From assembly GCF_003151255.1 (NCBI RefSeq), contig NZ_CP029481.1, positions 3,472,001 to 3,536,000 of the forward strand: a DNA stretch of 64,000 bases. The letters are read 5' to 3'. Positions 1-64,000 of this stretch are shown one piece after another. This DNA is from Microvirga sp. 17 mud 1-3 (GTDB lineage: Bacteria; Pseudomonadota; Alphaproteobacteria; Rhizobiales; Beijerinckiaceae). Position numbers and translations under genes: made by a program. A model generated the notes under the pieces. The model did not search any database. It was not told the origin of the DNA and saw nothing but the letters and a program-made list of their open reading frames with translations. Numbering within the stretch: position 1 is the first letter of the stretch; each line of letters begins with the position of its first letter.

Positions 1-381
1 GAGCACTACCCTCTTTTTCCTAATGACAGGGACGCTGGATACTAAACCTATCAAGTAGCATTTGCTGACAAGCAGATTACCGTCCGCCAACGAGCACGAA
101 GACGGCTGCCCTGGGCAGGAGGGCATTAGCCTTCCAGAAGAATACGGCAATCGGCGCAATCTGGCTCTGATCAACGATCGCTGGGAACGGCGGAACCTCT
201 GTGCCCCCCGCATTGCATCTTAAGACCAAGGAAGAAAAAGCCCCGCCGGGGGCGGGGCGTGCTGGAAGCTCAGCAGGAAGCGGAACGATCCGGCTCCGGG
301 GGAAGCCGCTCGTCTTTGCCGGACCGCCTTAGGGTCGAAAACTTGTCCGAAGCTTAGCTGGAGAATTTTCTCCTTTCCGGC
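1..381. other. left-end stretch without a recognised gene
   Basis: No reading frame here resembles a known protein on either strand. The one clear element is a minus-strand terminator at 231-258. A short palindrome, GGAGAATTTTCTCC, lies at 360-373, just before the first plausible gene. A minus-strand non-coding transcript ending at the terminator is possible but not demonstrated. Confidence 0.5.
231..258 (-). terminator. rho-independent terminator reading leftward
   Basis: On the minus strand an 8-bp perfect GC stem (240-247 with 251-258, loop of three bases) is followed at once by CTTTTTCTTC. The plus strand has no T-tract after the stem, so it works only for leftward transcripts. The nearest minus-strand gene is 833-1012, with a rightward frame lying in between. 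Confidence 0.75.
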
Positions 382-816
382 ATGGTGCGGATCGGGCTTT
401 CGGCAAATCTCCCCGATGCCTCGCGCTCGATGCTTGATTTGTCCGCTCCATCGGGGCTTTGTCGTGGGCGGCGAAACACTTTCATTATCCTTCGCCTCGG
501 GAATCACGGTTTGAGCGATCGCGTCGAATATTGGTGGATCCGTCAGGAGGCCGGGATCCAGCCGGCGGAGGTCACGTTCCGGGGCGGCATTCCGGTCCAT
601 GCCCGCCTGATCGGGACTCAGGAGACCCTGGCGGCCATCTCGTTCGAACTGATGGAACGGCTCCCCGCCGCACCCAGACCGGTCCTGGAGCAAGCGGCTC
701 CGCCAGCGCCCCGAACACCGGCGGACCGGTCCGGACGCATCGTCTGGCTTGTCGGGATCATCCTGCTGACGTTGATCGTGCTGTTTTCGGGCCGGCTGTT
801 CGACGCTCTCAAATAG
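382..816 (+). CDS. hypothetical protein with C-terminal membrane anchor
   Basis: I do not recognise the family. The clear feature is a single hydrophobic helix near the C-terminus (about residues 118-138 of 144, core IVWLVGIILLTLIVLF) after a proline/alanine-rich linker, so the protein looks tail-anchored with its soluble part facing the cytoplasm. The segment before the linker (about residues 45-95) reads as a compact domain. The start is uncertain: no good ribosome binding site precedes 382, and the first 40 residues are low-quality, so translation may begin further in, for example at the internal Met at 430. It converges on the minus-strand gene at 833-1012. Confidence 0.5.
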   Translation: MVRIGLSANLPDASRSMLDLSAPSGLCRGRRNTFIILRLGNHGLSDRVEYWWIRQEAGIQPAEVTFRGGIPVHARLIGTQETLAAISFELMERLPAAPRPVLEQAAPPAPRTPADRSGRIVWLVGIILLTLIVLFSGRLFDALK

Positions 817-832
817 CCTTTCAGCGCTTTGC

Positions 833-1012
833 TTACGGCTCCCGACGCTTCCGGCAGAGCTCTTCCAGGGCCGTGATTCTCGCCTCGACGAGATCAGCCA
901 GGTCACTGCCGGGATGGAGCGTCCGCAAGGTGCGTACGGCTGCCTTCAGCTCGCCCAGCGTGGCCTTGCGGACAGGTTCGGGCTGGGCGATGCGCAATGC
1001 GCGAGACTTCAT
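833..1012 (-). CDS. small basic hypothetical protein (59 aa)
   Basis: This 59-residue protein starts at an ATG preceded by a strong GGGGAGGGG ribosome binding site about six bases upstream. That site decides the start and argues against the longer open frame that runs upstream. It is charged and predicted helical, with Leu/Ala heptad-like spacing in residues 18-50 and an Arg/Lys-rich tail ending KRREP. There is no signal peptide or membrane segment. I cannot assign a function. The helical, charged make-up would fit a small adaptor or nucleoid-associated protein, but that is only a guess. The terminator at 231-258 may end its transcript. Confidence 0.55.
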   Translation of the reverse strand: MKSRALRIAQPEPVRKATLGELKAAVRTLRTLHPGSDLADLVEARITALEELCRKRREP

Positions 1013-1198
1013 CGGTAATCCCCTCCCCGTTCGAATCTTCATGCCGGGAGAGAAGCGTCGGAATACGGCTTTCCTGAGCCTGGACCAAAGCGCTTTGGAG
1101 ATGCCTGCCAGCCATGCGCCCGAGTACGTTGCATTCCCCAACGGAACGATGCGAGGGCGGAACCGTTGCCGTTCATCACGACAAGGGGAGAAGTGACG

Positions 1199-1507
1199 AT
1201 GCGATACCTGGTTGCGCTGGGCTGGGCCCTTCTTGCCGGTTCCGCCATGATGTCCTCGGGCACCGCCGCCGAGCGGGCTCCGGCCGACCCATCGCAATGG
1301 GAACAGCAATATCATGGTCGCGAGCGAACCTATTACCGCGAGCATCGTCTGCGCTCCTATCAGGAATCCCGCTCCGGTCTGCGGCAGGGCGCGAACTGCG
1401 TCACGCCGAAGGGCGTCTGCTGGATCGCCGAACCTCTCTCGCCGGGCCGCTCCTGCAGCTGCGAGACCCGCCGCTTCGGCACGATCGAGGGCCTCGTCGG
1501 CGGCTGA
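1199..1507 (+). CDS. small exported cysteine-containing protein
   Basis: The 102-residue protein starts at the ATG after AAGGGGAGAAGTGACG, a good ribosome binding site; an earlier in-frame Met at 1166 lacks one. Residues 1-24 form a Sec signal peptide ending in an AxA-like site (GTAAE), so it should reach the periplasm. The mature part is small, Arg/Tyr-rich, and carries four cysteines (67, 74, 86, 88) that could form two disulfides. No family is recognised. It converges on the oxidoreductase at 1513, with only five bases between the stop codons. Confidence 0.65.
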   Translation: MRYLVALGWALLAGSAMMSSGTAAERAPADPSQWEQQYHGRERTYYREHRLRSYQESRSGLRQGANCVTPKGVCWIAEPLSPGRSCSCETRRFGTIEGLVGG

Positions 1508-1512
1508 TCCGG

Positions 1513-2802
1513 TCAGGAGGTGCGGAACTCGCGCATGGCGTCCGCCGCCTGATATCCCCAATAGGTGAGCTGGGCCGCGGCCTTTCCGAAAATGCCGCCG
1601 CTCCAGGACAGGCCGAACGGCGCGAAGAGCCGATAGCGATCGCTCGCGCCGCTCATTCCCTCGGCCACCACGGTGCCGCCGATGGCTGTCGTGTTCATTC
1701 CATGCCCGCCGAAGGCCGTGCAGTACCACACGCCCGGCTGCCATTGACCGATCTGCGGCATGAGATGGCGCGCATAGGACATGAGCCCTGACCACGCCAC
1801 ATCCACCTTCAGCTCCGCGAGCTGCGGATAGGTGGTCACCATCTCGCGCCGCAGGAGAGCCGCGATGTTGCGGGGATCGCCGGTCCGCGTCGTGATGCGC
1901 CCGCCCCAGAGAATGCGGTCTCCGTTCTCAACGACGCGGTAGTAATCGCCCGCACGGCGGTCATCGAGAATGGCCGCGGAGGTGCGGATCGCATCGCGTA
2001 CCAGATCGGGGCGCGCTTCCGTCAGAAGCACATAGGTGGCAATCGGCAGAAAGGCCCTGCGCAGCGCCGGAAGGACAGCTTCCGTATAGCCGCCAGTCGC
2101 GAAGAGAATCTGCTCCGCCTCGACGATGGCCCTGTCGGTCTCGATACGCTTGCAGGCGCCAAGAAGGTCGCCTCCAGCGACGGGCGAGTTCTCGAAGATT
2201 CGTCCGCCGAGACGCACGATCTCGCGGGCGAGTGCACGTCCGTAATTCAGCGGGTGAAAGTGGAACGCATCCTCATCGAGCAGACCTTCGCGATATTTGG
2301 GCGACGCAAAGAGAGCTGCCATTTCATCCCGCGGCACATAACGCAATCTGAGGCCGAACTCGCGCTCCTGACGGTCGCGCAGGGCCTGAAGCGCGCCGCG
2401 GGCCTCGTAACGCACCGCCTTCACGATGCCGGGCACAGGCTGCGCCTCCGCGATGGCGAGATCCGCGATGTTGCGGCGGACGATCTCCACACCCTCCATG
2501 GAGAGGCGATAAAGTTCCCGCGCCTGGTGAGGTCCGACGCGTCGCTCGATCTGCGACAATCCCGTCGCGAAGCCGGCTGACACGAAGCCGCCGTTGCGGC
2601 CGGAGGCGCCCCAGGCGATCCTGCGCGCCTCGAACAGCGCGACGGAGCGGCCGGCACGGGCGAGTTGCAGTGCCGCCGTCAGTCCGGCGAGCCCGCCTCC
2701 GACGATGCAGACATCCACATGGATGCGTCCCTCTGCGGCCGGATAGGATTCATGGCTCGCAAGAGTGCGGGTGTAGTAGCTGTCGATATAGGAAGCGGCC
2801 AT
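1513..2802 (-). CDS. FAD-dependent amine/amino-acid oxidoreductase (DAO family)
   Basis: A 429-residue flavoprotein of the DadA/OrdL/PuuB group. The N-terminal dinucleotide-binding loop is at residues 35-40 (GGGLAG), followed by the usual acidic end of strand 2 (LFEARR) and the WGASGRNGG motif that contacts FAD in gamma-glutamylputrescine oxidases and glycine/sarcosine oxidases. A C-terminal FAD motif around FGGHGMNTTAIGG is also present. Such enzymes oxidise a primary or secondary amine to an imine with release of hydrogen peroxide or electron transfer. No signal peptide, so cytoplasmic. It lies 44 bases downstream of the cyclase gene in the same direction and is probably cotranscribed. The substrate cannot be read from sequence; gamma-glutamylputrescine is one candidate. 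Confidence 0.85.
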   Translation of the reverse strand: MAASYIDSYYTRTLASHESYPAAEGRIHVDVCIVGGGLAGLTAALQLARAGRSVALFEARRIAWGASGRNGGFVSAGFATGLSQIERRVGPHQARELYRLSMEGVEIVRRNIADLAIAEAQPVPGIVKAVRYEARGALQALRDRQEREFGLRLRYVPRDEMAALFASPKYREGLLDEDAFHFHPLNYGRALAREIVRLGGRIFENSPVAGGDLLGACKRIETDRAIVEAEQILFATGGYTEAVLPALRRAFLPIATYVLLTEARPDLVRDAIRTSAAILDDRRAGDYYRVVENGDRILWGGRITTRTGDPRNIAALLRREMVTTYPQLAELKVDVAWSGLMSYARHLMPQIGQWQPGVWYCTAFGGHGMNTTAIGGTVVAEGMSGASDRYRLFAPFGLSWSGGIFGKAAAQLTYWGYQAADAMREFRTS

Positions 2803-2846
2803 GGTTGCGAAGCCTCACGCGGAAAGCTGAGATCGTATGGAGAGCG

Positions 2847-4964
2847 TCACGATACCTCCGATGGTGCGAGATGCGCTCGGCAACGCTGGAGATGGACCTT
2901 GAACAGCGCATCCTCGGGCGCGACCGAGACCAGCTCTTCCAGGAGGCGTGCGGCCTTATCCCACTCGCCCGCCTCGCAGAGAGCGTGCGCTTCGTTCCAG
3001 AGCGGCAGGGTCGCGACCTGCTCCGGCCGCGCCGCCAGCTCCGGCTCGTCCGGCATATCCATCCCGAGGAGTTCGTAGACCGCCATTTCGCCATGAGCGC
3101 CTTCGGGAACCGTTCGGTCCACGAACCGGAACAGGAAATCCTTGCCGGCGCCGTCGCGCACCGCCTCGCTCACCAGGATGGTAGTTCCGTAGTGCTTGTT
3201 CAGTTTCTCGAGGCGCGATGCCACGTTCACCGTATGGCCGAGCGCCGTGTAGTTCATGCGGTCGACGGATCCCACATTGCCGACCACAGCCTCGCCGGTC
3301 TGGACACCGAAGCGCGTGCGCATCGGCGCGCCACCTTCGGCCACGAATTCCGCATTGAGACGGTCGAGATGTCGCGCGGCGCGCAGTGCCCCGAGACAGG
3401 CGAGCGCCACATGGTCCTCCCGGGCCTCCGGCGCATTCCAGAAGGCCATGATGCTGTCGCCGATATATTTGTCGATGGTGGCGCCGGAACGGATCAGGTC
3501 GTTGCCGATCTCGCTGAAATAGCGGGAGGTCTTGCTCATCACCTCCTCGGGATCGAGCGCCTCCGCCATGGTGGTAAAGCCGGCCACGTCCGAGAAGAGG
3601 ACCGTGATCGGCTGGCGCGTGCCGCCGAGTTCCGACGAGAAGCGCCGGCCGATGATGCCCCGCACGAGCGCCGTGGGCACGTAGCGCATGAAATTGCTCA
3701 GAGCCAGTTCCAGCGTATCGATGGCGCGCGACAGTTCCAGCACCTCGACGATGCGCGAGGGCGCGCGCCGCAGATGCCCGAACTCGAACCGCATGATCCG
3801 CCGGATGTCGTCCGTCGCGGTCCTTAAGGGGAGCGCCAGTCGTCGCGAGACGAGGAGCACGATGAGAAGCGCGACGATCACCGACGCGGCGCTCACCAGG
3901 AGCAGCGCGGAGCGGATCTGCTCCGCCGGTCCCATCATCGTGTCATACGGAATGGCGACCGCGATGAAGAGGTTGTCGAAGCCCTCCCTCACCTGCTCGG
4001 CATGGCCGAAATAGTTCTGGCCGTCGACCGTGAAGGACAGGCTTCGTCCCGTCGCACCGTCACCGTCCCGGAAGGCGCGGAACAGGCCACTGAGGAGCGG
4101 TGAATCGAGATCGTCGACGGTCAGAAGCCGGTCTTCCGCATCGGCCTGGTTGATCTGACGGAGCGAGCCGCCATGCGGGTGCGCAATCAACGCGCCGGCC
4201 CGGTCGAAGATCACCAGCTCGAGCTCGGGCGGAAAGCGCAGCTTGTCCAGGTAGAGATCGAGGCTGGCCAGGGTCATGTCGATGCCGAAGACCGCATCGG
4301 ACCGCTGGCGCGATTTCTGTGCCAGCGTCACGCCCACCCGCGGCACGTTGGCGAAACGGTAGGGAGGCGTGAGGACCGTCCCATTCGCGGTTTGGCTCAT
4401 GGTGTACCAGGGCCGCTTGCGCGGGTCGAAATCCGTCGGCTGAGGCGGAATGCGCCGCAACTCCCGGCCCTCCGCGTCGACTGTGACCCACTCCACCATC
4501 TCTCCCGCAGGCCCCGGCTGGACGATCTTGTAGGCGAGCACCGCATTGCCGATATCGGGGCCGAGCTCCGGAGGGCGGCTGTCGTCGAGGGTCTGGACGA
4601 GGATATGGCTGCCGTCGCCCCGGCCGATGAACAGGCCCGTGGTGGCCGGCAGGATCCGGTCGAGGTCCTTGAGGGCGGGTGTCAGGATGACGGCCAGTTG
4701 GCCGAGTGGCAGGTTCGGGTCGACCGTGAGCGAAACCGTATCGAGGACGGCACTCGCCACGCGCAGGGTTCCGGCCACCTCGTTTCGGACGCTCCCGGTG
4801 ATCCGGCCGAAATCCTCCTCGGCGTCACGAAGGGTCAGGGTCGTGAGCTGGTGATGGTTGACGCCGATCAGGGTGCCGGAGATCGCCAGCACGATGATCG
4901 TGAAGACGAGGGCGACGACCGCCTGGAGGGACCAGAGAACGCGTTTATCGCCCGCCCACCGCAT
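2847..4964 (-). CDS. membrane class III adenylate/guanylate cyclase with Cache sensor
   Basis: A 705-residue signalling enzyme: TM1 (about 8-34), a large periplasmic double-Cache-like sensor (35-345), TM2 (350-372), a HAMP-like linker (373-425) and a class III cyclase domain (about 450-640). Both metal aspartates are visible (D459 in FSDVAGFT, D503 in KYIGDS). The transition-state pair N580/R584 in TVNVASR is present, as is a lysine (K499) typical of ATP-selective enzymes, so cAMP is the likely product. Position 577 is His in GHTVN, where many bacterial relatives have Asp. The Cache domain suggests a small extracellular ligand such as an amino acid or organic acid. The gene precedes the flavin oxidoreductase, which may be part of the same response. 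Confidence 0.88.
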   Translation of the reverse strand: MRWAGDKRVLWSLQAVVALVFTIIVLAISGTLIGVNHHQLTTLTLRDAEEDFGRITGSVRNEVAGTLRVASAVLDTVSLTVDPNLPLGQLAVILTPALKDLDRILPATTGLFIGRGDGSHILVQTLDDSRPPELGPDIGNAVLAYKIVQPGPAGEMVEWVTVDAEGRELRRIPPQPTDFDPRKRPWYTMSQTANGTVLTPPYRFANVPRVGVTLAQKSRQRSDAVFGIDMTLASLDLYLDKLRFPPELELVIFDRAGALIAHPHGGSLRQINQADAEDRLLTVDDLDSPLLSGLFRAFRDGDGATGRSLSFTVDGQNYFGHAEQVREGFDNLFIAVAIPYDTMMGPAEQIRSALLLVSAASVIVALLIVLLVSRRLALPLRTATDDIRRIMRFEFGHLRRAPSRIVEVLELSRAIDTLELALSNFMRYVPTALVRGIIGRRFSSELGGTRQPITVLFSDVAGFTTMAEALDPEEVMSKTSRYFSEIGNDLIRSGATIDKYIGDSIMAFWNAPEAREDHVALACLGALRAARHLDRLNAEFVAEGGAPMRTRFGVQTGEAVVGNVGSVDRMNYTALGHTVNVASRLEKLNKHYGTTILVSEAVRDGAGKDFLFRFVDRTVPEGAHGEMAVYELLGMDMPDEPELAARPEQVATLPLWNEAHALCEAGEWDKAARLLEELVSVAPEDALFKVHLQRCRAHLAPSEVS

Positions 4965-5067
4965 CAGGCTGCGCCCCCGAGGAGCCGCAGACGGCCGGCC
5001 CGCAGGGCCCTGGCCCTAAGTCTCTGGGTCGGGGATCCAAGGCCATATGCGCGAGGGCCGGACAGGG

Positions 5068-5574
5068 TCAGCTCCTAGAGGCCGTCAGGTCGGAGGCGTC
5101 GAGATAGATCCGGACGAGCCTCTCGCAGCCCGCCCGGTCCGTTTCGTCGAACCGGTTCGGGTGGGGACTGTCCAGGTCCAGGACACCGAGCACCTCCCCG
5201 TCGCGGATCAGGGGAACGACCAGCTCGGAGCGTGAGGCGCTGTCGCACGCGATGTGGCCTGGAAAGGCGAAGACATCCGGCACGACGATGGAGGCCCTGC
5301 GCTCAACGGCGGTCCCGCACACCCCCTTCCCGACCGGGATGCGGATGCAGGCCGGCTTGCCCTGGAAGGGGCCGAGCACGAGGCCGGGCCCGCGCATGAA
5401 GTAAAACCCGGCCCAGTTCAGGTCGGGCAGGATGTCGTAGATCAGGGCCGACATGTTGGCCGCATTGGCGATGGCGTCCCGCTCGCCGTCCACGAGCCCC
5501 GAAAGCTGCTGGGCAAGCGACTCGTAGATCTCCGCCTTGCTGGCGGTCTGGGGAAGGGCTTTTGCTTCGAACAT
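5068..5574 (-). CDS. msrC: free methionine-(R)-sulfoxide reductase, GAF type
   Basis: A 168-residue single GAF-domain protein that reduces free Met-R-sulfoxide using thioredoxin. Three cysteines sit at 76, 86 and 110; this spacing (10 and 24) equals that of Cys84/94/118 in the E. coli enzyme, including the GKGVCG motif and the SELVVP strand, so all redox residues are kept. The start at 5574 has an AAGGGG ribosome binding site six bases upstream. A longer upstream extension of the frame looks random and is rejected. It is cytoplasmic, monocistronic, and divergent from the Fnr-type regulator across a 227-base spacer. Confidence 0.92.
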   Translation of the reverse strand: MFEAKALPQTASKAEIYESLAQQLSGLVDGERDAIANAANMSALIYDILPDLNWAGFYFMRGPGLVLGPFQGKPACIRIPVGKGVCGTAVERRASIVVPDVFAFPGHIACDSASRSELVVPLIRDGEVLGVLDLDSPHPNRFDETDRAGCERLVRIYLDASDLTASRS

Positions 5575-5725
5575 GAGATTCCCCTTAGGAGGCGGTCCGA
5601 GCCTTGTCCAGGCCCACGGGTTTCTTGAGCATTCATCAAAGAGCGCGGCGGAACAACCCTTTCTCTTAAGGGCACTTCCCCGGCCGAAGAGGGTATGCGA
5701 GGAAAAGTCCTTTCCGGCCTGCGAT

Positions 5726-5745
5726 GATTTGCATCGAGACAAATC
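5726..5745. promoter_or_regulatory. FNR-like palindrome upstream of the Fnr gene
   Basis: GATTTGCATCGAGACAAATC has perfect 6-base arms separated by 8 bases and keeps the TTG-N8-CAA core of FNR/FixK boxes, but not the inner A/T positions. It ends 57 bases before the regulator's start codon and may serve autoregulation or the divergent msrC promoter. Confidence 0.35.
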
Positions 5746-5801
5746 CTCGGATTTGTTGGAAAATATACCTTAAAGCTCCAGCAGATTCCCGCCCGAGATC
5801 C

Positions 5802-6518
5802 ATGACCTCACATTACCGCCCTCCCTGCCAGGCTTGCTCCAGCTGCGATACGCGGCGGATGGCGGTCTGCTCTGCCCTTCAGGACGACGAGGTCAATGAA
5901 CTCGAGCGCTCCATGAGTTTCGTGCGCCTCGAACCCAACGACGCCCTGGTCGAGGAAGGCGAGCCCCGTCGCCGGGTCTATACCCTGACGTCCGGCATGC
6001 TGCGCCTGTCCCTGGCCCTGCCCGACGGCCGCCGCCAGATCACCGGCTTCCTCATGCCCGGCGATTATCTGGGCCTGGCCGATGACGAAACCTATGCGCA
6101 GACCGCAGAGGCCGTGATGCCGTCCGGCCTGTGCTCGTTCTCGGTTCGCGACATGGACCGGCTCACGGAGCGTTTTCCGCGCCTGCGCGACCGGCTCCAC
6201 CTGATGACCCGCACGGCCCTGCGGCAGGCCCGCGAGACCCAGATGATCCTCGGACGGCTCGCCCCATCCGAGAAGGTCGCGTCCTTTCTCCTCAGCCTGT
6301 CGGCGCGCGCCGTTGCCCATAGCCGTCCGGCGAGCCCCGTCCAGCTGCCCATGACCCGGACCGACATCGCCGATTATCTCGGGCTCACCATCGAGACCGT
6401 CAGCCGGACCTTCACCAAGCTGAAGACTCAAGGGCTGATCCGGCTGCCCGATCCCCACTCCGTCGAGATCCTCGACAAGGAGCGTCTCGCGACCGTGGCC
6501 GGAATCACCATCAACTGA
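5802..6518 (+). CDS. fnrN: Fnr/FnrN-type oxygen-sensing transcription regulator
   Basis: A 238-residue Crp/Fnr protein. The N-terminus carries cysteines 9, 12, 15 and 23 and an internal cysteine at 111 (SGLCSF), matching the N-terminal cluster plus distal ligand that bind a [4Fe-4S] cluster in Fnr and FnrN; FixK proteins lack these. A cyclic-nucleotide-like beta-roll spans about 25-135, then a dimer helix, then a winged helix whose recognition segment reads TIETVSRTFTKL, with the E..SR pattern that reads TTGAT half-sites. The start is the ATG at 5802; an upstream in-frame ATG adds an unlikely leader. The next gene is hemN, preceded by a perfect FNR box, so this protein is probably its activator. 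Confidence 0.88.
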   Translation: MTSHYRPPCQACSSCDTRRMAVCSALQDDEVNELERSMSFVRLEPNDALVEEGEPRRRVYTLTSGMLRLSLALPDGRRQITGFLMPGDYLGLADDETYAQTAEAVMPSGLCSFSVRDMDRLTERFPRLRDRLHLMTRTALRQARETQMILGRLAPSEKVASFLLSLSARAVAHSRPASPVQLPMTRTDIADYLGLTIETVSRTFTKLKTQGLIRLPDPHSVEILDKERLATVAGITIN

Positions 6519-6553
6519 CGGCTTTTCGCCCGCACTGGTGAACCGGGATACGG

Positions 6554-6567
6554 TTGATCAGGATCAA
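6554..6567 (+). promoter_or_regulatory. perfect FNR/FixK box upstream of hemN
   Basis: The sequence TTGATCAGGATCAA matches TTGAT-N4-ATCAA at every consensus position. Its centre is about 80 bases upstream of the hemN start codon, a distance compatible with class II activation from a promoter inside the spacer. The Fnr-type regulator encoded just upstream is the obvious ligand. Confidence 0.85.
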
Positions 6568-6639
6568 GGCGGACTTTTCGGGCAAAGCCTATGCGTCCAT
6601 CTGGGCCGGTTCCGTGCCGGCCGGAGCAGGACGTCGCTC

Positions 6640-7977
6640 ATGACCGATCATCTCGTTCGCCGCTACGGCTGCCTGCCGGTGCCGCGCTATACTTCCTATC
6701 CCACCGCGGCCGAGTTCGGCACGGCTGTGGGCGCACAGGAGCATCAGGCCTGGCTGCGGCGGCTCGACCCCCGCGACGGCGTCTCGGTCTACCTGCACGT
6801 GCCCTATTGCCGACAGCTCTGCCTCTATTGCGGCTGCCATACGAAGGCGGTGCTCCGGGACGAGGTCATCGACCGCTACCGGGCCGGCCTCGAGGCCGAA
6901 ATCGCCCTCGTGGCCCGTTCCGTCGAGGAGCCTTTGCGCATCGCGCGGATCCACTGGGGCGGAGGCACGCCGAGCCTTCTCGGCGCAGAAGGCCTCGACA
7001 GGGTCATCGACGCCCTCTCCCGTGTGTCGGTCTTCCAGACGGGCTTCGAGCACGCCATCGAGCTCGATCCCCGCTCGGTCGACCGCGCCCTCGCGCAGGG
7101 TCTCGCAGCCCTGGGCATTAACCGGGTGAGCCTGGGTGTCCAGGATCTGGATGATACGGTGCAGATCGCCATCGGGCGCGTGCAGCCCTTCGAGGTGGTG
7201 CGTAATGCCGTGGAGGTGCTGCGCGAGAGCGGGATCGGGCGCCTCAACCTCGATCTCATGTACGGCCTGCCGCACCAGAGCATCGGCTCCATCCGGGACA
7301 CCTGCGCACAGGTCCTCTCCCTCGGGCCCGATCGGGTCGCCTGCTACGGCTATGCCCACATGCCGCAGCGCAAGGCGAACCAGCGCCTGATCGACTCTGC
7401 CGCCCTCCCCGGCACGGAGGAGCGTTTCCGGCAGGCCCAGGCGGTCGCCGAAGCCTTCACGGGAAGCGGCTACGTGGCCATCGGCCTCGATCACTTCGCC
7501 CGCCCGGACGATCCACTCGCACGGGCCAGCCGCTCCGGCACCCTGCGCCGGAATTTCCAGGGCTATACGGATGACGACCGGCCGAATCTCGTGGGCTTCG
7601 GAGCTTCGGCGATCTCGCAGCTCCCGGACGGCTATGTCCAGAACGCCACCGATATCGGGGCCTATCTGCGCTGCGTCGAAAAGGGACGGCTCGCCACGGC
7701 GCGGGGCTACCGGCTGACCCTGGACGACCGGGCGCGGGGCGCGATCATCGAGTCGCTCATGTGCAATTTCACGGCCGACCTCAGCGTCCTCGGGGACCCG
7801 TCCCACTACGTGGATGAGCTCGCGCTCCTGCGCCCCCTGGTGGCCGACGGCATCGTCACGGTTCAGGATCACCGCATCGCGATCACGGAGGCCGGCCGGC
7901 CCTTCGTGCGCCTCGCGGCTGCAGTGTTCGACCAGTTCCGGGCCGAAGACGCCTCGCGCTTCAGCGCCGCCGTGTAA
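6640..7977 (+). CDS. hemN: oxygen-independent coproporphyrinogen III dehydrogenase
   Basis: A 445-residue radical-SAM enzyme converting coproporphyrinogen III to protoporphyrinogen IX without oxygen. The signature C57-x3-C61-x2-C64-G-C66 (CRQLCLYCGC) includes the fourth cysteine typical of true HemN rather than HemW, and WGGGTPS follows. The length is close to the E. coli enzyme (457). The start at 6640 has a GGAGCAGG site and lies downstream of the FNR box; the longer open frame would read through that box, so it is rejected. Expression under low oxygen through the adjacent Fnr protein is strongly suggested. It converges on pbpC with six bases between the stop codons. Confidence 0.93.
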   Translation: MTDHLVRRYGCLPVPRYTSYPTAAEFGTAVGAQEHQAWLRRLDPRDGVSVYLHVPYCRQLCLYCGCHTKAVLRDEVIDRYRAGLEAEIALVARSVEEPLRIARIHWGGGTPSLLGAEGLDRVIDALSRVSVFQTGFEHAIELDPRSVDRALAQGLAALGINRVSLGVQDLDDTVQIAIGRVQPFEVVRNAVEVLRESGIGRLNLDLMYGLPHQSIGSIRDTCAQVLSLGPDRVACYGYAHMPQRKANQRLIDSAALPGTEERFRQAQAVAEAFTGSGYVAIGLDHFARPDDPLARASRSGTLRRNFQGYTDDDRPNLVGFGASAISQLPDGYVQNATDIGAYLRCVEKGRLATARGYRLTLDDRARGAIIESLMCNFTADLSVLGDPSHYVDELALLRPLVADGIVTVQDHRIAITEAGRPFVRLAAAVFDQFRAEDASRFSAAV

Positions 7978-7983
7978 GGCGCA

Positions 7984-10095
7984 TCACTCCACGCGCACGA
8001 CGACGCTGTCGGTCGCGCCCTTCGCGTCGATCACCGACAGGCGCACGAAGCCCGCGCCCGGCGGCTGCCAGAACGTCTCCCGGCGCACGGAGCGCCCGTC
8101 CCGCCCACCCTCGACCGGCGCTCCGTCCACCAGCCAGGTCAGCGGCGGCACGCCGCCGGAGGCCTTGAGGGCCAGGCTCCCGTGCTCGTCGGCCTCACCC
8201 GCGAAGCCGAGATCGACCCGCGAGCCGTCGAGTGGAAACGTGATCCTGAGGGGCGCCTGCACGGTCGACGCGAGGGTCTTGGGCACATCCTGGCGCACAT
8301 GGCGCAGGGGCGGCGGCAGGGTTGCGGTGGTCGCCTGGAGCGCGAAGGGCGGTATGGGCAGCGCTTCCGGCTCTGCCCCGAGGCGACCATAGGCATCGAA
8401 CAGGATCGGCGCGGCCGCCATGCGCCCGACAAGGCCCGGAACGGCGCTTCCGTCGGGCCGGCCGATCCAGACGCCGATGGTGTAGTTGCGGTCGTATCCC
8501 ACCGCCCAGGCGTCGCGATAGCCGTAGGACGTGCCGGTCTTGAATGCGATGCGCCCCGCAAGCGCATTGTCCGGCGGCGGCGCGCCGCGCAGGATGTCGA
8601 AGACATACCAGGCCGAGACCGGATCGGTGATCCGGCGGAGCGTGTCGGACGGAGCAGGTTCGCCGATGCGCCGCACAAGATCCGGCACCTCCCCGCCCCG
8701 GGCGAGCCCCGCGAAGATCCGCGTGAGGTCCGTGAGCGTGATGCCGAGGCCGCCGAGGCCGATGGCGAGGCCGGGCGCGGCCTCCTTCGGCATCGCGACG
8801 CCTGTCCCGGCCTGGTTCAGCCGCGCCAGAAGGCGGGCCGGGCCGAGCGCATTCAGGAGCTCGACCGCCGGCACGTTGAGGGAGAGCTGGAGCGCCCGCC
8901 GCGCCGTCACGGTGCCCTGGAAGCCGAGATCGAAATTCTCCGGTTGGTACGCGCCATAGCGCGAAGGCCTGTCGTCGAGCAGCGTCTCGGGATGCGCGAG
9001 TCCGCTCTCGAAGGCGAGCGCATAGATGACCGGCTTCAGGGCCGAGCCCGGAGAGCGCAGGGCCCGCGTCATGTCGATGGCGCCCGCCCGCTCGCGGCTC
9101 ATGTAATCCGGGCTGCCGACCTGCGCGCGGATCTCGCCGGTGGCGTTGTGGATCACCACGATGGCGAGGGACAGGCGCGCGTCGAACCGCTCGATCCGCT
9201 CCCGCGCGAGGCGCTCCAAATTCGCCTGGAGGCGTCCGTCCAGGGCAAGCCGTTGCATCTTCTCGGCAGGCCGGTCGGCCACCGCCTGCTCGGCCGCATG
9301 CGCGGCCAGCATCGGGAAGGCGTGACGCCGCTTCGGAACCGGCTCCGCCTTCGCGGCCTCGGCCTCCGCGGCCCCGATGACGCCGCGGGCACGGGCCCTG
9401 TCGAGAACCCGGTCCCGCGCCCGGCGGGCGGCCTGCGGATCCCGGTCCGGGCGTCGTATTTCGGGAGCCTGCGGCAGCGCCACGAGGAGCGCCGCCTCCG
9501 CGAAGGACAGGCGCTTCGGCTCACGCCCGAAATAGGACAGGCTCGCGGCCCGCGCGCCCTCCAGGTTTCCGCCATAAGGCGCAAGGGTGAGGTAAAGGGT
9601 GAGGATCTGGTCCTTGGTGAGCCGGCGCTCGAGCTGGATCGCCCGCACCATCTGGCGCAATTTCGCGCTCAGGCTCCGCTCCTCGCGCGGCTCCAGAAGG
9701 CGTGCCACCTGCATGGTGAGAGTGGAACCGCCGGACACGACGGCGCCGTTGCGCACGAACTGGGCGGCCGCTCTCAGCATGGCGAGCGGATCGACGCCGA
9801 TATGTTTCTCGAACCGCGCATCCTCATAGGCCGCGAGCATGGACAGGTAATGCGGGTCCACATCCGCCGTCGTGATGGGCAGGCGCCAGCGCCCCTCCTC
9901 GGTCACGAAGGGCCGCAGAAGCCGCCCGTCACGGTCGAGGACGACGGTCGAGCGCATCTCGGCGACGCTCATATCCACGGGGCCGAGGCTCTCCGCATAG
10001 CCCCAGAGGGCGAGCCCCGCCGTCACGGCAACGGCCGCCAGCCCGGCCGCGATGCGGCGGCCGGCCCGGGACAGCCGTGTGCCGCCCGCCCGCAT
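7984..10095 (-). CDS. pbpC: penicillin-binding protein 1C
   Basis: A 703-residue bifunctional peptidoglycan synthase. A short N-terminal anchor (about 13-33) precedes a GT51 transglycosylase with catalytic E91 (EDARF) and the GGSTLTMQ motif. The transpeptidase domain has S351-x-x-K354, SLN (405-407) and KTGTS from 519. A C-terminal domain of about 100 residues, ending SVVVRVE, is the Ig-like domain typical of PBP1C. All catalytic residues are present. The start codon overlaps the stop of the alpha-2-macroglobulin gene by one base, so the two are translationally coupled, as in the yfhM-pbpC pair of E. coli. It acts in the periplasm, probably in cell-wall repair. Confidence 0.93.
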   Translation of the reverse strand: MRAGGTRLSRAGRRIAAGLAAVAVTAGLALWGYAESLGPVDMSVAEMRSTVVLDRDGRLLRPFVTEEGRWRLPITTADVDPHYLSMLAAYEDARFEKHIGVDPLAMLRAAAQFVRNGAVVSGGSTLTMQVARLLEPREERSLSAKLRQMVRAIQLERRLTKDQILTLYLTLAPYGGNLEGARAASLSYFGREPKRLSFAEAALLVALPQAPEIRRPDRDPQAARRARDRVLDRARARGVIGAAEAEAAKAEPVPKRRHAFPMLAAHAAEQAVADRPAEKMQRLALDGRLQANLERLARERIERFDARLSLAIVVIHNATGEIRAQVGSPDYMSRERAGAIDMTRALRSPGSALKPVIYALAFESGLAHPETLLDDRPSRYGAYQPENFDLGFQGTVTARRALQLSLNVPAVELLNALGPARLLARLNQAGTGVAMPKEAAPGLAIGLGGLGITLTDLTRIFAGLARGGEVPDLVRRIGEPAPSDTLRRITDPVSAWYVFDILRGAPPPDNALAGRIAFKTGTSYGYRDAWAVGYDRNYTIGVWIGRPDGSAVPGLVGRMAAAPILFDAYGRLGAEPEALPIPPFALQATTATLPPPLRHVRQDVPKTLASTVQAPLRITFPLDGSRVDLGFAGEADEHGSLALKASGGVPPLTWLVDGAPVEGGRDGRSVRRETFWQPPGAGFVRLSVIDAKGATDSVVVRVE

Positions 10096-13000
10096 CAGGG
10101 CCTCGCCTGCACCACCTCGACGGAGCCGAAGCCCGTCCGTCCGAAGCGCTCGGGACGATACATGTCCTCGACCTGCGCGGCAGGATGTACGTAGCGGCCA
10201 GGCGAGACCGCCCGCACCATATAGGCCACCGTGAAGAAGGCCGATTGGTCGGGCTGCCGGTCGAAGGCCGCAACGAAGCGGTCGTCGCGGTATTCCACAT
10301 GGGCGGGCTCCACGTCCCGCTTGAGCCAGGGCAGGCCCTCCACCGTGTCGCTGTCCACGAGCCGGGGATTGTCAATCTCGAAGCCGGCCGGCAACCGGTC
10401 GACCAGAAGGACGCGCGCCTGACGGGCCTCCGCCTCGGTGACCTTGAGGACCACCACGAGCCGCTCGTTCTGCCGCACGCCGGAGGGCTGAACCTGACTG
10501 CCGTCGAGCCGGTAGTAGCTGCGCTCCACCGTGTAGCCGCGCGACAAGGCGGGCTCCGGCTCGACCGGGTTGCCCGTCACGGTGACGACCGCCTGGACGG
10601 CGGCCGGCCCCGCATTGGCCAGGGTGACGGAACCGTCGTTCAAGGCGGCATCCCGATAGGTGCGGTAGAAGGCGCCCTTCCGCTCCGAACCATCCACCTT
10701 GAGCACCATCGCCTGCGCGTCGCGGGCCACGGCCTGGGCTGCGAGCACGAGCCAGGCCTCCTCCTGCGTGCTGGTGCGCCGGGTGCCGCGCTCCTCCTCG
10801 ATGACCCTCGCGACCGGCTGCATGACGGCCGGCACGCTGTCGGTCTCGGACGCGAGGGTGAGAAGCCCCGCCCCGTCACGCAGGCGCGACCCGTAATCGG
10901 CCCGGTAATCGCCCGTATCCTTCTCACTCCGCAGTTGATCGACGGCGGACGCGAAAGCCTTCTGGGCTCGGCCCCGGTCGCCCAGCAGGGCCAGGGCGGC
11001 GGCGATCTGGCCGCGCGCCAGAGCCGAGCGGAACTCACCCAGCTTGGTGTCGGCCAGATAGCGCAGATCGCCCATGACCGGGCGCCCGTTGCGCGCCAGC
11101 ACATAGGCCGCATAGGCGAGGTTCGCGGCGTTGTCCTCCACCTGCGTGGTGTTGGCCACGAAGTTGCGCAACCGGTCGAGGGCAAGCGTGAAAGCCACTT
11201 GCGGCACCGCGAAGCCACGTTCCCGCGCCCGGGTCAGGAAGTCCATCGCATAGGCATCAAGCCAGATGTCGTCCCCGCCGACGCTCCACAGACCGAAGGA
11301 GCCGTTGGAATCCTGGCGTGCCAGGATGCGCTCGATGGCCGAACGCACCCGCTCGTCCGCCTTCTCGTCGAGGGAGAGCTTCTCCTCCTCGGCGAGCGTG
11401 TTGACGTAGAGCAGCGGCAGGGCGCGGCTGACCACCTGCTCGGTGCAGCCGTAAGGATAGCGGTCGAGGGCCTGGAGGAGCCCCGGTACGTCGAGGCTCG
11501 CCATCGGCGAGACCGACAGGGACACGGCGCCACTTCCGGCGAGGATGTCGGCCACGAGATCCCGCGAGAGGGTGACGCTCGCACCCGGATCGAGGCTGCG
11601 CACCGTGCGGCGGGTGAGCGCCCCGGTGCCGGGCTGGATCGTGACCGCGAAGCGCTGCGACAATTCTCCGATCCCCGGCCCCTTGAGGGTGACGTCCACA
11701 ATCGCCGGGCCCTGCCCGCCGGCCGTGACCGGAATGGCGACGCTGCCCTTCGCCTTCTCGGCGAGCTTCACGGTCGAGCGCATGGCATCGGCCGCGACGA
11801 TCACGCCTCCGCGAATGTCGAGATCGACCGTATAATCCCCGGCCGGGCCCTCCACATTGTCGATCTGAAGGAAGAACCGCGAACGGTCGCCCACCGACAG
11901 GAAGCGCGGCATCGTGCCGGCGAGCACCACGGGATCGCGCACGATCACGTCGGCGGATGCGCTGCCGACCCGTTCCTTTGTCCAGGCAACCGCCATCACG
12001 CGCACGGTGCCGTTGAAGGCCGGGATCTCGAAATCCACATGCGCGGTGCCGTCGGGCCCGACCGTCACGACGCCCGAATAGCGCGCGAGCGGCTCCTGGG
12101 TCGGCGGGATGCCATCAAGAGGCTTCGGCTCCATGTCGCCGCCGGAGCGGATCGCGCCGCGGGTGCCCTGCATGCCGTCGATGAGATAGCCGTAGAGGTC
12201 GCGGATCTCGGAGGAGAGCTGCTTTTGCCCGAAGAAGTGGCTCGTCGGGTTCGGTGCCTCGTAGCGGGTGAGGTTGAGGATGCCCACATCCACGGCCGCG
12301 ACGGTGATCCGCGCCTCCTCGCCGGGCCTCAGCCCTTCGACCTTGACCGGCAGGCTCAAGGTCCCACGCGGGCGGATCTTGTCAGGAGCGTTGAGGTTGA
12401 CGGCAAGCGAGCGCGCCTCCCGGTCGATCTCGAACCAGGCGGTGCCGAGCGCGCGCCCCGGCATGCGCCGCGCCGCTTTGTCGAGCGGGCGATGCGCCAT
12501 GACGACGATGTAGGCTCCCGGGCCCCATTCGGCCTTGACGGGCAGGCTCACATCCGTGCCGGACGCCGCCACATCCACCACGCGGATGTCCTGCACCTTG
12601 TCGCTCACGACCGCGAGGGTCGCCTTGCCGGCGAAGCGCGGGTTGAGCCGCAGCTTCATGGTGTCGCCCGCACGGTAGCTCGCCCGGTCGAGTGTCATGT
12701 CGAGAAGGTCCGGCGTGTCGGCCGTCTGGTCGCCCGACCACCCCACCGTGAAGGACAGGCTGGTCTGGGCCGTGTCGCCGAGATCGGCAGCGCTCACGTC
12801 GAGCCGATAGGTGCCCCATTCCACGGGCGCCGAGATACGCGCCGGCGCATCCGCCTTCACGTCGATGCGTCCGTCCGCGACGCGGCGGGTGTTCTTGACC
12901 GGCTCATAGCTCCAGCGCCCGTCCGAATTGTACCATTGATAGCGCCGCTCGATCTTGTAGAGGTTCCAGGTCGCCGGACCCGCGAGGCGCTTGCCCGCAG

Positions 13001-15353
13001 GATCCGCGAGGACCACGTCGAAGGTGGCGTTCGCGCCCTCACCGAGCTGGCCTGAAAAGTTCTTGCGCACACCGACCACAGGACCTTTCGGCAGGATCGG
13101 GAGCGTCACGCTGCGCTCCACGGCCCGCCCTCCGGCCTCCGCGACGCGAAGGGTGATGCGGGCCTCGGTGGGACGCGGCGCTCCGACGTTCTGGACCGGG
13201 ATCTGGAGACTGGCGCGCCCCTGCGCATCCGTCGTGGCGGCCTGCTCGATCTCGACCGTGGAGGCCTCGACGGCCTCGTCGTCGAGGCCGACCGCGAAAC
13301 CCTCGAGCCCCTTCACGCCGCTCGCAGCCGCTGCCGCAACCGCGACCTCGCCCGTCACCGTGAGGTCAGCGCCCGGCGCGCCGTAGAGATAGCGGGCCGA
13401 CAGGTCGATGGGGGCGGGTTGGCCCGGGCGCAGGGCCTCGGCCTTCGGCTGAAGGTTCACCTCCAGCCGCTCGGGCACGTAATCCTCGACGAGGAAGCTC
13501 GTCTCGCCGACGGAGGGGCCCTTCGGGTCCGTGTAGGCGGCGATCCGCCAAGTGCCGCGTAAAGAACCCGGCAGGATCGGGATCGACAGGGCGCGCCCGC
13601 CGAGCCCCTGGTCCTCCACCAAGGCGCGACGGTATTCCACCCCGTCCGGACGGCGGACCACGAGGGTGAGCGGGACATTGGGCACGGCCGTGCCCCTGAC
13701 GTCGCGCAGGAGCGCCGTGAGCGCCACGGTCTCGCCGGTGCGATAGACGCCCCGCTCCGTGTAGAGATACGCATCCATAGTACCCGAAACGACGCGTCCC
13801 TTGACGCCCCGGTCGCTCAGGTCGAAGGCCGCCGAACCGAGATCGAGGAAGCCGTAATCGTCCCCCATGGTCGCGACCACGAGGCCGGGTGCAAGACCGC
13901 CCTCGCCCTTGGCAAGGCCCGGATCGAACTGGGCGACGCCCGTCGCGTCGGTCTTCTTCGTGGCCAGCACCTCGTTGTTGCGGGCCACGAGCCGGATCTC
14001 CACGTCGGCCCTCGGTGCTGCGCTCGCAAGCGAGCGCACGAAGACCTGGACGCCGCCCTTGCCCGTGAAGGCCGTCAGCCCGAGATCCGACACCACGAAC
14101 CATTGCGTGGCGATATTGCCGAAATCCTCGTCGCCCGAGCTGCCCGGCGGGTCGCCGTCATTGGGCTTGGCGGTCATCACGTAGATGCCGGGCTCCAGCC
14201 TGCCGACCGCTTCCATGACCGGGAAGGCCGTGATCACGTCCCGGTTGAGTTCGGAGGCGGTGTCGAGCGTGCCGCTCCAGATTTTCACGCCCTTCTCGCG
14301 ACCGATTTCGGCGGCGGAATAGCGCGAGAGCTGGCCGAGGAAATCGTAGGATCGCACGGTCGGCAGAAGGCTGCGGTCGCCGATCCGGTAAACCTCCACG
14401 TCCACCTTGCGGGTGTTGACGGATACGACCGGGATGCCCTCCTGCCCGGTGCTCGGCAGGACATAGTTGCGGCCCGTGAACCGGGCCTGGGGAGCACGGT
14501 CGCGCACGTAGATCTCGTAATCGGCGGAGGCCAGGAGGCTCTCGCCGACGGAGGACGGCAGGCCCTGCCGCAGCACCACCGCATAGCGCTCGCTGTGCTT
14601 CAGGCCATCGACGCAAAGCTGCTGCCCCTCGACCGAAACCGCTGGGCTCGCATTGCCCGAGACGGCCACGAAGGGCGCGAAATCGACCTTGCCGGCCGCG
14701 AGCGGATCCGAGAACTGGAAGCACACCCGGGGCGAGGCAGCGTCGGAATCCACCTTGAAGTCGAGGACGCGGAAGCCATGCTCCTCGCGCAGCGGCTCAT
14801 AGACGGCGCGGATGGCGGGATCGTCCTTGAGCTGAAGGCTCGCCGCATAGGCATTGAGGGCCGGGCGCCAATATTGCTGCGCCGCATAAGCCTGCCCGAG
14901 AAGGGCCAGCGCCGCGGCCTCGCCCGCTGGGGTCATGGCCCGCTGATAGGCCGCGAAGGAAGCGGCGAGCCGACGGTTCTGCAGGTTCTCCCGCTCCTCC
15001 CAATTGTCGCCGGGGACGACCGCGAGAGCCGCACGGGCATAGCCGGTCCAGTTGGCCGCATTTCCGGGCTCGAGGGCGATCGCCGCCGCGAAGGCGTTCA
15101 TGGCCTGGTTGGCGAGGCCGCGCCCCAGCATCGTCTCGCCGCTGCGGCGCAGGGCGGCGGCGTTCCGGTCGCCCGCGAAGCCTGCGCTCTCCTTCTTCAG
15201 CGCCTGCTCCAGCCGCACGGCCTGGCTCGCCAGTTCGTCGCTGACGAAAGGCTTCTGCGCCTGCTGGGCATGAGCCGGCAGGGACCCATCCATGAGGGAT
15301 CCGGCCATCATCCCAACGGCAATGACGGCCGCGCGCATCAAACGACGGATCAT
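10095..15353 (-). CDS. bacterial alpha-2-macroglobulin, thioester-containing
   Basis: A 1752-residue protease-trapping protein. The N-terminal signal peptide (to about residue 29, ending PAHAQ) lacks a lipobox cysteine, unlike E. coli YfhM, so the protein may be soluble in the periplasm rather than lipid-anchored. MG-type beta domains fill the first 1100 residues, with a bait-like segment between. The thioester motif is intact (YGCTEQ, Cys1303 to Gln1306), followed by the helical thioester domain and a C-terminal receptor-binding-like domain. It is thought to trap invading proteases that have breached the outer membrane while PBP1C repairs the wall. The one-base overlap with pbpC supports this pairing. 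Family assignment is firm; the absence of lipidation is my inference. Confidence 0.93.
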   Translation of the reverse strand: MIRRLMRAAVIAVGMMAGSLMDGSLPAHAQQAQKPFVSDELASQAVRLEQALKKESAGFAGDRNAAALRRSGETMLGRGLANQAMNAFAAAIALEPGNAANWTGYARAALAVVPGDNWEERENLQNRRLAASFAAYQRAMTPAGEAAALALLGQAYAAQQYWRPALNAYAASLQLKDDPAIRAVYEPLREEHGFRVLDFKVDSDAASPRVCFQFSDPLAAGKVDFAPFVAVSGNASPAVSVEGQQLCVDGLKHSERYAVVLRQGLPSSVGESLLASADYEIYVRDRAPQARFTGRNYVLPSTGQEGIPVVSVNTRKVDVEVYRIGDRSLLPTVRSYDFLGQLSRYSAAEIGREKGVKIWSGTLDTASELNRDVITAFPVMEAVGRLEPGIYVMTAKPNDGDPPGSSGDEDFGNIATQWFVVSDLGLTAFTGKGGVQVFVRSLASAAPRADVEIRLVARNNEVLATKKTDATGVAQFDPGLAKGEGGLAPGLVVATMGDDYGFLDLGSAAFDLSDRGVKGRVVSGTMDAYLYTERGVYRTGETVALTALLRDVRGTAVPNVPLTLVVRRPDGVEYRRALVEDQGLGGRALSIPILPGSLRGTWRIAAYTDPKGPSVGETSFLVEDYVPERLEVNLQPKAEALRPGQPAPIDLSARYLYGAPGADLTVTGEVAVAAAAASGVKGLEGFAVGLDDEAVEASTVEIEQAATTDAQGRASLQIPVQNVGAPRPTEARITLRVAEAGGRAVERSVTLPILPKGPVVGVRKNFSGQLGEGANATFDVVLADPAGKRLAGPATWNLYKIERRYQWYNSDGRWSYEPVKNTRRVADGRIDVKADAPARISAPVEWGTYRLDVSAADLGDTAQTSLSFTVGWSGDQTADTPDLLDMTLDRASYRAGDTMKLRLNPRFAGKATLAVVSDKVQDIRVVDVAASGTDVSLPVKAEWGPGAYIVVMAHRPLDKAARRMPGRALGTAWFEIDREARSLAVNLNAPDKIRPRGTLSLPVKVEGLRPGEEARITVAAVDVGILNLTRYEAPNPTSHFFGQKQLSSEIRDLYGYLIDGMQGTRGAIRSGGDMEPKPLDGIPPTQEPLARYSGVVTVGPDGTAHVDFEIPAFNGTVRVMAVAWTKERVGSASADVIVRDPVVLAGTMPRFLSVGDRSRFFLQIDNVEGPAGDYTVDLDIRGGVIVAADAMRSTVKLAEKAKGSVAIPVTAGGQGPAIVDVTLKGPGIGELSQRFAVTIQPGTGALTRRTVRSLDPGASVTLSRDLVADILAGSGAVSLSVSPMASLDVPGLLQALDRYPYGCTEQVVSRALPLLYVNTLAEEEKLSLDEKADERVRSAIERILARQDSNGSFGLWSVGGDDIWLDAYAMDFLTRARERGFAVPQVAFTLALDRLRNFVANTTQVEDNAANLAYAAYVLARNGRPVMGDLRYLADTKLGEFRSALARGQIAAALALLGDRGRAQKAFASAVDQLRSEKDTGDYRADYGSRLRDGAGLLTLASETDSVPAVMQPVARVIEEERGTRRTSTQEEAWLVLAAQAVARDAQAMVLKVDGSERKGAFYRTYRDAALNDGSVTLANAGPAAVQAVVTVTGNPVEPEPALSRGYTVERSYYRLDGSQVQPSGVRQNERLVVVLKVTEAEARQARVLLVDRLPAGFEIDNPRLVDSDTVEGLPWLKRDVEPAHVEYRDDRFVAAFDRQPDQSAFFTVAYMVRAVSPGRYVHPAAQVEDMYRPERFGRTGFGSVEVVQARP

Positions 15354-15481
15354 GGATTCTCCCCTGCCCTTCCGTGCGGCGAGAGCCTAGAGCATTTTTG
15401 GGCGGAGGGGGATTCGGTTCGCGATGAAAAAATTCTGCTGATGCGCAGTGTGAGGCGAGACGCCGTGGAGCGTGTGCTCCG

Positions 15482-17299
15482 TCAGGCCTGGTGCTCCCGG
15501 CGCATGCCCTCGTTCACGGTCTCCTCGCCGAGAGCGCCGCGATGGGCCTTATCGAGCTCCTCGCTGTAGCGGCGCAGGAGGTGGCTCTCGGTCAGGAGCC
15601 CCAGGACCTTGCGGTTCTGTCCATTGTCCACCACCGCGAGCTCTTCGCTCTGAGTCTGGTCGAAGATGCTCGCCGCCTCCTTCACGTTCATGGCCGGGAC
15701 CAGCATGTCGTCCCGGTAGCGCAGGAGGGACGCGATGTTGTCGCCCGCATCGGCCTCCAGGCCGGACCCGTAGGCCTCAGGGACGAGGATGATGCCCGCA
15801 TAGCGGCCTGCCTCGTCGGCGGCCACGACCCGCTGCGCGGAGCCGAGCGGGAACTTCCGACGGAATTCCGTCAGGGTTGCGGGGATCTGGATGGTCTTGA
15901 CGTCGCGCCGCATCATCCGCCCGACGGTCAGGCTGCGCAGCCAGCCCACGTCCTGCGCGCTGCGGATGGTCTCGCCGCGCAGGTGCAGGCGCCATGTGGA
16001 GAAGGAATAGCCGAAGGTCTGGCGCACCACGATGGCGGCCATGATCGAGGCCGTGAGCACGATCCCGCTGATGGCGAGATCGCCCGTCGTCTCGAGGGCC
16101 AGGAACGTGATGGTCAGCGGCCCGCCGACAATGCCGACCGCGAGCGACGCCATGCCGACAATGGCGGAGACCACCGGGTCCACCGCAAGCGGCATGATCG
16201 GCCCGGCCACGATGGCGAAGATCTTGCCAAGGAGCACCCCGAGGAGAAGGGACGCGAAGAACAGGCCGCCGCGGAAACCCGAGCCGAGGGAGATCGCCGA
16301 GGCCGCAACCTTGGCGGCGAAGAGCAGCGCCAGCATCCAGAGGCCGAGCCCGCTCTCCAACTGGATGTGAAGCGCCCCGTGACCGGCCGACAGGGCCTGC
16401 GGGACGAAGAGCCCGATTCCTCCGACCGCCAGCCCTCCGATGGCAGGCCGGAAGATCGGCGGGCAGCGCGTGGCCACGAAGGCCCGCTCGACCAGAGTCA
16501 CGAGCCGCATGATCCCGACCGACACGCCGCCCGCCACCAGCCCGAGCAGGAGGAACGGGAAGTAATCCCCGGCCGTCAGCTCCGGCACGGGCGGCACGTC
16601 GATGAGATTCGGGGCCGTCTGGAGCACATGGCCGACCAGGACGGCCGCGAGCGTGGCGGCCATGACGGGCGCGACGGTCGCGATGGAATAGACGCCGATG
16701 ATCAGTTCGAAGCCGTAGAACGCGCCGGTGAACGGCGCATTGAACGCGCACGCGATGGCGCCGGCTGCACCGCACCCTACGAGGACGCGCACGTCGCTCC
16801 GGCGCAGGTTCAGGCGCCGCGCGGCCCAGGAGGCGATGCCGGATCCCATCTGCGTGTAGCCGGCCTCCAGGCCCACCGAGGCGCCGAACCCATTGGACAG
16901 GATGGTCTGAATGCCCACGATCGCGCTGTCGCTCAAGGACAGGCGGCCCCCATGGAGGGCGTTGGCCTCGATCGGGTCCACGAGGTGGGTCGACCGGTAG
17001 CGGGAGACGAGCCAGGCGCTCAAGCCTACCAATGCTCCGCCGAGGGCCGGGATGAGGGCATGGCGCGGCTCGATGGACGAGAGCGCGCTCAGGCTTTCGT
17101 CCAGGGTGATCTCGAAGAGCAGGCTGTGCAGCAGCCGCACGATGAAGCCCATGGCCGAGACGATGACGCCCGAGACCGCCCCGACCACGGCCGCCAGCAT
17201 GACGAACGGCACCTCGCGCCGCCGGATCAGGGCCTGGAGGCGTGGGTGATTCAACAGACGGTCGGGGGAAAAGGCTTTCACAACGAAACCACGGAACAA
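15482..17299 (-). CDS. ClC-family chloride channel/transporter with CBS domains
   Basis: A 605-residue membrane protein with about 10-12 hydrophobic segments between residues 30 and 430, followed by a cytoplasmic CBS pair (about 445-590) that usually binds adenine nucleotides. The gating-glutamate region reads GLEAGYTQ with Glu145 kept, in place of the classic GREGP. The GSGIP filter loop is replaced by a divergent segment near residue 108 (VDPIEANALHGG), so ion selectivity may differ from the E. coli exchanger. The frame opens with TTG and has no clear ribosome binding site; a GTG at 17281 is an alternative. It follows the LprI-like gene in the same direction. Confidence 0.87.
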   Translation of the reverse strand: MFRGFVVKAFSPDRLLNHPRLQALIRRREVPFVMLAAVVGAVSGVIVSAMGFIVRLLHSLLFEITLDESLSALSSIEPRHALIPALGGALVGLSAWLVSRYRSTHLVDPIEANALHGGRLSLSDSAIVGIQTILSNGFGASVGLEAGYTQMGSGIASWAARRLNLRRSDVRVLVGCGAAGAIACAFNAPFTGAFYGFELIIGVYSIATVAPVMAATLAAVLVGHVLQTAPNLIDVPPVPELTAGDYFPFLLLGLVAGGVSVGIMRLVTLVERAFVATRCPPIFRPAIGGLAVGGIGLFVPQALSAGHGALHIQLESGLGLWMLALLFAAKVAASAISLGSGFRGGLFFASLLLGVLLGKIFAIVAGPIMPLAVDPVVSAIVGMASLAVGIVGGPLTITFLALETTGDLAISGIVLTASIMAAIVVRQTFGYSFSTWRLHLRGETIRSAQDVGWLRSLTVGRMMRRDVKTIQIPATLTEFRRKFPLGSAQRVVAADEAGRYAGIILVPEAYGSGLEADAGDNIASLLRYRDDMLVPAMNVKEAASIFDQTQSEELAVVDNGQNRKVLGLLTESHLLRRYSEELDKAHRGALGEETVNEGMRREHQA

Positions 17300-17350
17300 T
17301 TGGCCCGTGGTTTGTCATGGCCCCCAGGGGGTGTCAAAGGTTTATGTGGC

Positions 17351-17773
17351 CTACCGGTTAAGGTAACGGTCCGTCAGTTCCTGGGTCCTGATCTTCGTCT
17401 TCTGCAGGTCGCAGGCAAGCGTCGCCGGACCCATACCGGTGCCCTGGAACCACTCGTAGCCGACCGGCTCGCCGCAATCCGCATCGCGGAACGCCACCCA
17501 GGCCCGCTGGGCCTTCTGAAGGGCCTGCTTCCAGTTGCGGCGCTGCTCGGCGGACATGTCGCCGCTCTTGTCGATGGCAGCCAGCGCCTTCTTGTAGACG
17601 CCGTTGAGTTCCCCGTCGGCGGCCTTCAGGGCTTTGTCCAGGCAGGCGCTCTGAGCGTAGGTGGAGGTCTCCGAGTCGCAGGGCGTGGCGGGGGCGCTCT
17701 GGGCGAATGCGCCCGAGGTCGGAATCGCGATGGCCAGGACAATGCCTGCGAGAAGGGCGGACGGATATTTCAT
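17351..17773 (-). CDS. LprI-like (DUF1311) secreted protein
   Basis: A 140-residue exported protein with a Sec signal peptide ending at about residue 24 (GAFAQ). The mature part has the lysozyme-inhibitor LprI N-terminal pattern: a Cys pair around the first helix (C32, C44), the repeat-like ALKAADGELNGVYKKAL segment, and the WVAFRDADC and LACDLQKTKIRT motifs. Members are small periplasmic helical proteins, some proposed to inhibit lysozyme, but most have no tested function. It sits 51 bases upstream of the ClC gene and is divergent from the peptidoglycan-binding gene at 17846. Confidence 0.82.
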   Translation of the reverse strand: MKYPSALLAGIVLAIAIPTSGAFAQSAPATPCDSETSTYAQSACLDKALKAADGELNGVYKKALAAIDKSGDMSAEQRRNWKQALQKAQRAWVAFRDADCGEPVGYEWFQGTGMGPATLACDLQKTKIRTQELTDRYLNR

Positions 17774-17845
17774 GAAAGGGTTCCACCGTCTGGTGTTTGG
17801 GAACGGGCTCTGCGAAAATAATCCGGATCTTGAGGGAGACGCCAG

Positions 17846-19243
17846 ATGAATCGCGCTTGCCTGCGCCCTATCCTGCACCTGTGTGTCGCCCTGGCCTCCC
17901 TCGGCGCGGGCGCAGGATTGCCGGCCAAGGCGCAGCCCGCCCCCGCCGCGCGAACCCCGGACCCTGCGGCGACCGAGGCTGCGCGGGGCGCCTTCGAGGC
18001 CCTGCCCGAAGCGGAAAGGCGGGCGATCCAGGAGAGCCTGATCTGGAGCGGCGACTATAGCGGCGTGGCGGACGGCACCTTCGGGCGCCAGACCTTCGAA
18101 GCGATCGCGGCGTTCCAAAGGCGGGCCGGCAGGCCGGCGACAGGCATTCCGAGCGCGGCCGACCGAACGGCTCTTCAGGCCGGGCTGAAGAGCGCCGTTT
18201 CCGCCGCGGGCTTCGAAACCCTTATGGATGCGCGCACGGGCGTGCGGATCGGCGTGCCGTCGCGCCTCCTCGTCAGGCAGGGCGACAATCCCAACGGAGG
18301 AAGCCGCTGGCAGAGCCCGGATGGGAAGATCACCCTCGACACCCGCGTCGCCCCCGCGGACGCGACGCTGGCCTCCCTCTACGAGCGCAACCTCGCCATC
18401 AAGACGCCCGGCCGCGCCGTCACCTACAAGGTGCTGCGGCCCGACTTCTTCGTGATCGCCGGAGAGACGCCGACCGGCAAGTTCTACACGCGCTACGCGG
18501 ACGGTCCGGGGGGCATCCGGGCCTTCTCGATCGGCTACGATAAATCCGTTGCAGCCCAAACCGACCGTCTGGTGGTCGCCATCGCCAATTCGTTCGTGCC
18601 TTTCCCGGAATCCTCACCGGCCGCACCGGCCCCGACCGTTGCGCAGTCCGCGCCTGTCCCGAGGGCCGCACCCGGCGGCGGATCGGCGCCTTTCGGCACC
18701 GGCCTCGCAGTGGGCACACGGCAGGTCCTCACGGCCGCGCCGGTGGACCGGTGCAAGGAGGTGCGCGTCGGCGACGTGAAGGTGCAGCAGGTCAAGGGCA
18801 GCGGCCCCTTCCTGCTGGAAACCGTACAGGACCTGAACGCCAAGCCCGCCCAGCTTTCCACAGCCTCATCCTCGGACGACGGCGCGCCGGTTCTGGTGCT
18901 CGCTTTCGGAAACGACGGCGAGGGGCTCCGGCTCAATGCCGTCGCGGGAACGCGCTCGGGCAAAGCCGCGCTCGCAGCTCCGCTCCAGCCCGGCGCGAGC
19001 GGCGCGCCCGTCTTCGACGGAACGGGTGCGCTCACCGGATTCGTGGGCGCCCTGCCGGCCAATCCGCGCAAGGTGGCCGGGATCGTGCCGAGCACCCTCT
19101 ACCCGGTCGTCCCCGCACCAGAAGCCATTAAGATCTTCCCCAGCCTCGCGGCGGGCGGGGCGAGACCGGCAGCACCGATGAGCGCCGCCGATCTCGTGAG
19201 CACGATGCGGGCCTCCGCAGTCGCGTTGGCCTGCACGCCCTGA
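17846..19243 (+). CDS. peptidoglycan-binding protein with degenerate trypsin-like domain
   Basis: A 465-residue exported protein with a signal peptide ending at about residue 29. A PG_binding_1 domain (about 52-112; GDYSGVADGTFG, then QRRAG) suggests attachment to peptidoglycan. A middle alpha/beta region (125-250) is unassigned, and a Pro/Ala linker (255-280) leads to a trypsin-like fold: GTGLAVG at 285, the strand before the catalytic His reads VLTAAP with Pro299 where His is expected, and the serine loop PGASGAPVF keeps Ser385. Without the His, classical protease activity is unlikely, so I call it a probable pseudo-protease or binding scaffold. It converges on the ABC exporter gene. Confidence 0.75.
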   Translation: MNRACLRPILHLCVALASLGAGAGLPAKAQPAPAARTPDPAATEAARGAFEALPEAERRAIQESLIWSGDYSGVADGTFGRQTFEAIAAFQRRAGRPATGIPSAADRTALQAGLKSAVSAAGFETLMDARTGVRIGVPSRLLVRQGDNPNGGSRWQSPDGKITLDTRVAPADATLASLYERNLAIKTPGRAVTYKVLRPDFFVIAGETPTGKFYTRYADGPGGIRAFSIGYDKSVAAQTDRLVVAIANSFVPFPESSPAAPAPTVAQSAPVPRAAPGGGSAPFGTGLAVGTRQVLTAAPVDRCKEVRVGDVKVQQVKGSGPFLLETVQDLNAKPAQLSTASSSDDGAPVLVLAFGNDGEGLRLNAVAGTRSGKAALAAPLQPGASGAPVFDGTGALTGFVGALPANPRKVAGIVPSTLYPVVPAPEAIKIFPSLAAGGARPAAPMSAADLVSTMRASAVALACTP

Positions 19244-19251
19244 CGGGAGCC

Positions 19252-21081
<1,830 letters not shown>

Positions 21082-21414
21082 GGGGCGGACCTCTCCTGAA
21101 ATTGGCGGAACGGCGGATGTGGCGGCGCTCGGACGCCGCGGCTCGCGTTCACGAAATCGACGAAAGGAGGTTTTCTATCGGGCTCTCGGAGCCCGGAGCG
21201 TTCGACCTAAAGTCCGAACACGGGAGGAACATTGCGCAAGCGTGCGACAACTGCCATGCAATCCTCCCTCATCAAGAAATGAACCTGATGAAGACGTACC
21301 GGATATTGTCGCTCCTGGCAACGGCCGCAGGGATATTTTCAGGTTTTTCGTGCTCAGAACTTCATCAAAAGATGTGATCCGACAGATCACTCGGAATCGT
21401 GGTGCGCCGTTTCC
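21082..21414. other. 333-base spacer without a supported gene
   Basis: Lower in GC than its surroundings in the second half. It holds a 7-bp hairpin (CGGGCTC/GAGCCCG, 21179-21195) with no T-tract, a GGAGG site not followed by a good frame, and a 29-codon frame at 21288 with a lipoprotein-like signal. It probably contains the promoter of the leftward ABC exporter gene; no clear RNA gene is seen. Confidence 0.5.
21288..21377 (+). CDS. possible tiny lipoprotein-like peptide (29 aa)
   Basis: A 29-codon frame begins MKTYRILSLL, has a short hydrophobic core and reaches a cysteine (FSGFSC) in a weak lipobox-like context, similar in size to entericidin-type peptides. There is no convincing ribosome binding site and the lipobox is poor. 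It may be chance. Listed only because no other gene occupies the spacer. Confidence 0.15.
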   Translation: MKTYRILSLLATAAGIFSGFSCSELHQKM

Positions 21415-21957
21415 TCACACGGGAGCGAGCTGCCGATGAGGCGGCGCCGGAAGCTCCACGCGGATCGCATCACCCGGCCGAATCTCGCCGCCCTCTAGAA
21501 CAATGCCCATGATCCCCGCCTTGCGGACGAGCTTGCCGTCCGGGTCCCGGTCGAGCACGGCCGCCATCATGCCCTTTTGAAAACGGTCGATCTGGACGCA
21601 CGGATTGCGCAGGCCCGTCACCTCCACGAGCGCCTCAGGGCCGAGGCGAAGCCGTGTGCCGGCCGGCAAGGACAGGAGATCGATTCCCCGCGTGGTAACG
21701 TTCTCGCCCATTTCTCCGGCCAGGACGCGAAAGCCCTTCAGGCGCAGTTCGTCGTGAAGCTCCGCATGAATCAGGTGGACCTGCCGGAGGTTCGGCTGCG
21801 TCGGGTCCTTTGCGACCCGCGAGCGGTGGCGGACGGTCTCGCCCGCATGGGCATCCCCTTCGACACCGAGCCCGGCGAGGAGGCGGATACGGTCCCGCTT
21901 CGTCTTGCTGAAGGCGTGCGTCGGATGGCTGCTGACCGCCTCGACGATGGGATCCAT
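21415..21957 (-). CDS. MOSC-domain sulfur-carrier protein
   Basis: A 180-residue stand-alone MOSC domain. The family motif with the conserved cysteine is present (GLRNPCVQID, Cys120), as are GLGVEGDAHAG near the N-terminus and GEMGENVTTRGIDL in the middle. MOSC proteins handle sulfur or the molybdenum cofactor; related YiiM proteins reduce N-hydroxylated compounds through the Mo cofactor. No partner molybdoenzyme is nearby. It is the last gene of a four-gene leftward operon (24200 to 21415) with 25 bases to its upstream neighbour. An upstream extension of the frame lacks family similarity and is dropped. Confidence 0.87.
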   Translation of the reverse strand: MDPIVEAVSSHPTHAFSKTKRDRIRLLAGLGVEGDAHAGETVRHRSRVAKDPTQPNLRQVHLIHAELHDELRLKGFRVLAGEMGENVTTRGIDLLSLPAGTRLRLGPEALVEVTGLRNPCVQIDRFQKGMMAAVLDRDPDGKLVRKAGIMGIVLEGGEIRPGDAIRVELPAPPHRQLAPV

Positions 21958-21982
21958 CACGCAACTCCCACGATGCCGACCG

Positions 21983-22432
21983 TCAGACGACCGTGAGGTC
22001 AACCACCTGCATGCCCCGGTCGCGCAGGCGGTCCGAGAGAATGCGGCGATGACAGATAGCGGGATCGCGCTCGAAGCACAGGAGGCAGACCGGCTGCTGC
22101 TGCGCAAGGTCGGCCAGCTGCTCGAAGGCCTCCTCGGCCTCCGGCGTGGTGAGGACCTCTTCGCAATAGATCCGCTTCATCATGGCGGCGTCGCCGGCGC
22201 GGGCGGCCTGGCGCCCCTCCTTTGGGGTACCGAGACGGATGAAGTGGTCGTAGCCGATCTCCCGTTGGGACAAGGCCTCCCGCAGCGCGGATTTCGAAAA
22301 GCCGCGCTTGCGCGACAGGGCCACGGCCCGCACGTCGGCAAGCACGGCGACGCCCGCATCCTGCAGGGTGGTGAGGAAGCGGTCGAGATCCGCTCCCTCA
22401 TAGCCGATGGTGAAGAGCCGAGGTTTCTTCAT
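21983..22432 (-). CDS. DUF488 family protein
   Basis: A 149-residue protein of the widespread DUF488 family. It begins MKKPRLFTIGYEG, which is the family's opening strand, and has DVRAVALSRKRGFSK and the C-terminal signature CLLCFERDPAICHR with three cysteines and a histidine. The biochemical role is not established; the motif would suit metal or nucleic acid binding, but that is inference. Ten bases separate it from the gene upstream and 25 from the MOSC gene downstream, so all belong to one operon led by the zinc dehydrogenase. Confidence 0.87.
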   Translation of the reverse strand: MKKPRLFTIGYEGADLDRFLTTLQDAGVAVLADVRAVALSRKRGFSKSALREALSQREIGYDHFIRLGTPKEGRQAARAGDAAMMKRIYCEEVLTTPEAEEAFEQLADLAQQQPVCLLCFERDPAICHRRILSDRLRDRGMQVVDLTVV

Positions 22433-22442
22433 GCGCCCAGGG

Positions 22443-23015
22443 TTACATGGACGGCATCGGCCGTCCAGGGCTTTGGGGCTGCTTGTAGGGACGCAGGGCA
22501 TCGGGGATGCGCATGTCCCGCGGCGCCTGGAAATCTCTTGCGGCACCGCGCATCCTCTGGGGCGGCTGCGGCAGGCCGCTGCGGTCGCTGTAATCGACGG
22601 CTCGTCCGCGCGGTTGCGTTTCCTGCCCCGTCAATGCATTGGCACAGGCCACATCGAGGACGGTCGCGCCCGCCACGGCCCCGAAGGCCACCGCAACCCG
22701 GTCGCGATGCGCCCGCGGATCGCGCAGGGCGTTGCCGAGCGTTGCGAGATCGAGCGCATCGCCGGCGACACGCCCCCAGATCCAGGGTGTCGGATCCCGC
22801 TGCGAGAGGATGCCGATTCCGGTGGCGATCTCGCGCATGCCGTAGGCCCGGATGAGACGCTCGTGATCCTCCATGCCGAGCCAGCGCGCCATGCTCCTGG
22901 CACCCAGCACTTCGGCGGCGCCGAGCGCGAGGCTGAACCAGCCAAGCCCACGGGCCATCGTCTCTGCGGAGGCCGGCGAGCGGCGGCGGGAACGATCGTA
23001 TCGGTGCTGAGCCAT
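22443..23015 (-). CDS. hypothetical membrane protein, cyclase/dehydrase-associated type
   Basis: A 190-residue protein with three or four moderately hydrophobic segments in residues 20-130 (LGWFSLALGAAEVL, MREIATGIGIL, the ALDLATLG region, VAFGAVAGATVLDVACA) and a hydrophilic Pro/Arg-rich tail of about 60 residues. The first part resembles the membrane segment found at the N-terminus of some SRPBCC (polyketide cyclase/dehydrase) proteins in Hyphomicrobiales, but the SRPBCC domain itself is absent. Function unknown. It is nine bases downstream of the zinc dehydrogenase, and the two are often adjacent in related genomes as far as I recall. Confidence 0.7.
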   Translation of the reverse strand: MAQHRYDRSRRRSPASAETMARGLGWFSLALGAAEVLGARSMARWLGMEDHERLIRAYGMREIATGIGILSQRDPTPWIWGRVAGDALDLATLGNALRDPRAHRDRVAVAFGAVAGATVLDVACANALTGQETQPRGRAVDYSDRSGLPQPPQRMRGAARDFQAPRDMRIPDALRPYKQPQSPGRPMPSM

Positions 23016-23024
23016 GGGGAAACC

Positions 23025-24200
23025 TCACTGGGGCTTGAGGACGACCTTGACGCAGCCGTCCTTCTTGTCGCGGAACGTTTCGTACATCTGCGGCCCCTCT
23101 TCGAGGCCGACCGTGTGGGTGATCACGAAGGAGGGATCGATCTGCCCCTCCTGGATCCGCCGCAGCAGATCGTCGGTCCACCGGTTCACGTGGGTCTGGC
23201 CGGTGCGGACCGTGAGGCCCTTGTTCATGAGGGCGCCGAACGGGATCTTGTCGAGGAGCCCGCCATAGACGCCCGGCACGGACAGGACGCCCGCAGGACG
23301 GCAGACATAGATCATCTCCCGCAGCACGTGCGGCCGGTCGGATTCGAGCATGACGGCCTGCTTGGCGCGGTCGAGGATCGTGTCCGGATGCGTCAGGGAC
23401 ACATGCGCCTCCATGCCGACCGCATCGATGCACTTTTCAGGGCCTTTGCCGCTCGTCAGCTCGTTGAGGCGTTCGATGACGCTCTCTTCCTGGAAATTGA
23501 TGGTGATCGCGCCGCCTGCCCGCGCCATGCTCAGGCGCTCGGGAACGCAGTCGATGGCGATCACCTGCCGGGCCCCGAGCAGGAGGGCACTGCGGATCGC
23601 CATCTGGCCGACCGGTCCCGCACCCCAGATGGCGACCGTGTCGGTCGGCTCGATGTCGCACTGGACGGCCGCCTGCCATCCGGTGGGGAAGATATCGCTC
23701 AGGAACAGGACCTTCTCGTCCGGAATGCCGTCGGGGATCTTCACATGGGTCGTGTCCGCATAGGGCACGCGCAGGTATTCTGCCTGTCCGCCCGCATAGC
23801 CGCCGGTGAGATGGGTATAGCCGAACAGCCCCGCCGTCGTATGGCCGAAGGCCTTGGCGGCGAGATTGGCGTTACGGTTGGTGCGCTCGCAGACTGAAAA
23901 ATTACCGCGCCGGCACTGGTCGCACTCCCCGCAGATGATCGTGAAAGGAATCACGACCCGGTCGCCGACCTTCAGATTCTTGACGGACGATCCGACCTCG
24001 ACCACCTCGCCCATGGTCTCGTGGCCCATGATGTCGCCCTTTTCCATGCCGGGCATGAAATGGTCGTAGAGGTGCAGGTCGGATCCGCAGATGGCGCAGC
24101 TCGTCACCTTGATGATTGCGTCGCGGGCCTCCTCGATCTCCGGATCGGGAACCGACTCGCAGCGAATGTCTCCCTTCCCGTACCAGCGAAGCGCTTTCAT
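23025..24200 (-). CDS. zinc-dependent medium-chain alcohol dehydrogenase
   Basis: A 391-residue MDR enzyme, related to glutathione-independent formaldehyde dehydrogenases. Catalytic zinc ligands are C35 (with C38 and D40 following) and H60-E61 in GHE; structural zinc cysteines are C90, C93, C96 and C104; the NAD loop GAGPVG is at 193-198. The insert [10 protein letters not shown] is typical of the FDH-like branch. It oxidises an alcohol or aldehyde with NAD in the cytoplasm; the substrate is unknown. It leads a four-gene operon (membrane protein, DUF488, MOSC). Confidence 0.88.
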
Positions 24201-24329
24201 TCCCGTCTCCCGTAAACGCGCAAGGACCGGCCGGGCGTCGGCCGGGTAACGCTAAGGAAGACTTTCTGGGAATCGTTGCGTTCCCTCGCGACCCGAAATT
24301 TCCGTCCCGGCCAGAGAGGGGATCAGGGC

Positions 24330-24767
24330 TCACAGATGAGCCGGCAGTCCACGGATGAGCTCGGCCAGCGCCGGCTCCAGGACCCGGTAGGCCGCATCCT
24401 CCACGTCGAACCACTGGGCGTCGCGCTGGCCCTTCTCGCGCCAGGTCTTGAGCTGCTTGGAGACTTCGAGCGGGTAAACCTCGACCCGGCACAGGTCGAA
24501 ATGCTCGGTCCGGCGCTTCCAGTACTCGTAATGCCCGATGGGCTTGTTCTGGATGGAGCCCTTGACGCCCGCCTCCTCGACAGCCTCCTGGGCGGCCGCC
24601 TTGTGCGGCTTCTTGCCCTTCATGGGCCAGCCCTTGGGAATGAGCCACCGCTTGGTCTCCCGCGAGGTGACGAGAAGCACCTCGACCTTCCCGTCCTTGA
24701 TCCGGAACGGAAGGGCCGCGACCTGGCACAGTTCGCCGTTGGGAAGACTGATGGCTTTTTTGGGCAT
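24330..24767 (-). CDS. Nudix hydrolase
   Basis: A 145-residue Nudix protein, close to the DIPP-like alphaproteobacterial branch (KRWLIPKGWPMKG). The Nudix box starting at G46 keeps the catalytic helix acids E61, E64 and E65 (QEAVEEAGV), but Lys52 stands where the first conserved Glu is expected and Gln60 replaces the usual Arg. The core metal-binding glutamates are present, so activity is likely, on a nucleoside diphosphate derivative, diadenosine polyphosphate or inositol pyrophosphate. It is divergent from the IMPase-family gene across a spacer that contains a perfect 10-bp-arm palindrome. Confidence 0.87.
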   Translation of the reverse strand: MPKKAISLPNGELCQVAALPFRIKDGKVEVLLVTSRETKRWLIPKGWPMKGKKPHKAAAQEAVEEAGVKGSIQNKPIGHYEYWKRRTEHFDLCRVEVYPLEVSKQLKTWREKGQRDAQWFDVEDAAYRVLEPALAELIRGLPAHL

Positions 24768-24798
24768 TCTCTGCTGAAAGAGGCTCTCTTGAGGTGAG

Positions 24799-24823
24799 GG
24801 CTCAAATCTGATTGATTTGAGCC
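24799..24823. promoter_or_regulatory. perfect 25-base palindrome between divergent genes
   Basis: Arms GGCTCAAATC and GATTTGAGCC (10 bp each) flank the five-base spacer TGATT. It lies 32 bases upstream of the Nudix start and about 130 upstream of the phosphatase start, with no T-tract on either side. An operator for the divergent promoters is more likely than a terminator. Confidence 0.5.
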
Positions 24824-24951
24824 GGCTAATCAACAACCAAACCGCAAAGTTCCGAACCTGTTTCGGGACGAGCGGTTCCAGACCGTACGACAACCCAAAT
24901 GAATGCCCGGCAACGGCCGGCCGGGCCCGGTCCCGGGGCGGATACTCAACC

Positions 24952-25752
24952 ATGCAAGACGATCTGAACACGCGTTTCGAAGCGGCCTGCGCGGTCGCGC
25001 GGGAAGCCGGAGCCCTGGCGCGCCGGCGTTTCCTCGAACGGCCCCGCTCGCAGCGCGCCGACATGAAGGGTCCGCAGGACTTCCTCACGGCCACGGATTC
25101 CGAGGTGGAGGAGCTCATCAGGAGCCGCCTCCTGGCGCTTTTCCCGCAGGATTCCTTCTTCGGCGAGGAGGGCGGCGGCTCCTTCGAGCGGGATGTCTGG
25201 GTGGTGGACCCCATCGACGGAACGGCGAATTTCGCCCGCGGCATCCCGCATTTCGCCGTCTCCATCGCATTCCTTCGGGACGAACGGGTCGAGATCGGCA
25301 TCGTTCTCGACGTGATGCACGACGAACTCTACACGGCCCGGCGCGGTGGCGGCGCGGCCCTGAACAGCAAGCCCATCCATGTGAGCGGGCTCGCCGATCT
25401 CCGCCAGGCCACCGTGGAGGCCGGTTGGTCCGCCCGGATGCCGTCCGAGCCTTATCTGGCCATGGTGGAGCGCCTGAAGCAGGCCGGCGCCAACGTGCGC
25501 CGCGGCGGCTCCGGGACCCTCGGGATCGTGTATGTGGCGGACGGCCGGATCGACGCCTATTGCGAACTCCACATCAATGCCTGGGACGTCCTGGCCGGGC
25601 TCCTGATCGTCGAGGAAGCCGGAGGCGTGACCAACGACTTCCTGGCCGGCGACGGGCTCCGCACGGGGAACCCGGTGCTCGCCTGCACGCCGGAGCTCGC
25701 CGGCCCCGTCACGGCCGCCACGGGCATCCGCATCGGCAAAGCGGCGGCCTGA
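24952..25752 (+). CDS. inositol-monophosphatase family phosphatase
   Basis: A 266-residue member of the IMPase/SuhB family. Metal-binding motifs are complete: E72-E73 (GEE), D86-P-I-D89-G-T (WVVDPIDGTANF) and a C-terminal INAWDVLAG aspartate near residue 216. These enzymes hydrolyse inositol-1-phosphate and related sugar or nucleotide monophosphates with magnesium. The start at 24952 follows a spacer that holds the divergent promoters; an upstream extension is not conserved. A weak terminator follows. It lies 170 bases before an ABC importer that I suspect of taking up phosphorylated sugars, so a joint role is possible. Confidence 0.88.
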   Translation: MQDDLNTRFEAACAVAREAGALARRRFLERPRSQRADMKGPQDFLTATDSEVEELIRSRLLALFPQDSFFGEEGGGSFERDVWVVDPIDGTANFARGIPHFAVSIAFLRDERVEIGIVLDVMHDELYTARRGGGAALNSKPIHVSGLADLRQATVEAGWSARMPSEPYLAMVERLKQAGANVRRGGSGTLGIVYVADGRIDAYCELHINAWDVLAGLLIVEEAGGVTNDFLAGDGLRTGNPVLACTPELAGPVTAATGIRIGKAAA

Positions 25753-25753
25753 T

Positions 25754-25774
25754 GCCCGCTCCCGGGCCTCTTTT
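25754..25774 (+). terminator. weak terminator after the phosphatase gene
   Basis: A 5-bp GC stem GCCCG/CGGGC with loop CTCC is followed by CTCTTTT. It sits directly after the stop codon. The stem is short, so read-through into the transporter operon is likely. Confidence 0.35.
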
Positions 25775-25922
25775 CCACAGGCAAAGGGGCTTTTTCGCTT
25801 GCGGGACCGGGCTTTCGCCCGATCCCTCGAAAGACGCATTCAAGGGTCTTGACCGGCAGGCCTATTGATTGGAGCTTAGCCGACCAAGAAAAACAAAATA
25901 CCATCCACGTGGGAGGATCCAA

Positions 25923-26969
25923 GTGAAACTGAAGAAGACCTTCATTGCGGCCACGATGCTGGCCGGCACCACCGCGGCCCTGTCGTTCCTGTCGGCCGCT
26001 TCGGCCCAGGCCCAGGGCGCGCTCGTGATGTATTGCGGCGTGCAGGAAGAATGGTGCCGGGCCATGACGACCGCCTTCGAGCGGGAGACGGGCATCAAGG
26101 TTTCGATGACCCGCAAGAGCTCGGGCGAGATCTACGCCCAGGTCAAGGCGGAGTCCGCCAATCCCCGCGCCGACATCTGGTGGGGCGGCACGGGCGACCC
26201 GCACATGCAGGCCGCCGAGGAAGGCCTCACGGTCGAGTACAAGTCGCCCAAGCTCGGCGAGCTTCAGGACTGGGCGGTGCGCCAGTGGGAGCAGTCCAAG
26301 AACCGCACGGTCGGCATCTATTCGGGCGCGCTCGGCTTCGGCTACAACACCGAGCTCATCAAGTCGAAGGGCGTCGCCGAGCCGAAATGCTGGGCCGATC
26401 TGCTCAATCCCAAGCTGAAGGACGAGGTCCAGATGGCGGACCCGAACTCCTCCGGCACGGCCTATACGCTGCTGGCCACCATCGTCCAGATCATGGGCGA
26501 GGATAAGGGCTTCGACTATCTCAAGTCCCTGCACAAGAACATCAACCAGTACACCAAGTCCGGCGCCGCTCCGGCCAAGGCCATGGCGCTCGGCGAGACC
26601 ACGGTCGGCATCGCGTTCATGCACGACATCGTGACCATGGTGGTGGACAAGGCTCCCGTGAAGGTCGTCGCCCCCTGCGAGGGCACGGGCTACGAGATCG
26701 GCTCCATGTCGATCATCAAGGGCGCCAAGAACATGGACAGCGCCAAGAAGTTCTACGACTGGGCGCTGACCCCCGCGGCGCAGAAGCTCGGCGCGGAGGC
26801 CAAGTCCTACCAGGTGCCGTCGAACAAGAGCACGCCGGTTCCGCCGCAGGCTCCGAAGCTCGAAGAAATCAAGCTGATCAACTTCGACTTCGCGAAGTAC
26901 GGTTCCTCGGAGGAGCGCAAGCGTCTCCTGTCCAAGTGGGACAACGAGGTGAAAAACCTGCCGAAATAG
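25923..26969 (+). CDS. AfuA/FbpA-like ABC substrate-binding protein
   Basis: A 348-residue periplasmic binding protein. It starts at GTG after GGGAGGATCC and has a signal peptide ending AQAQG (about residue 31). The family is usually labelled ferric-iron binding, but the tyrosine pair of FbpA is missing. Instead H234-D235 (FMHD) and E258 (GTGYEIG) are present, with the same spacing as His205/Asp206/Glu229 that I recall as sugar-phosphate ligands in AfuA of Actinobacillus pleuropneumoniae. I therefore favour a phosphorylated sugar or related anion over iron. It is followed by a strong terminator and then the permease and ATPase genes. Confidence 0.85.
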   Translation: MKLKKTFIAATMLAGTTAALSFLSAASAQAQGALVMYCGVQEEWCRAMTTAFERETGIKVSMTRKSSGEIYAQVKAESANPRADIWWGGTGDPHMQAAEEGLTVEYKSPKLGELQDWAVRQWEQSKNRTVGIYSGALGFGYNTELIKSKGVAEPKCWADLLNPKLKDEVQMADPNSSGTAYTLLATIVQIMGEDKGFDYLKSLHKNINQYTKSGAAPAKAMALGETTVGIAFMHDIVTMVVDKAPVKVVAPCEGTGYEIGSMSIIKGAKNMDSAKKFYDWALTPAAQKLGAEAKSYQVPSNKSTPVPPQAPKLEEIKLINFDFAKYGSSEERKRLLSKWDNEVKNLPK

Positions 26970-26988
26970 TCGGCCCGGTCTTCCGTTC

Positions 26989-27019
26989 GGCGAGGCCCGC
27001 AAGGCCTCGCCGCTTTTTT
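26989..27019 (+). terminator. intra-operon terminator between binding protein and permease
   Basis: A perfect 9-bp stem (26989-26997 with 27003-27011, loop CGCAA) is followed by GC and six T. It lies 20 bases after the binding-protein stop and 60 before the permease. Partial termination here would give excess binding protein over membrane components. Confidence 0.85.
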
Positions 27020-27078
27020 GTCATTGGTGAACACCCCTGGAGGACGGCCTCGGCGCCCCTCCAAGGATTCGTGCGAGG

Positions 27079-29274
27079 ATGGATATGTCGCGGGCAACCC
27101 TCGGCTGGATCGTCCTGGGCTGGATCGGTTACGCGCTCCTGCCCTGGTATGGCTTCGATCGCGCTGCTTCCGTCGGCTGGACGGATGCTCTTGTGGGCGG
27201 ATCGGGCCTGGTGCTCGGCCTGAAGGGCGCATGGTGGCTCCTGCCGGTCATCGCCCCGCTGCTCATGCTGCTGCGCCCCGCCATGCGGCCCGACCCGGCC
27301 TCCCTGGCCGACTGGCTGACCGGGGCGGGCATCCTCGGCCTTCTCCTCATCCTGCTGCAGGGCTTCTCCATCGGCCTCAACGGCTGGACTTACGACTTCC
27401 TCAAGTCGCTCTTCGGCGAGCCCGGCCCGCATCAGGCCGGCATGGGCTACGGCGCCGCGCTCACGGCCACGGCCTTCCTCATCCTGCTCTGCCACGGGCT
27501 TGCGGCCCGGGGCTGGTGCCGGGGCGATGCCTTCGTGACCTCGTCCATCGGCGTGGTCATCGCCCTCATCATCGTGTTCGTGTTCTTCCCCGTCACGACC
27601 ATCCTGGCCAGTGCCTTCGCGGACGATGCGGGCCATTTCGCCCCCCTGGTCTTTCTGGAAAAGTTTGTGGACCGGTCGATCTGGGGCCTCGACTGCCTGA
27701 CCGGCGACCTGCGCTGCGGCGTTGCCTGGAACACCCTCTTCCTCGGCATCCTCGTGGCCTTCGGCACCACCGCGCTCGGCCTCGCCTTTGCGCTGATCGC
27801 CACGCGCACGAGCTTCCGCTTCAAGAAGCTGCTGCGCGTCATGAGCGTCCTGCCCATCATCACGCCGCCCTTCGTGATCGGCCTTGCGCTGATCCTGCTC
27901 TTCGGCCGCTCGGGCGCCCTCTCGGCTGTTCTCTACGACTGGTTCGGCATTCCGCGCTCCCGCTGGATCTACGGCCTGCCCGGCGTCTTCATCTCCCAGC
28001 TCCTGGCCTTCACGCCGATCGCCTTCCTGGTGCTGATCGGGGTGGTCCAGGGCATCAGCCCCACCCTCGAGGAAGCCTCCCAGACCCTGCGCGCGAAGAG
28101 CTGGACGACCTTCCTCACGGTCACCCTCCCGCTCATGCGTCCAGGCCTCGCCAACGCATTCCTGCTCGGCTTCGTGGAAAGCCTCGCCGATTTCGGCAAT
28201 CCCCTCGTCCTCGGCGGAAACTACGAGGTGTTGTCCACCAAGATCTTCTTCGCGGTGGTCGGCGCGCAGCAGGACCAGGGACGCGCAGCGGTTCTATCGA
28301 TCATCCTGCTCGGATTCACGCTCGGCGCCTTCTGGCTCCAGCACGCCTGGCTCGGCAAAAAGGTCTACACCACGGTCACTGGCAAGGGCGATGCGGGCAT
28401 TCCGCTGCCGCTGCCGCGCCGGGTCGCCCTTGCGTCCTATCTCACGGCGATCCCCTGGGCCGTGTTCACCCTCGTGGTCTACGTGATCATCTTCGTCGGC
28501 GGCTTCGTGCGCTCCATGGGCCGCGACTACACGCCCACCCTCGACCATTTCCTCACGGCCTTCCGGGTCGAGCAGGCCGAGTGGGGCCTGTACTTCTCGG
28601 GCTCCGCCTGGGATTCCTTCTTCGCCACCGTGAAGGTCGCGGCGCTCTCGGCTCCGCTGACCGCGGCCATCGGCCTGCTCACCGCCTATCTCCTCACGCG
28701 CCAGCGCTTCTCGGGCCAGCGCGCCTTCGAGTTCGGCACGCTCCTGAGCTTCGCCATTCCGGGCACGGTCGTCGGCGTATCCTACATCCTGGCCTTCAAC
28801 GTGCCGCCCATCGAAATCACCGGCACGGGCTTCATCCTGGTGATGTGCTTCGTGTTCCGTAACATGCCGGTGGGCGTGCGCTCCGGCATCGCGACCCTGA
28901 GCCAGATCGACAAGAGCCTCGACGAGGCCTCCCTGACGCTGGGCGCCCGGTCGGCCACCACCATGCGCCGGATCGTGCTGCCGCTGCTCCGCCCCGCCAT
29001 CGTAGCCTCGCTGGTCTATTCCTTCGTGCGCGCGATGACCGCGGTCAGCGCCGTCATCTTCCTCGTCACGGCGGAGTACAACATGGCCACGACCTATATC
29101 GTCGGCCGCGTCGAGGCGGGCGAGTTCGGCCTTGCCATCGCGTATTCGACGGTGCTCATCTTCGTGATGCTCCTGGCGATCGTCGCCATCCAGTTCGCCG
29201 TCGGCGAGCGGCGCCTGGGTCGCCGCAGCGCCGGCACCAACACTGCTCCCATCGCCATCCAGGCTGCGCCATGA
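27079..29274 (+). CDS. AfuB/FbpB-like fused ABC permease
   Basis: A 731-residue inner-membrane permease with two BPD_transp_1 halves in one chain. Both cytoplasmic EAA loops are present: TLEEASQTLRAKS in the first half and SLDEASLTLGARS in the second, each followed by a PLLRP-type turn. An N-terminal extension of about 150 residues adds several membrane helices before the first half; this is usual for the AfuB group. A second ATG at 27085 has a better-spaced GAGG site and may be the true start. The stop overlaps the ATPase start by four bases (ATGA), which couples translation. Confidence 0.88.
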   Translation: MDMSRATLGWIVLGWIGYALLPWYGFDRAASVGWTDALVGGSGLVLGLKGAWWLLPVIAPLLMLLRPAMRPDPASLADWLTGAGILGLLLILLQGFSIGLNGWTYDFLKSLFGEPGPHQAGMGYGAALTATAFLILLCHGLAARGWCRGDAFVTSSIGVVIALIIVFVFFPVTTILASAFADDAGHFAPLVFLEKFVDRSIWGLDCLTGDLRCGVAWNTLFLGILVAFGTTALGLAFALIATRTSFRFKKLLRVMSVLPIITPPFVIGLALILLFGRSGALSAVLYDWFGIPRSRWIYGLPGVFISQLLAFTPIAFLVLIGVVQGISPTLEEASQTLRAKSWTTFLTVTLPLMRPGLANAFLLGFVESLADFGNPLVLGGNYEVLSTKIFFAVVGAQQDQGRAAVLSIILLGFTLGAFWLQHAWLGKKVYTTVTGKGDAGIPLPLPRRVALASYLTAIPWAVFTLVVYVIIFVGGFVRSMGRDYTPTLDHFLTAFRVEQAEWGLYFSGSAWDSFFATVKVAALSAPLTAAIGLLTAYLLTRQRFSGQRAFEFGTLLSFAIPGTVVGVSYILAFNVPPIEITGTGFILVMCFVFRNMPVGVRSGIATLSQIDKSLDEASLTLGARSATTMRRIVLPLLRPAIVASLVYSFVRAMTAVSAVIFLVTAEYNMATTYIVGRVEAGEFGLAIAYSTVLIFVMLLAIVAIQFAVGERRLGRRSAGTNTAPIAIQAAP

Positions 29275-30395
29275 ACCAGATGTCCAACGTATCCTCCCTC
29301 TCCGTCCCAGGTGCCGCGCGAACGACCCGCAAGGAGGCGGCCTCCGTGGAGTTCCGCAACGTGACCAAGCGCTACGGCAAGGTCACGGCCGTGGACAGCG
29401 TGTCCTTCTCGATTGCGCCCGGGGAACTCGTGACCCTGCTCGGCCCGTCCGGCTGCGGCAAGACCACGACCCTGCGCATGATCGCCGGCCTGGAAATGGC
29501 AAGCGAAGGCCAGATCCTGATCGGCAACCGGGACGTCACGAACCTCTCGGCCGCCGACCGCGACGTGAGCATGGTGTTCCAGTCCTATGCGCTCTTCCCG
29601 CATATGTCGGTGCTGGAGAACGTGGCCTATGGGCCGTCCGTGCAAGGCATCCCGAAGAAGGAAGCCCACGCGATGGCCATGGAGAAGCTCGGCCTCGTAG
29701 GCCTTACGGGCCTCGAGAAGCGCGCGCCCTCCGAATTGTCCGGCGGCCAGCAGCAGCGCGTCGCCGTGGCGCGCGCCCTCGTGCTCGAGCCGCAGGTCCT
29801 GCTCTTCGACGAGCCCCTCTCCAACCTCGACGCGAAGCTGCGGCGACGGGTGCGTGAGGACATCCGCGAATTGCAGCAGAGCCTGAACCTGACGGTCGCC
29901 TATGTGACCCACGACCAGGAAGAGGCGCTCGCGGTCTCCGACCGCATCATCGTGATGTCGAATGCCCGCATCGCCCAGACCGGCGCCCCGCGGGAACTCT
30001 ACGAGGAGCCGGCCGACCTGTTCGTGGCCGACTTCATCGGCGACGCGAACATTCTCGACGGCACGCTCCTCAGCCGGGAGGGCTCCGACGCGCAGGTGCG
30101 CATCGGCGGTGTGGTCCTTACCCTGCCCCATCGCGGCGCGAATCCGGGCCCGGTCAAGCTCGCGGTGCGGCCCGATGCCATCCTTCTGGAGGAAGGCCCG
30201 GCCGGAGAGGGAGTCCTGGCGGGCACTGTCCGGAAGGCCTCCTATCTCGGGACGCAGGTGGAATACGATGTGGAAAGCCCCATCGGCACCCTGTTCGTGG
30301 TTCAGTATGGCCGCAAGGAGCCCATCGCACCGGGCACGCCGGTCTCGATCTCCCTGACGCGCCAGCGCGGCGTGGCGGTCATTCCTAACGCCTGA
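29271..30395 (+). CDS. AfuC/FbpC-like ABC transporter ATPase
   Basis: A 374-residue ATPase of the importer (MalK/PotA/FbpC) group. Walker A GPSGCGKT is at 58-65, signature LSGGQ at 156-160, Walker B LLFDEP with D180/E181, and the H-loop in YVTHDQEEAL. A C-terminal TOBE-like domain (about 245-370) follows, as in importers whose activity is tuned by regulators. It energises the permease encoded just upstream, whose stop codon it overlaps by four bases. Convergent with the potassium-channel gene. Confidence 0.92.
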   Translation: MNQMSNVSSLSVPGAARTTRKEAASVEFRNVTKRYGKVTAVDSVSFSIAPGELVTLLGPSGCGKTTTLRMIAGLEMASEGQILIGNRDVTNLSAADRDVSMVFQSYALFPHMSVLENVAYGPSVQGIPKKEAHAMAMEKLGLVGLTGLEKRAPSELSGGQQQRVAVARALVLEPQVLLFDEPLSNLDAKLRRRVREDIRELQQSLNLTVAYVTHDQEEALAVSDRIIVMSNARIAQTGAPRELYEEPADLFVADFIGDANILDGTLLSREGSDAQVRIGGVVLTLPHRGANPGPVKLAVRPDAILLEEGPAGEGVLAGTVRKASYLGTQVEYDVESPIGTLFVVQYGRKEPIAPGTPVSISLTRQRGVAVIPNA

Positions 30396-30416
30396 AATGG
30401 TGGGAGCGGCAGGCGC

Positions 30417-31259
30417 CTAAACCTGTCCCTCGTCCGGAATGCTCAGGATGGTCCCGCACGCCTTGCAATGGATCGCATCCCGATCATGGAGGCGGAGGCC
30501 GCAGACGGGACATGGAAAACGGATCTTCGGCGGCCTTAAGAGAACCTGGACCAGCCGCAGGAACAGGGTCACGCCGAAGATCATGATGACGACGGAAACC
30601 AGGCGCCCGACCGTTCCGCTGAGCGTGACGTCGCCGAACCCCGTCGTCGTCAGCGCGGCGACCGTGAAGTAGAGCGCGTCGATGTAATTGCCGATGGCCG
30701 GGTTGGACCGATGCTGGGTCTCGTAGACGAAGCCGGTCATGACAAAAATGAAGACGCCGAGATTGACCGAGGCGACGATGAGATCCTCGTTCCGTCGGAA
30801 GAAGTTGCTGTCGGCTCGGAGGCGCGACAGGAGCTGATAGGTCCGAAGGAGCCTCACCGTGCGAAGAATGCGCAGGAAACCGATTCCTTCACCGACGATG
30901 GGCGCGAGGAAGGACACGATCGCGGCCACATCGGCCCAAGTGCTCGGCCTTGCGAGGTCACGCCACGGGGTTCGGCTGATGGCGAAACGGGCCGAGAAAT
31001 CGGCAAGGATGACGAGACCGATCATGGTGTCGAGCCATTCCATCGCGGCGAAGCGCGGCAGGAAAGAAGACACCACGATGAAAAGGATCGTCGTGACATC
31101 GAAGATCAGGAGCCCATAGCGGAATCGATAAGCCGTGTGCGAATTGCCCTCGTAAAGGGCCCTCACCCTTTCGATCATCTTCCTGAGGCTTCCCCGATGC
31201 ATGCGACGGCGCCGGAAACCTCTCTTGTCAGCCCTGTTCACAACAGGTTTATCGGCCAT
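30417..31259 (-). CDS. voltage-gated-like potassium channel with zinc-ribbon tail
   Basis: A 280-residue six-helix channel subunit. S4 carries arginines every third residue (R130, R133, R136, R139 in FLRILRTVRLLR), and the pore filter reads TTTGFGD (204-210), a TxGFGD variant of the potassium signature. The last 35 residues hold C250-P-V-C253 and C265-K-A-C268, a compact zinc-ribbon that is unusual as a channel C-terminus. The N-terminus is very basic (residues 10-34). It forms a tetramer in the inner membrane. The tail could bind zinc, a partner or nucleic acid, or gate the pore by metal or redox state; this is inference. Confidence 0.87.
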   Translation of the reverse strand: MADKPVVNRADKRGFRRRRMHRGSLRKMIERVRALYEGNSHTAYRFRYGLLIFDVTTILFIVVSSFLPRFAAMEWLDTMIGLVILADFSARFAISRTPWRDLARPSTWADVAAIVSFLAPIVGEGIGFLRILRTVRLLRTYQLLSRLRADSNFFRRNEDLIVASVNLGVFIFVMTGFVYETQHRSNPAIGNYIDALYFTVAALTTTGFGDVTLSGTVGRLVSVVIMIFGVTLFLRLVQVLLRPPKIRFPCPVCGLRLHDRDAIHCKACGTILSIPDEGQV

Positions 31260-31370
31260 GGTTTAACCTGTAAGTCTTCGCCCGAACTCTAGCAGGCGCA
31301 CCCGGACCGAACGAGTCGTTCCGGCAGGCGCCATTCCTGGCATATTTTCGAACCGACAAGACCCCATCCG

Positions 31371-32030
31371 ATGCTCAAGGCCCTGATTTTCGACATGGAC
31401 GGTACCCTCGTCCACAGCGACCCGGTTCACCTTCAGGCTTTCGCGGAGGTGCTCGGGCCGGAGGGCGTCGTGATCGACGACGTGGTGTTCCGCAATTCCA
31501 TCATCGGCCACACCAACGAATCCATCTTCGCGACCCTGCTGCCCAACCATTCCGTTTCCGAGCACGAGGAATTCGCGGAGCAGAAGGAAGCGGCCTTCCG
31601 CAGGCTCGCGACGGATCTCAAGCCCCTGGACGGGCTGCCGGAACTCCTCGACTGGGCGGATTCGAAGGGCATCCATGTCGCCCTCGTGACCAATGCGCCG
31701 ATCCTGAACGCCACCCACATGCTCGGCATCATCGGCGTGGCGGAGCGTTTCGCCGTCAAGGTGACGATCGAGGACGTCGTCCGCGGCAAGCCGGATCCCC
31801 TTCCCTATCTCACGGCCCTGGAGCGGCTCGGGATCGATGCCCGGGACGCGATTGCCTTCGAGGATTCGCCGTCCGGCATGAAGGCCGCCAAGGGAGCGGG
31901 GCTGTTCTCCTTCGGCATGCTGACGGGCCTCACCACCGAAGAGATCACGGCCGCGGGCGCCGACCGGACCATCGCGGATTTCCACGACCCTGCCCTCTGG
32001 GACATCCTGGAGGAGCGGATCCGCGCCTGA
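31371..32030 (+). CDS. HAD-superfamily phosphatase (subfamily IA)
   Basis: A 219-residue HAD hydrolase. Motif I is DMDGT with D8 the nucleophile and D10 the general acid; motif II is VTNAP, motif III the lysine in RGKPDPLPY, and motif IV EDSPSGMKAA. A helical cap of class C1 lies between residues 15 and 90. It resembles beta-phosphoglucomutase and phosphoglycolate phosphatase, so a small sugar-phosphate substrate is likely. No operon partner; it converges on the HxlR gene. The proximity to an AfuABC-like importer is suggestive only. Confidence 0.87.
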   Translation: MLKALIFDMDGTLVHSDPVHLQAFAEVLGPEGVVIDDVVFRNSIIGHTNESIFATLLPNHSVSEHEEFAEQKEAAFRRLATDLKPLDGLPELLDWADSKGIHVALVTNAPILNATHMLGIIGVAERFAVKVTIEDVVRGKPDPLPYLTALERLGIDARDAIAFEDSPSGMKAAKGAGLFSFGMLTGLTTEEITAAGADRTIADFHDPALWDILEERIRA

Positions 32031-32040
32031 GTTTTCCAGT

Positions 32041-32442
32041 TCAGGCCGCGTCGGATTGCCGCTCTTCGGGCTGCCCACTTTCCGTTTCGTCGAATCGGTG
32101 GCGGGCCGCCAGGATCTGGTCCCGGTTGCGGATGGCCCAATCGCCAAGGCCGCGCACCGTTTCGAGCAGCGAGCAGCCGAGCGCCGTCAGGCGATATTCG
32201 ACCTTGGGCGGAATCGTCGGATAGACCGTGCGCTGCACCAGCCCGTCGCGCTCCAGGCCGCGCAGGGTCAGGGTCAGCATCCGCTGCGAGATTCCCTCGA
32301 CGATGCGGCGCAGCTCGTTGAAGCGCTTCGGCCCGCTGCCGAGCTGGACGACCACCTGAACGGTCCATTTGTCGCCGACCCGGGACAGGATCTCGGTCAC
32401 GGTTCGGCAGTTGGTGGGAACATGGATGTGACCGGGTGTCAA
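32041..32442 (-). CDS. HxlR-family transcriptional regulator
   Basis: A 133-residue winged-helix regulator of the HxlR/YodB group, usually repressors answering to quinones, aldehydes or oxidants. The helix-turn-helix covers about 20-75 (VGDKWTVQVV, then FNELRRIVEGISQRMLTLTLRGLERDGLV) and the wing is VYPTIPPKVEYRLT. One N-terminal cysteine (C12) sits just before helix 1, where redox-sensing members have theirs. The start is a TTG with an AAGGAGG site eight bases upstream. It is divergent from an FMN reductase, and a GTTAC-N13-GTAAC repeat lies between them. Confidence 0.9.
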   Translation of the reverse strand: MTPGHIHVPTNCRTVTEILSRVGDKWTVQVVVQLGSGPKRFNELRRIVEGISQRMLTLTLRGLERDGLVQRTVYPTIPPKVEYRLTALGCSLLETVRGLGDWAIRNRDQILAARHRFDETESGQPEERQSDAA

Positions 32443-32472
32443 AAAAGTGCCTCCTTGCGGCGGGCTCCAAAA

Positions 32473-32495
32473 GTTACTTTATGAGCCTCGGTAAC
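32473..32495. promoter_or_regulatory. candidate HxlR operator
   Basis: Inverted repeat GTTAC-N13-GTAAC between the divergent HxlR regulator and FMN reductase genes, 31 bases from the regulator's start and 50 from the reductase's. Position and symmetry suit binding of a dimeric HxlR protein that controls both promoters. Confidence 0.5.
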
Positions 32496-32545
32496 AAAAC
32501 GGAACTTAGTTGGTTTTCCGTTTCATGCAATCCCGAGGAGACTCC

Positions 32546-33148
32546 ATGTCGCTGAAGCTTCACACGATCATCGCCAGCACGCGCCCCGGCCGGGTCGGCC
32601 CCGGCGTCGCACACTGGTTTAATGACTTTGCCGCCGAGCATGGCAAGTTCGATCCGGTCCTGGTGGATCTCGCCGATTTCGACCTGCCCGTCTTCAACGA
32701 GCCCGAGCATCCGCGCCTGAGGAACTACCGCCACGCTCACACCAAGGCCTGGAGCGAGAGCGTAGCCTCGGCCGATGCCTTCGTGTTCGTCACGCCCGAA
32801 TACAATTACGGCCCGCCGCCCTCGCTTCTCAACGCCTTGAACTATCTGGCCGTCGAATGGGCCTACACCCCGGCCGGCTTCGTCAGCTATGGCGGTGTCT
32901 CGGGCGGCCTGCGCGCCGTTCAGGTGACCAAGCAGATCCTCACCACCTTCAAGATGATGCCGATTCCGGAAGGCGTGCCGATGCCCATGGTGTTCCCGCA
33001 CCTGGAGAACGGAAAGCTGAAGCCCGAGGAAATCTACAAGACATCCGCCACCGCAATGCTCGACGAGATGTACAAATGGGCAGAGGCGCTCAAGGGTCTC
33101 CGCAGCCAACACAAGGCGTCGCTGCAGACAAAGGCTCAGGCCGCGTAA
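32546..33148 (+). CDS. NADPH-dependent FMN reductase family protein
   Basis: A 200-residue flavodoxin-fold reductase. The N-terminal phosphate loop is IIASTRPGRVG and the second flavin loop is TPEYNYGPPPSLLNALNYL, as in chromate/quinone reductases and azoreductase-like members. It transfers two electrons from NAD(P)H to quinones or free flavin in the cytoplasm. The ATG at 32546 has a GAGGAG site; an upstream Met at 32510 does not. Divergent from an HxlR regulator, a common arrangement for quinone or electrophile response. A strong bidirectional terminator follows. Confidence 0.9.
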   Translation: MSLKLHTIIASTRPGRVGPGVAHWFNDFAAEHGKFDPVLVDLADFDLPVFNEPEHPRLRNYRHAHTKAWSESVASADAFVFVTPEYNYGPPPSLLNALNYLAVEWAYTPAGFVSYGGVSGGLRAVQVTKQILTTFKMMPIPEGVPMPMVFPHLENGKLKPEEIYKTSATAMLDEMYKWAEALKGLRSQHKASLQTKAQAA

Positions 33149-33170
33149 TTCGGGAATTGCCGAGCGCAAA

Positions 33171-33208
33171 AAAGGCGCCGTTGCACGGAGCAACGGCGCC
33201 TTTGTTTT
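33171..33208. terminator. bidirectional rho-independent terminator
   Basis: A perfect 14-bp stem (33171-33184 with 33190-33203, loop ACGGA) has an A-tract on its left and TTTGTTTT on its right. It ends the rightward FMN-reductase transcript and the leftward transcript of the five-gene operon that finishes at 33227. Confidence 0.9.
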
Positions 33209-33226
33209 AACCTGTTCGATGGCGGC

Positions 33227-34390
33227 TTACAGCCGGCCCGCCAATGCGGTCTCGTAGAGCCGGCGGGCGCTCTCCTTCGTAATCGGAACCGGGTTGCCGC
33301 CCGCAGTCGGATCGTCCGGGGCCATGGCGGACATCTCGTCGAAGCGGGCTGCGTCGATCTTCAGGCCCTCCAGCGTGTGCGGCACACCGAGATCCTTGCG
33401 CAGCTGCAGCACCCAGTCGAGGAAGGCCTGGAAGCTCGGCTCCAGCCCGATATAGGCGGCGAGCCGCTCGATCCTCTCTTCGATGGCAGCGCGGTTATAG
33501 ACCAGCACGTAAGGCATGAAGACCGCGTTGGTGAGCCCGTGATGGGTGTCGTAGAGTGCGCCCGCAGGATGCGACAGGGCGTGGATGGCGCCCAGCCCCT
33601 TCTGGAACGCGGTGGCGCCCATGGCGGCGGCCGACATCATGTTGGCGCGGGCCTCGATGTCCCGCCCGTCCTTGTAGGCCCGCGGCAGGTATTCCTTCAC
33701 GAGGCGGATGCCCTCCACGGCGATGCCGTCCGCCATCGGGTGATAGCCAGGGGCGCAATAGGCTTCGAGGCAATGGGCGAGCGCATCGAGCCCCGTCCCG
33801 GCCGTGATGTGAGGCGGCATGCCGACCGTCAGCTCCGGGTCGCAGATCGTGATCCTCGGCATCATGAGCGGATGGAAAATCACTTTCTTGGTGTGGGTCG
33901 CCTCCTGGGTGATGACGCCCGCGCGCCCCACCTCCGAGCCGGTGCCGGCCGTGGTCGGCACCGCGATGATCGGCGCGATCCCCTTCGGGTCCGCCCGGGT
34001 CCACCAGTCGCCGATATCCTCGAAATCCCACATGGGCCGCGTCTGGCCCTTCATGAAGGCGATGACCTTGCCGGCATCGAGAGCCGAGCCGCCGCCGAAG
34101 GCCACGACACCGTCATGCCCGCCGGCCCTCAGGGCCTCCAGCCCCTTGTAGACATTGGTCTCGACCGGGTTCGGCTTGATCTCCGAGAAGATTGCGGCCT
34201 TGAGGCCCGCGGCCTTCAGGGCCTCCAGGGCGTTCTTCGTCATGGGCTGGGTGGCGAGGAACGGGTCCGTCACGATGAGCGGCGCCGTCATGCCGACCGA
34301 TTTGCAGGCCTCGGCCAGTTCGGCGATGCGGCCGGCGCCGAAGCGGATCGCGGTCGGGTAGTTCCAGTTGGAGCGGGGAGAAGCGGTCAT
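33227..34390 (-). CDS. iron-containing alcohol dehydrogenase
   Basis: A 387-residue group III (FucO-like) dehydrogenase. NAD-binding GGGS is at 99-102 and metal ligands are D202, H206, H270 and H284, with the same spacing as FucO. The frame extends further upstream into the neighbouring aldehyde dehydrogenase gene, but similarity begins at the ATG at 34390. It is the last gene of a five-gene leftward operon, 11 bases after the aldehyde dehydrogenase. In this setting it probably oxidises the terminal alcohol of a gamma-glutamylated amino alcohol to the aldehyde. Group III enzymes also act on small diols, so specificity is not proved. Confidence 0.9.
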   Translation of the reverse strand: MTASPRSNWNYPTAIRFGAGRIAELAEACKSVGMTAPLIVTDPFLATQPMTKNALEALKAAGLKAAIFSEIKPNPVETNVYKGLEALRAGGHDGVVAFGGGSALDAGKVIAFMKGQTRPMWDFEDIGDWWTRADPKGIAPIIAVPTTAGTGSEVGRAGVITQEATHTKKVIFHPLMMPRITICDPELTVGMPPHITAGTGLDALAHCLEAYCAPGYHPMADGIAVEGIRLVKEYLPRAYKDGRDIEARANMMSAAAMGATAFQKGLGAIHALSHPAGALYDTHHGLTNAVFMPYVLVYNRAAIEERIERLAAYIGLEPSFQAFLDWVLQLRKDLGVPHTLEGLKIDAARFDEMSAMAPDDPTAGGNPVPITKESARRLYETALAGRL

Positions 34391-34401
34391 GTGAGGCGCA
34401 C

Positions 34402-35793
34402 TCAGAGCTGACGGAGATGGAAGGATTTCGGACGGGTGAGCGACTCGTAGGCGAGGCGCGAGAGACTGGCGCCGCGGCCCGTATCCTTCACGCCCGTCCA
34501 CGCGAGAGCCGGATCGAGATAGTCGCAGCGGTTCATGAAGACGGTGCCGGTCTCAAGCCTGTCGCCGATCGCCTCCGCGGCATCCAAGTCGGAGGTCCAG
34601 ATGGCGGCCGAGAGGCCATAGGGCGAGTCGTTCATGAGGCGGATCGCCTCCTCGTCGCCCTTCACCTTCATGATACCGACGGTTGGCCCGAAGCTCTCCT
34701 CGCGCATCACGCTCATGGAATGGTCCACATGCGTGAGCACCTGCGGCGCCAGATAGGCGCTGTCCCCGCGATCCGCCGCGAAACGCTTCGCGTCGATATG
34801 CGCCCTGGCGCCCTTGGCCACGGCCTCGGCGTTCTGCTGGCGCACGAGGTCGGCGAAGCGCTTATGCGCCATCGGCCCGAGGGTCGTCGCCTCGTCGAGC
34901 GGGTTGCCGAGCACGTATGTGTTCACGAGCGCAACCGCACCTTCCACGAATCGGTCATAGTGCTTTTCATGGACGTAGATGCGCTCGATGCCGCAGCAGC
35001 ACTGGCCGGAATTGAAGAAGGCGCCGTCCACCAGGTTCTCGATGGCGTGGCCGATATCCGCATCCTCGCGCACATAGGCCGGGTCCTTGCCGCCGAGTTC
35101 GAGGCCGAGCGACGTGAACGAGCCCGCCGCCGCGCGCTCGATGGCCCGCCCGCCCGCGACCGAACCGGTGAAGTTGCAATGGTCCACGAGACCGCCGCCG
35201 AGAATGCGGCTCGTCTGATCGTGACTGAGATGAAGGTTCTGGAAGAGGCCCTTCGGCAGGCCGGCCCGGTCGGCCGCCATCTGGAAGCGCTCACCCGCCA
35301 AAACGGTCTGCGAGGCGTGCTTGAGCAGAACCGCGTTGCCGGCCATGAGCGCCGGCGCGACGGTGTTGATGGCCGTGAGATAGGGGTAGTTCCAGGGCGC
35401 GACGACCAGCACGAGGCCGACCGGCTCGCGCTTGATCATGCGCCGGAAGCCCGGCTTCTCGTCATCCGGCGGAAGAGCCTTCAGGCTCTCCTCGGCGATG
35501 CGGACCATGTGGCGCGCCCGCTCCTCGACGCCCCGGAACTCGCCGCCGTAGCGGACGGGGCGGCCCATCTGCTGGGCGAGCTCCGGCACCACCTCCTGGT
35601 TCATGGCGACGAGCGCATCGAGCAGGCCCAGAACCTTGGCGGCGCGCTCGGCAAGGGGCACGTGCCGCCAGGCCTTCTGTGCCTCTCGCGCCGCCGCGAT
35701 GGCGGCCTCGATGGCGGTCTCGGACATGATGGGACGGCGAACGAGCTCGCGCCCGTCGATGGGGGAAACGCAGACGATATCGGTGTCGGCCAT
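34402..35793 (-). CDS. NAD(P)-dependent aldehyde dehydrogenase
   Basis: A 463-residue ALDH. The oxyanion Asn is N135 (PWNYP), the cofactor lysine K158, the general-base Glu E232 (LELGGKDP), and the catalytic cysteine C266 within an unusual triple-cysteine GQCCCG. All key residues are present. It lies 12 bases downstream of the glutamine-synthetase-like gene and 11 upstream of the iron alcohol dehydrogenase, so the two dehydrogenases likely act in succession, oxidising alcohol to aldehyde to acid. A gamma-glutamyl aldehyde is the proposed substrate, by analogy with PuuC and with gamma-glutamyl-alaninol oxidation in isopropylamine degradation. Confidence 0.9.
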   Translation of the reverse strand: MADTDIVCVSPIDGRELVRRPIMSETAIEAAIAAAREAQKAWRHVPLAERAAKVLGLLDALVAMNQEVVPELAQQMGRPVRYGGEFRGVEERARHMVRIAEESLKALPPDDEKPGFRRMIKREPVGLVLVVAPWNYPYLTAINTVAPALMAGNAVLLKHASQTVLAGERFQMAADRAGLPKGLFQNLHLSHDQTSRILGGGLVDHCNFTGSVAGGRAIERAAAGSFTSLGLELGGKDPAYVREDADIGHAIENLVDGAFFNSGQCCCGIERIYVHEKHYDRFVEGAVALVNTYVLGNPLDEATTLGPMAHKRFADLVRQQNAEAVAKGARAHIDAKRFAADRGDSAYLAPQVLTHVDHSMSVMREESFGPTVGIMKVKGDEEAIRLMNDSPYGLSAAIWTSDLDAAEAIGDRLETGTVFMNRCDYLDPALAWTGVKDTGRGASLSRLAYESLTRPKSFHLRQL

Positions 35794-35805
35794 GATCGTG
35801 CTTTT

Positions 35806-37197
35806 TCAGATGATCTCGAAATACCGGGCGAGCTGCCAGTCGGTGATGGCTTTCCTGGCCTCCCGTTCCTCCCATTCGCGCGTTGCCGCATAATGGTCAA
35901 CGAAAGTGTCGCCGAAAAGCTGGCGGGCGGGCTTCGAGGCCCTCAGGCGCTCGGCGGCCTCGCCCAGCGAGCGGGGCAGTGCCCGCTTCTTCGGATGCTT
36001 CACCTCGTAGGCATTGCCCTGGATCGGATCGCCGGGCTCGATCCTGTGCTCGATGCCCCAGAGGCCCGACCCGATGGCGGCCGCGAGCGCGATGTAGGGA
36101 TTGATGTCCGCCGCCGCGACCCGGTACTCCACGCGCTGCGATTTCTCGGAGCCGGGGATCACGCGCAAAGCCGTGGTGCGGTTCTCCACGCCCCAGGCCG
36201 CATCGGTCGGCGCCCAGAAGCCCGGGATGAGGCGCGTATAGCTGTTCACCGTGCAGGCAACCATGGCGAGCATCTCGGGCATCAGCTGCTGCTGCCCGCC
36301 CACGAACCAGCGCATCGTGTCCGACATGTTGTGCGGTTTGTCCGGATCGTAGAAGGCGCCCTTGCCGGACTTCACGTCGCGCAGGGAGGTGTGGAGATGG
36401 CCGGACTGCCCCGGCCAGTCGCGGGACCACTTGGCCATGAAGGTCGCCATCCAGCCGCGGCGCTGGGCGAGGATCTTGGTGTAAGTCTTGAACAGGGCAG
36501 CCTTGTCGGCGGCCTGAAGCGCATCGTCGACTCGGATGGCCGCTTCGAGCACGCCGGGGCCGGTCTCCGTGTGGAGGCCCTCGATCTCGAAATCCATCTT
36601 GGCCGCCATGTCGAGCAGGTCGTGATAGAATTCCGAGTGCACGCCCGAGCGCAGCACCGAATAGCCGAAGAAGCCGGGCGTGATGTTTTTCAGGCCGCGA
36701 TAGCTTTTCTCGCGGACGGAATGCGGCGTCTCCTCGAACAGGAAGAACTCGAACTCGGCCGCGGCCGAGACCGCGAAGCCCATGTCGTTTGCCCGGTCGA
36801 GCACCCGGCGCAGGGTCCCGCGGGGACAGGCGGCTTCCGCATAGCCCTCGAACTCGGCCAGGAAGAACGGCAGGTCGTTCTCGAAGGGGATCAGCCGCAT
36901 GGTATCGGGCAGGATCCTTGCCGTGGCGTCCGGATAGGCCGTGTGCCAGCCGGTGAGCGTGGTGTTGTCGTAGAGCTGGTCGTTCGAGTCCCAGCCGAGC
37001 ACCACGTCGCAGAAGCCGAAGCCCTTCTCCAGGGCGGATTCGAACTTGTCCCGGGCCATATACTTCCCGCGCATGATGCCGTCGACATCGACGAGACCGA
37101 TCTTCACGAAGGGCAGGTCGCGGCTGCGCACATAAGCGGCCGCATCGGCCGCCGTCCTGATCTTTGGTATGTCCATGCGAAATGTGGGGGCGTTCAT
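35806..37197 (-). CDS. glutamine-synthetase-like gamma-glutamyl-amine ligase
   Basis: A 463-residue type I GS-fold enzyme of the PuuA/GlnA4/IpuC group, not the housekeeping GlnA. Metal and ATP motifs include AAEFEFFLFE, the TETGPGVLEAAI segment, the SGHLHTSL histidine and ENRTTALRVIP. The adenylylation-site region of GlnA is not obvious. It should join glutamate to a primary amine with ATP. Context (ethanolamine-type permease upstream, alcohol and aldehyde dehydrogenases downstream) points to ethanolamine or another amino alcohol as the amine, rather than putrescine. The start at 37197 is the first Met with family similarity; its Shine-Dalgarno is weak and a hairpin lies just upstream. Confidence 0.88.
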   Translation of the reverse strand: MNAPTFRMDIPKIRTAADAAAYVRSRDLPFVKIGLVDVDGIMRGKYMARDKFESALEKGFGFCDVVLGWDSNDQLYDNTTLTGWHTAYPDATARILPDTMRLIPFENDLPFFLAEFEGYAEAACPRGTLRRVLDRANDMGFAVSAAAEFEFFLFEETPHSVREKSYRGLKNITPGFFGYSVLRSGVHSEFYHDLLDMAAKMDFEIEGLHTETGPGVLEAAIRVDDALQAADKAALFKTYTKILAQRRGWMATFMAKWSRDWPGQSGHLHTSLRDVKSGKGAFYDPDKPHNMSDTMRWFVGGQQQLMPEMLAMVACTVNSYTRLIPGFWAPTDAAWGVENRTTALRVIPGSEKSQRVEYRVAAADINPYIALAAAIGSGLWGIEHRIEPGDPIQGNAYEVKHPKKRALPRSLGEAAERLRASKPARQLFGDTFVDHYAATREWEEREARKAITDWQLARYFEII

Positions 37198-37225
37198 GCC
37201 GGAACCCTGGCGAGAAGGAGCAGGA

Positions 37226-37252
37226 GGGGGAGCGCAGGATCCGCGCTCCCCC
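37226..37252. promoter_or_regulatory. hairpin inside the operon, before the ligase gene
   Basis: A perfect 10-bp stem (37226-37235 with 37243-37252, loop of seven bases) lies between the permease stop and the ligase start. There is no T-tract on the transcribed minus strand. It could protect or process the polycistronic RNA or limit ligase translation. Confidence 0.5.
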
Positions 37253-37259
37253 AGGTTCA

Positions 37260-38795
37260 TCAATAGGATCTGTACTCGGCCTCGCCCTTGGACACGGCGA
37301 ACTCCTCCTCGGGCGAGAGGATGAGCTTATGACGTCCATGGACCAGGAAATAGGCCATCATGACCGCATAATAGACCGCGACCCCGATCACCGCCGTCTG
37401 GAAGACCGGATCGGTGAACTGGAAGAAGAGCGTGACGGCCGCGATGACCATGCAGATCACCGCGCCCGCGACGCCGAAGGGGCTCACATAGGGCCGATGG
37501 AGATGCGCGAATTTCCGCTTCAGCACGATGTAGGACATGCCCTGCATGAAATAGGCCAGCATCGCGCCCGCCACGGCCATGTTGAGCAGCGTTCCGCCGA
37601 TGACGGAACCGCCCGCATCGGCCCCCAGCGAGAACCAGATGATCATCATCACCAGAAGACCGAGGACGGCTCCGGTGATGAGGGCCACGTGCGGGGTCTT
37701 GCGCTGGCCGTGGGTGATGGACAGGAAGCTGGGGAAGTAGCCCGCCCGCGACAGGGAGTAGATCTGCCGCCCGAACGCGAAGATGATCGTGTGGAACGAT
37801 GCGATGAGGCCGATCACCGCGACCGCCGCGAGGATCTTTGCGATGTCGGAGCCGAACAGGGTGCGGAACCCGTCGAGCAGCGGCTCGGTGGACTTGGCGT
37901 ATCCCATAGCGCCCGGCGCGATGCCCGTGTTCAGGAAGATCACGCAGAACGCGGAGGCGATCAGCGTCAGGATGCCGGCGATGATGCCTTTCGGCATGTC
38001 GCGCTGCGGATCGTGGGATTCCTCTGCGGCCAGGGGCAGCTGCTCGATTGCGAGGAAGAGCCACACGGCAAAGGGCATGGTGGCGAAGATGCCGCCGATG
38101 CCCATGGGCAGGAACGGCCCATTGCCCTCCGGCAGTTCCACGCCGCCCGGCCCCATGTTGAGCGCCCAGCGGGAGAAGTCGTACTGGCCCGAGAACAGCA
38201 CCGACAGGTAGAACACCACGAGGCAGGCGAGCGCCAGCAGCGTGACCGTCACGGTGACCTTGAACGACAGCTCGACCCCGACGATGTTCAGCCCGACGAA
38301 AATGGCATAGCAGACGATCCAGTAGATCGGCTGGTAGGCTGGGCCGGTTTCGAAGATCCCGCTCAGGTAGGAGCCGATGAAGAACACGATCACGGCCGGC
38401 GTGAGCACGAACTCGATGTTCTCCGCGATCCCCGTGATATAGCCCGCCCACGGCCCCATGGACGTGCGGGCAAACGAATACGCGCCGCCCGTGTGCGGCA
38501 GGGCCGGCGACATCTCGGCAATCGAGAAGGTGAGGCCGAGATACATGATGGCGATGATGATGGTCGCGAAGAACATCGAGCCGAAGCCGTTGGCGAGGCC
38601 CAGGTTCCAGCCCGAGTAATGGCCCGAGACCACCGCGCCGACGCCGAGCGCCCAGAGCGACCAGACGCGGGCATGGCGCTTCAGGCGCCGGGCCTCGAAA
38701 TAGCTTTCGTCCACGGTAGTGTAGGTAATGCCGGCGGCGCTCTGCGCACCTGCCGGCGGGGCCTGAACCCCGTGACTCCCTTGTCCGACTGACAT
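37260..38795 (-). CDS. APC-family permease, ethanolamine-permease type
   Basis: A 511-residue permease with about 12 membrane helices. The stretch LWALGVGAVVSGHYSGWNLG, then SIAEMSPALPHTGGAYSFAR and GIAENIEFVLTPAVIVFFIGSYL, match the ethanolamine permease (Eat/EutP-like) branch more than amino-acid permeases. The ATG at 38795 has a GGAGGA site nine bases upstream. It is the second gene of the operon and probably brings the amino alcohol across the inner membrane. Related branches import putrescine or other amines, so the exact substrate is inferred from neighbours. Confidence 0.87.
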   Translation of the reverse strand: MSVGQGSHGVQAPPAGAQSAAGITYTTVDESYFEARRLKRHARVWSLWALGVGAVVSGHYSGWNLGLANGFGSMFFATIIIAIMYLGLTFSIAEMSPALPHTGGAYSFARTSMGPWAGYITGIAENIEFVLTPAVIVFFIGSYLSGIFETGPAYQPIYWIVCYAIFVGLNIVGVELSFKVTVTVTLLALACLVVFYLSVLFSGQYDFSRWALNMGPGGVELPEGNGPFLPMGIGGIFATMPFAVWLFLAIEQLPLAAEESHDPQRDMPKGIIAGILTLIASAFCVIFLNTGIAPGAMGYAKSTEPLLDGFRTLFGSDIAKILAAVAVIGLIASFHTIIFAFGRQIYSLSRAGYFPSFLSITHGQRKTPHVALITGAVLGLLVMMIIWFSLGADAGGSVIGGTLLNMAVAGAMLAYFMQGMSYIVLKRKFAHLHRPYVSPFGVAGAVICMVIAAVTLFFQFTDPVFQTAVIGVAVYYAVMMAYFLVHGRHKLILSPEEEFAVSKGEAEYRSY

Positions 38796-38860
38796 AGACT
38801 TTTCCTCCAAGAATAAGTCTGCCCTCTGAAGCCACGGCACACCACGCGCCGTGGCCGTCG

Positions 38861-39643
38861 TCACAGCGTCCGCATTGCCTCCCTCAGCAAGGGTGCGAGA
38901 CGCTTCGCCCACGAGGCCTGTCCGTCTTCCGTGCGGATCAGGTCGTTGCGGATCTCGATCATGAGTGGCGCCAGCCCCCGCCGCACGGCGTGGCGGTCGA
39001 GGGTATGGAAGACCCGGTCGTCCGGGCTGTAGGGTTCGTTCATGCCCACGCAGAGCCCGGCCTCCTGCGCAAGTCCCGCCGAAACGCTGCGGGCGAGGCG
39101 CTTGTCCCGGTCGAAGATGAGGCCGATCTGCCAGGGGCGCGGAACGCCCCGGTAGACGGGCGTGAAGGAATGAATCGACACGACGGCCGCGATCCCGTCT
39201 GCGCGGGAGGCGGCGAAATCCTCAACGGCGCGATGGAACGGCTCATAGACGTCGCTCACCCGCTGCGCCCGCTCCGCAGGCAAAAGCACTGCGTTGCCCG
39301 GAATGGGGGTGTTCTCGCTCACGGGCGCAATCGAATCCGGCGCCGAAGGATCCCGGTTGAGATCGAGAACGAGGCGCGAGACCGTCGCGTGGATCAGCGG
39401 CGCGTCGAGGCTTCCGGACAGGTGCCGCGCCACGCCCAGAGCGCCCGGGTCCCAGGCGATATGGCTTTCCCGCTCATCCGGCCCGAGACCCAGGGTGCCG
39501 TAGCGCGCCGGAATATGGTTGGACGCATGCTCGCAGATGAAGAGAACCGGAAACCGCCCGCCCGCATTCTCGATGCGGGCGACGGCATCCTCGGCGGATC
39601 CGTCGTGCCCGACATCGCTCGGCATCGGTCTCGCATGAGCCAT
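38861..39643 (-). CDS. N-formylglutamate amidohydrolase-like hydrolase
   Basis: A 260-residue member of the HutG-type N-formylglutamate amidohydrolase family (zinc-dependent). Motifs include FICEHASNHIP, DPGALGVARHLS, LVLDLNRDP and VSIHSFTPVYRG. It is the first gene of the operon, with a GGGAGGG ribosome binding site before the ATG at 39643. There are no histidine-degradation genes nearby, so a different amide may be cleaved here; gamma-glutamylglycine, the expected end product of glutamylated ethanolamine oxidation, would release glutamate and glycine. That activity is inference. Confidence 0.87.
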   Translation of the reverse strand: MAHARPMPSDVGHDGSAEDAVARIENAGGRFPVLFICEHASNHIPARYGTLGLGPDERESHIAWDPGALGVARHLSGSLDAPLIHATVSRLVLDLNRDPSAPDSIAPVSENTPIPGNAVLLPAERAQRVSDVYEPFHRAVEDFAASRADGIAAVVSIHSFTPVYRGVPRPWQIGLIFDRDKRLARSVSAGLAQEAGLCVGMNEPYSPDDRVFHTLDRHAVRRGLAPLMIEIRNDLIRTEDGQASWAKRLAPLLREAMRTL

Positions 39644-39679
39644 GCGGCCCTCCCTTCGTTCGCCCGACAGCGACGAGAT

Positions 39680-39693
39680 GGTGTTTGAACACC
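39680..39693. promoter_or_regulatory. candidate RpiR-regulator operator
   Basis: GGTGTTTGAACACC has perfect six-base arms around TG. It lies in the 138-base spacer between the divergent RpiR gene and the hydrolase-led operon, 36 bases upstream of the operon's first start codon. Confidence 0.45.
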
Positions 39694-39781
39694 CGATACG
39701 TCCCGTCTTTTTGTTGTTGTTTTGGAATTTTTGGTACAGGTTCCGGGTATCGTCAAGAACCGGATGTGGACAGGTCGCCCC

Positions 39782-40663
39782 ATGCGCAACGAAAGTACAA
39801 TACATTCCGCTGCGTCACTGACTCTGGCGGATCGCATCCGTCAGGAGATGGAGACCTTCACGCCGACCGAGAAGCGCGCCGCCCACGTGCTCCTGAGCCA
39901 TTATCCCTTCGCGGGCCTCGAAACGGTGGCCGAATTCGCATCCCGCGCAGGCATTTCGGCCCCCTCCGCCCTGCGCTTCGTCAACCGTCTCGGCTTCGGC
40001 GGCTTTCCGGAATTCCAAAGGCATCTGCGCGAGGAGCTGGAGGCTCGCCTCCTGTCCCCGCTCGCCAAGGCCGGACCGAGCGGAACCGGCCAGGCTGCGC
40101 CGGATCTCGCGGCCTTCGCGGAGGCGACGATCGGCAACCTGAGAGCGACGGTCGAGAATATCGCGCCGGCCGAGTTCGAGGCGGTGGTCGCGCTCCTGAG
40201 CGATCCGCGCCGGCGCATCCATTTCACGGGCGGCCGCTTCACGGGAGCGCTCGCCCGCTACGCGGAGAGCCATTTCCGGATCGTGCGCAGCCATGTGGAC
40301 TATATCGACGGACAGCCGGTCCTCTGGCGGGACCGGATGATCGAGATCGGCCGCCGGGACGTGCTCGTCGTGTTCGACATCCGGCGCTACCAGGAGGACG
40401 TGATCGCCCTGAGCGAAACCGCCGCCCGGCAGGGCGCCACCGTGGTGCTCCTCACGGATCCGTGGCTCTCGCCCGTCGCGCGCATCGCCCGCCACGTGCT
40501 GCCGGCCCACATCACCGCTCCCTCCAACTGGGATTCGTCCGCCGGGCTGCTGCTCCTCGCGGAAGCGCTCGTCGGGGCCGTGACGCGGCGTCTCTGGGAA
40601 ACCGCGAAGCCGCGCATGGAGGCGGTCGAACGGCTTCGGGACCAGGGCAGATCAGAGAATTAG
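39782..40663 (+). CDS. MurR/RpiR-family transcriptional regulator
   Basis: A 293-residue regulator: N-terminal HTH_6 (about 20-90; TVAEFASRAGISAPSALRFVNRLGFGGFPEFQ) and a C-terminal SIS-like effector domain (about 125-270). Typical family effectors are phosphosugars, but members beside amine or purine genes also exist. The ATG at 39782 is favoured; a Met six codons earlier is possible. It is divergent from the five-gene operon and is its probable regulator. A palindrome between them is a candidate site. Confidence 0.88.
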   Translation: MRNESTIHSAASLTLADRIRQEMETFTPTEKRAAHVLLSHYPFAGLETVAEFASRAGISAPSALRFVNRLGFGGFPEFQRHLREELEARLLSPLAKAGPSGTGQAAPDLAAFAEATIGNLRATVENIAPAEFEAVVALLSDPRRRIHFTGGRFTGALARYAESHFRIVRSHVDYIDGQPVLWRDRMIEIGRRDVLVVFDIRRYQEDVIALSETAARQGATVVLLTDPWLSPVARIARHVLPAHITAPSNWDSSAGLLLLAEALVGAVTRRLWETAKPRMEAVERLRDQGRSEN

Positions 40664-40668
40664 GCGTC

Positions 40669-41715
40669 TCACTGCGCGGCCGGTGGATCGATCTTCTGCA
40701 GCCAGGCGACCACGAACGGCACCACCAGGCCGATGCCCAGGAACCGGACCAGATGGTGGATGCCCACGTAAAGAGGGTCGAGCCCTAAGACCAGCGCCAG
40801 GATGGTCATGGCCTCCAGGCCGCCGGGCGCGAAGGCGATGAGGCCGTTGGCGAAGCTGACGCCCGCCAGCCAGGCGGCGAGGCCCGCGAAGGCGGTCGCG
40901 ACAACCATGCCGATCGCGAAGGACCCCAGGGCTGCCACGAGCGTGGTGCGTAGGGTCGAGCGCCGCACGTCCCGGAAGCGCTCCGCGATGAAGATCCCGA
41001 TCAGCACGAGGCCTCCGGTCGTGATGACCGGCGGAATGACCCCCGTCACCCATTCGCCCGCATGGCTGACGGTGCTCACCAGGGTGGCGCCGAGCAGGAT
41101 CGGCGCCGCGACCTGCAGGCGCTTGAAGACGAGGCCGACCAGAAGTCCGCCGACGAGGATGAACGCCATCCCGCCGGCGCTCTGGACCGGGAGGCCTTGG
41201 GCGATGAGGGCGCTCCCCGTGCCGCCGCCGCTGAAGACGACCGCGCTCGGCAGGAGCGCGATCAGTACGAAGAGCCGCAGGTTCTGGACGATCGCGATGG
41301 GCGCGACAGCGGCGTTCCGATCGACCGCGATGGCCATGACGGTCGAAAGGGCGCCGGGCACGGAGGCCAGCACCGCATCGTCCCGGCGCCAGCCGGAGAC
41401 CCGCGTGAGCCAGAAGGCGGAGGCGCCCGAAATGGCAATGACGGCGATGACGAGGAGCACCAGGCTCGATGGATAGCGCGCAATGGCCGCGATGGCGGCC
41501 GGCGTCACGGCCGCGCCCATGGAGGCGCCGGAGATCAGCATCGCGGCATCGACCAGAGCCCTGGGCATGGGCAGGGCCCGGCCGGCCCAGTTCCACAGAA
41601 CGATCGCTAGGGCGGAGCCCGACAGCCATGCGGCCGGAACCCCGACCGCGTCGAGCGTCAGGCCGCCGAGGGCAGCGATCAGGATCTGGACGAGATGGGC
41701 AAGAGCGATGCGCAT
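40669..41715 (-). CDS. AbrB-family membrane protein (COG3180)
   Basis: A 348-residue integral membrane protein with about ten hydrophobic helices arranged as two AbrB-duplication repeats, each with a GA/GG-rich crossing (ISGASMGAAVTP, then a related segment near APGGLEAMTI). Old annotations call the family putative ammonia monooxygenase, which the sequence does not support: no metal-binding set is visible. A small-molecule transporter is more likely. Convergent with the RpiR gene, six bases apart. No operon partner. Confidence 0.82.
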   Translation of the reverse strand: MRIALAHLVQILIAALGGLTLDAVGVPAAWLSGSALAIVLWNWAGRALPMPRALVDAAMLISGASMGAAVTPAAIAAIARYPSSLVLLVIAVIAISGASAFWLTRVSGWRRDDAVLASVPGALSTVMAIAVDRNAAVAPIAIVQNLRLFVLIALLPSAVVFSGGGTGSALIAQGLPVQSAGGMAFILVGGLLVGLVFKRLQVAAPILLGATLVSTVSHAGEWVTGVIPPVITTGGLVLIGIFIAERFRDVRRSTLRTTLVAALGSFAIGMVVATAFAGLAAWLAGVSFANGLIAFAPGGLEAMTILALVLGLDPLYVGIHHLVRFLGIGLVVPFVVAWLQKIDPPAAQ

Positions 41716-41810
41716 GACAGGAAACCGGGCCCGAACGGCCCGGAAGGCTCAATGGACAGGGATGGCGCTTACGTCAATGCCGCGCCCGAAGATTGGGCCG
41801 CAAAGACCGC

Positions 41811-43013
41811 TCAGCCTGCGATCCTCGGCAGGGCCTCGGCGATGCGGCGGACCGCCTCTTCCAGGTCGGAGGCCTCGCGGGCATAGCAGAGCCGCAGATA
41901 CCCCTCCCCGGCCTCCCCGAAGGCCGAGCCGGGCGCCAGCCCCACTTTCGCCTCCTCGATGAGCGCCATGGCGACCTCCTTCGACGTCCGGCCGCCTTTG
42001 ATCTTCAGGAAGGCGTAGAAGGCGCCGCTCGGAGGCGGCAGGTCGACATATCCCGTGTCGGCCAGCCGTCCCACGATCTCCCGCCCCGTGCGGGCACGGT
42101 CAATCTGATGGGCGACGAAATCCTCGCCATCCTCAAGGGCCGCAATCCCGCCGCGCTGGACGAAGACGGGCGTTCCGGAGGTCTGGTACTGGATGAGGTT
42201 CTCGATGACCTGGCCGAGGGCGGGCGGCGCTTCGAGCCAGCCGAGACGCCAGCCGGTCATGGCCCAGTTCTTCGAGAAGGTCTGGACGAAGAGGATCCGG
42301 TCCTCCGGGGACATCACATCCCGGAAGGATGGGGCACGCCCGTCGATCGCCAGGGCCGGATCGTGGACGAAGCGGCCGTAGATCTCGTCCGCCACGATCC
42401 AGAGCCCATGCCGCCGCGCGAAATCCAGAAGCGCGCGCAGGTCGGACAGGGTGGCGGTCCAGCCGGTCGGGTTGGCGGGCGAGTTGACGAGAATGGCGCG
42501 GCTGCGCGGCGTCACGGAAGCTTCGAGACGCTCGAAATCGAGGTTCCAGCCGTTCTGCCCGAACACCATCGGCACCGCGACCGGGCGGGCGCCCGCCACC
42601 GTGACCGCGCCGACGAAGTTGGGCCAGGCCGGGGTCGGGATCAGCACGTCGTCCCCGTTGCCGGCCACCATGCGCATGGCGATCTGCATGGCCGGCATCC
42701 CGCCGGTGGTGACGAAGAAGCGCTCCGGATCGGAGGGCAGGCCGTAGACGCGCTCGTGATAGCGCGCCAGGGCCTGGCGCAGGTCCGGGATGCCGCGCTG
42801 ATAGGTGTAGAACGTCTCGCCGGCCGCGAGGGAGCGGGATGCCGCATCGCAGATGAAGGCGGGCGTCGGCAGGTCGCCCTCCCCGACCCAGAGCGGGATT
42901 ACGCCCTCCCGACCCCGGGCATGGTTGAACACGTCGACGATCCCGCTCGACGGCGCCTGCTCGGCCTCCGGACGGAGATTGAAAAGCGACGGAACGGACA
43001 CGGATGCGTTCAT
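41811..43013 (-). CDS. PLP-dependent aminotransferase, class I/II
   Basis: A 400-residue fold-type I aminotransferase. The PLP lysine is K248 in FSKNWAMTGWRLGW; N181 (NSPANPTG) and D209 (VADEIYGRF) complete the cofactor pocket. The start of the chain (VIPLWVGEGDLPTP) matches the aspartate/aromatic aminotransferase-like branch labelled pyridoxal-dependent aminotransferase in many genomes. The exact amino donor is unknown. Cytoplasmic, 95 bases downstream of no clear partner; the AbrB-type gene follows in the same direction. Confidence 0.88.
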   Translation of the reverse strand: MNASVSVPSLFNLRPEAEQAPSSGIVDVFNHARGREGVIPLWVGEGDLPTPAFICDAASRSLAAGETFYTYQRGIPDLRQALARYHERVYGLPSDPERFFVTTGGMPAMQIAMRMVAGNGDDVLIPTPAWPNFVGAVTVAGARPVAVPMVFGQNGWNLDFERLEASVTPRSRAILVNSPANPTGWTATLSDLRALLDFARRHGLWIVADEIYGRFVHDPALAIDGRAPSFRDVMSPEDRILFVQTFSKNWAMTGWRLGWLEAPPALGQVIENLIQYQTSGTPVFVQRGGIAALEDGEDFVAHQIDRARTGREIVGRLADTGYVDLPPPSGAFYAFLKIKGGRTSKEVAMALIEEAKVGLAPGSAFGEAGEGYLRLCYAREASDLEEAVRRIAEALPRIAG

Positions 43014-43122
43014 GAGTAGCTCCCTGACAGGCCATCAGGGTTGGCCGTTCCGTCCCCTAAAGGCAAGTGCCGTTGGCGACCCATCACAAGAAGCGGAGGT
43101 CGCGATCGAAACCCGTGATGGA

Positions 43123-43557
43123 TCAGACGGCCCGCCGGTCCCGCAGGAGGTCGCGGATCTCGCCCAGGAGCTTCACGTCGGCCGGGATCTCGGGAGCCTT
43201 CTTGGCCTCCTCGGCCTTGGCGTCCGCAACCCGCTGCATCCGGTTGATCCCCTTCACGACCAGGAACAGGATGACCGCGATGATCGCGAAGTTGATCGCG
43301 ACCGTGATGAAGTTGCCCCAGGCCAGAACGGCCCCTTGGGCCTTCGCCTGTGCGAGGGCGGGCGCCGTGACGTTCTTGGACAGGGGCGTAAAGTAGTTGG
43401 AGAAATCGAGGCCGCCCGTGATGGCGCCGATGATGGGCATGAAGATGTCGCCCACGAGGGATTCGACGATCCGCCCGAAGGCGGCGCCGATGATGACGCC
43501 GATGGCCAGATCGACCACGTTGCCGCGCAACGCGAACTGCTTGAATTCCTGCCACAT
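43123..43557 (-). CDS. mscL: large-conductance mechanosensitive channel
   Basis: A 144-residue MscL subunit. The amphipathic N-terminus ([19 protein letters not shown]) leads into the pore helix TM1 (to about residue 45), a periplasmic loop ([13 protein letters not shown]...) and TM2 (about 80-103), with the cytoplasmic helix [13 protein letters not shown] at the end. The family length is 130-150. It forms a pentamer that opens on osmotic down-shock. An upstream open frame in the same phase belongs to the neighbouring VOC gene region and is not part of it. Single gene. Confidence 0.96.
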
Positions 43558-43612
43558 GGTTCTGGTCCTCCAGCTCCGACCTATGCTTAAGCTGGAGGAA
43601 CCAGGATAGGCG

Positions 43613-44140
43613 TCAAGCCCCCGCTTGGGCGAGAAGGTTGTTGAGGTCGAGGCGGCGGGTGACCATCTGAAGCTGGCCGTCGGGGCTCCGCGGCCATTGC
43701 TCCTCGGGACGGTCCCAGTAAAGCTCAATTCCGTTCCCGTCCGGATCGCGCAGGTAGAGCGCCTCGCTGACGCCGTGGTCGCTCGCGCCTTCCAGGGGAA
43801 TGCCCGCCTCCGCCAACCGGCGCAGGGCATCCGCGAGGGCTCCCCGGGTCGGATAGAGGATCGCCATATGGAAGAGCCCTGTCGTGCCGGGTCCCGGCGG
43901 ATGCCCGCCGGCGCTCTCCCAGGTGTTGAGGCCGATATGGTGGTGGTAGCCGCCCGCCGACACGAAGGCGGCCTGCGCGCCGTAGCGCTGGGTGAGCTCG
44001 AAGCCCAGGACGCCGCAATAGAAATCGAGCGCGCGCTCGAGATCGGCCACTTTCAGGTGCACATGGCCGATGCGGACGCCGGGATGGATGGGGCGCACGG
44101 AAGTCTCCGCGCCGGAGGATGGTTGGGTGATGGAGTTCAT
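43613..44140 (-). CDS. VOC/glyoxalase-family protein, extradiol-dioxygenase-like
   Basis: A 175-residue vicinal-oxygen-chelate protein, similar to CatE-type catechol-2,3-dioxygenase-like enzymes. Metal ligands are suggested by H28 (IGHVHLKV), the [10 protein letters not shown] histidines and the C-terminal GIELYWD glutamate. The substrate is unknown. It starts eight bases after the DoxX-type gene and is cotranscribed with it, opposite a LysR regulator. DoxX plus VOC plus LysR is a common arrangement in electrophile or quinone response loci. Confidence 0.87.
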
Positions 44141-44148
44141 GGCCTGCC

Positions 44149-44577
44149 TCACATGGAACGGTTGCCGGACACGGCCGGGATCTTCGCGGGCTTCAGCGCG
44201 AGAGCGCCGTCTCCGATAAGGGCCAGCGCCAGGAGACCGGCGATCCACAGCGCCAGGAATTCCCAGCCGCCCTTCGGGTTGGTGAAGAAGAAGCCGGCCG
44301 GGCCGTGCACCGTGACGATCGCGCCCAGAAGGACCGGGATCAGCGCGAGAGCCGCGACGCGGGCATAATAACCCAGGATGAGCGCCACGCCGCCGACGAT
44401 CTCCACGAGGATCGTCACATAAGCGAGCGCGGGCGGAAGTCCGAGGCTCCCGAAGAATTGGGCGGTTCCGGCAGGCGTGAAGACGAAGAGCTTCAGGCCC
44501 GCATGGGCCAGGAACAGCACGCCCAGGGCGACGCGCAGGATCAGGGACGCATAGGGGGCCGTACGGGTGTCGATCAT
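44149..44577 (-). CDS. DoxX-family membrane protein
   Basis: A 142-residue inner-membrane protein with four helices (about 10-28, 50-70, 72-92, 105-128). The family core LGVLFLAHAGLKLFVF and FFGSLGLPP...ILVEIVGGVALILG is clear. DoxX proteins are linked to quinone or thiosulfate redox chemistry and oxidative stress resistance, without a settled mechanism. It is the first gene of a two-gene operon with the VOC protein, divergent from LysR. A Met 19 codons upstream lacks family similarity. Confidence 0.88.
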   Translation of the reverse strand: MIDTRTAPYASLILRVALGVLFLAHAGLKLFVFTPAGTAQFFGSLGLPPALAYVTILVEIVGGVALILGYYARVAALALIPVLLGAIVTVHGPAGFFFTNPKGGWEFLALWIAGLLALALIGDGALALKPAKIPAVSGNRSM

Positions 44578-44697
44578 GGCGATCTCCTTGAAAGGGGCTT
44601 TTGGAAACAAAGTGTCGCTTTCATATGACCTCAAACCTGCGATACGATAATCTTCCGATCAGAATATCAGTTCACACCCTGAGAGTGAGATGAGCCC

Positions 44698-45612
44698 ATG
44701 CTCGACCGTGTCACCAGCATGCAGGTCTTCGCCCGGGTGGCGGCACTCGGCAGCTTCTCGGCGGCCGCGCGGGCCCTGGGCCTGTCCCAGACCATGGTCA
44801 CGAAACATGTGGCTGCCCTGGAGGAGCGCCTCGGGATCAAGCTGCTGCACCGCTCGACCCGCCGGCTCGTCCTGACCGAGGGCGGGCGCCATTATCTTGC
44901 GGCCGTGGAACGGATCCTGGCCGAGATCGAGGAGGCCGAGGCCTCGGCGGGCCTCGACCGGATCGAGCCGCGAGGAACCTTGCGCCTCAACGTGCCCGTC
45001 ACGTTCGGCTTTCGCGAGATCGCGCCTGCCCTTGCGGATTTCAGCCGCCTCTATCCGGACCTGCGCGTCGATCTGGGCCTCGCCGACCGCTATGTGGAGC
45101 TGATCGAAGAAGGCTGGGACCTGGCGATCCGGATCGGACGGCTGAAGGATTCGAGCCTCGTCGCCCGCAAGCTCGCGCCCTGCCGCCTGATGGTCTGCGG
45201 CGCCCCGTCCTATCTCGAGAGGCACGGCCTGCCGCAGAGCGTGGAGGACCTCGCCCGGCACAACTGCCTCGGCTACACCCTGTCGAGCACGATCAGCGCC
45301 GACCGCTGGGTGTTCGGCGCCGACGGGGATTTGGTGGTGCCGGTCAAGGGCAACCTTCGGGCCAATAACGGCGATGCCCTTCTGGCCGCGGCCCTGGCCG
45401 GCCAGGGCCTGATCTACCAACCCACCTTCCTGGTGGGCGACGGCCTGCGCAGCGGCGCATTGGTGCGGGTGCTGCCCGACCTGCCCACCTATGAACTCTC
45501 GGTCCATGCGGTCCTGCCCTCGGGCCGCCAGGCTCCGGCCAAGGTGCGTGCCGTGGTGGCCTTCCTGGCCGACCGCTTCGCGCCCGAACCACCCTGGGAC
45601 CGCGACCTCTGA
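44698..45612 (+). CDS. LysR-family transcriptional regulator
   Basis: A 304-residue LysR regulator. The winged helix is at about 1-65 (FARVAALGSFSAAARALGLSQTMVTKHVAALEERLG) and the effector domain at 90-295. The subgroup is the one with RGTLRLNVPVTFG, common in regulators of oxidative or electrophile response genes. It is divergent from the doxX-VOC operon across 120 bases and is probably its activator, binding within the spacer; I did not find a convincing T-N11-A site by eye. Confidence 0.9.
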   Translation: MLDRVTSMQVFARVAALGSFSAAARALGLSQTMVTKHVAALEERLGIKLLHRSTRRLVLTEGGRHYLAAVERILAEIEEAEASAGLDRIEPRGTLRLNVPVTFGFREIAPALADFSRLYPDLRVDLGLADRYVELIEEGWDLAIRIGRLKDSSLVARKLAPCRLMVCGAPSYLERHGLPQSVEDLARHNCLGYTLSSTISADRWVFGADGDLVVPVKGNLRANNGDALLAAALAGQGLIYQPTFLVGDGLRSGALVRVLPDLPTYELSVHAVLPSGRQAPAKVRAVVAFLADRFAPEPPWDRDL

Positions 45613-45693
45613 CGCATCGCGGCGTCACGGGGCGGTGACAATCCCGCCCGCGAGGGAGTAAACCTGCGTCTGGCTCTCGCAAGGAACCCTGTC

Positions 45694-48600
45694 ATGGTCG
45701 CCAGCTGGGCGGTAATTCTATCGGCCCTGGTCTATATCTGTCTTCTCTTCGCCGTCGCCTATTGGGGCGACAATGGCGGGCGACGCATCTTCAAGGGCCA
45801 TGCGCGTTCCACGATCGCGGCGCTGTCGCTCGGCGTCTATTGCACCTCCTGGACCTTCTTCGGCTCGGTGGGCCTGGCGAGCCATTCGGGCTTCGACTTC
45901 CTCACCATCTATATCGGCCCCATCCTGGTCATCGGCTTCGGCCACCTGCTGGTGTCCCGGGTCGTGCGGATCGCCAAGACCCAGAACATCTCGTCGATCG
46001 CCGACTTCGTCGCCGCGCGCTACGGCAAGAGCGAGCGTGTCGCGGCCATCGTCAGCCTCATCGCCCTCGTGGGGTCCATCCCGTACATCGCGCTCCAGCT
46101 GAAGGCGGTCGCCTCTTCCCTCGACGTGTTCCTGAAGGCCGCGAATGGCTTTACGCCGCAGAGCGTGCCGTTCTTCGGGGATCTCGCCCTTGCGGTCGCG
46201 CTCGTGCTGGCGGGCTTCGCGGTCGCGTTCGGCACGCGCCATACGGACGCGACCGAGCACCAAGACGGCCTCATGCTGGCCATCTCGCTCGAATCCGTCG
46301 TGAAGCTCGCGGCCTTCCTGGTGGTAGGAGGCTACGTCACCTTCATCATGTTCGAGGGGTATGACGGCATCGTGGAGCAGCTGCACGCGCAGGACATCAG
46401 CGCGAGCCTTCTCGGGCGCACCTCCGGCTTCGGCAGCTTCGTCACCTTGATCCTGCTCTCGAGCTGCGCGGCGCTGCTCCTGCCCCGGCAGTTCCACATG
46501 ACCGTGGTGGAGAACCGGGCCATCGAGGACGTGAAGCGCGCCGCCTGGCTCTTCCCGCTCTATCTCGTCGCCATCAACATCTTCGTTATTCCCATCGCGC
46601 TGGGCGGCCTCGCGGTCTTTCCGGAAGGGACTGTGGACCGGGACATGACGGTCCTCGCGCTGCCGCTCATGGAAGGCGCGGGCAAGATCGCCATCATCGC
46701 ATTCCTGGGTGGGTTCTCGGCCGCGACCGCCATGGTCATCGTCGATTCCGTTGCGGTGGCCGTGATGATCTCGAACCACCTGGCGATGCCGATCGTCCTG
46801 CGCCGACGCGCCTTCGCGGGCATCGACCCGGGCCGGTTCGTACTCGCTATGCGACGCATCTCCATCGTCCTGGTGATCCTCCTGGCCTATGCCTATTACC
46901 GGGCCTCGGGCGAGGCCGCCCTGGCGGCTATCGGTCTCCTCTCCTTCGCGGCCATCGCGCAGATCGCCCCGGCCTTCATCGGTGGCCTGATCTGGTCGCG
47001 CGGCACGGCGCTGGGCGCCAGCGTCGGCCTCACGGTCGGCTTCGTCACCTGGGCCTATACGCTGCTGCTGCCGAGCCTCGTGTGGGACGGGGTCTTCTGG
47101 TCGGACGTGGTGGTGACCGGCCCCTTCGGCCTCGTGGCCCTGAAGCCCACCGCCCTCTTCGGAGTCGACCTGCCCCAGCTGACCCACGGGGTCGTCTGGA
47201 GCCTGACCCTCAACATCATCACTTACGTCGTCTTCTCCCTCTGGCGTCCGGCCACCGCCCTGGAGCGGATCCAGGCCCATGTCTTCGTGGGCGAGAACGA
47301 CACCTCCGCGACGCCGAGCTTCCGCCTGTTCCGGCCCAGCATCTCGGTGGAGGAGCTGCGCTCGACCGTGGCGCGGTATCTGGGCGACGAGCGCACGAGC
47401 CGCTCCTTCGAGGGCTTCGCCCACAGCCGCGGCCAGGTGCTCGAACTGCGCGCAGAGGCGGACATCCATCTCCTGCGCTATGCGGAGCATCTCCTGGCCT
47501 CGGCCATCGGCACCGCCTCGTCCCGACTCGCCCTGTCCTTGGTGCTGCGTCGGCGGACGGTCTCGACCAAGGCGGCCCTGAAGCTTCTCGACGACGCCTC
47601 GGCGGCGATCCAGCACAGCCGCGACCTCCTTCAGCACGCCATCAACTATGCCCGGCAGGGCATCACGGTCCTCGACCGGGACCTGCGACTCCTGGCCTGG
47701 AACCAAGCCTTCGTCGACCTCTACGACCTGCCGCCCAACCTGGTGCGCATCGGCGTCGGCATGGACAGCATCATCCGGTTCAACGCGGAGCGCGGTTCCT
47801 ACGGACTCGGCGCGCTGGAAGACCTCGTCGAAGCCCGCATCCATTCCTTCCTGCACGACCTGGAGCCGGTCCGCCTCAAGCTCTATCCTTCCGGAAAGGT
47901 CATCGAGATCCGCTCCAACCCGCTGCCCGACGGGGGCCTCGTCACCACCTATACGGACGTGACCGACACGGTGGCGGCCGAGGAGGAGAGCCGCCGCGCC
48001 AACGAGACCTTGGAGCAGCGCGTCCGCGAGCGCACGGAGGAGCTCACCCGCCTCAACGAGGCGCTGACCCAGGCCAAGGCCGAGGCCGACGAGGCCAACG
48101 TGTCGAAGACCCGCTTCCTGGCGGCCGCCTCCCACGACATTCTCCAGCCCCTCAACGCGGCCCGCCTCTATGCCACCTCCCTGGTCGAGCGCGACCGGGA
48201 GGCGGGCGACGCGACGCTGGCCGAGAACATCGACGCCTCCCTCGATGCCGTCGAGGAAATCCTGACGGCGCTCCTGGACATCTCGCGCCTCGACACGGGC
48301 GCCATGAAGCCGCAATGGTCGAGCTTCCGTATCGACGAACTGTTCCGCCAGCTCCAGCGCGAGTTCGACCCCATCGCGCGCGCCAAGGGGCTGACGCTCA
48401 CCTTCGTGCCCTCGTCGCTCACTGTCCGCTCGGACCGACGCCTCCTGCGCCGGCTTCTGCAGAACCTGATCTCGAACGCCATCAAGTACACGCCCGGCGG
48501 GCGCGTTCTGGTGGGGGCGCGGCGCCAGGGCCATCACCTGACCCTCGAGGTATGGGATACGGGCCTCGGCATCCCGCCCTCGAAGCAGCGGATCGTGTTC

Positions 48601-49203
48601 CGGGAGTTCCAGCGCCTCGACCAGGGCGCCAAGGTCGCGCGCGGCCTCGGCCTCGGCCTGTCCATCGTCGAGCGCCTCGGGCGTGTGCTGGCTCACCCGG
48701 TCACGCTGAAATCGGAGGCCGGGCGCGGCTCGGTGTTCCGGGTTCAGGTGCCGGTGGTGGCGGCCCTTCCGGCGTCCCATGCGGCGCCGGAGGCTCCCGC
48801 GGCCGCCCTGGCGGCCCTGTCGGGCATGCGCGCGCTCGTGATCGACAACGAGCCCGCGATCCTGGAAGGGATGCGCCTCCTGCTGACGAACTGGGGATGC
48901 GAGGTCTGGACCGCCTCCGATCTGGAGGGCGCCCAAGCGGTCATCCGGGCCCAGAAAAGCAAGCCGGACGTGATCATCGCGGATTACCACCTGGACGAGG
49001 GCGACGGACTCGACCTGATCAAGGCCCTGCGCTGGAAGACCCAGGTCGACACGCCGGCCATCCTCGTGACGGCCGACCGCACCCCGGCGGTGCGGGACGC
49101 GGCGGCCGCCATGCATGTGCACGTGCTCAACAAGCCCGTGAAGCCGGCGGCGCTCAGGGCCCTGCTCACCCAGTGGCGCGCCACCCGCGTGGCTGCCGAA
49201 TAG
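45694..49203 (+). CDS. hybrid histidine kinase with sodium/solute-symporter sensor
   Basis: A 1169-residue protein of the CrbS/NahK-related group. An SSS (PutP-like) transporter domain with about 13 helices fills residues 1-510. A PAS_7 domain covers about 640-770 and a coiled coil about 765-800. Next come HisKA with H814 (AAASHDILQPLNAA), a HATPase domain with N and G boxes (NLISNAIKYTPGG, DTGLGIPPSKQ), and a C-terminal receiver with phospho-acceptor D1097 (IIADYHLDEGDGL). The sensor may bind or transport a small carboxylate such as acetate, or proline, coupling uptake to signalling; this is based on family knowledge. The separate response regulator is not next door. The start follows AAGGA. 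Confidence 0.92.
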   Translation: MVASWAVILSALVYICLLFAVAYWGDNGGRRIFKGHARSTIAALSLGVYCTSWTFFGSVGLASHSGFDFLTIYIGPILVIGFGHLLVSRVVRIAKTQNISSIADFVAARYGKSERVAAIVSLIALVGSIPYIALQLKAVASSLDVFLKAANGFTPQSVPFFGDLALAVALVLAGFAVAFGTRHTDATEHQDGLMLAISLESVVKLAAFLVVGGYVTFIMFEGYDGIVEQLHAQDISASLLGRTSGFGSFVTLILLSSCAALLLPRQFHMTVVENRAIEDVKRAAWLFPLYLVAINIFVIPIALGGLAVFPEGTVDRDMTVLALPLMEGAGKIAIIAFLGGFSAATAMVIVDSVAVAVMISNHLAMPIVLRRRAFAGIDPGRFVLAMRRISIVLVILLAYAYYRASGEAALAAIGLLSFAAIAQIAPAFIGGLIWSRGTALGASVGLTVGFVTWAYTLLLPSLVWDGVFWSDVVVTGPFGLVALKPTALFGVDLPQLTHGVVWSLTLNIITYVVFSLWRPATALERIQAHVFVGENDTSATPSFRLFRPSISVEELRSTVARYLGDERTSRSFEGFAHSRGQVLELRAEADIHLLRYAEHLLASAIGTASSRLALSLVLRRRTVSTKAALKLLDDASAAIQHSRDLLQHAINYARQGITVLDRDLRLLAWNQAFVDLYDLPPNLVRIGVGMDSIIRFNAERGSYGLGALEDLVEARIHSFLHDLEPVRLKLYPSGKVIEIRSNPLPDGGLVTTYTDVTDTVAAEEESRRANETLEQRVRERTEELTRLNEALTQAKAEADEANVSKTRFLAAASHDILQPLNAARLYATSLVERDREAGDATLAENIDASLDAVEEILTALLDISRLDTGAMKPQWSSFRIDELFRQLQREFDPIARAKGLTLTFVPSSLTVRSDRRLLRRLLQNLISNAIKYTPGGRVLVGARRQGHHLTLEVWDTGLGIPPSKQRIVFREFQRLDQGAKVARGLGLGLSIVERLGRVLAHPVTLKSEAGRGSVFRVQVPVVAALPASHAAPEAPAAALAALSGMRALVIDNEPAILEGMRLLLTNWGCEVWTASDLEGAQAVIRAQKSKPDVIIADYHLDEGDGLDLIKALRWKTQVDTPAILVTADRTPAVRDAAAAMHVHVLNKPVKPAALRALLTQWRATRVAAE

Positions 49204-49254
49204 GCGGCCGCGCCAGCTCTGCGCAGGCCGCCCGCGAGGGCATGCAGCTCTGCC

Positions 49255-49884
49255 TTACGCCGCCGTTTCGGGCGTGTAGGCAGGTCGCCCGCTGGTCAGC
49301 GCATCGTCGAGCAGGTCGAGCCTGTCCTGGCCCCAGAACACCTCGCCGTCGAGCACATAGGCGGGCGACCCGAAGACGTCCCCGGCTACGGCGTTCTCGA
49401 GGTTGAGGGCATAGATCGCCTCGGTGGTGCTGCCCGTCGCCACGTCCATCAGGGAGGCGGAATCCAGCCCCGCCGCCTCGGCGAGTTCTGCGAGGACGAG
49501 CGGGTTCCCCAGGTCGCGCTCCTCCTCCCACAGGGCCTTGAAGGCCCGGCGCAGGAAAGGATCGGCATCCTTGCCTGCCACCGTCACGGCGATGACGAAG
49601 CGATCCGCCAGATTGACCTCGAAGGGCCAGAATTTCGGCTTGATGTTGAAGGTGAGCCCGCGCTTCTCCCGCCAGCGCTGGAGTTCCACGAGGCGGTAGC
49701 GCTGCCGCGCCGGGTGGCGTTGGGCCAGGGGCAGGCCGCCCGTCTCGGCGAAGACCCGGCCGAGGAAGACCGGCTTGTAATTGACCTCGACCCCGTGCCG
49801 CCGGGCGATCTCCATGAAGGGCGTATGGCCGATATAGGCCCAGGGGCTCATCAGCGAAAAATAGTAATCGATGGTGCGGGGCAT
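49255..49884 (-). CDS. DsbA-family 2-hydroxychromene-2-carboxylate isomerase
   Basis: A 209-residue kappa-class thioredoxin-fold protein. The opening YYFSLMSPWAYIG has the catalytic Ser in place of the Dsb cysteine pair, as in NahD-type isomerases. The C-terminal AVAGDVFGSPAYVLDGEVFWGQDRLD is the glutathione-site signature. NahD acts in naphthalene degradation, but no other aromatic-degradation genes are present, so a general glutathione-dependent isomerase or transferase role is more likely. It is followed on the same strand by nothing, and preceded by the thioesterase gene. Confidence 0.9.
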   Translation of the reverse strand: MPRTIDYYFSLMSPWAYIGHTPFMEIARRHGVEVNYKPVFLGRVFAETGGLPLAQRHPARQRYRLVELQRWREKRGLTFNIKPKFWPFEVNLADRFVIAVTVAGKDADPFLRRAFKALWEEERDLGNPLVLAELAEAAGLDSASLMDVATGSTTEAIYALNLENAVAGDVFGSPAYVLDGEVFWGQDRLDLLDDALTSGRPAYTPETAA

Positions 49885-49941
49885 GGAATCGTCTTCACCG
49901 TTGCGGCAGGGACAGGAAAGCTACCGCGCCGCCGGGCAGGA

Positions 49942-50490
49942 TCAAGTCGCCTTCTTGAGCGCCTCCTCGGCGGCCAGGAAGGCCGCTACTTCCTCGGAGG
50001 CCTCCGGCGGGCGGGCCTGCAGGCCGATGGCGTCGAACAAACGCTCCACCGCCACGAAGCTCTTGGCCTTCCGGTCGTAGAGGCCGGCGCGCACCAGCGC
50101 GATGGCGTTGATGACGGGGCTGCCGTCCCGCGCTTGGGAGACGAGCCGGTGCTCGATCACCACCCAGGTTTCGGCCCAGGTGACGATCCGGGATTCCATG
50201 ACGAAGGGCTGGAACAGCCTGAGTTCCCGGCGGAAACGGATCTTGCCGGCGCTGACCACCGGCACCCACCCGTTGCGGGTCACGGCCCGCCAGAGGCCGG
50301 AACGGATCATGATGTCGGTGCGGCCGAGATCCATGAGCGTCCAGTAGCGCCCGTTATTCATGTGGAGCGAGGTGTCGAGATCGTGCGGCCAGACCCGAAA
50401 GGACAGGCGCGAGACGTCACGCACCGGGTCGAGCCGCGGGCGGAAGAACGACGCGATGATGAGGTGGAGGACGCGCAGCCAGAGATTCAT
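49942..50490 (-). CDS. hotdog-fold thioesterase (THEM6-like)
   Basis: A 182-residue acyl-CoA thioesterase-like protein. The hotdog core has DLDTSLHMNNGRYWTLMDLGR, with the D/H/N arrangement of 4HBT enzymes and of the THEM6 branch. The N-terminal 15 residues are hydrophobic (WLRVLHLIIASFF), so it may associate with the membrane. The natural substrate is unknown. It lies 13 bases downstream of the DinB-like gene, likely one operon with it and perhaps the isomerase gene. Confidence 0.85.
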   Translation of the reverse strand: MNLWLRVLHLIIASFFRPRLDPVRDVSRLSFRVWPHDLDTSLHMNNGRYWTLMDLGRTDIMIRSGLWRAVTRNGWVPVVSAGKIRFRRELRLFQPFVMESRIVTWAETWVVIEHRLVSQARDGSPVINAIALVRAGLYDRKAKSFVAVERLFDAIGLQARPPEASEEVAAFLAAEEALKKAT

Positions 50491-50503
50491 GGGAAAGCCC
50501 GGA

Positions 50504-51013
50504 TCAGGTTATCCCCATACCTCTGACGCGCTGGAACAGGACGAGGTCGAGGGAGGGCGCATCCTGGCCGAGGCCCGTGAGGAGCGCATGGACCTGTCCG
50601 CGGTGATGGGTCTGATGGTTGAAGAAGTGCAGCAGGGCGGGCGCCAAGGGCTGCTCCACCTCGGTCGGATTGGTGATGGGCCGGTAGCGGAAGCGGGACG
50701 CGAGATCGGTGTCCGACAAGCCTTCCACGTAGCTCATGATCCGCTCGTCCTCCCGCCAGCGGGCGTCCCGGAGCGAGCCGAACTCCTCGAACAGAATCGC
50801 ATCGAGACGCGTGGGCGCCTCCCCCTTCCCGGTAAAGCGCCGCATCCAGATGCGGTCGGCCACGAGGATGTGGTTGAGGGTGCCGTGGATGGACCGGAAG
50901 AACGCGCCGCGGTCAGCCCGGTAATCCGCATCGGGCAGCGCGGCCGCGGCATCGTAAAGGCGCTGGTTGCACCAGGCATTATAGGCCGCCAGCATGACGA
51001 AGTGCTGTTTCAT
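50504..51013 (-). CDS. DinB-family protein
   Basis: A 169-residue four-helix DinB/YfiT-like protein. The metal triad is suggested by H48 (LNHILVADRIW) and H133/H137 (FNHQTHHRGQVHALL). Family members are metal-dependent transferases that often use thiols such as glutathione, mycothiol or bacillithiol; in alphaproteobacteria a glutathione S-transferase-like role is likely but not shown. The start is the ATG at 51013; the upstream frame overlaps the beta-oxidation gene end and is not used. It is 94 bases downstream of the beta-oxidation multifunctional gene. Confidence 0.88.
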   Translation of the reverse strand: MKQHFVMLAAYNAWCNQRLYDAAAALPDADYRADRGAFFRSIHGTLNHILVADRIWMRRFTGKGEAPTRLDAILFEEFGSLRDARWREDERIMSYVEGLSDTDLASRFRYRPITNPTEVEQPLAPALLHFFNHQTHHRGQVHALLTGLGQDAPSLDLVLFQRVRGMGIT

Positions 51014-51107
51014 GGGGCCTTCTCCGTAACGGGAGACAAAACGAGGCGGACGTGCCGATCCTTTAGCACGTCCGCCGACCACTCGGCCTCTCCAAACGGA
51101 GGGGCAA

Positions 51108-53315
51108 TCAGGCGGCCTTTCGGGCCTCCGCGCGTCCGTAGAAGGTCTCGCCGGAGGCGGCCATGTCCAGGAGCAGCTTCGGCGGCGAGAAGCGGTCGCC
51201 GTGCTTGGCCTGCAGGTTCCGGCACAGCTCCACGAAGGCTTTGGCGCCCATGAAGTCGATGTAGGACAGGACGCCGCCCGTATAGGGCGCGAAGCCGAAG
51301 CCGAGGATGGAGCCCACATCCGCCTCGCGCGGATCGGTGATCACCCCCTCCTCCACCGTGCGTGCTGCTTCCAGCGCCTGGGTCACGAGAAGGCGCTTCT
51401 TCAGCTCCTGCATGTCCAGGGTCTCGGCCTCGAGATGCTTCGGCTGGAGATCCTTCAGGCCGGGCCAGAGACGCTTCTGGCCGTTCTCGGGATAGTCGTA
51501 GAAGCCCTTGCGGTTCTTGCGGCCGAGGCGTCCTTCCTTCTCGACGAGGGTCGTGAGCAGCTGCTCCTGCGCCGGCACGATGGCAGCCTCTCCGAGCTGC
51601 TCCTTGGTGGCCCGCAGGATCTTGAGGCCGAGATCGACTCCGACCTCGTCGTTGAGCGACAGGGGCCCGACCGGCATGCCGGCCTGTTTGCCGGCATTCT
51701 CGATCATGGCCGGCGGCACGCCCTCCAGGAACATCAGGTGGCCTTCGAGGATGTAGCCGAGCACGCAGCGATTGGCGAAGAAGCCGCGGGCATCGTTGAC
51801 GACGATCGGCGTCTTCTTGATGGCGCGCACGAAGTCGAGCGCCGTCGCGAGGGCCTTGTCACCCGTCTGCTTGCCGAGGATGACCTCCACCAGCATCATC
51901 TTCTCGACCGGCGAGAAGAAGTGGATGCCGATGAACTCGTCCGGCCGCTGCGAGGCCTTGGCGAGGCCGCTGATCGGCAGGGTTGAGGTGTTGGACGCGA
52001 AGATGCAATCGGGCCGGATCACCGCCTCGACCTTCTGGATCACCTCGGCCTTCACCTTGGGATCCTCGAACACGGCCTCGATCACGAGGTCGCACCCCTT
52101 CAGGTCGCCGTAATCGGCCGAGGCCGTGATGCGCGCGAGCAGCGCGTCGCGGTCCGCCGTCTTGGCGCGACCCTTCATGATCCGGTCGGTCATCAGCTTG
52201 TGGGAATGGGCCTTGCCCTTCTCGGCGGATTCCATGTCCCGGTCGACGAGCACGACCTCCATGCCGGCACCGGCCGTCACATAGGCGATGCTCGCGCCCA
52301 TGAAGCCCGCGCCAACGACGCCGACCTTCTTGAGGCTCGACGGCGGCACGTTCTTCGGCCGGCGCGCACCCTTGTTCAATTCCTGCATGGACAGGAAGAA
52401 GGTGCGGATCATCGCGGCCGCTTCCTTCGAGCGCAGGATCTTGGCGAAGTAGCGCGACTCCACTTTCAGCGCCTGGTCCATGGGCAGCTGGAGGCCCTGA
52501 TAGACCGCCTCCAGGATGGCGCGGGCTGCCGGGTAATTGTCCTGCGTCTCACGGCGGTAGATGGCGTTGGCCGGGGGCCAGATCTGCATGCCGGCCGCGG
52601 AATAGACCTTGTTGGAGGGCAGCCGGTAACCCTTCTGGTCCCAGGGCGCCTCGGCCGAGCCGCCATTGCGGATCCAGTCCTTCGCGGTCTGCACGAGCTG
52701 GTCACGCGGCACAACCTGATGCACAAGGCCCATATTGCGGGCCATGAGCGAGCGGATCTGGTCGCCCTTGAGCAGCATCTGCAGGGCGTCACCCGTCTGC
52801 ATCAGACGCGCGACGCGCTGAGTGCCGCCGGCGCCCGGGAAGAGGCCGACCTTGATCTCGGGCAGGCCGACCCGGGTTGCGTCCGCGTCCGACACGATCC
52901 GCTGATGGCAGGCGAGTGCCAGCTCGAAGGCGCCGCCAAGGCAGACCCCGTGGATTGCCGCGACGAAGGGTTTACCGCTGGTCTCGAGACGCCGATAGAG
53001 CTGGGAGAGACGGCGGGATTCCTCGAAGAAGGCGGCCATCGCCTCCTCGGGTCCCTTTTCCTTGGCGAGCTTTTCGAACTGCGTCTTCGATTCCTGCAGC
53101 ATCGAGAGATCGGCGCCGCCCGAGAAGCTCTCCTTGCCGGACGTGATGACGCAGCCCTTGATGGCCTCGTCGCCCGCGACTTTCTCGATGATCTGCGCCA
53201 GCTCGCCCATCACCTCGTTGGTGATGACGTTCATGGAGCGGCCGGGCATGTCCCAGGTGGCGAGCGCAATGCCGTCGCCGTCGACCTCGAACCGGAAATT
53301 GGTGAAATTCGTCAT
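51108..53315 (-). CDS. multifunctional enoyl-CoA hydratase/3-hydroxyacyl-CoA dehydrogenase
   Basis: A 735-residue FadB/FadJ-type fatty-acid oxidation subunit. The hydratase domain (1-190) has both catalytic glutamates, E131 ([11 protein letters not shown]) and E153 ([16 protein letters not shown]). The NAD domain begins at about 330 with GAGFMG (335-340), and the C-terminal 3HCDH domains follow, with HFFSPVEKM carrying the catalytic His. It converts enoyl-CoA to 3-ketoacyl-CoA. A GGGAGGA site precedes the ATG. The thiolase gene lies upstream across a repeat, and the two probably form the trifunctional complex. Confidence 0.93.
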
Positions 53316-53337
53316 GTCGTCCTCCCTACCTCACACC

Positions 53338-53453
53338 GTCATCCCGGGGCCGCATCGCGGAGCCCGGGATCCATAACCGCTGTCGCTGCTGGCTGGAGCG
53401 CGGACAGTGGTTATGGGTTCCGGGCTCGCGCCGAAGGCGCGCCCCGGAATGAC
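53338..53453. repeat. cruciform-forming intergenic palindromic element
   Basis: A 116-base imperfect palindrome. Outer arms GTCATCCCGGGGC and GCCCCGGAATGAC (12 of 13 pair) enclose two side hairpins (CCGCATCGCGG; GCGCCGAAGGCGC) and a 24-base inner stem (53361-53384 with 53403-53426, 21 of 24 pair). The clover-like form resembles dispersed REP/BIME-type elements of alphaproteobacteria. It lies between the thiolase and FadB/J genes. Confidence 0.75.
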
Positions 53454-53461
53454 AGTCCAAA

Positions 53462-54670
53462 TCAAACCCGCTCGATGATTGTGGCCGTGCCCATGCCGGC
53501 CGCGACGCATAGGGTCACGAGGGCTGTCTGCTTGCCCGTGCGCTCCAATTCGTCGAGCACGGTGCCGAGGACCATGCCGCCCGTGGCGCCGAGCGGATGG
53601 CCCATGGCGATGGCGCCGCCGTTCACGTTGACCTTGGCCGGGTCGAGGCTCAAGGCCTGCATGTAGCGGAGCACCACGGCCGAGAAGGCCTCGTTGATCT
53701 CGAAGAGGTCGATGTCGTCCGTCGTCATGCCGGCTTTCTTCAGCGCGATCTCCGACACCTCGATGGGGCCGGTGAGCATGAGCGCGAGATCGGAGCCGAT
53801 GGACGCGAAGGAACGGATCCTGGCGCGCGGCTTCAGGCCGGCCTTGCGGCCGCCCTCCTGCGAGCCCACGAGAACTGCCGAAGCGCCGTCCACGATGCCC
53901 GAGGAATTGCCCGCATGGTGGACATGGTCGATGAACTCCACGTCCGGATGCGCGGCGATCGCCACCGCGTCGAAGCCGCCCATCTCGCCGATCTGCACGA
54001 AGGCCGCCTTGAGCTGGCCCAGGGACTGCATGTCGGTCTGCGGCCGCATATGCTCGTCCTTGGCCAGGATCGTGAGACCGTTGACGTCCTTGACCGGAAT
54101 GATCGACTTCTTGAAGCGGCCCTCGTCCCAGGCGCGGGCGGCACGCTTCTGCGACTCGACCGCATAGGCGTCCACGTCGTCCCGCGAGAAGCCGTATTTG
54201 GTGGCGATCAGGTCCGCCGAGATGCCCTGGGGCAGGAAGTAGTTGGGAACCGCGATGCCGGGATCGGCCGGCCAGGCGCCGCCGGACGCGCCCATGCCGA
54301 CGCGGCTCATAGATTCGACTCCGCCGCCGATGGCGAGGTCCTTCATGCCGGTCATCACCTGCGCGGCCGCGAGATTCACGGCGTCGAGGCCGGAGGCGCA
54401 GAAGCGGTTGATCTGGATGCCCGGCACCTCCTTGCCGAAGCCCGCCTTGAGCGCCGCCGCGCGGGCGATGTCGCCGCCGGCCTCGCCTACCGGGTCGACG
54501 CAGCCGAGCACCACGTCCTCGACCAGGGTCGGGTCGAGGTCGTTGCGGCTGCGGATCGCCTCGAGGGTCGTCACGGCAAGATCGACCGTCGGCACCTCGT
54601 GCAGCGATCCGTCCGGCTTGCCGCGCCCGCGTGGGGTGCGGACCGCGTCGTAGATATAGGCTTCAGCCAT
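53462..54670 (-). CDS. acetyl-CoA C-acyltransferase (thiolase)
   Basis: A 402-residue degradative thiolase. The acyl-enzyme cysteine is C91 ([12 protein letters not shown]), the activating histidine is in [11 protein letters not shown], and the second cysteine in TLCVAAGMG completes the set. It cleaves 3-ketoacyl-CoA with CoA to give acetyl-CoA and a shortened acyl-CoA. It lies between the acyl-CoA dehydrogenase and the FadB/J-type gene on the same strand, and palindromic repeats lie on both sides of it. Probably the beta subunit of the fatty-acid oxidation complex. Confidence 0.93.
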
Positions 54671-54686
54671 GGAGGCCTCCCAGAAC

Positions 54687-54797
54687 TGTCATCTCTCTTC
54701 CCGGGCAAGCGAAGCGCGACCCGGGATCGTTTTCAAGTACGTGGACTCGTGGGACGGTCCCGGCGCGGCGCGAGCGCTCGTGCCGGGATGTCGCCGG
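54687..54797. repeat. second, degenerate palindromic element of the same type
   Basis: CCCGGGCAAGCG is followed by ACCCGGGATCG on the left and CGGTCCCGG followed by GTGCCGGGATG on the right. The inner arms CCGGGATCG and CGGTCCCGG pair with one mismatch. The layout matches the element at 53338-53453 but with a longer, decayed outer arm. Confidence 0.45.
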
Positions 54798-54801
54798 TTA
54801 C

Positions 54802-56595
54802 TCAGAATGCTTCCATGGGCATCGCCATGGTCGTGTCGGAACCTGCCGAGATGCGCGCAAGGCGCGTTCCGGTCTCGGGCATCAGGCGCTCCATGAAGAA
54901 GCGGCCCGTGAGCAGCTTTGCGTCCATCTTCTCGGCGACGCCGTTGCCCTGCGCCTTCTTGGCCTGCGCGGCCTTCGCCATCTTGGCCCACATGTAGCCC
55001 ATGGCCACGAGGCCGAAGAGATGCATGTAGTCGGTGGCGCCAGCGCCCGCATTGTCGGGCTTCGCCATGGCGTTCTGCATGAACCACATGGTGGCCTGCT
55101 GGAGATGGCCGAGGCCCTGCTGCAGGGGCGCCACGAAGGCCTTCATGCTCTCGTCGGCGGCGTTCTCCTGGCAGAAGGCGCCGACCTCGTTGAAGAAGGC
55201 CATGATGGCGCGGCCCCCATCCTTGCCGAGCTTGCGGCCGACGAGGTCCATGGCCTGGATGCCGTTGGCGCCCTCGTAGATCATGGTGATGCGGGCATCG
55301 CGCACGAACTGCGACATGCCCGATTCCTCGATATAGCCATGGCCGCCGAACATCTGCTGCGCCCTCACGGCGTTATCGAAGCCGACATCGGTCAGCACGC
55401 CCTTCACGACCGGGGTCAGCAGGCCCATGTGGTCGTCGGCCGACTGGCGCTCCGCCTCGTCGGACGAGCGGTGCGCGACATCGCCCTTGAGGGCCGTCCA
55501 GAGCACGAGCGCGCGGGCAGCCTCGTTGAACGCCTTCATGGTGAGAAGCGTGCGGCGCACGTCCGGATGGACGATGATCGGATCGGCCGGCTTGTCGGGG
55601 AATTTCGGCCCGGTCAGCGAACGGCCCTGGAGACGCTCCTTGGCGTAGGCGACGGCGTTCTGGTAGGCGACCTCGGACTGCGCCAGTCCCTGCACGCCGA
55701 CCGCGAGGCGGGCCTCGTTCATCATCACGAACATGGCGTTGAGGCCGCGGTTTTCCTCACCGATCAGCCAGCCCCTCGCGCCGTCGTAGTTCATCACGCA
55801 GGTGGCGTTGCCGTGGATGCCCATCTTGTGCTCGATGGAGCCGCAGGACACGCCGTTGCGCTCACCGAGCGAGCCATCCTCGTTCACGAGGACCTTCGGC
55901 ACGACAAAGAGCGAGATGCCCTTGGTGCCTGCCGGCGCGCCCTCGATGCGGGCCAGCACCAGATGGACGATGTTTTCGGCCATGTCGTGCTCGCCGGCCG
56001 AGATGAAGATCTTGGTGCCGGTGATCGCATAGGAGCCGTCGCCGTTGGGCACGGCCTTCGTCTTAAGAAGCCCGAGATCGGTGCCGCAATGGGGCTCCGT
56101 GAGGTTCATGGTGCCGGTCCAGGCGCCCTCCACCATCTTGGGCAGGTAGGTCCTCTTGATAGCGTCCGAGCCGTGCACCAGGAGGGCCGCGATGGCGCCC
56201 TGGGTCAGGCCCGGATACATGCCGAGCGCCAGGTTGGCGGCCGACATGAATTCCTGCATCACCGAATTGAGGGTGGTCGGCAGGCCCTGCCCGCCATATT
56301 CCTCGGGGGCCGAAAGTCCCATCCAGCCGCCTGCCGTGAAAGCCTCGTAGGCTTCCTTGAAGCCCTTGGGCGTCGTCACCGACCCATCCGGATGGCGGGT
56401 GCAGCCTTCCTGGTCCCCGCTCAGGTTGAGGGGCGCGAAGACCTCCTCGCAGAGCTTGGCTCCCTCGGCCAGGATCGCCTCCACCGTGTCGGGTGTCGCA
56501 TCCGCGAAGCCCGGCAGGTTGTTGTAGCGCTCGATGGAGAAGACGTCGTTCAGCAGGAACGTCACGTCTTCGACGGGGGCCTTGTAGACCGGCAT
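54802..56595 (-). CDS. acyl-CoA dehydrogenase (long form)
   Basis: A 597-residue FAD enzyme of the long bacterial acyl-CoA dehydrogenase branch. The N-terminal helical domain, the middle beta domain (LTEPHCGTDLGLLKTKA) and the C-terminal domain are followed by an extra C-terminal region typical of this subgroup. The catalytic base is the glutamate in MIYEGANGIQAMDLVGRKL. The start at 56595 has a GGGAGGA site. It performs the first step of beta-oxidation. A 16-base palindrome 69 bases upstream, and a MerR regulator gene about 1 kb away, may control it. Confidence 0.92.
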   Translation of the reverse strand: MPVYKAPVEDVTFLLNDVFSIERYNNLPGFADATPDTVEAILAEGAKLCEEVFAPLNLSGDQEGCTRHPDGSVTTPKGFKEAYEAFTAGGWMGLSAPEEYGGQGLPTTLNSVMQEFMSAANLALGMYPGLTQGAIAALLVHGSDAIKRTYLPKMVEGAWTGTMNLTEPHCGTDLGLLKTKAVPNGDGSYAITGTKIFISAGEHDMAENIVHLVLARIEGAPAGTKGISLFVVPKVLVNEDGSLGERNGVSCGSIEHKMGIHGNATCVMNYDGARGWLIGEENRGLNAMFVMMNEARLAVGVQGLAQSEVAYQNAVAYAKERLQGRSLTGPKFPDKPADPIIVHPDVRRTLLTMKAFNEAARALVLWTALKGDVAHRSSDEAERQSADDHMGLLTPVVKGVLTDVGFDNAVRAQQMFGGHGYIEESGMSQFVRDARITMIYEGANGIQAMDLVGRKLGKDGGRAIMAFFNEVGAFCQENAADESMKAFVAPLQQGLGHLQQATMWFMQNAMAKPDNAGAGATDYMHLFGLVAMGYMWAKMAKAAQAKKAQGNGVAEKMDAKLLTGRFFMERLMPETGTRLARISAGSDTTMAMPMEAF

Positions 56596-57522
56596 GGAAG
56601 TCCTCCCAGATCGCATGCCGGCAGCCTCGGTCGCTTCGACCTGACGCCACCGGCCGACAAGATAGTTTACATATAAACTGTCCAGCCGCGCTGGGGAAGA
56701 GGTAGGGCGCCGATTGTCCGGCGGTATGGGGTACGGACTGGGATAACGTGAATGTCAGGGGTGGGAAGCGCAGAGCCGCGACGGCACCTTTGATGATGCT
56801 TCCCCTGAAATTGCCGGACCTGTCGTAGTGGTGGGGCCGTGCACCCGCTGGATGCGGAACTCCGGACGGCCGGCTGTCAGGGCGAAGGCAGGACTGAGCC
56901 CGTTCTCCGGAACCGCAAAATGCCGACAGTAGCCACAGGTTCGCGAGCACAGCCGCAGGGGTGGATCGTGCCGGAAACATACGAGCCCGGACCAGAGACA
57001 GAGCCGGATTTACCACGGCTCTCCCGGGTGAAAGGATGGCACCAGGATGGCCCTTGGCAGGGTCGACAGGCCGCGCGAACCAAATTCGTCCACGAGCCTG
57101 ATCCGCCCCCCCTTCCAGGAGGGCACCGACAGTTTGCCTCACGTCAAAACCGCTCGCCTGACCCTAAGCGCCTCCTATCACCGGGGCGACGAACGCCCTG
57201 CGCAACGGCGCTGACGTCGATACCCTGAAACCGCCTGCCCCATCGCAGAACACTTGTGACTTGAGTTCTTCCGAGTGCTTTCTGCCAGACGACTGTCAAA
57301 TCGGCCGATGGCCCGCCCCGCCAGCCGGTTCTCCCGGAAAGGCAGATGCCGATCCTAAGGCGACTGTATTGCCGCGCACCCAAAGCCGTACAGACGGCCG
57401 AACGCTGCGGCACTGGCCGCAGCGGAACCGGAATGACAGTACGAATGGCCCGAAGACATGTTCCATCGGCCGGGACGCGCTGTGTCGCGTCGCCGACTCG
57501 TCCGGGAAGAGGCGCGCCCGTC
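56596..57522. other. 927-base stretch without a recognisable gene
   Basis: Open frames here are short and none resembles a protein family or shows the local codon pattern. No RNA gene is recognised. The stretch holds the palindrome at 56664-56679 near its left end and a fragment GGAATGACAGTACGAATGG near 57430 that recalls the end of the repeat at 53338-53453. Decayed genes or a long regulatory region are possible. Confidence 0.55.
56664..56679. promoter_or_regulatory. palindromic operator candidate before the acyl-CoA dehydrogenase
   Basis: AGTTTACATATAAACT has perfect six-base arms around CATA. It is AT-rich in a GC-rich setting and lies 69 bases upstream of the acyl-CoA dehydrogenase start. 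TetR-type (PsrA/FadR-like) and MerR-type (LiuR-like) regulators of acyl-CoA genes use palindromes of this kind. Confidence 0.55.
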
Positions 57523-57948
57523 TCAGGCGGCGTTGGTCAGGCGCGCGCGGCAGGCCCGGAGCTCGACCAGGGCCTCCTCGATCTCGGCCCGCTGCTGCTC
57601 CAGGTGGCTGATCTGATCCTCGACCTGGGAGAGGGACAGGTTGAGATTGGCCGCGACGCCGCCGCTCCCCCGGTCTTCCGCGAGCATGGCGCGGATCTCC
57701 GTCAGGGTGAAGCCGAGATGCTTGCCCTTGAGAATGACCGACAGCCGATCCCGGTCGCGCGCATCGTAAATGCGGGCCGTGCCCTCGCGGCGCGGCGAAA
57801 GGAGGCCGCGATCCTCATAGAAGCGCAAAGTCCTGAGAGTGACGCCGAATTCGCGCGCCAGATCGCCGATGGTGTAAGATTTGGATTCCGCCGTATCCGC
57901 CCGCGTCTCCGCGAGGACAGCGAAGTTCATTGCGACGCCGTTGCTCAT
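57523..57948 (-). CDS. MerR-family transcriptional regulator
   Basis: A 141-residue MerR regulator. The winged helix-turn-helix spans about 25-95 (YTIGDLAREFGVTLRTLRFYEDRGLLSPRREG) and a long coiled coil (about 105-135) mediates dimerisation. The C-terminus is short and has no effector domain or metal-binding cysteines. In Proteobacteria such small MerR proteins beside acyl-CoA dehydrogenase genes (LiuR-like) control branched-chain amino acid or fatty acid degradation, which fits the neighbouring beta-oxidation block. A Met at 57930 is an alternative start. Confidence 0.87.
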   Translation of the reverse strand: MSNGVAMNFAVLAETRADTAESKSYTIGDLAREFGVTLRTLRFYEDRGLLSPRREGTARIYDARDRDRLSVILKGKHLGFTLTEIRAMLAEDRGSGGVAANLNLSLSQVEDQISHLEQQRAEIEEALVELRACRARLTNAA

Positions 57949-58279
57949 GTTCTGCCCCGTCTTTTGTTCTGCCTATCGGTCCGGCCTTACTCAGGGTCCG
58001 CCCGAAGCACTTATAATGCAATGATAGAACATTCTATGCACCTTCCGCAAGTGTCTCTCCGGAAGACGCGGAAGCAGCCAGGGCGATGGGTGCGCCAAAG
58101 TCGGAAGAGGCCCTAAATCCCTCATCTTAACGGCATTTTTACTACGTTTGCCAAAAGCTGCGCCATCGCCTGGGAGGATGGCGGGCGCGAATCACCGCCC
58201 CCCGCAGGCCACCGGAACGGGGGTGACGTGGGGTCACGGCCGTTGCCGGGAGTGTTTTCGCGTCCCCACGAGTGCGGCC
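57949..58279. other. 331-base divergent promoter region
   Basis: Lies between the leftward MerR gene and the rightward PodJ-like gene. It contains an AT-rich segment (58008-58060) with the palindrome at 58024-58037 and a T-rich spot near 58135. No gene is supported; an upstream extension of the PodJ-like frame to 58148 lacks conservation. Confidence 0.6.
58024..58037. promoter_or_regulatory. candidate MerR autoregulatory site
   Basis: ATAGAACATTCTAT has perfect six-base arms around CA. It lies 75 bases upstream of the MerR start within the AT-rich segment, so it may overlap the MerR promoter. Confidence 0.4.
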
Positions 58280-61177
58280 ATGAGACGACCCGATCCGGCA
58301 TATCTTGACGCCCTCGATCCCGAGACCCGCTCTGCCGCCGAGAAAGCCGCGCGCCGGTCGGGCCTGAGCCTCGAGGACTGGATTACGGCTGCCATGGACC
58401 GGTACGGGCCCGTCACGACCCCGCCGCCCGAAGAGGCGGTCGACGAGACGGATGGCCTGGGACAGGCCTTCGAGACGGCTTTTCCGACCCCGGAGCCGGC
58501 CCGTGAGGAGCCCACTCTCACCGATCAGGCCTCCCGCAACGTGGTGGCGCTGGAGGCCATGGCGCTCTGGATCGAGCAGACGGAAGACCGCCTGAACGAG
58601 ACGGCCAGGAGCGTCGCCGACCGGCAGGAGCGCTTGTCCGAGGCCCTGTCGCGGAACCTGTCCGCTCTCAAGGGGCGCCTGGAAACCGTCGAGCGCCGCA
58701 GCGAGAATCCGACAGGCGAAGCCCTGGCGCCGCTGACCGAGACCCTCGCCGGGCTGCGCACGGACGTCTCGCGGCTTGCGACGCGGATCGACGATCCGTC
58801 CCGGCCGGTCGAGGCGATCCGCCAGGAGATCAACCGCCTGCGCGCCGGAATGGACAGCCTCGCGACCCGCGGCCAGATCGCCACCCTCGACGAGACCTTC
58901 CGGCTCCTCGCACGGGATCTGGAGCGGAGTCCGTCGAGCAAGGACCTGCTCACCCTCGCGGGCTCCGTCGCGGGCCTGAACCGCAAGATCGAAGCCCTGT
59001 CTGAGACTGTTGCGGACAACCTGCACCGGCGGCTCGGCGACGAGATCGAGCAGCTCAAGGGGAAGGTCACGCAGCTTGCCGAGACGAGTGTCGACCGCTC
59101 CGTAATCGACTTCCTCAGCAGCCAGATCGTCGACCTCCGCCAGGACCTTGCGCGGCGGGCCGAGCCACAGCAGATCGACGGCCTGTCCGAATCCGTGGCC
59201 GCCCTGGGCCGGCAAGTAGAGCAGCTCCGGGCCGAGCAGATCGGGCGCAGCGATTTCGCGGCCCTCAGGACCTCCCTCGAAGAGGTCTGCGCGGCCCTGG
59301 GCCGCTCGGTCGCCCTGCAGGAAAAGAACGACGTCCCGGTTCATCTTCAGGACATGAGCCGCCGGCTCGACATCCTGGCGGACCGGCCGGTGCCCGAACC
59401 CGCCAATCTCGACCCCATCGCGGAGCAGCTTGCCGTTCTCACCGAGCGTATGGCGCATATGGCGGATGGGCGCCTCGAACAGGCGGATGCTCTCAACGGG
59501 CGCTTCGACCGGCTCGAGGAGGAACTGCGCAAAGCCGGCTCCGTCGTGCCGGCCCTGGGCGACCTCGAAAGGCGCGTGACCGCCTGTGCCGAGGAACTTG
59601 CCCGGATGCCGGAGACCTGGCGGCAGGCCTTCGACGAGGCCTCAACGCAGATGAAGGACCTCCTGGTCGCGAGGAATGCTGGCCCGGCCGGGCTCACCGA
59701 TCGCGATCTCGACGCCGTCAAGGCCGGGTTCGTCGAGCTGAAGGCCCTCCAGGCCCGGGCGGAGCGGAAGACCCAGCAGACCCTGCTGGCGGTCCACGAC
59801 GCCCTTGAGAGCTTGCTGTCCCGCTGCGATGCACTGCCAACCGCCGCGCTGGCCGGACAGGGGGGCAGCAGGGCGGCGTTGCCATCGGCGGACCGTCTGG
59901 AAGCGGCCGTGCGCCGCCTCCAGGCTTCGGCCCTGTCGCAGATCCAGGACATCGCGGCCACTATCCCGCAGGACTCCTCGGCCACAGACGCCCTGCCCGA
60001 CCGGACACAGGAGCCGGACCTCGACGACGTGCGGGCAAGTTTCATCGCGGCGGCCCGCCGCGCCTCGCGGACCCTGCCAGCTCCGGGAGAATCCGAGACG
60101 GACGAAGTCGTGGCGGAACAGGAACCGGCCACGGAAGTGCTGACAGACCAGGATATCGCCGAAGCGGGATCGGATCTCGCCCCGTCGTTTCTGGAACGGT
60201 TGCGCCGGAAACTCGACAGCCATCGCCGTTCCCTGTTCTTCGGTCTCGCCTGCCTCGTGCTAGCGGCGGGCACGGCACAGATCCTGGCCAGCGCTCCCCG
60301 CTCGCCCGTACCGGCGACCGCCCAGACCGAGCCGACCACGGCGACGGATCCGGCGGGGCGCCCGGAGGTCTCCGCAGCGCCTACGGCCCCGGCATCCCCG
60401 ACCGCGACCGACCTCTTCCAGCCTTCGAGCCTCACGGCGGCGAGCCCTGCCGTCCTCTCTCCTCCCCCAGCGGCAATCCGGTATCCGGTCGATCCGGACA
60501 AACTGGGCGACCTTCCGGCGGACATTCCCGCAGCCCTGCGGCAGGCGGCGCTCTCAGGCGACGGAACGGCCGTCTACGAGATCGCCCTGAGAGCGGCCGA
60601 GGGGCGCGGGATCCCGCAGGATTCGACGCTCGCCCTTCGGCTTTTCGAGCGGGTGGCGCAGGCGGGCCTCGTTCCGGCCCAGGAGCGGCTCGCCCTCATG
60701 TACGACAAGGCCATCGGCACGACCCGAGACGTGAAGCTCGCCGCCGCCTGGTATGAGCGGGCCGCCCAGGGCGGCAACGTCCGGGCCATGCACAATTTCG
60801 CAACCCTGCTCGCCTCAGGCATCGGCGGAAATCCCGATTATGTGGCCGCGGCACGGTGGTTCACCGAAGCAGCGGAAGCGGGCGTCCGGGACAGCCAGTT
60901 CAATATCGCCGTCCTCCATGCCCGCGGCATCGGGACCCGCAAGAGCCCGGCCCAGGCCTACCGGTGGTTCGCCTTGGCGGCCGCCCAGGGCGACGCGGAG
61001 GCGGCCCGGAAGCGCGACGAGATTGCCGGCTACCTGAAGCCGACCGAGCTTACGGCCTTGAAGGCGACGGTTGCGGAGTGGCGCCCGAGGCCGGCCGACC
61101 CGCTCGCCAACGAAGCCCCGCAACCGCCGGCCGAACGCTCAGCGACTTTTGGACTCGGATCGGGCAACCGGATCTGA
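58280..61177 (+). CDS. PodJ-like polarity protein with Sel1 repeats
   Basis: A 965-residue bitopic protein. Residues 5-40 match the opening of Hyphomicrobiales PodJ proteins (DPETRSAAEKAARRSGLSLEDWI). Long helical, Leu/Arg/Glu-rich segments predicted as coiled coil fill about 85-560. One membrane helix is at about 650-670 (LFFGLACLVLAAGTAQILA), a Pro/Thr linker follows, and the periplasmic part has three to four Sel1 repeats (about 749-917; LALMYDKAIG, AAAWYERAAQGG, AARWFTEAAEAG, AYRWFALAAAQG). PodJ organises a cell pole through its cytoplasmic coiled coil. The usual C-terminal peptidoglycan-binding domain of Caulobacter PodJ is not evident. The start at 58280 has only a weak ribosome binding site. 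Confidence 0.75.
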   Translation: MRRPDPAYLDALDPETRSAAEKAARRSGLSLEDWITAAMDRYGPVTTPPPEEAVDETDGLGQAFETAFPTPEPAREEPTLTDQASRNVVALEAMALWIEQTEDRLNETARSVADRQERLSEALSRNLSALKGRLETVERRSENPTGEALAPLTETLAGLRTDVSRLATRIDDPSRPVEAIRQEINRLRAGMDSLATRGQIATLDETFRLLARDLERSPSSKDLLTLAGSVAGLNRKIEALSETVADNLHRRLGDEIEQLKGKVTQLAETSVDRSVIDFLSSQIVDLRQDLARRAEPQQIDGLSESVAALGRQVEQLRAEQIGRSDFAALRTSLEEVCAALGRSVALQEKNDVPVHLQDMSRRLDILADRPVPEPANLDPIAEQLAVLTERMAHMADGRLEQADALNGRFDRLEEELRKAGSVVPALGDLERRVTACAEELARMPETWRQAFDEASTQMKDLLVARNAGPAGLTDRDLDAVKAGFVELKALQARAERKTQQTLLAVHDALESLLSRCDALPTAALAGQGGSRAALPSADRLEAAVRRLQASALSQIQDIAATIPQDSSATDALPDRTQEPDLDDVRASFIAAARRASRTLPAPGESETDEVVAEQEPATEVLTDQDIAEAGSDLAPSFLERLRRKLDSHRRSLFFGLACLVLAAGTAQILASAPRSPVPATAQTEPTTATDPAGRPEVSAAPTAPASPTATDLFQPSSLTAASPAVLSPPPAAIRYPVDPDKLGDLPADIPAALRQAALSGDGTAVYEIALRAAEGRGIPQDSTLALRLFERVAQAGLVPAQERLALMYDKAIGTTRDVKLAAAWYERAAQGGNVRAMHNFATLLASGIGGNPDYVAAARWFTEAAEAGVRDSQFNIAVLHARGIGTRKSPAQAYRWFALAAAQGDAEAARKRDEIAGYLKPTELTALKATVAEWRPRPADPLANEAPQPPAERSATFGLGSGNRI

Positions 61178-61279
61178 CGCGGCCAATCTCTGTCAGTCTT
61201 TGTTCACGGGAGAGCATCTAGTGTCGGGCAACGGATGACATGACCGGAACGTGGCGGCGCCGGCCGTAGGGGAAGTGGG

Positions 61280-62209
61280 GTGCAAATATATCTGCCTATC
61301 GCCGAGATGCCTGTGAGCGTTCTCCTGATCCTCGGATTGGGAGCGGCGGTCGGGTTCATATCGGGTCTCTTCGGCATCGGCGGCGGCTTTCTGATGACGC
61401 CGCTCCTCATCTTTCTCGGCATTCCGCCGGCGGTGGCGGTCGCGACCCAGTCGGCCCAGATCGTAGCCTCCTCCACCACGAGCGTGCTCAGCGCCCTGCG
61501 GCGCGGCGCCCTGGACTTCAAGCTCGGCGGCATTCTCGTGTTCGGCGGCTTCATCGGCTCGGCCCTCGGCGTCTGGTTCTTCGCTGCGGCCCGCCGGGCC
61601 GGCCAGCTCGACCTCGTGATCGTGGTCTCGTACGTGACCCTCTTCACGGTCGTCGGCAGCCTCATGCTGAAGGAGAGCATCCGGGAGTTCTGGCTCAAGC
61701 ATAAGGGCGCGCCCGCACGGCCGCGCCGCAATGCCGGCAAGCATCCGCCCTATCTGGGCTGGCCCCTGCGCATGCGCTTCTACCGCTCCAAGCTCTATGC
61801 CAGCGTCATTCCCATCGCGGGCATGTCGCTCTTCGTGGGCTTCGCGGGCGCGCTGCTCGGCATCGGCGGCGGCTTCATCGTCGTGCCGGCTTTGCTCTAC
61901 GTCTTCCGCGTGCCGACCGGCGTGGTGGTGGGCACCTCCCAGTTCCAGATCGTCTGCACGACCCTCGTGGCCCTCGTGCTCCACGCGGTCGCCAACCAGG
62001 CGGTCGACATCGTCCTGGCGATCCTGCTCATCGTCGGCGGCGTGTTCGGCGCCCAGTTCGGCGCCAGGGCCGGGCGGAACCTGCGCGCCGAGCTGTTCCG
62101 CTTCCTGCTCGCCATCCTGCTGCTGGCAGTCGGCCTGCGCTTCGCCCTGGAACTCGTGGTGAAGCCGGAGGAGCCCTTTTCGATCACCCAGCAGGAGGCG
62201 CATACGTGA
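61280..62209 (+). CDS. TSUP/TauE-SafE family membrane permease
   Basis: A 309-residue permease with eight or nine helices in two repeats. Each repeat starts with the family glycine motif, GLFGIGGGFLMTPLL at about 29-43 and a matching GALLGIGGGFIVVPALL at about 190-206. TSUP proteins move sulfite, sulfolactate or other organosulfonates. A positively charged loop (about 140-165) connects the halves. The start is a GTG with a GGGGAAG site; an ATG nine codons later is possible. It overlaps the TIGR02186 gene by four bases, and the pair is often found together in alphaproteobacteria. Confidence 0.9.
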   Translation: MQIYLPIAEMPVSVLLILGLGAAVGFISGLFGIGGGFLMTPLLIFLGIPPAVAVATQSAQIVASSTTSVLSALRRGALDFKLGGILVFGGFIGSALGVWFFAAARRAGQLDLVIVVSYVTLFTVVGSLMLKESIREFWLKHKGAPARPRRNAGKHPPYLGWPLRMRFYRSKLYASVIPIAGMSLFVGFAGALLGIGGGFIVVPALLYVFRVPTGVVVGTSQFQIVCTTLVALVLHAVANQAVDIVLAILLIVGGVFGAQFGARAGRNLRAELFRFLLAILLLAVGLRFALELVVKPEEPFSITQQEAHT

Positions 62210-62967
62210 GGATCGCTGCCCTGCTCATCCTGCTCCTCGCCGGAGCCACCCCCGCTCTGGCCGAGAGCTTGATCACCTCCCTGTCCAACCATCGGGTTCT
62301 GATCAATTCCAACTATACGGGCACGTCGATCGCCGTCTTCGGCGCCATCGAGCGCGATGCGCAGACCGTCGCCCGCGCCACGGGCTACGACGCGGCGGTC
62401 ACGATCCGGGGCCCGCAGCAATTCCTCGTGGTGCGCGAGAAGGACCGGCTCGGCCCCTTCTGGCTCAACCAGGACCAGCAGAAATTCCCGACCGCGCCGG
62501 CCTATCTGGCGGTCCTGACCTCGCGCCCCATTGCGGAGATCACCAGCGAACAGCTCCGCAGGCGTCAGAAGATCGGGCTTTCGGCCATCGTCCATGCGCC
62601 GGACTTCACCAACGACCGGGGCGGCGCCGACGAGCCGTTCCGCGAGGCGCTGCTCCGGCTCAAGAGCCGGGAGGGCCTCTATCGGGAGAACGAGCGCGGC
62701 GTGACCTTCCTGACGCCCAGCATCTTCAATGCGAGCATCCCCCTGCCGGCGACGGCCCCGCCCGGGACCTACGACGTGGAGGTGGTGCTGCTCGCCGACA
62801 CGGTGATCCTGGCCCGGACCCTGACCCATTTCGAGCTGGTCAAGACCGGCTTCGAGCAGCAGGTGGGCGATGTGGCCCACGACTGGAGCCTTCTGTACGG
62901 GCTCGGCGCCGCCCTGCTGGCCCTGTTCTTCGGCTGGACCGCGAACGCCGTCTTCCGACGCGACTGA
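62206..62967 (+). CDS. TIGR02186-family transmembrane protein
   Basis: A 253-residue exported, membrane-anchored protein: a signal peptide ending TPALAES (about residue 20), a periplasmic domain with ITSLSNHRVLINSNYTGT near its start, and one C-terminal helix (about 228-246). The family is restricted to alphaproteobacteria and has no proven function. Its GTG overlaps the TSUP stop (GTGA), so the two are coupled; it may be an accessory to the permease. It converges on pdeM with seven bases between. Confidence 0.87.
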   Translation: MRIAALLILLLAGATPALAESLITSLSNHRVLINSNYTGTSIAVFGAIERDAQTVARATGYDAAVTIRGPQQFLVVREKDRLGPFWLNQDQQKFPTAPAYLAVLTSRPIAEITSEQLRRRQKIGLSAIVHAPDFTNDRGGADEPFREALLRLKSREGLYRENERGVTFLTPSIFNASIPLPATAPPGTYDVEVVLLADTVILARTLTHFELVKTGFEQQVGDVAHDWSLLYGLGAALLALFFGWTANAVFRRD

Positions 62968-62974
62968 CGCCGCC

Positions 62975-63676
62975 TCAATCCCGGCACAGCATGGCGCGGG
63001 CGATGGCGAAGATCCGCTCCGTTCCGATGAGGTGCGCTGTAAATCCATTCGGAAACAACGGCTTGAAGGCCGCGTCGCAGGCGTTCAGGCCGCCCGCATA
63101 GGCCCCGAGCGCCGGCATGATGCAGCGCGACCCGTCGGTGAGAAAGCAGCGCCGGCGCGTGGCGCGCCCGCGCATTACCACCTTGCCGACCGGGTGGAGA
63201 TGGCCGGCGACCTCGGCCTCGGCGCCCGCCAGCGGCTCATGGCGGAGGGTGAGCGCCCCCAGGGCCAGCTCGGCCGCGACCCGCCCGCCGATGCTCGCCG
63301 GCAGCGCATGATCGTGGTTGCCCGTGATCCAGACCCAGTCCCGGCCGCTCTGGACCTGCGCGAGAACGGCACGCTCCTCCTCGCCGAGCCGGTCGGGTCC
63401 GCCCACATCGTGGAAGCTGTCGCCCAGAGCCACCACCATTCGCGGATCGAAGCGGAACACGGCCTCCTTGAGGGCCGCCAGGGTCTCGCGGGTGTCGTAG
63501 GGCGGGAGCATCATGCCGCGCCGCGCGAAGGAGGAGCCCTTCTCGAAATGCAGGTCCGCCACCAGGAGCGCATCTTCGTCGGGCAGGTAGAGAGCCCCGG
63601 TCAGGTCCAGGACCGCCGCCATGCCGTTCAGGCCGATCTCGGTTGTTGTCTGTTTGTTCTTGAGCAAAGCCGTCAC
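62975..63676 (-). CDS. pdeM: ligase-associated DNA damage response endonuclease
   Basis: A 233-residue calcineurin-like phosphoesterase. Metal motifs are VADLHFEKG, LGDSFHD, GNHDH and HLHP. PdeM genes sit with an Lhr-type helicase, an exonuclease and an ATP-dependent ligase in a bacterial repair cassette. Here the GTG start overlaps the Lhr stop by four bases (GTGA), so the two are translationally coupled. It probably trims or nicks damaged DNA ends. The ligase and exonuclease genes, if present, lie beyond the right edge. Confidence 0.93.
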   Translation of the reverse strand: MTALLKNKQTTTEIGLNGMAAVLDLTGALYLPDEDALLVADLHFEKGSSFARRGMMLPPYDTRETLAALKEAVFRFDPRMVVALGDSFHDVGGPDRLGEEERAVLAQVQSGRDWVWITGNHDHALPASIGGRVAAELALGALTLRHEPLAGAEAEVAGHLHPVGKVVMRGRATRRRCFLTDGSRCIMPALGAYAGGLNACDAAFKPLFPNGFTAHLIGTERIFAIARAMLCRD

Positions 63677-64000
63677 GCCAAAGCCTCGTCGAGAAGCGCT
63701 GCTTCCGCCTCGGCCAGAATCTCGTCCGCATCGTCGCTATAGACGCGCTCGCGGCCGATCTCCAGCATGACGGACACGCTTAAGGGAGAAACCCGGTCGA
63801 GCGGTTTGTGGATGATTCGCCCCCGGATGCGCGAAAGCATCATGCCGAGGCGCCTCACGTCGAGGAGTCCTGTTGCCGCATCGGCCCGGGCGGCGCGCAG
63901 GAGCACGTGGTCGGGCTCGTGCTTGCGCAGCACGTCGTAGACGAGGTCTGTCGAGATCGTCACCTGACGCTGAGTCTTCTCCTGGCCCGGAAAGCGGCGC
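63673..64000 (-). CDS. ligase-associated DEXH helicase, C-terminal part (cut by window edge)
   Basis: The frame is open to the right edge. The visible 108 codons end with an Lhr-type C-terminus: RRFPGQEKTQRQV, then VYDVLRKHEPDHVLLRAARADA and RLGMMLSRIRGRIIHK. The helicase motifs themselves lie outside the window. It overlaps pdeM by four bases and belongs to the same repair operon, so the full protein would be an ATP-dependent 3'-5' DNA helicase of about 800 residues, judging from the family. Confidence 0.88.
   Translation of the reverse strand, partial: RRFPGQEKTQRQVTISTDLVYDVLRKHEPDHVLLRAARADAATGLLDVRRLGMMLSRIRGRIIHKPLDRVSPLSVSVMLEIGRERVYSDDADEILAEAEAALLDEALA

Follow-up and report, generated by a model that had tools for sequence, protein, structure and literature searches.

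An operon of Microvirga sp. 17 mud 1-3 predicted to degrade ethanolamine by gamma-glutamylation

Which compound is broken down by a Microvirga operon that combines a glutamine-synthetase-like ligase with a permease, two dehydrogenases and a hydrolase of the formylglutamate amidohydrolase (FGase) family? The locus occupies positions 33227..40663 of the window, the 64,000-nucleotide stretch that was analysed (NZ_CP029481.1, positions 3,472,001 to 3,536,000). Five minus-strand genes and a divergent regulator gene are all present there with open frames. Nearest the regulator is the FGase-family gene (PF05013; 38861..39643, minus strand), whose product is predicted from Pfam, PDB 2odf and a motif alignment to be a gamma-glutamylglycine amidohydrolase. 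It is followed on the same strand by an APC-family permease (PF13520/PF00324; 37260..38795) and by the ligase (PF00120; 35806..37197), a predicted ethanolamine gamma-glutamylase of a clade we named type I, as judged from Pfam, a tree and comparison with GlnA. An aldehyde dehydrogenase (ALDH, PF00171; 34402..35793, minus strand) is the predicted gamma-glutamyl-aldehyde dehydrogenase by Pfam and conserved position, and an iron-containing alcohol dehydrogenase (ADH, PF00465/PF25137; 33227..34390, minus strand, start inferred from homologues) is the predicted gamma-glutamylethanolamide dehydrogenase by Pfam and its tree. The plus-strand regulator (39782..40663) belongs by Pfam to the RpiR family, with HTH_6 and SIS domains (PF01418+PF01380). 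Several mechanical open reading frames start too early compared with homologues. The FGase start lies probably near 39643, according to the intergenic alignment, while the mechanical frame runs to 39805; that of RpiR lies probably near 39782 rather than 39722. With corrected starts the two genes are about 140 bp apart, and the gaps within the operon are about 11, 12, 62 and 65 bp.

The order RpiR, divergent from FGase, permease, ligase, ALDH and ADH is kept in 38 of 39 fetched Microvirga loci, the 39th being interrupted by a contig end, and RpiR diverges from FGase in all 72 compared loci that show both genes. The arrangement is therefore not a matter of chance. An annotated Paracoccus denitrificans plasmid matches the operon in enzyme families and order. 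Matches in one protein search came mostly from Microvirga and other relatives. The operon described in the initial annotation was thus confirmed by Pfam families, open frames and conserved order, and its claim of intact catalytic residues holds for the catalytic core of the ligase and for the FGase motifs common to 12 aligned FGases of related operons.

We propose, with a probability of roughly 80%, that the operon serves ethanolamine catabolism by gamma-glutamylation; the reactions, the substrate and the regulation are inferred. The permease would import ethanolamine, and the ligase would join it to the gamma-carboxyl of glutamate at the expense of ATP. The iron ADH and then the ALDH would oxidise the alcohol end to give gamma-glutamylglycine, which the FGase-family enzyme would split into glutamate and glycine, with RpiR controlling the operon from the divergent promoter. 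This is the mechanism first suggested by the initial annotation, and comparative evidence supports it. The ethanolamine reading is based on which genes are present and intact, on their conservation and phylogeny, and on how they co-occur with EutB across genomes.

The regulatory part of the proposal concerns the interval between RpiR and FGase, where a conserved stretch (39687..39756, given on the minus strand) emerged from an alignment of 15 Microvirga-type sequences (the host genome and 14 others) and six more distant loci. It contains a -35-like TTGACG at 39751-39756, a conserved block at 39719-39739 and an imperfect inverted repeat at 39687-39703 that reads GAACG-N7-CGTTC in relatives. The repeat is a candidate RpiR operator. 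A consensus promoter scan gave one promoter-like site against 0.9 in shuffled sequences, nothing above the shuffle level.

Eto-type operons, the published form of this route, provide the closest comparison. As in these operons, Fe-ADH, ALDH and FGase stand together, RpiR is divergent, and the PF00120 ligase lacks the ammonia site of glutamine synthetase. The last point comes from comparison with GlnA, the sole other PF00120 protein of the genome: its FDGSS motif is absent from the ligase and the Glu of YEAP is replaced by Trp, the residue roles here, as in the intact catalytic core, being those generally assigned. The glutamine synthetase model TIGR00653 scores 228.2 bits, short of its cut-off of 429.15. 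A branch with support 100 sets the Eto-type (type II) ligases apart, and the operon ligase falls outside their clade; in this tree, locus L073 was entered as a second copy at 30% and its place is uninformative. Identity to ligases of Eto-type operons is 31-35%, and PDB 5dm3 scores 743 bits against an Eto-type ligase and 199 bits against that of the operon. Among ligases of the plasmid collection that carry a specific name, the closest is IpuC (38-40% identity), whose pathway runs via gamma-glutamyl-alaninol. Because of these three observations, the substrate could differ from ethanolamine. The same chemistry might act mainly on another short amino alcohol (alaninol, 1-amino-2-propanol or 3-aminopropanol) and give other products, for example glutamate and alanine, an alternative that we consider unlikely.

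The permease bears on this alternative in both directions. TIGR00908, the ethanolamine permease model, is its best NCBIfam match, but the score of 335.4 bits is below the cut-off of 381.75. This makes the ethanolamine-type permease of the initial annotation imprecise and counts against ethanolamine. On the other side, a ligase relative with 63% identity adjoins a permease that passes the same model (552.9 bits). The trees also favour ethanolamine over another amino alcohol, as both ADH and RpiR are placed mainly with Eto-type rows. The operon ADH falls in a group made up of 18 Eto-type and 12 type I rows (SH-aLRT 98). The group that holds the operon RpiR comprises 16 Eto-type, 12 type I and one other row (SH-aLRT 96), and two of the 18 Eto-type RpiR rows (L183 and L190) are outside it. 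These trees were quick searches under LG+G4 with 36-60 selected rows, and those of FGase and ALDH were poorly resolved.

Co-occurrence with EutB supplied further evidence. Among 179 genomes of the host family, the type I ligase was found in 28 (FGase and amidotransferase subtypes pooled) and EutB in 67, yet only one carried both, against 10.5 expected (p = 1e-5, a statistic that, like the other exclusion figures apart from the genus comparisons, ignores descent). In the host genus, the ligase is present in 8/8 genomes and EutB in 0/8, and two genera of the family alternate between ligase and EutB with no genome having both. Urease, used as a control in the same family, showed no comparable effect (23 of 28 ligase genomes, 20.8 expected). 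This exclusion therefore points to ethanolamine. In the order sample, where search matches at no less than 62% identity were counted as type I ligases, 23 of 297 genomes had one, the host included, and EutB was not excluded (5 of 23, 6.1 expected), a result that favours another amino alcohol. The type I and Eto-type ligases, by contrast, occurred together in only one of these 23 genomes against 9.8 expected, which again speaks for ethanolamine. Comparative evidence supports the suggested role as an alternative to EutBC, with the exclusion seen in the host family and absent from the order sample.

As for the last step, the class-I glutamine amidotransferases of sister operons are informative. 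Nine of the 23 order genomes have an adjoining FGase and eight an amidotransferase after ADH. Three have neither, namely G143, where an M20-peptidase-family gene follows ADH, G094 and G006, the neighbour scan covering ten open reading frames in G143 and in G094 only; the other three (G047, G215 and G002) are cut by contig ends or partial. The amidotransferase search covered 13 genomes, i.e. 12 without an adjacent FGase and the host as the only one of the nine with it. An amidotransferase directly follows ADH in 8/8 FGase-less sister operons with a visible end, and the FGase is thereby supported as a gamma-glutamyl hydrolase, although all eight amidotransferase-type genomes carry an FGase-family gene elsewhere. 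EutB is present in four of these eight (2.1 expected).

Breakdown of a polyamine or aromatic amine, as by PuuA/PauA, is very improbable and was rejected on model scores: the ligase shares the broad family (200.5 bits with the gamma-glutamylputrescine synthetase model), but the cut-off is 650, PuuC is likewise far under its own, amine oxidase and aminotransferase are both absent within the operon, and the alcohol dehydrogenase implies a substrate that ends in an alcohol. It is equally improbable that the FGase, despite its Pfam family name, is solely an N-formylglutamate deformylase (HutG) and a bystander, since amidotransferases follow ADH in sister operons that lack it, none of the NCBIfam models, that for HutG among them, matches it at E<=0.001 while another FGase of the genome matches the HutG model TIGR02017 (109.1 bits, below the cut-off of 278.75), and an H-x-AWDPGA motif absent from that copy links it to FGases of related operons. 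Its score with PDB 2odf (Atu2144) is 209 bits.

A more speculative scenario, which we consider unlikely, is that an Eto-type backbone (RpiR, FGase and ADH) acquired its ligase and permease from a second, amidotransferase-type amino-alcohol operon. The new ligase would then direct the route to another amino alcohol, and two enzymes of unrelated fold, FGase and class-I amidotransferase, would be swapped among such operons as the final gamma-glutamyl hydrolase. The ethanolamine reading, for its part, suggests that the gamma-glutamyl route is common in the host order, is assembled from modules that can be exchanged, and mostly does not share a genome with EutB. The FGase family would gain a second function that can be tested, which is relevant to the annotation of FGases other than HutG.

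The initial annotation took the use of a HutG-like enzyme as final amidase and of RpiR as controller to be new. Three articles rule this out: PMC6529630 (2019, mBio) proposes the route with a formylglutamate-amidohydrolase-family enzyme as the last step, PMC9397018 (2022 review) tabulates PF00120, PF00465, PF00171 and PF05013 for Chromohalobacter salexigens, and in PMC10132767 (2023) a Phaeobacter operon induced on phosphoethanolamine is drawn with an RpiR regulator next to its gamma-glutamylglycine amidohydrolase. Literature searches found no assay of any enzyme from the present operon variant. The Eto operon of Phaeobacter sp. MED193, given in PMC10132767 as RpiR, GGAH, EtoVWX, ETAGA, GAADDH and GETADH, has the same order of functions (regulator, amidohydrolase, transporter, ligase, aldehyde dehydrogenase, alcohol dehydrogenase), and its genes are there called closely related to those demonstrated in Chromohalobacter salexigens and Agrobacterium tumefaciens C58. 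It differs in having a TRAP transporter in place of the APC permease. TRAP genes were confirmed in the Eto-type comparison loci L149 and L190, but an APC permease in L087 indicates that TRAP is not strict for the type. The ligase contrast described above was drawn with ligases of related operons and not with the MED193 sequence itself. The GlnA4 pathway of Streptomyces coelicolor (SCO1611-1615; PMC6529630), compared by description and not by ligase sequence, likewise comprises a gamma-glutamylethanolamide synthetase, two dehydrogenases and an amidohydrolase, and several Streptomyces clusters include a permease gene as the host operon does. It differs in its regulator, EpuRI, and in the short-chain dehydrogenase and glutamine amidotransferase that a figure legend of that article names, although SCO1615 is placed in the formylglutamate amidohydrolase family in the text. 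The annotated isopropylamine ligase IpuC of Paenarthrobacter aurescens TC1 plasmids has P450, ferredoxin and amidotransferase genes as neighbours, and neither FGase nor Fe-ADH is annotated in the 21 kb shown. Ligase clade and transporter exclude a strict orthologue of the Eto operon. Compared with the published type, the Microvirga operon is a hybrid, with a ligase of a different clade and a permease at the position that TRAP genes usually occupy; the route itself is already published, and what is unusual is a ligase and an importer from other family branches.

The five genes in a row and the facing RpiR gene described in the initial annotation were borne out by open reading frames and Pfam matches. 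On the minus strand, from 39643 down to 33227, they encode a PF05013-family hydrolase (FGase, a predicted gamma-glutamylglycine amidohydrolase), an APC permease, a glutamine-synthetase-like ligase (PF00120), an aldehyde dehydrogenase (ALDH) and an iron alcohol dehydrogenase (ADH), and the RpiR gene (39782-40663) is divergent from them. Several reading frames are shortened once their starts are shifted towards those of homologues, which gives an RpiR-FGase gap of about 140 bp. This stretch is kept in an alignment of 15 Microvirga-type sequences. Its conserved elements are a TTGAC box, a CTGTAYCARAAATT block and a GAACG-N7-CGTTC inverted repeat, of which our genome has an imperfect copy. Since a promoter consensus scan of the stretch gave a count not above shuffles, the inverted-repeat region is offered as a proposal, a candidate RpiR operator. 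Genes for an AbrB-family membrane protein and a PRK06108-type aminotransferase (40669-43013) adjoin the operon in 39 of 39 Microvirga loci, with a gap in some. An ABC transporter at 25869-30395, whose near end is some 3 kb away from the operon, has components that match models for transporters of 2-aminoethylphosphonate, a compound chemically near ethanolamine; all matches are below cut-off, PhnS2 and PhnU2 being the best and PhnT2 a close second.

An FGase query against named genomes, with the best 80 of 210 loci retained, recovered the type I ligase (the clade of this operon) together with the permease, RpiR, FGase, ALDH and ADH in 38 of the 80, all Microvirga; the remaining, 39th Microvirga locus is interrupted by a contig end. 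Five of the 80 have a type I ligase without this operon's kind of permease and with at least one further gene unseen, 30 have a type II ligase (the clade of Eto-type operons), 28 of these showing RpiR, FGase, ALDH and ADH as well, and seven show no ligase. Among these best 80 of 210 loci, all 72 in which RpiR and FGase were both seen have the two genes in divergent orientation. Our ligase and its Microvirga rosea counterpart share 94% identity. Of the operon genes, FGase varies most in Microvirga, with a mean identity to our copy of 66% (RpiR 81%, permease 86%, ligase 90%, ALDH 89%, ADH 91%); across loci L104-L140, L142 and L167 the ranges are 61-73% for FGase, 72-87% for RpiR and 82-96% for the others. 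A third FGase-family gene of our genome (G000:C1:3698638-3699255; loci L002, L064) carries the motif HIAYDIGA; it is unlike both the operon FGase and the copy at 3704384, about 5 kb away, and had no NCBIfam match at E<=1e-20.

Type I ligases occur in 23 of the 297 genomes sampled from the order. FGase adjoins the ligase in nine of these, whereas in eight the 15 kb fetched contain RpiR, permease, ligase, ALDH and ADH and lack FGase. All eight FGase-less loci hold a PF07722 match (26.6 to 41.6 bits, cut-off 20.5) on the same strand, starting at most about 320 bp past ADH. One such gene, examined as a whole protein, is a class-I glutamine amidotransferase (PF00117, 73.4 bits) whose nearest NCBIfam model, PRK09065, is below cut-off. 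Three of the 23 have neither gene and three are cut or partial. In the putrescine pathway, gamma-glutamyl amides are cleaved by amidotransferase-type hydrolases, and the replacement at the locus supports, by analogy, the same job for FGase, which would be a gamma-glutamyl hydrolase. As all eight amidotransferase-type genomes carry an FGase-family gene elsewhere, the swap is confined to the locus and is not genome-wide.

Relatives of the type I ligase were also seen in other settings. At L077 (genome G143) and L185 (a Pseudorhizobium flavum plasmid) the adjoining gene codes for an aminotransferase, a peptidase of the M20 or P1 family is encoded close by, and FGase gave no match; such loci may use different substrates and end in different hydrolases. 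Near a 54% relative on a Rhizobium leguminosarum plasmid lie genes for a GMC oxidoreductase and for a member of the gamma-glutamyl-GABA hydrolase family; this may be an operon with GMC in place of the iron ADH.

Our ligase is 31-35% identical to those of 12 type II loci in the order sample. In a 60-row ligase tree, a branch with support 100 separates type II from the remaining rows, and ours is among the 15 rows of a set made up of FGase-bearing type I operons (support 98). The ADH tree places our row with 18 type II and 12 FGase-bearing type I rows (support 98); the eight amidotransferase-type rows lie elsewhere with the FGase-bearing type I rows L144, L163 and L165, and type II rows L094 and L095 are outside the set. 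In the RpiR tree our row's set comprises 16 type II, 12 FGase-bearing type I and one other row (support 96), with the type II rows L183 and L190 (Paracoccus) outside it. The FGase and ALDH trees were more poorly resolved. Our permease matches those of seven of the eight amidotransferase-type operons (58-65%) and had no match in FGase-bearing operons of other genera among the fetched loci; two such operons examined have another APC permease, as does type II locus L087. From these sequence comparisons we read the operon as a putative hybrid. The transporter differs among loci in both type I and type II operons.

EutB was not found in our genome, whose only two PF00120 genes are GlnA and the operon ligase. 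Set against EutB, the type I ligase shows exclusion in the host's family but not in the order. Among 179 family genomes (type I E<=1e-180, 28 genomes; type II E<=1e-130, 17; EutB, 67), type I and EutB overlap in one (expected 10.5, p=1e-5), type II and EutB in one (6.4, p=0.003) and the two types in none (2.7, p=0.05). Within genera g145 and g158 some genomes have type I and different ones EutB, and within g131, g132 and g137 the same holds for type II and EutB, never together in one genome; in g160 and in g133 a single genome combines ligase and EutB. Urease, the single control, gave no sign of exclusion, either with type I (23 of 28, expected 20.8) or with EutB (46 of 67, expected 49.8). Across the order, type I and EutB overlap in five genomes (expected 6.1, not significant): four of the eight amidotransferase-type genomes (expected 2.1) and G143, and none of the nine FGase-bearing ones (expected 2.4, p=0.06). 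Type II and EutB overlap there in four (expected 33.5, p=2e-17; per genus 7, expected 16.3), and types I and II in one (expected 9.8, p=3e-5; per genus 1 of 11, expected 6.0). These tests account for descent by genus comparisons only.

On a Photobacterium plasmid, a 63% relative of the ligase adjoins a permease that scores 552.9 bits against TIGR00908; relatives of ALDH and iron ADH are present, and FGase and RpiR gave no match. The nearest specifically named ligase in the plasmid collection is IpuC (38-40%), closer ones being called only 'glutamine synthetase' or unannotated, so the substrate may be an amino alcohol other than ethanolamine. The ethanolamine route via gamma-glutamyl intermediates, as the initial annotation read the mechanism, is probably right.

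PDB 2odf (Atu2144) scores 209 bits with our FGase. PDB 5dm3, named only 'L-glutamine synthetase' in the structure database, reaches 743 bits against a type II ligase and 199 against ours; we take it to be the Chromohalobacter salexigens ligase. Judged from the open-licence literature, most subscription papers being outside this scope, the route is in print, FGase-family amidase and RpiR neighbour included, and the window's operon is thus a variant of a known route; the novelty claimed for the final amidase and for RpiR does not stand. In PMC6529630, the product of Streptomyces coelicolor GlnA4 is gamma-glutamylethanolamide, and oxidation to gamma-glutamylglycine followed by hydrolysis by a formylglutamate-amidohydrolase-family enzyme is proposed, citing an in silico prediction for C. 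salexigens. The families tabulated for that species in PMC9397018 are PF00120, PF00465, PF00171 and PF05013. In Phaeobacter MED193 grown on phosphoethanolamine, proteins of one operon increased, and the TRAP binding protein has a Kd of 7.9 uM for ethanolamine; RpiR is drawn adjoining a gamma-glutamylglycine amidohydrolase, the latter without a Pfam family in the sections available, and the genes are described as close relatives of ones shown to function in C. salexigens and in A. tumefaciens C58 (PMC10132767). The annotation of Paracoccus denitrificans plasmid 1 shows the same layout, including three TRAP genes and an N-formylglutamate amidohydrolase, and a further type II locus, L149, was confirmed to have TRAP genes.
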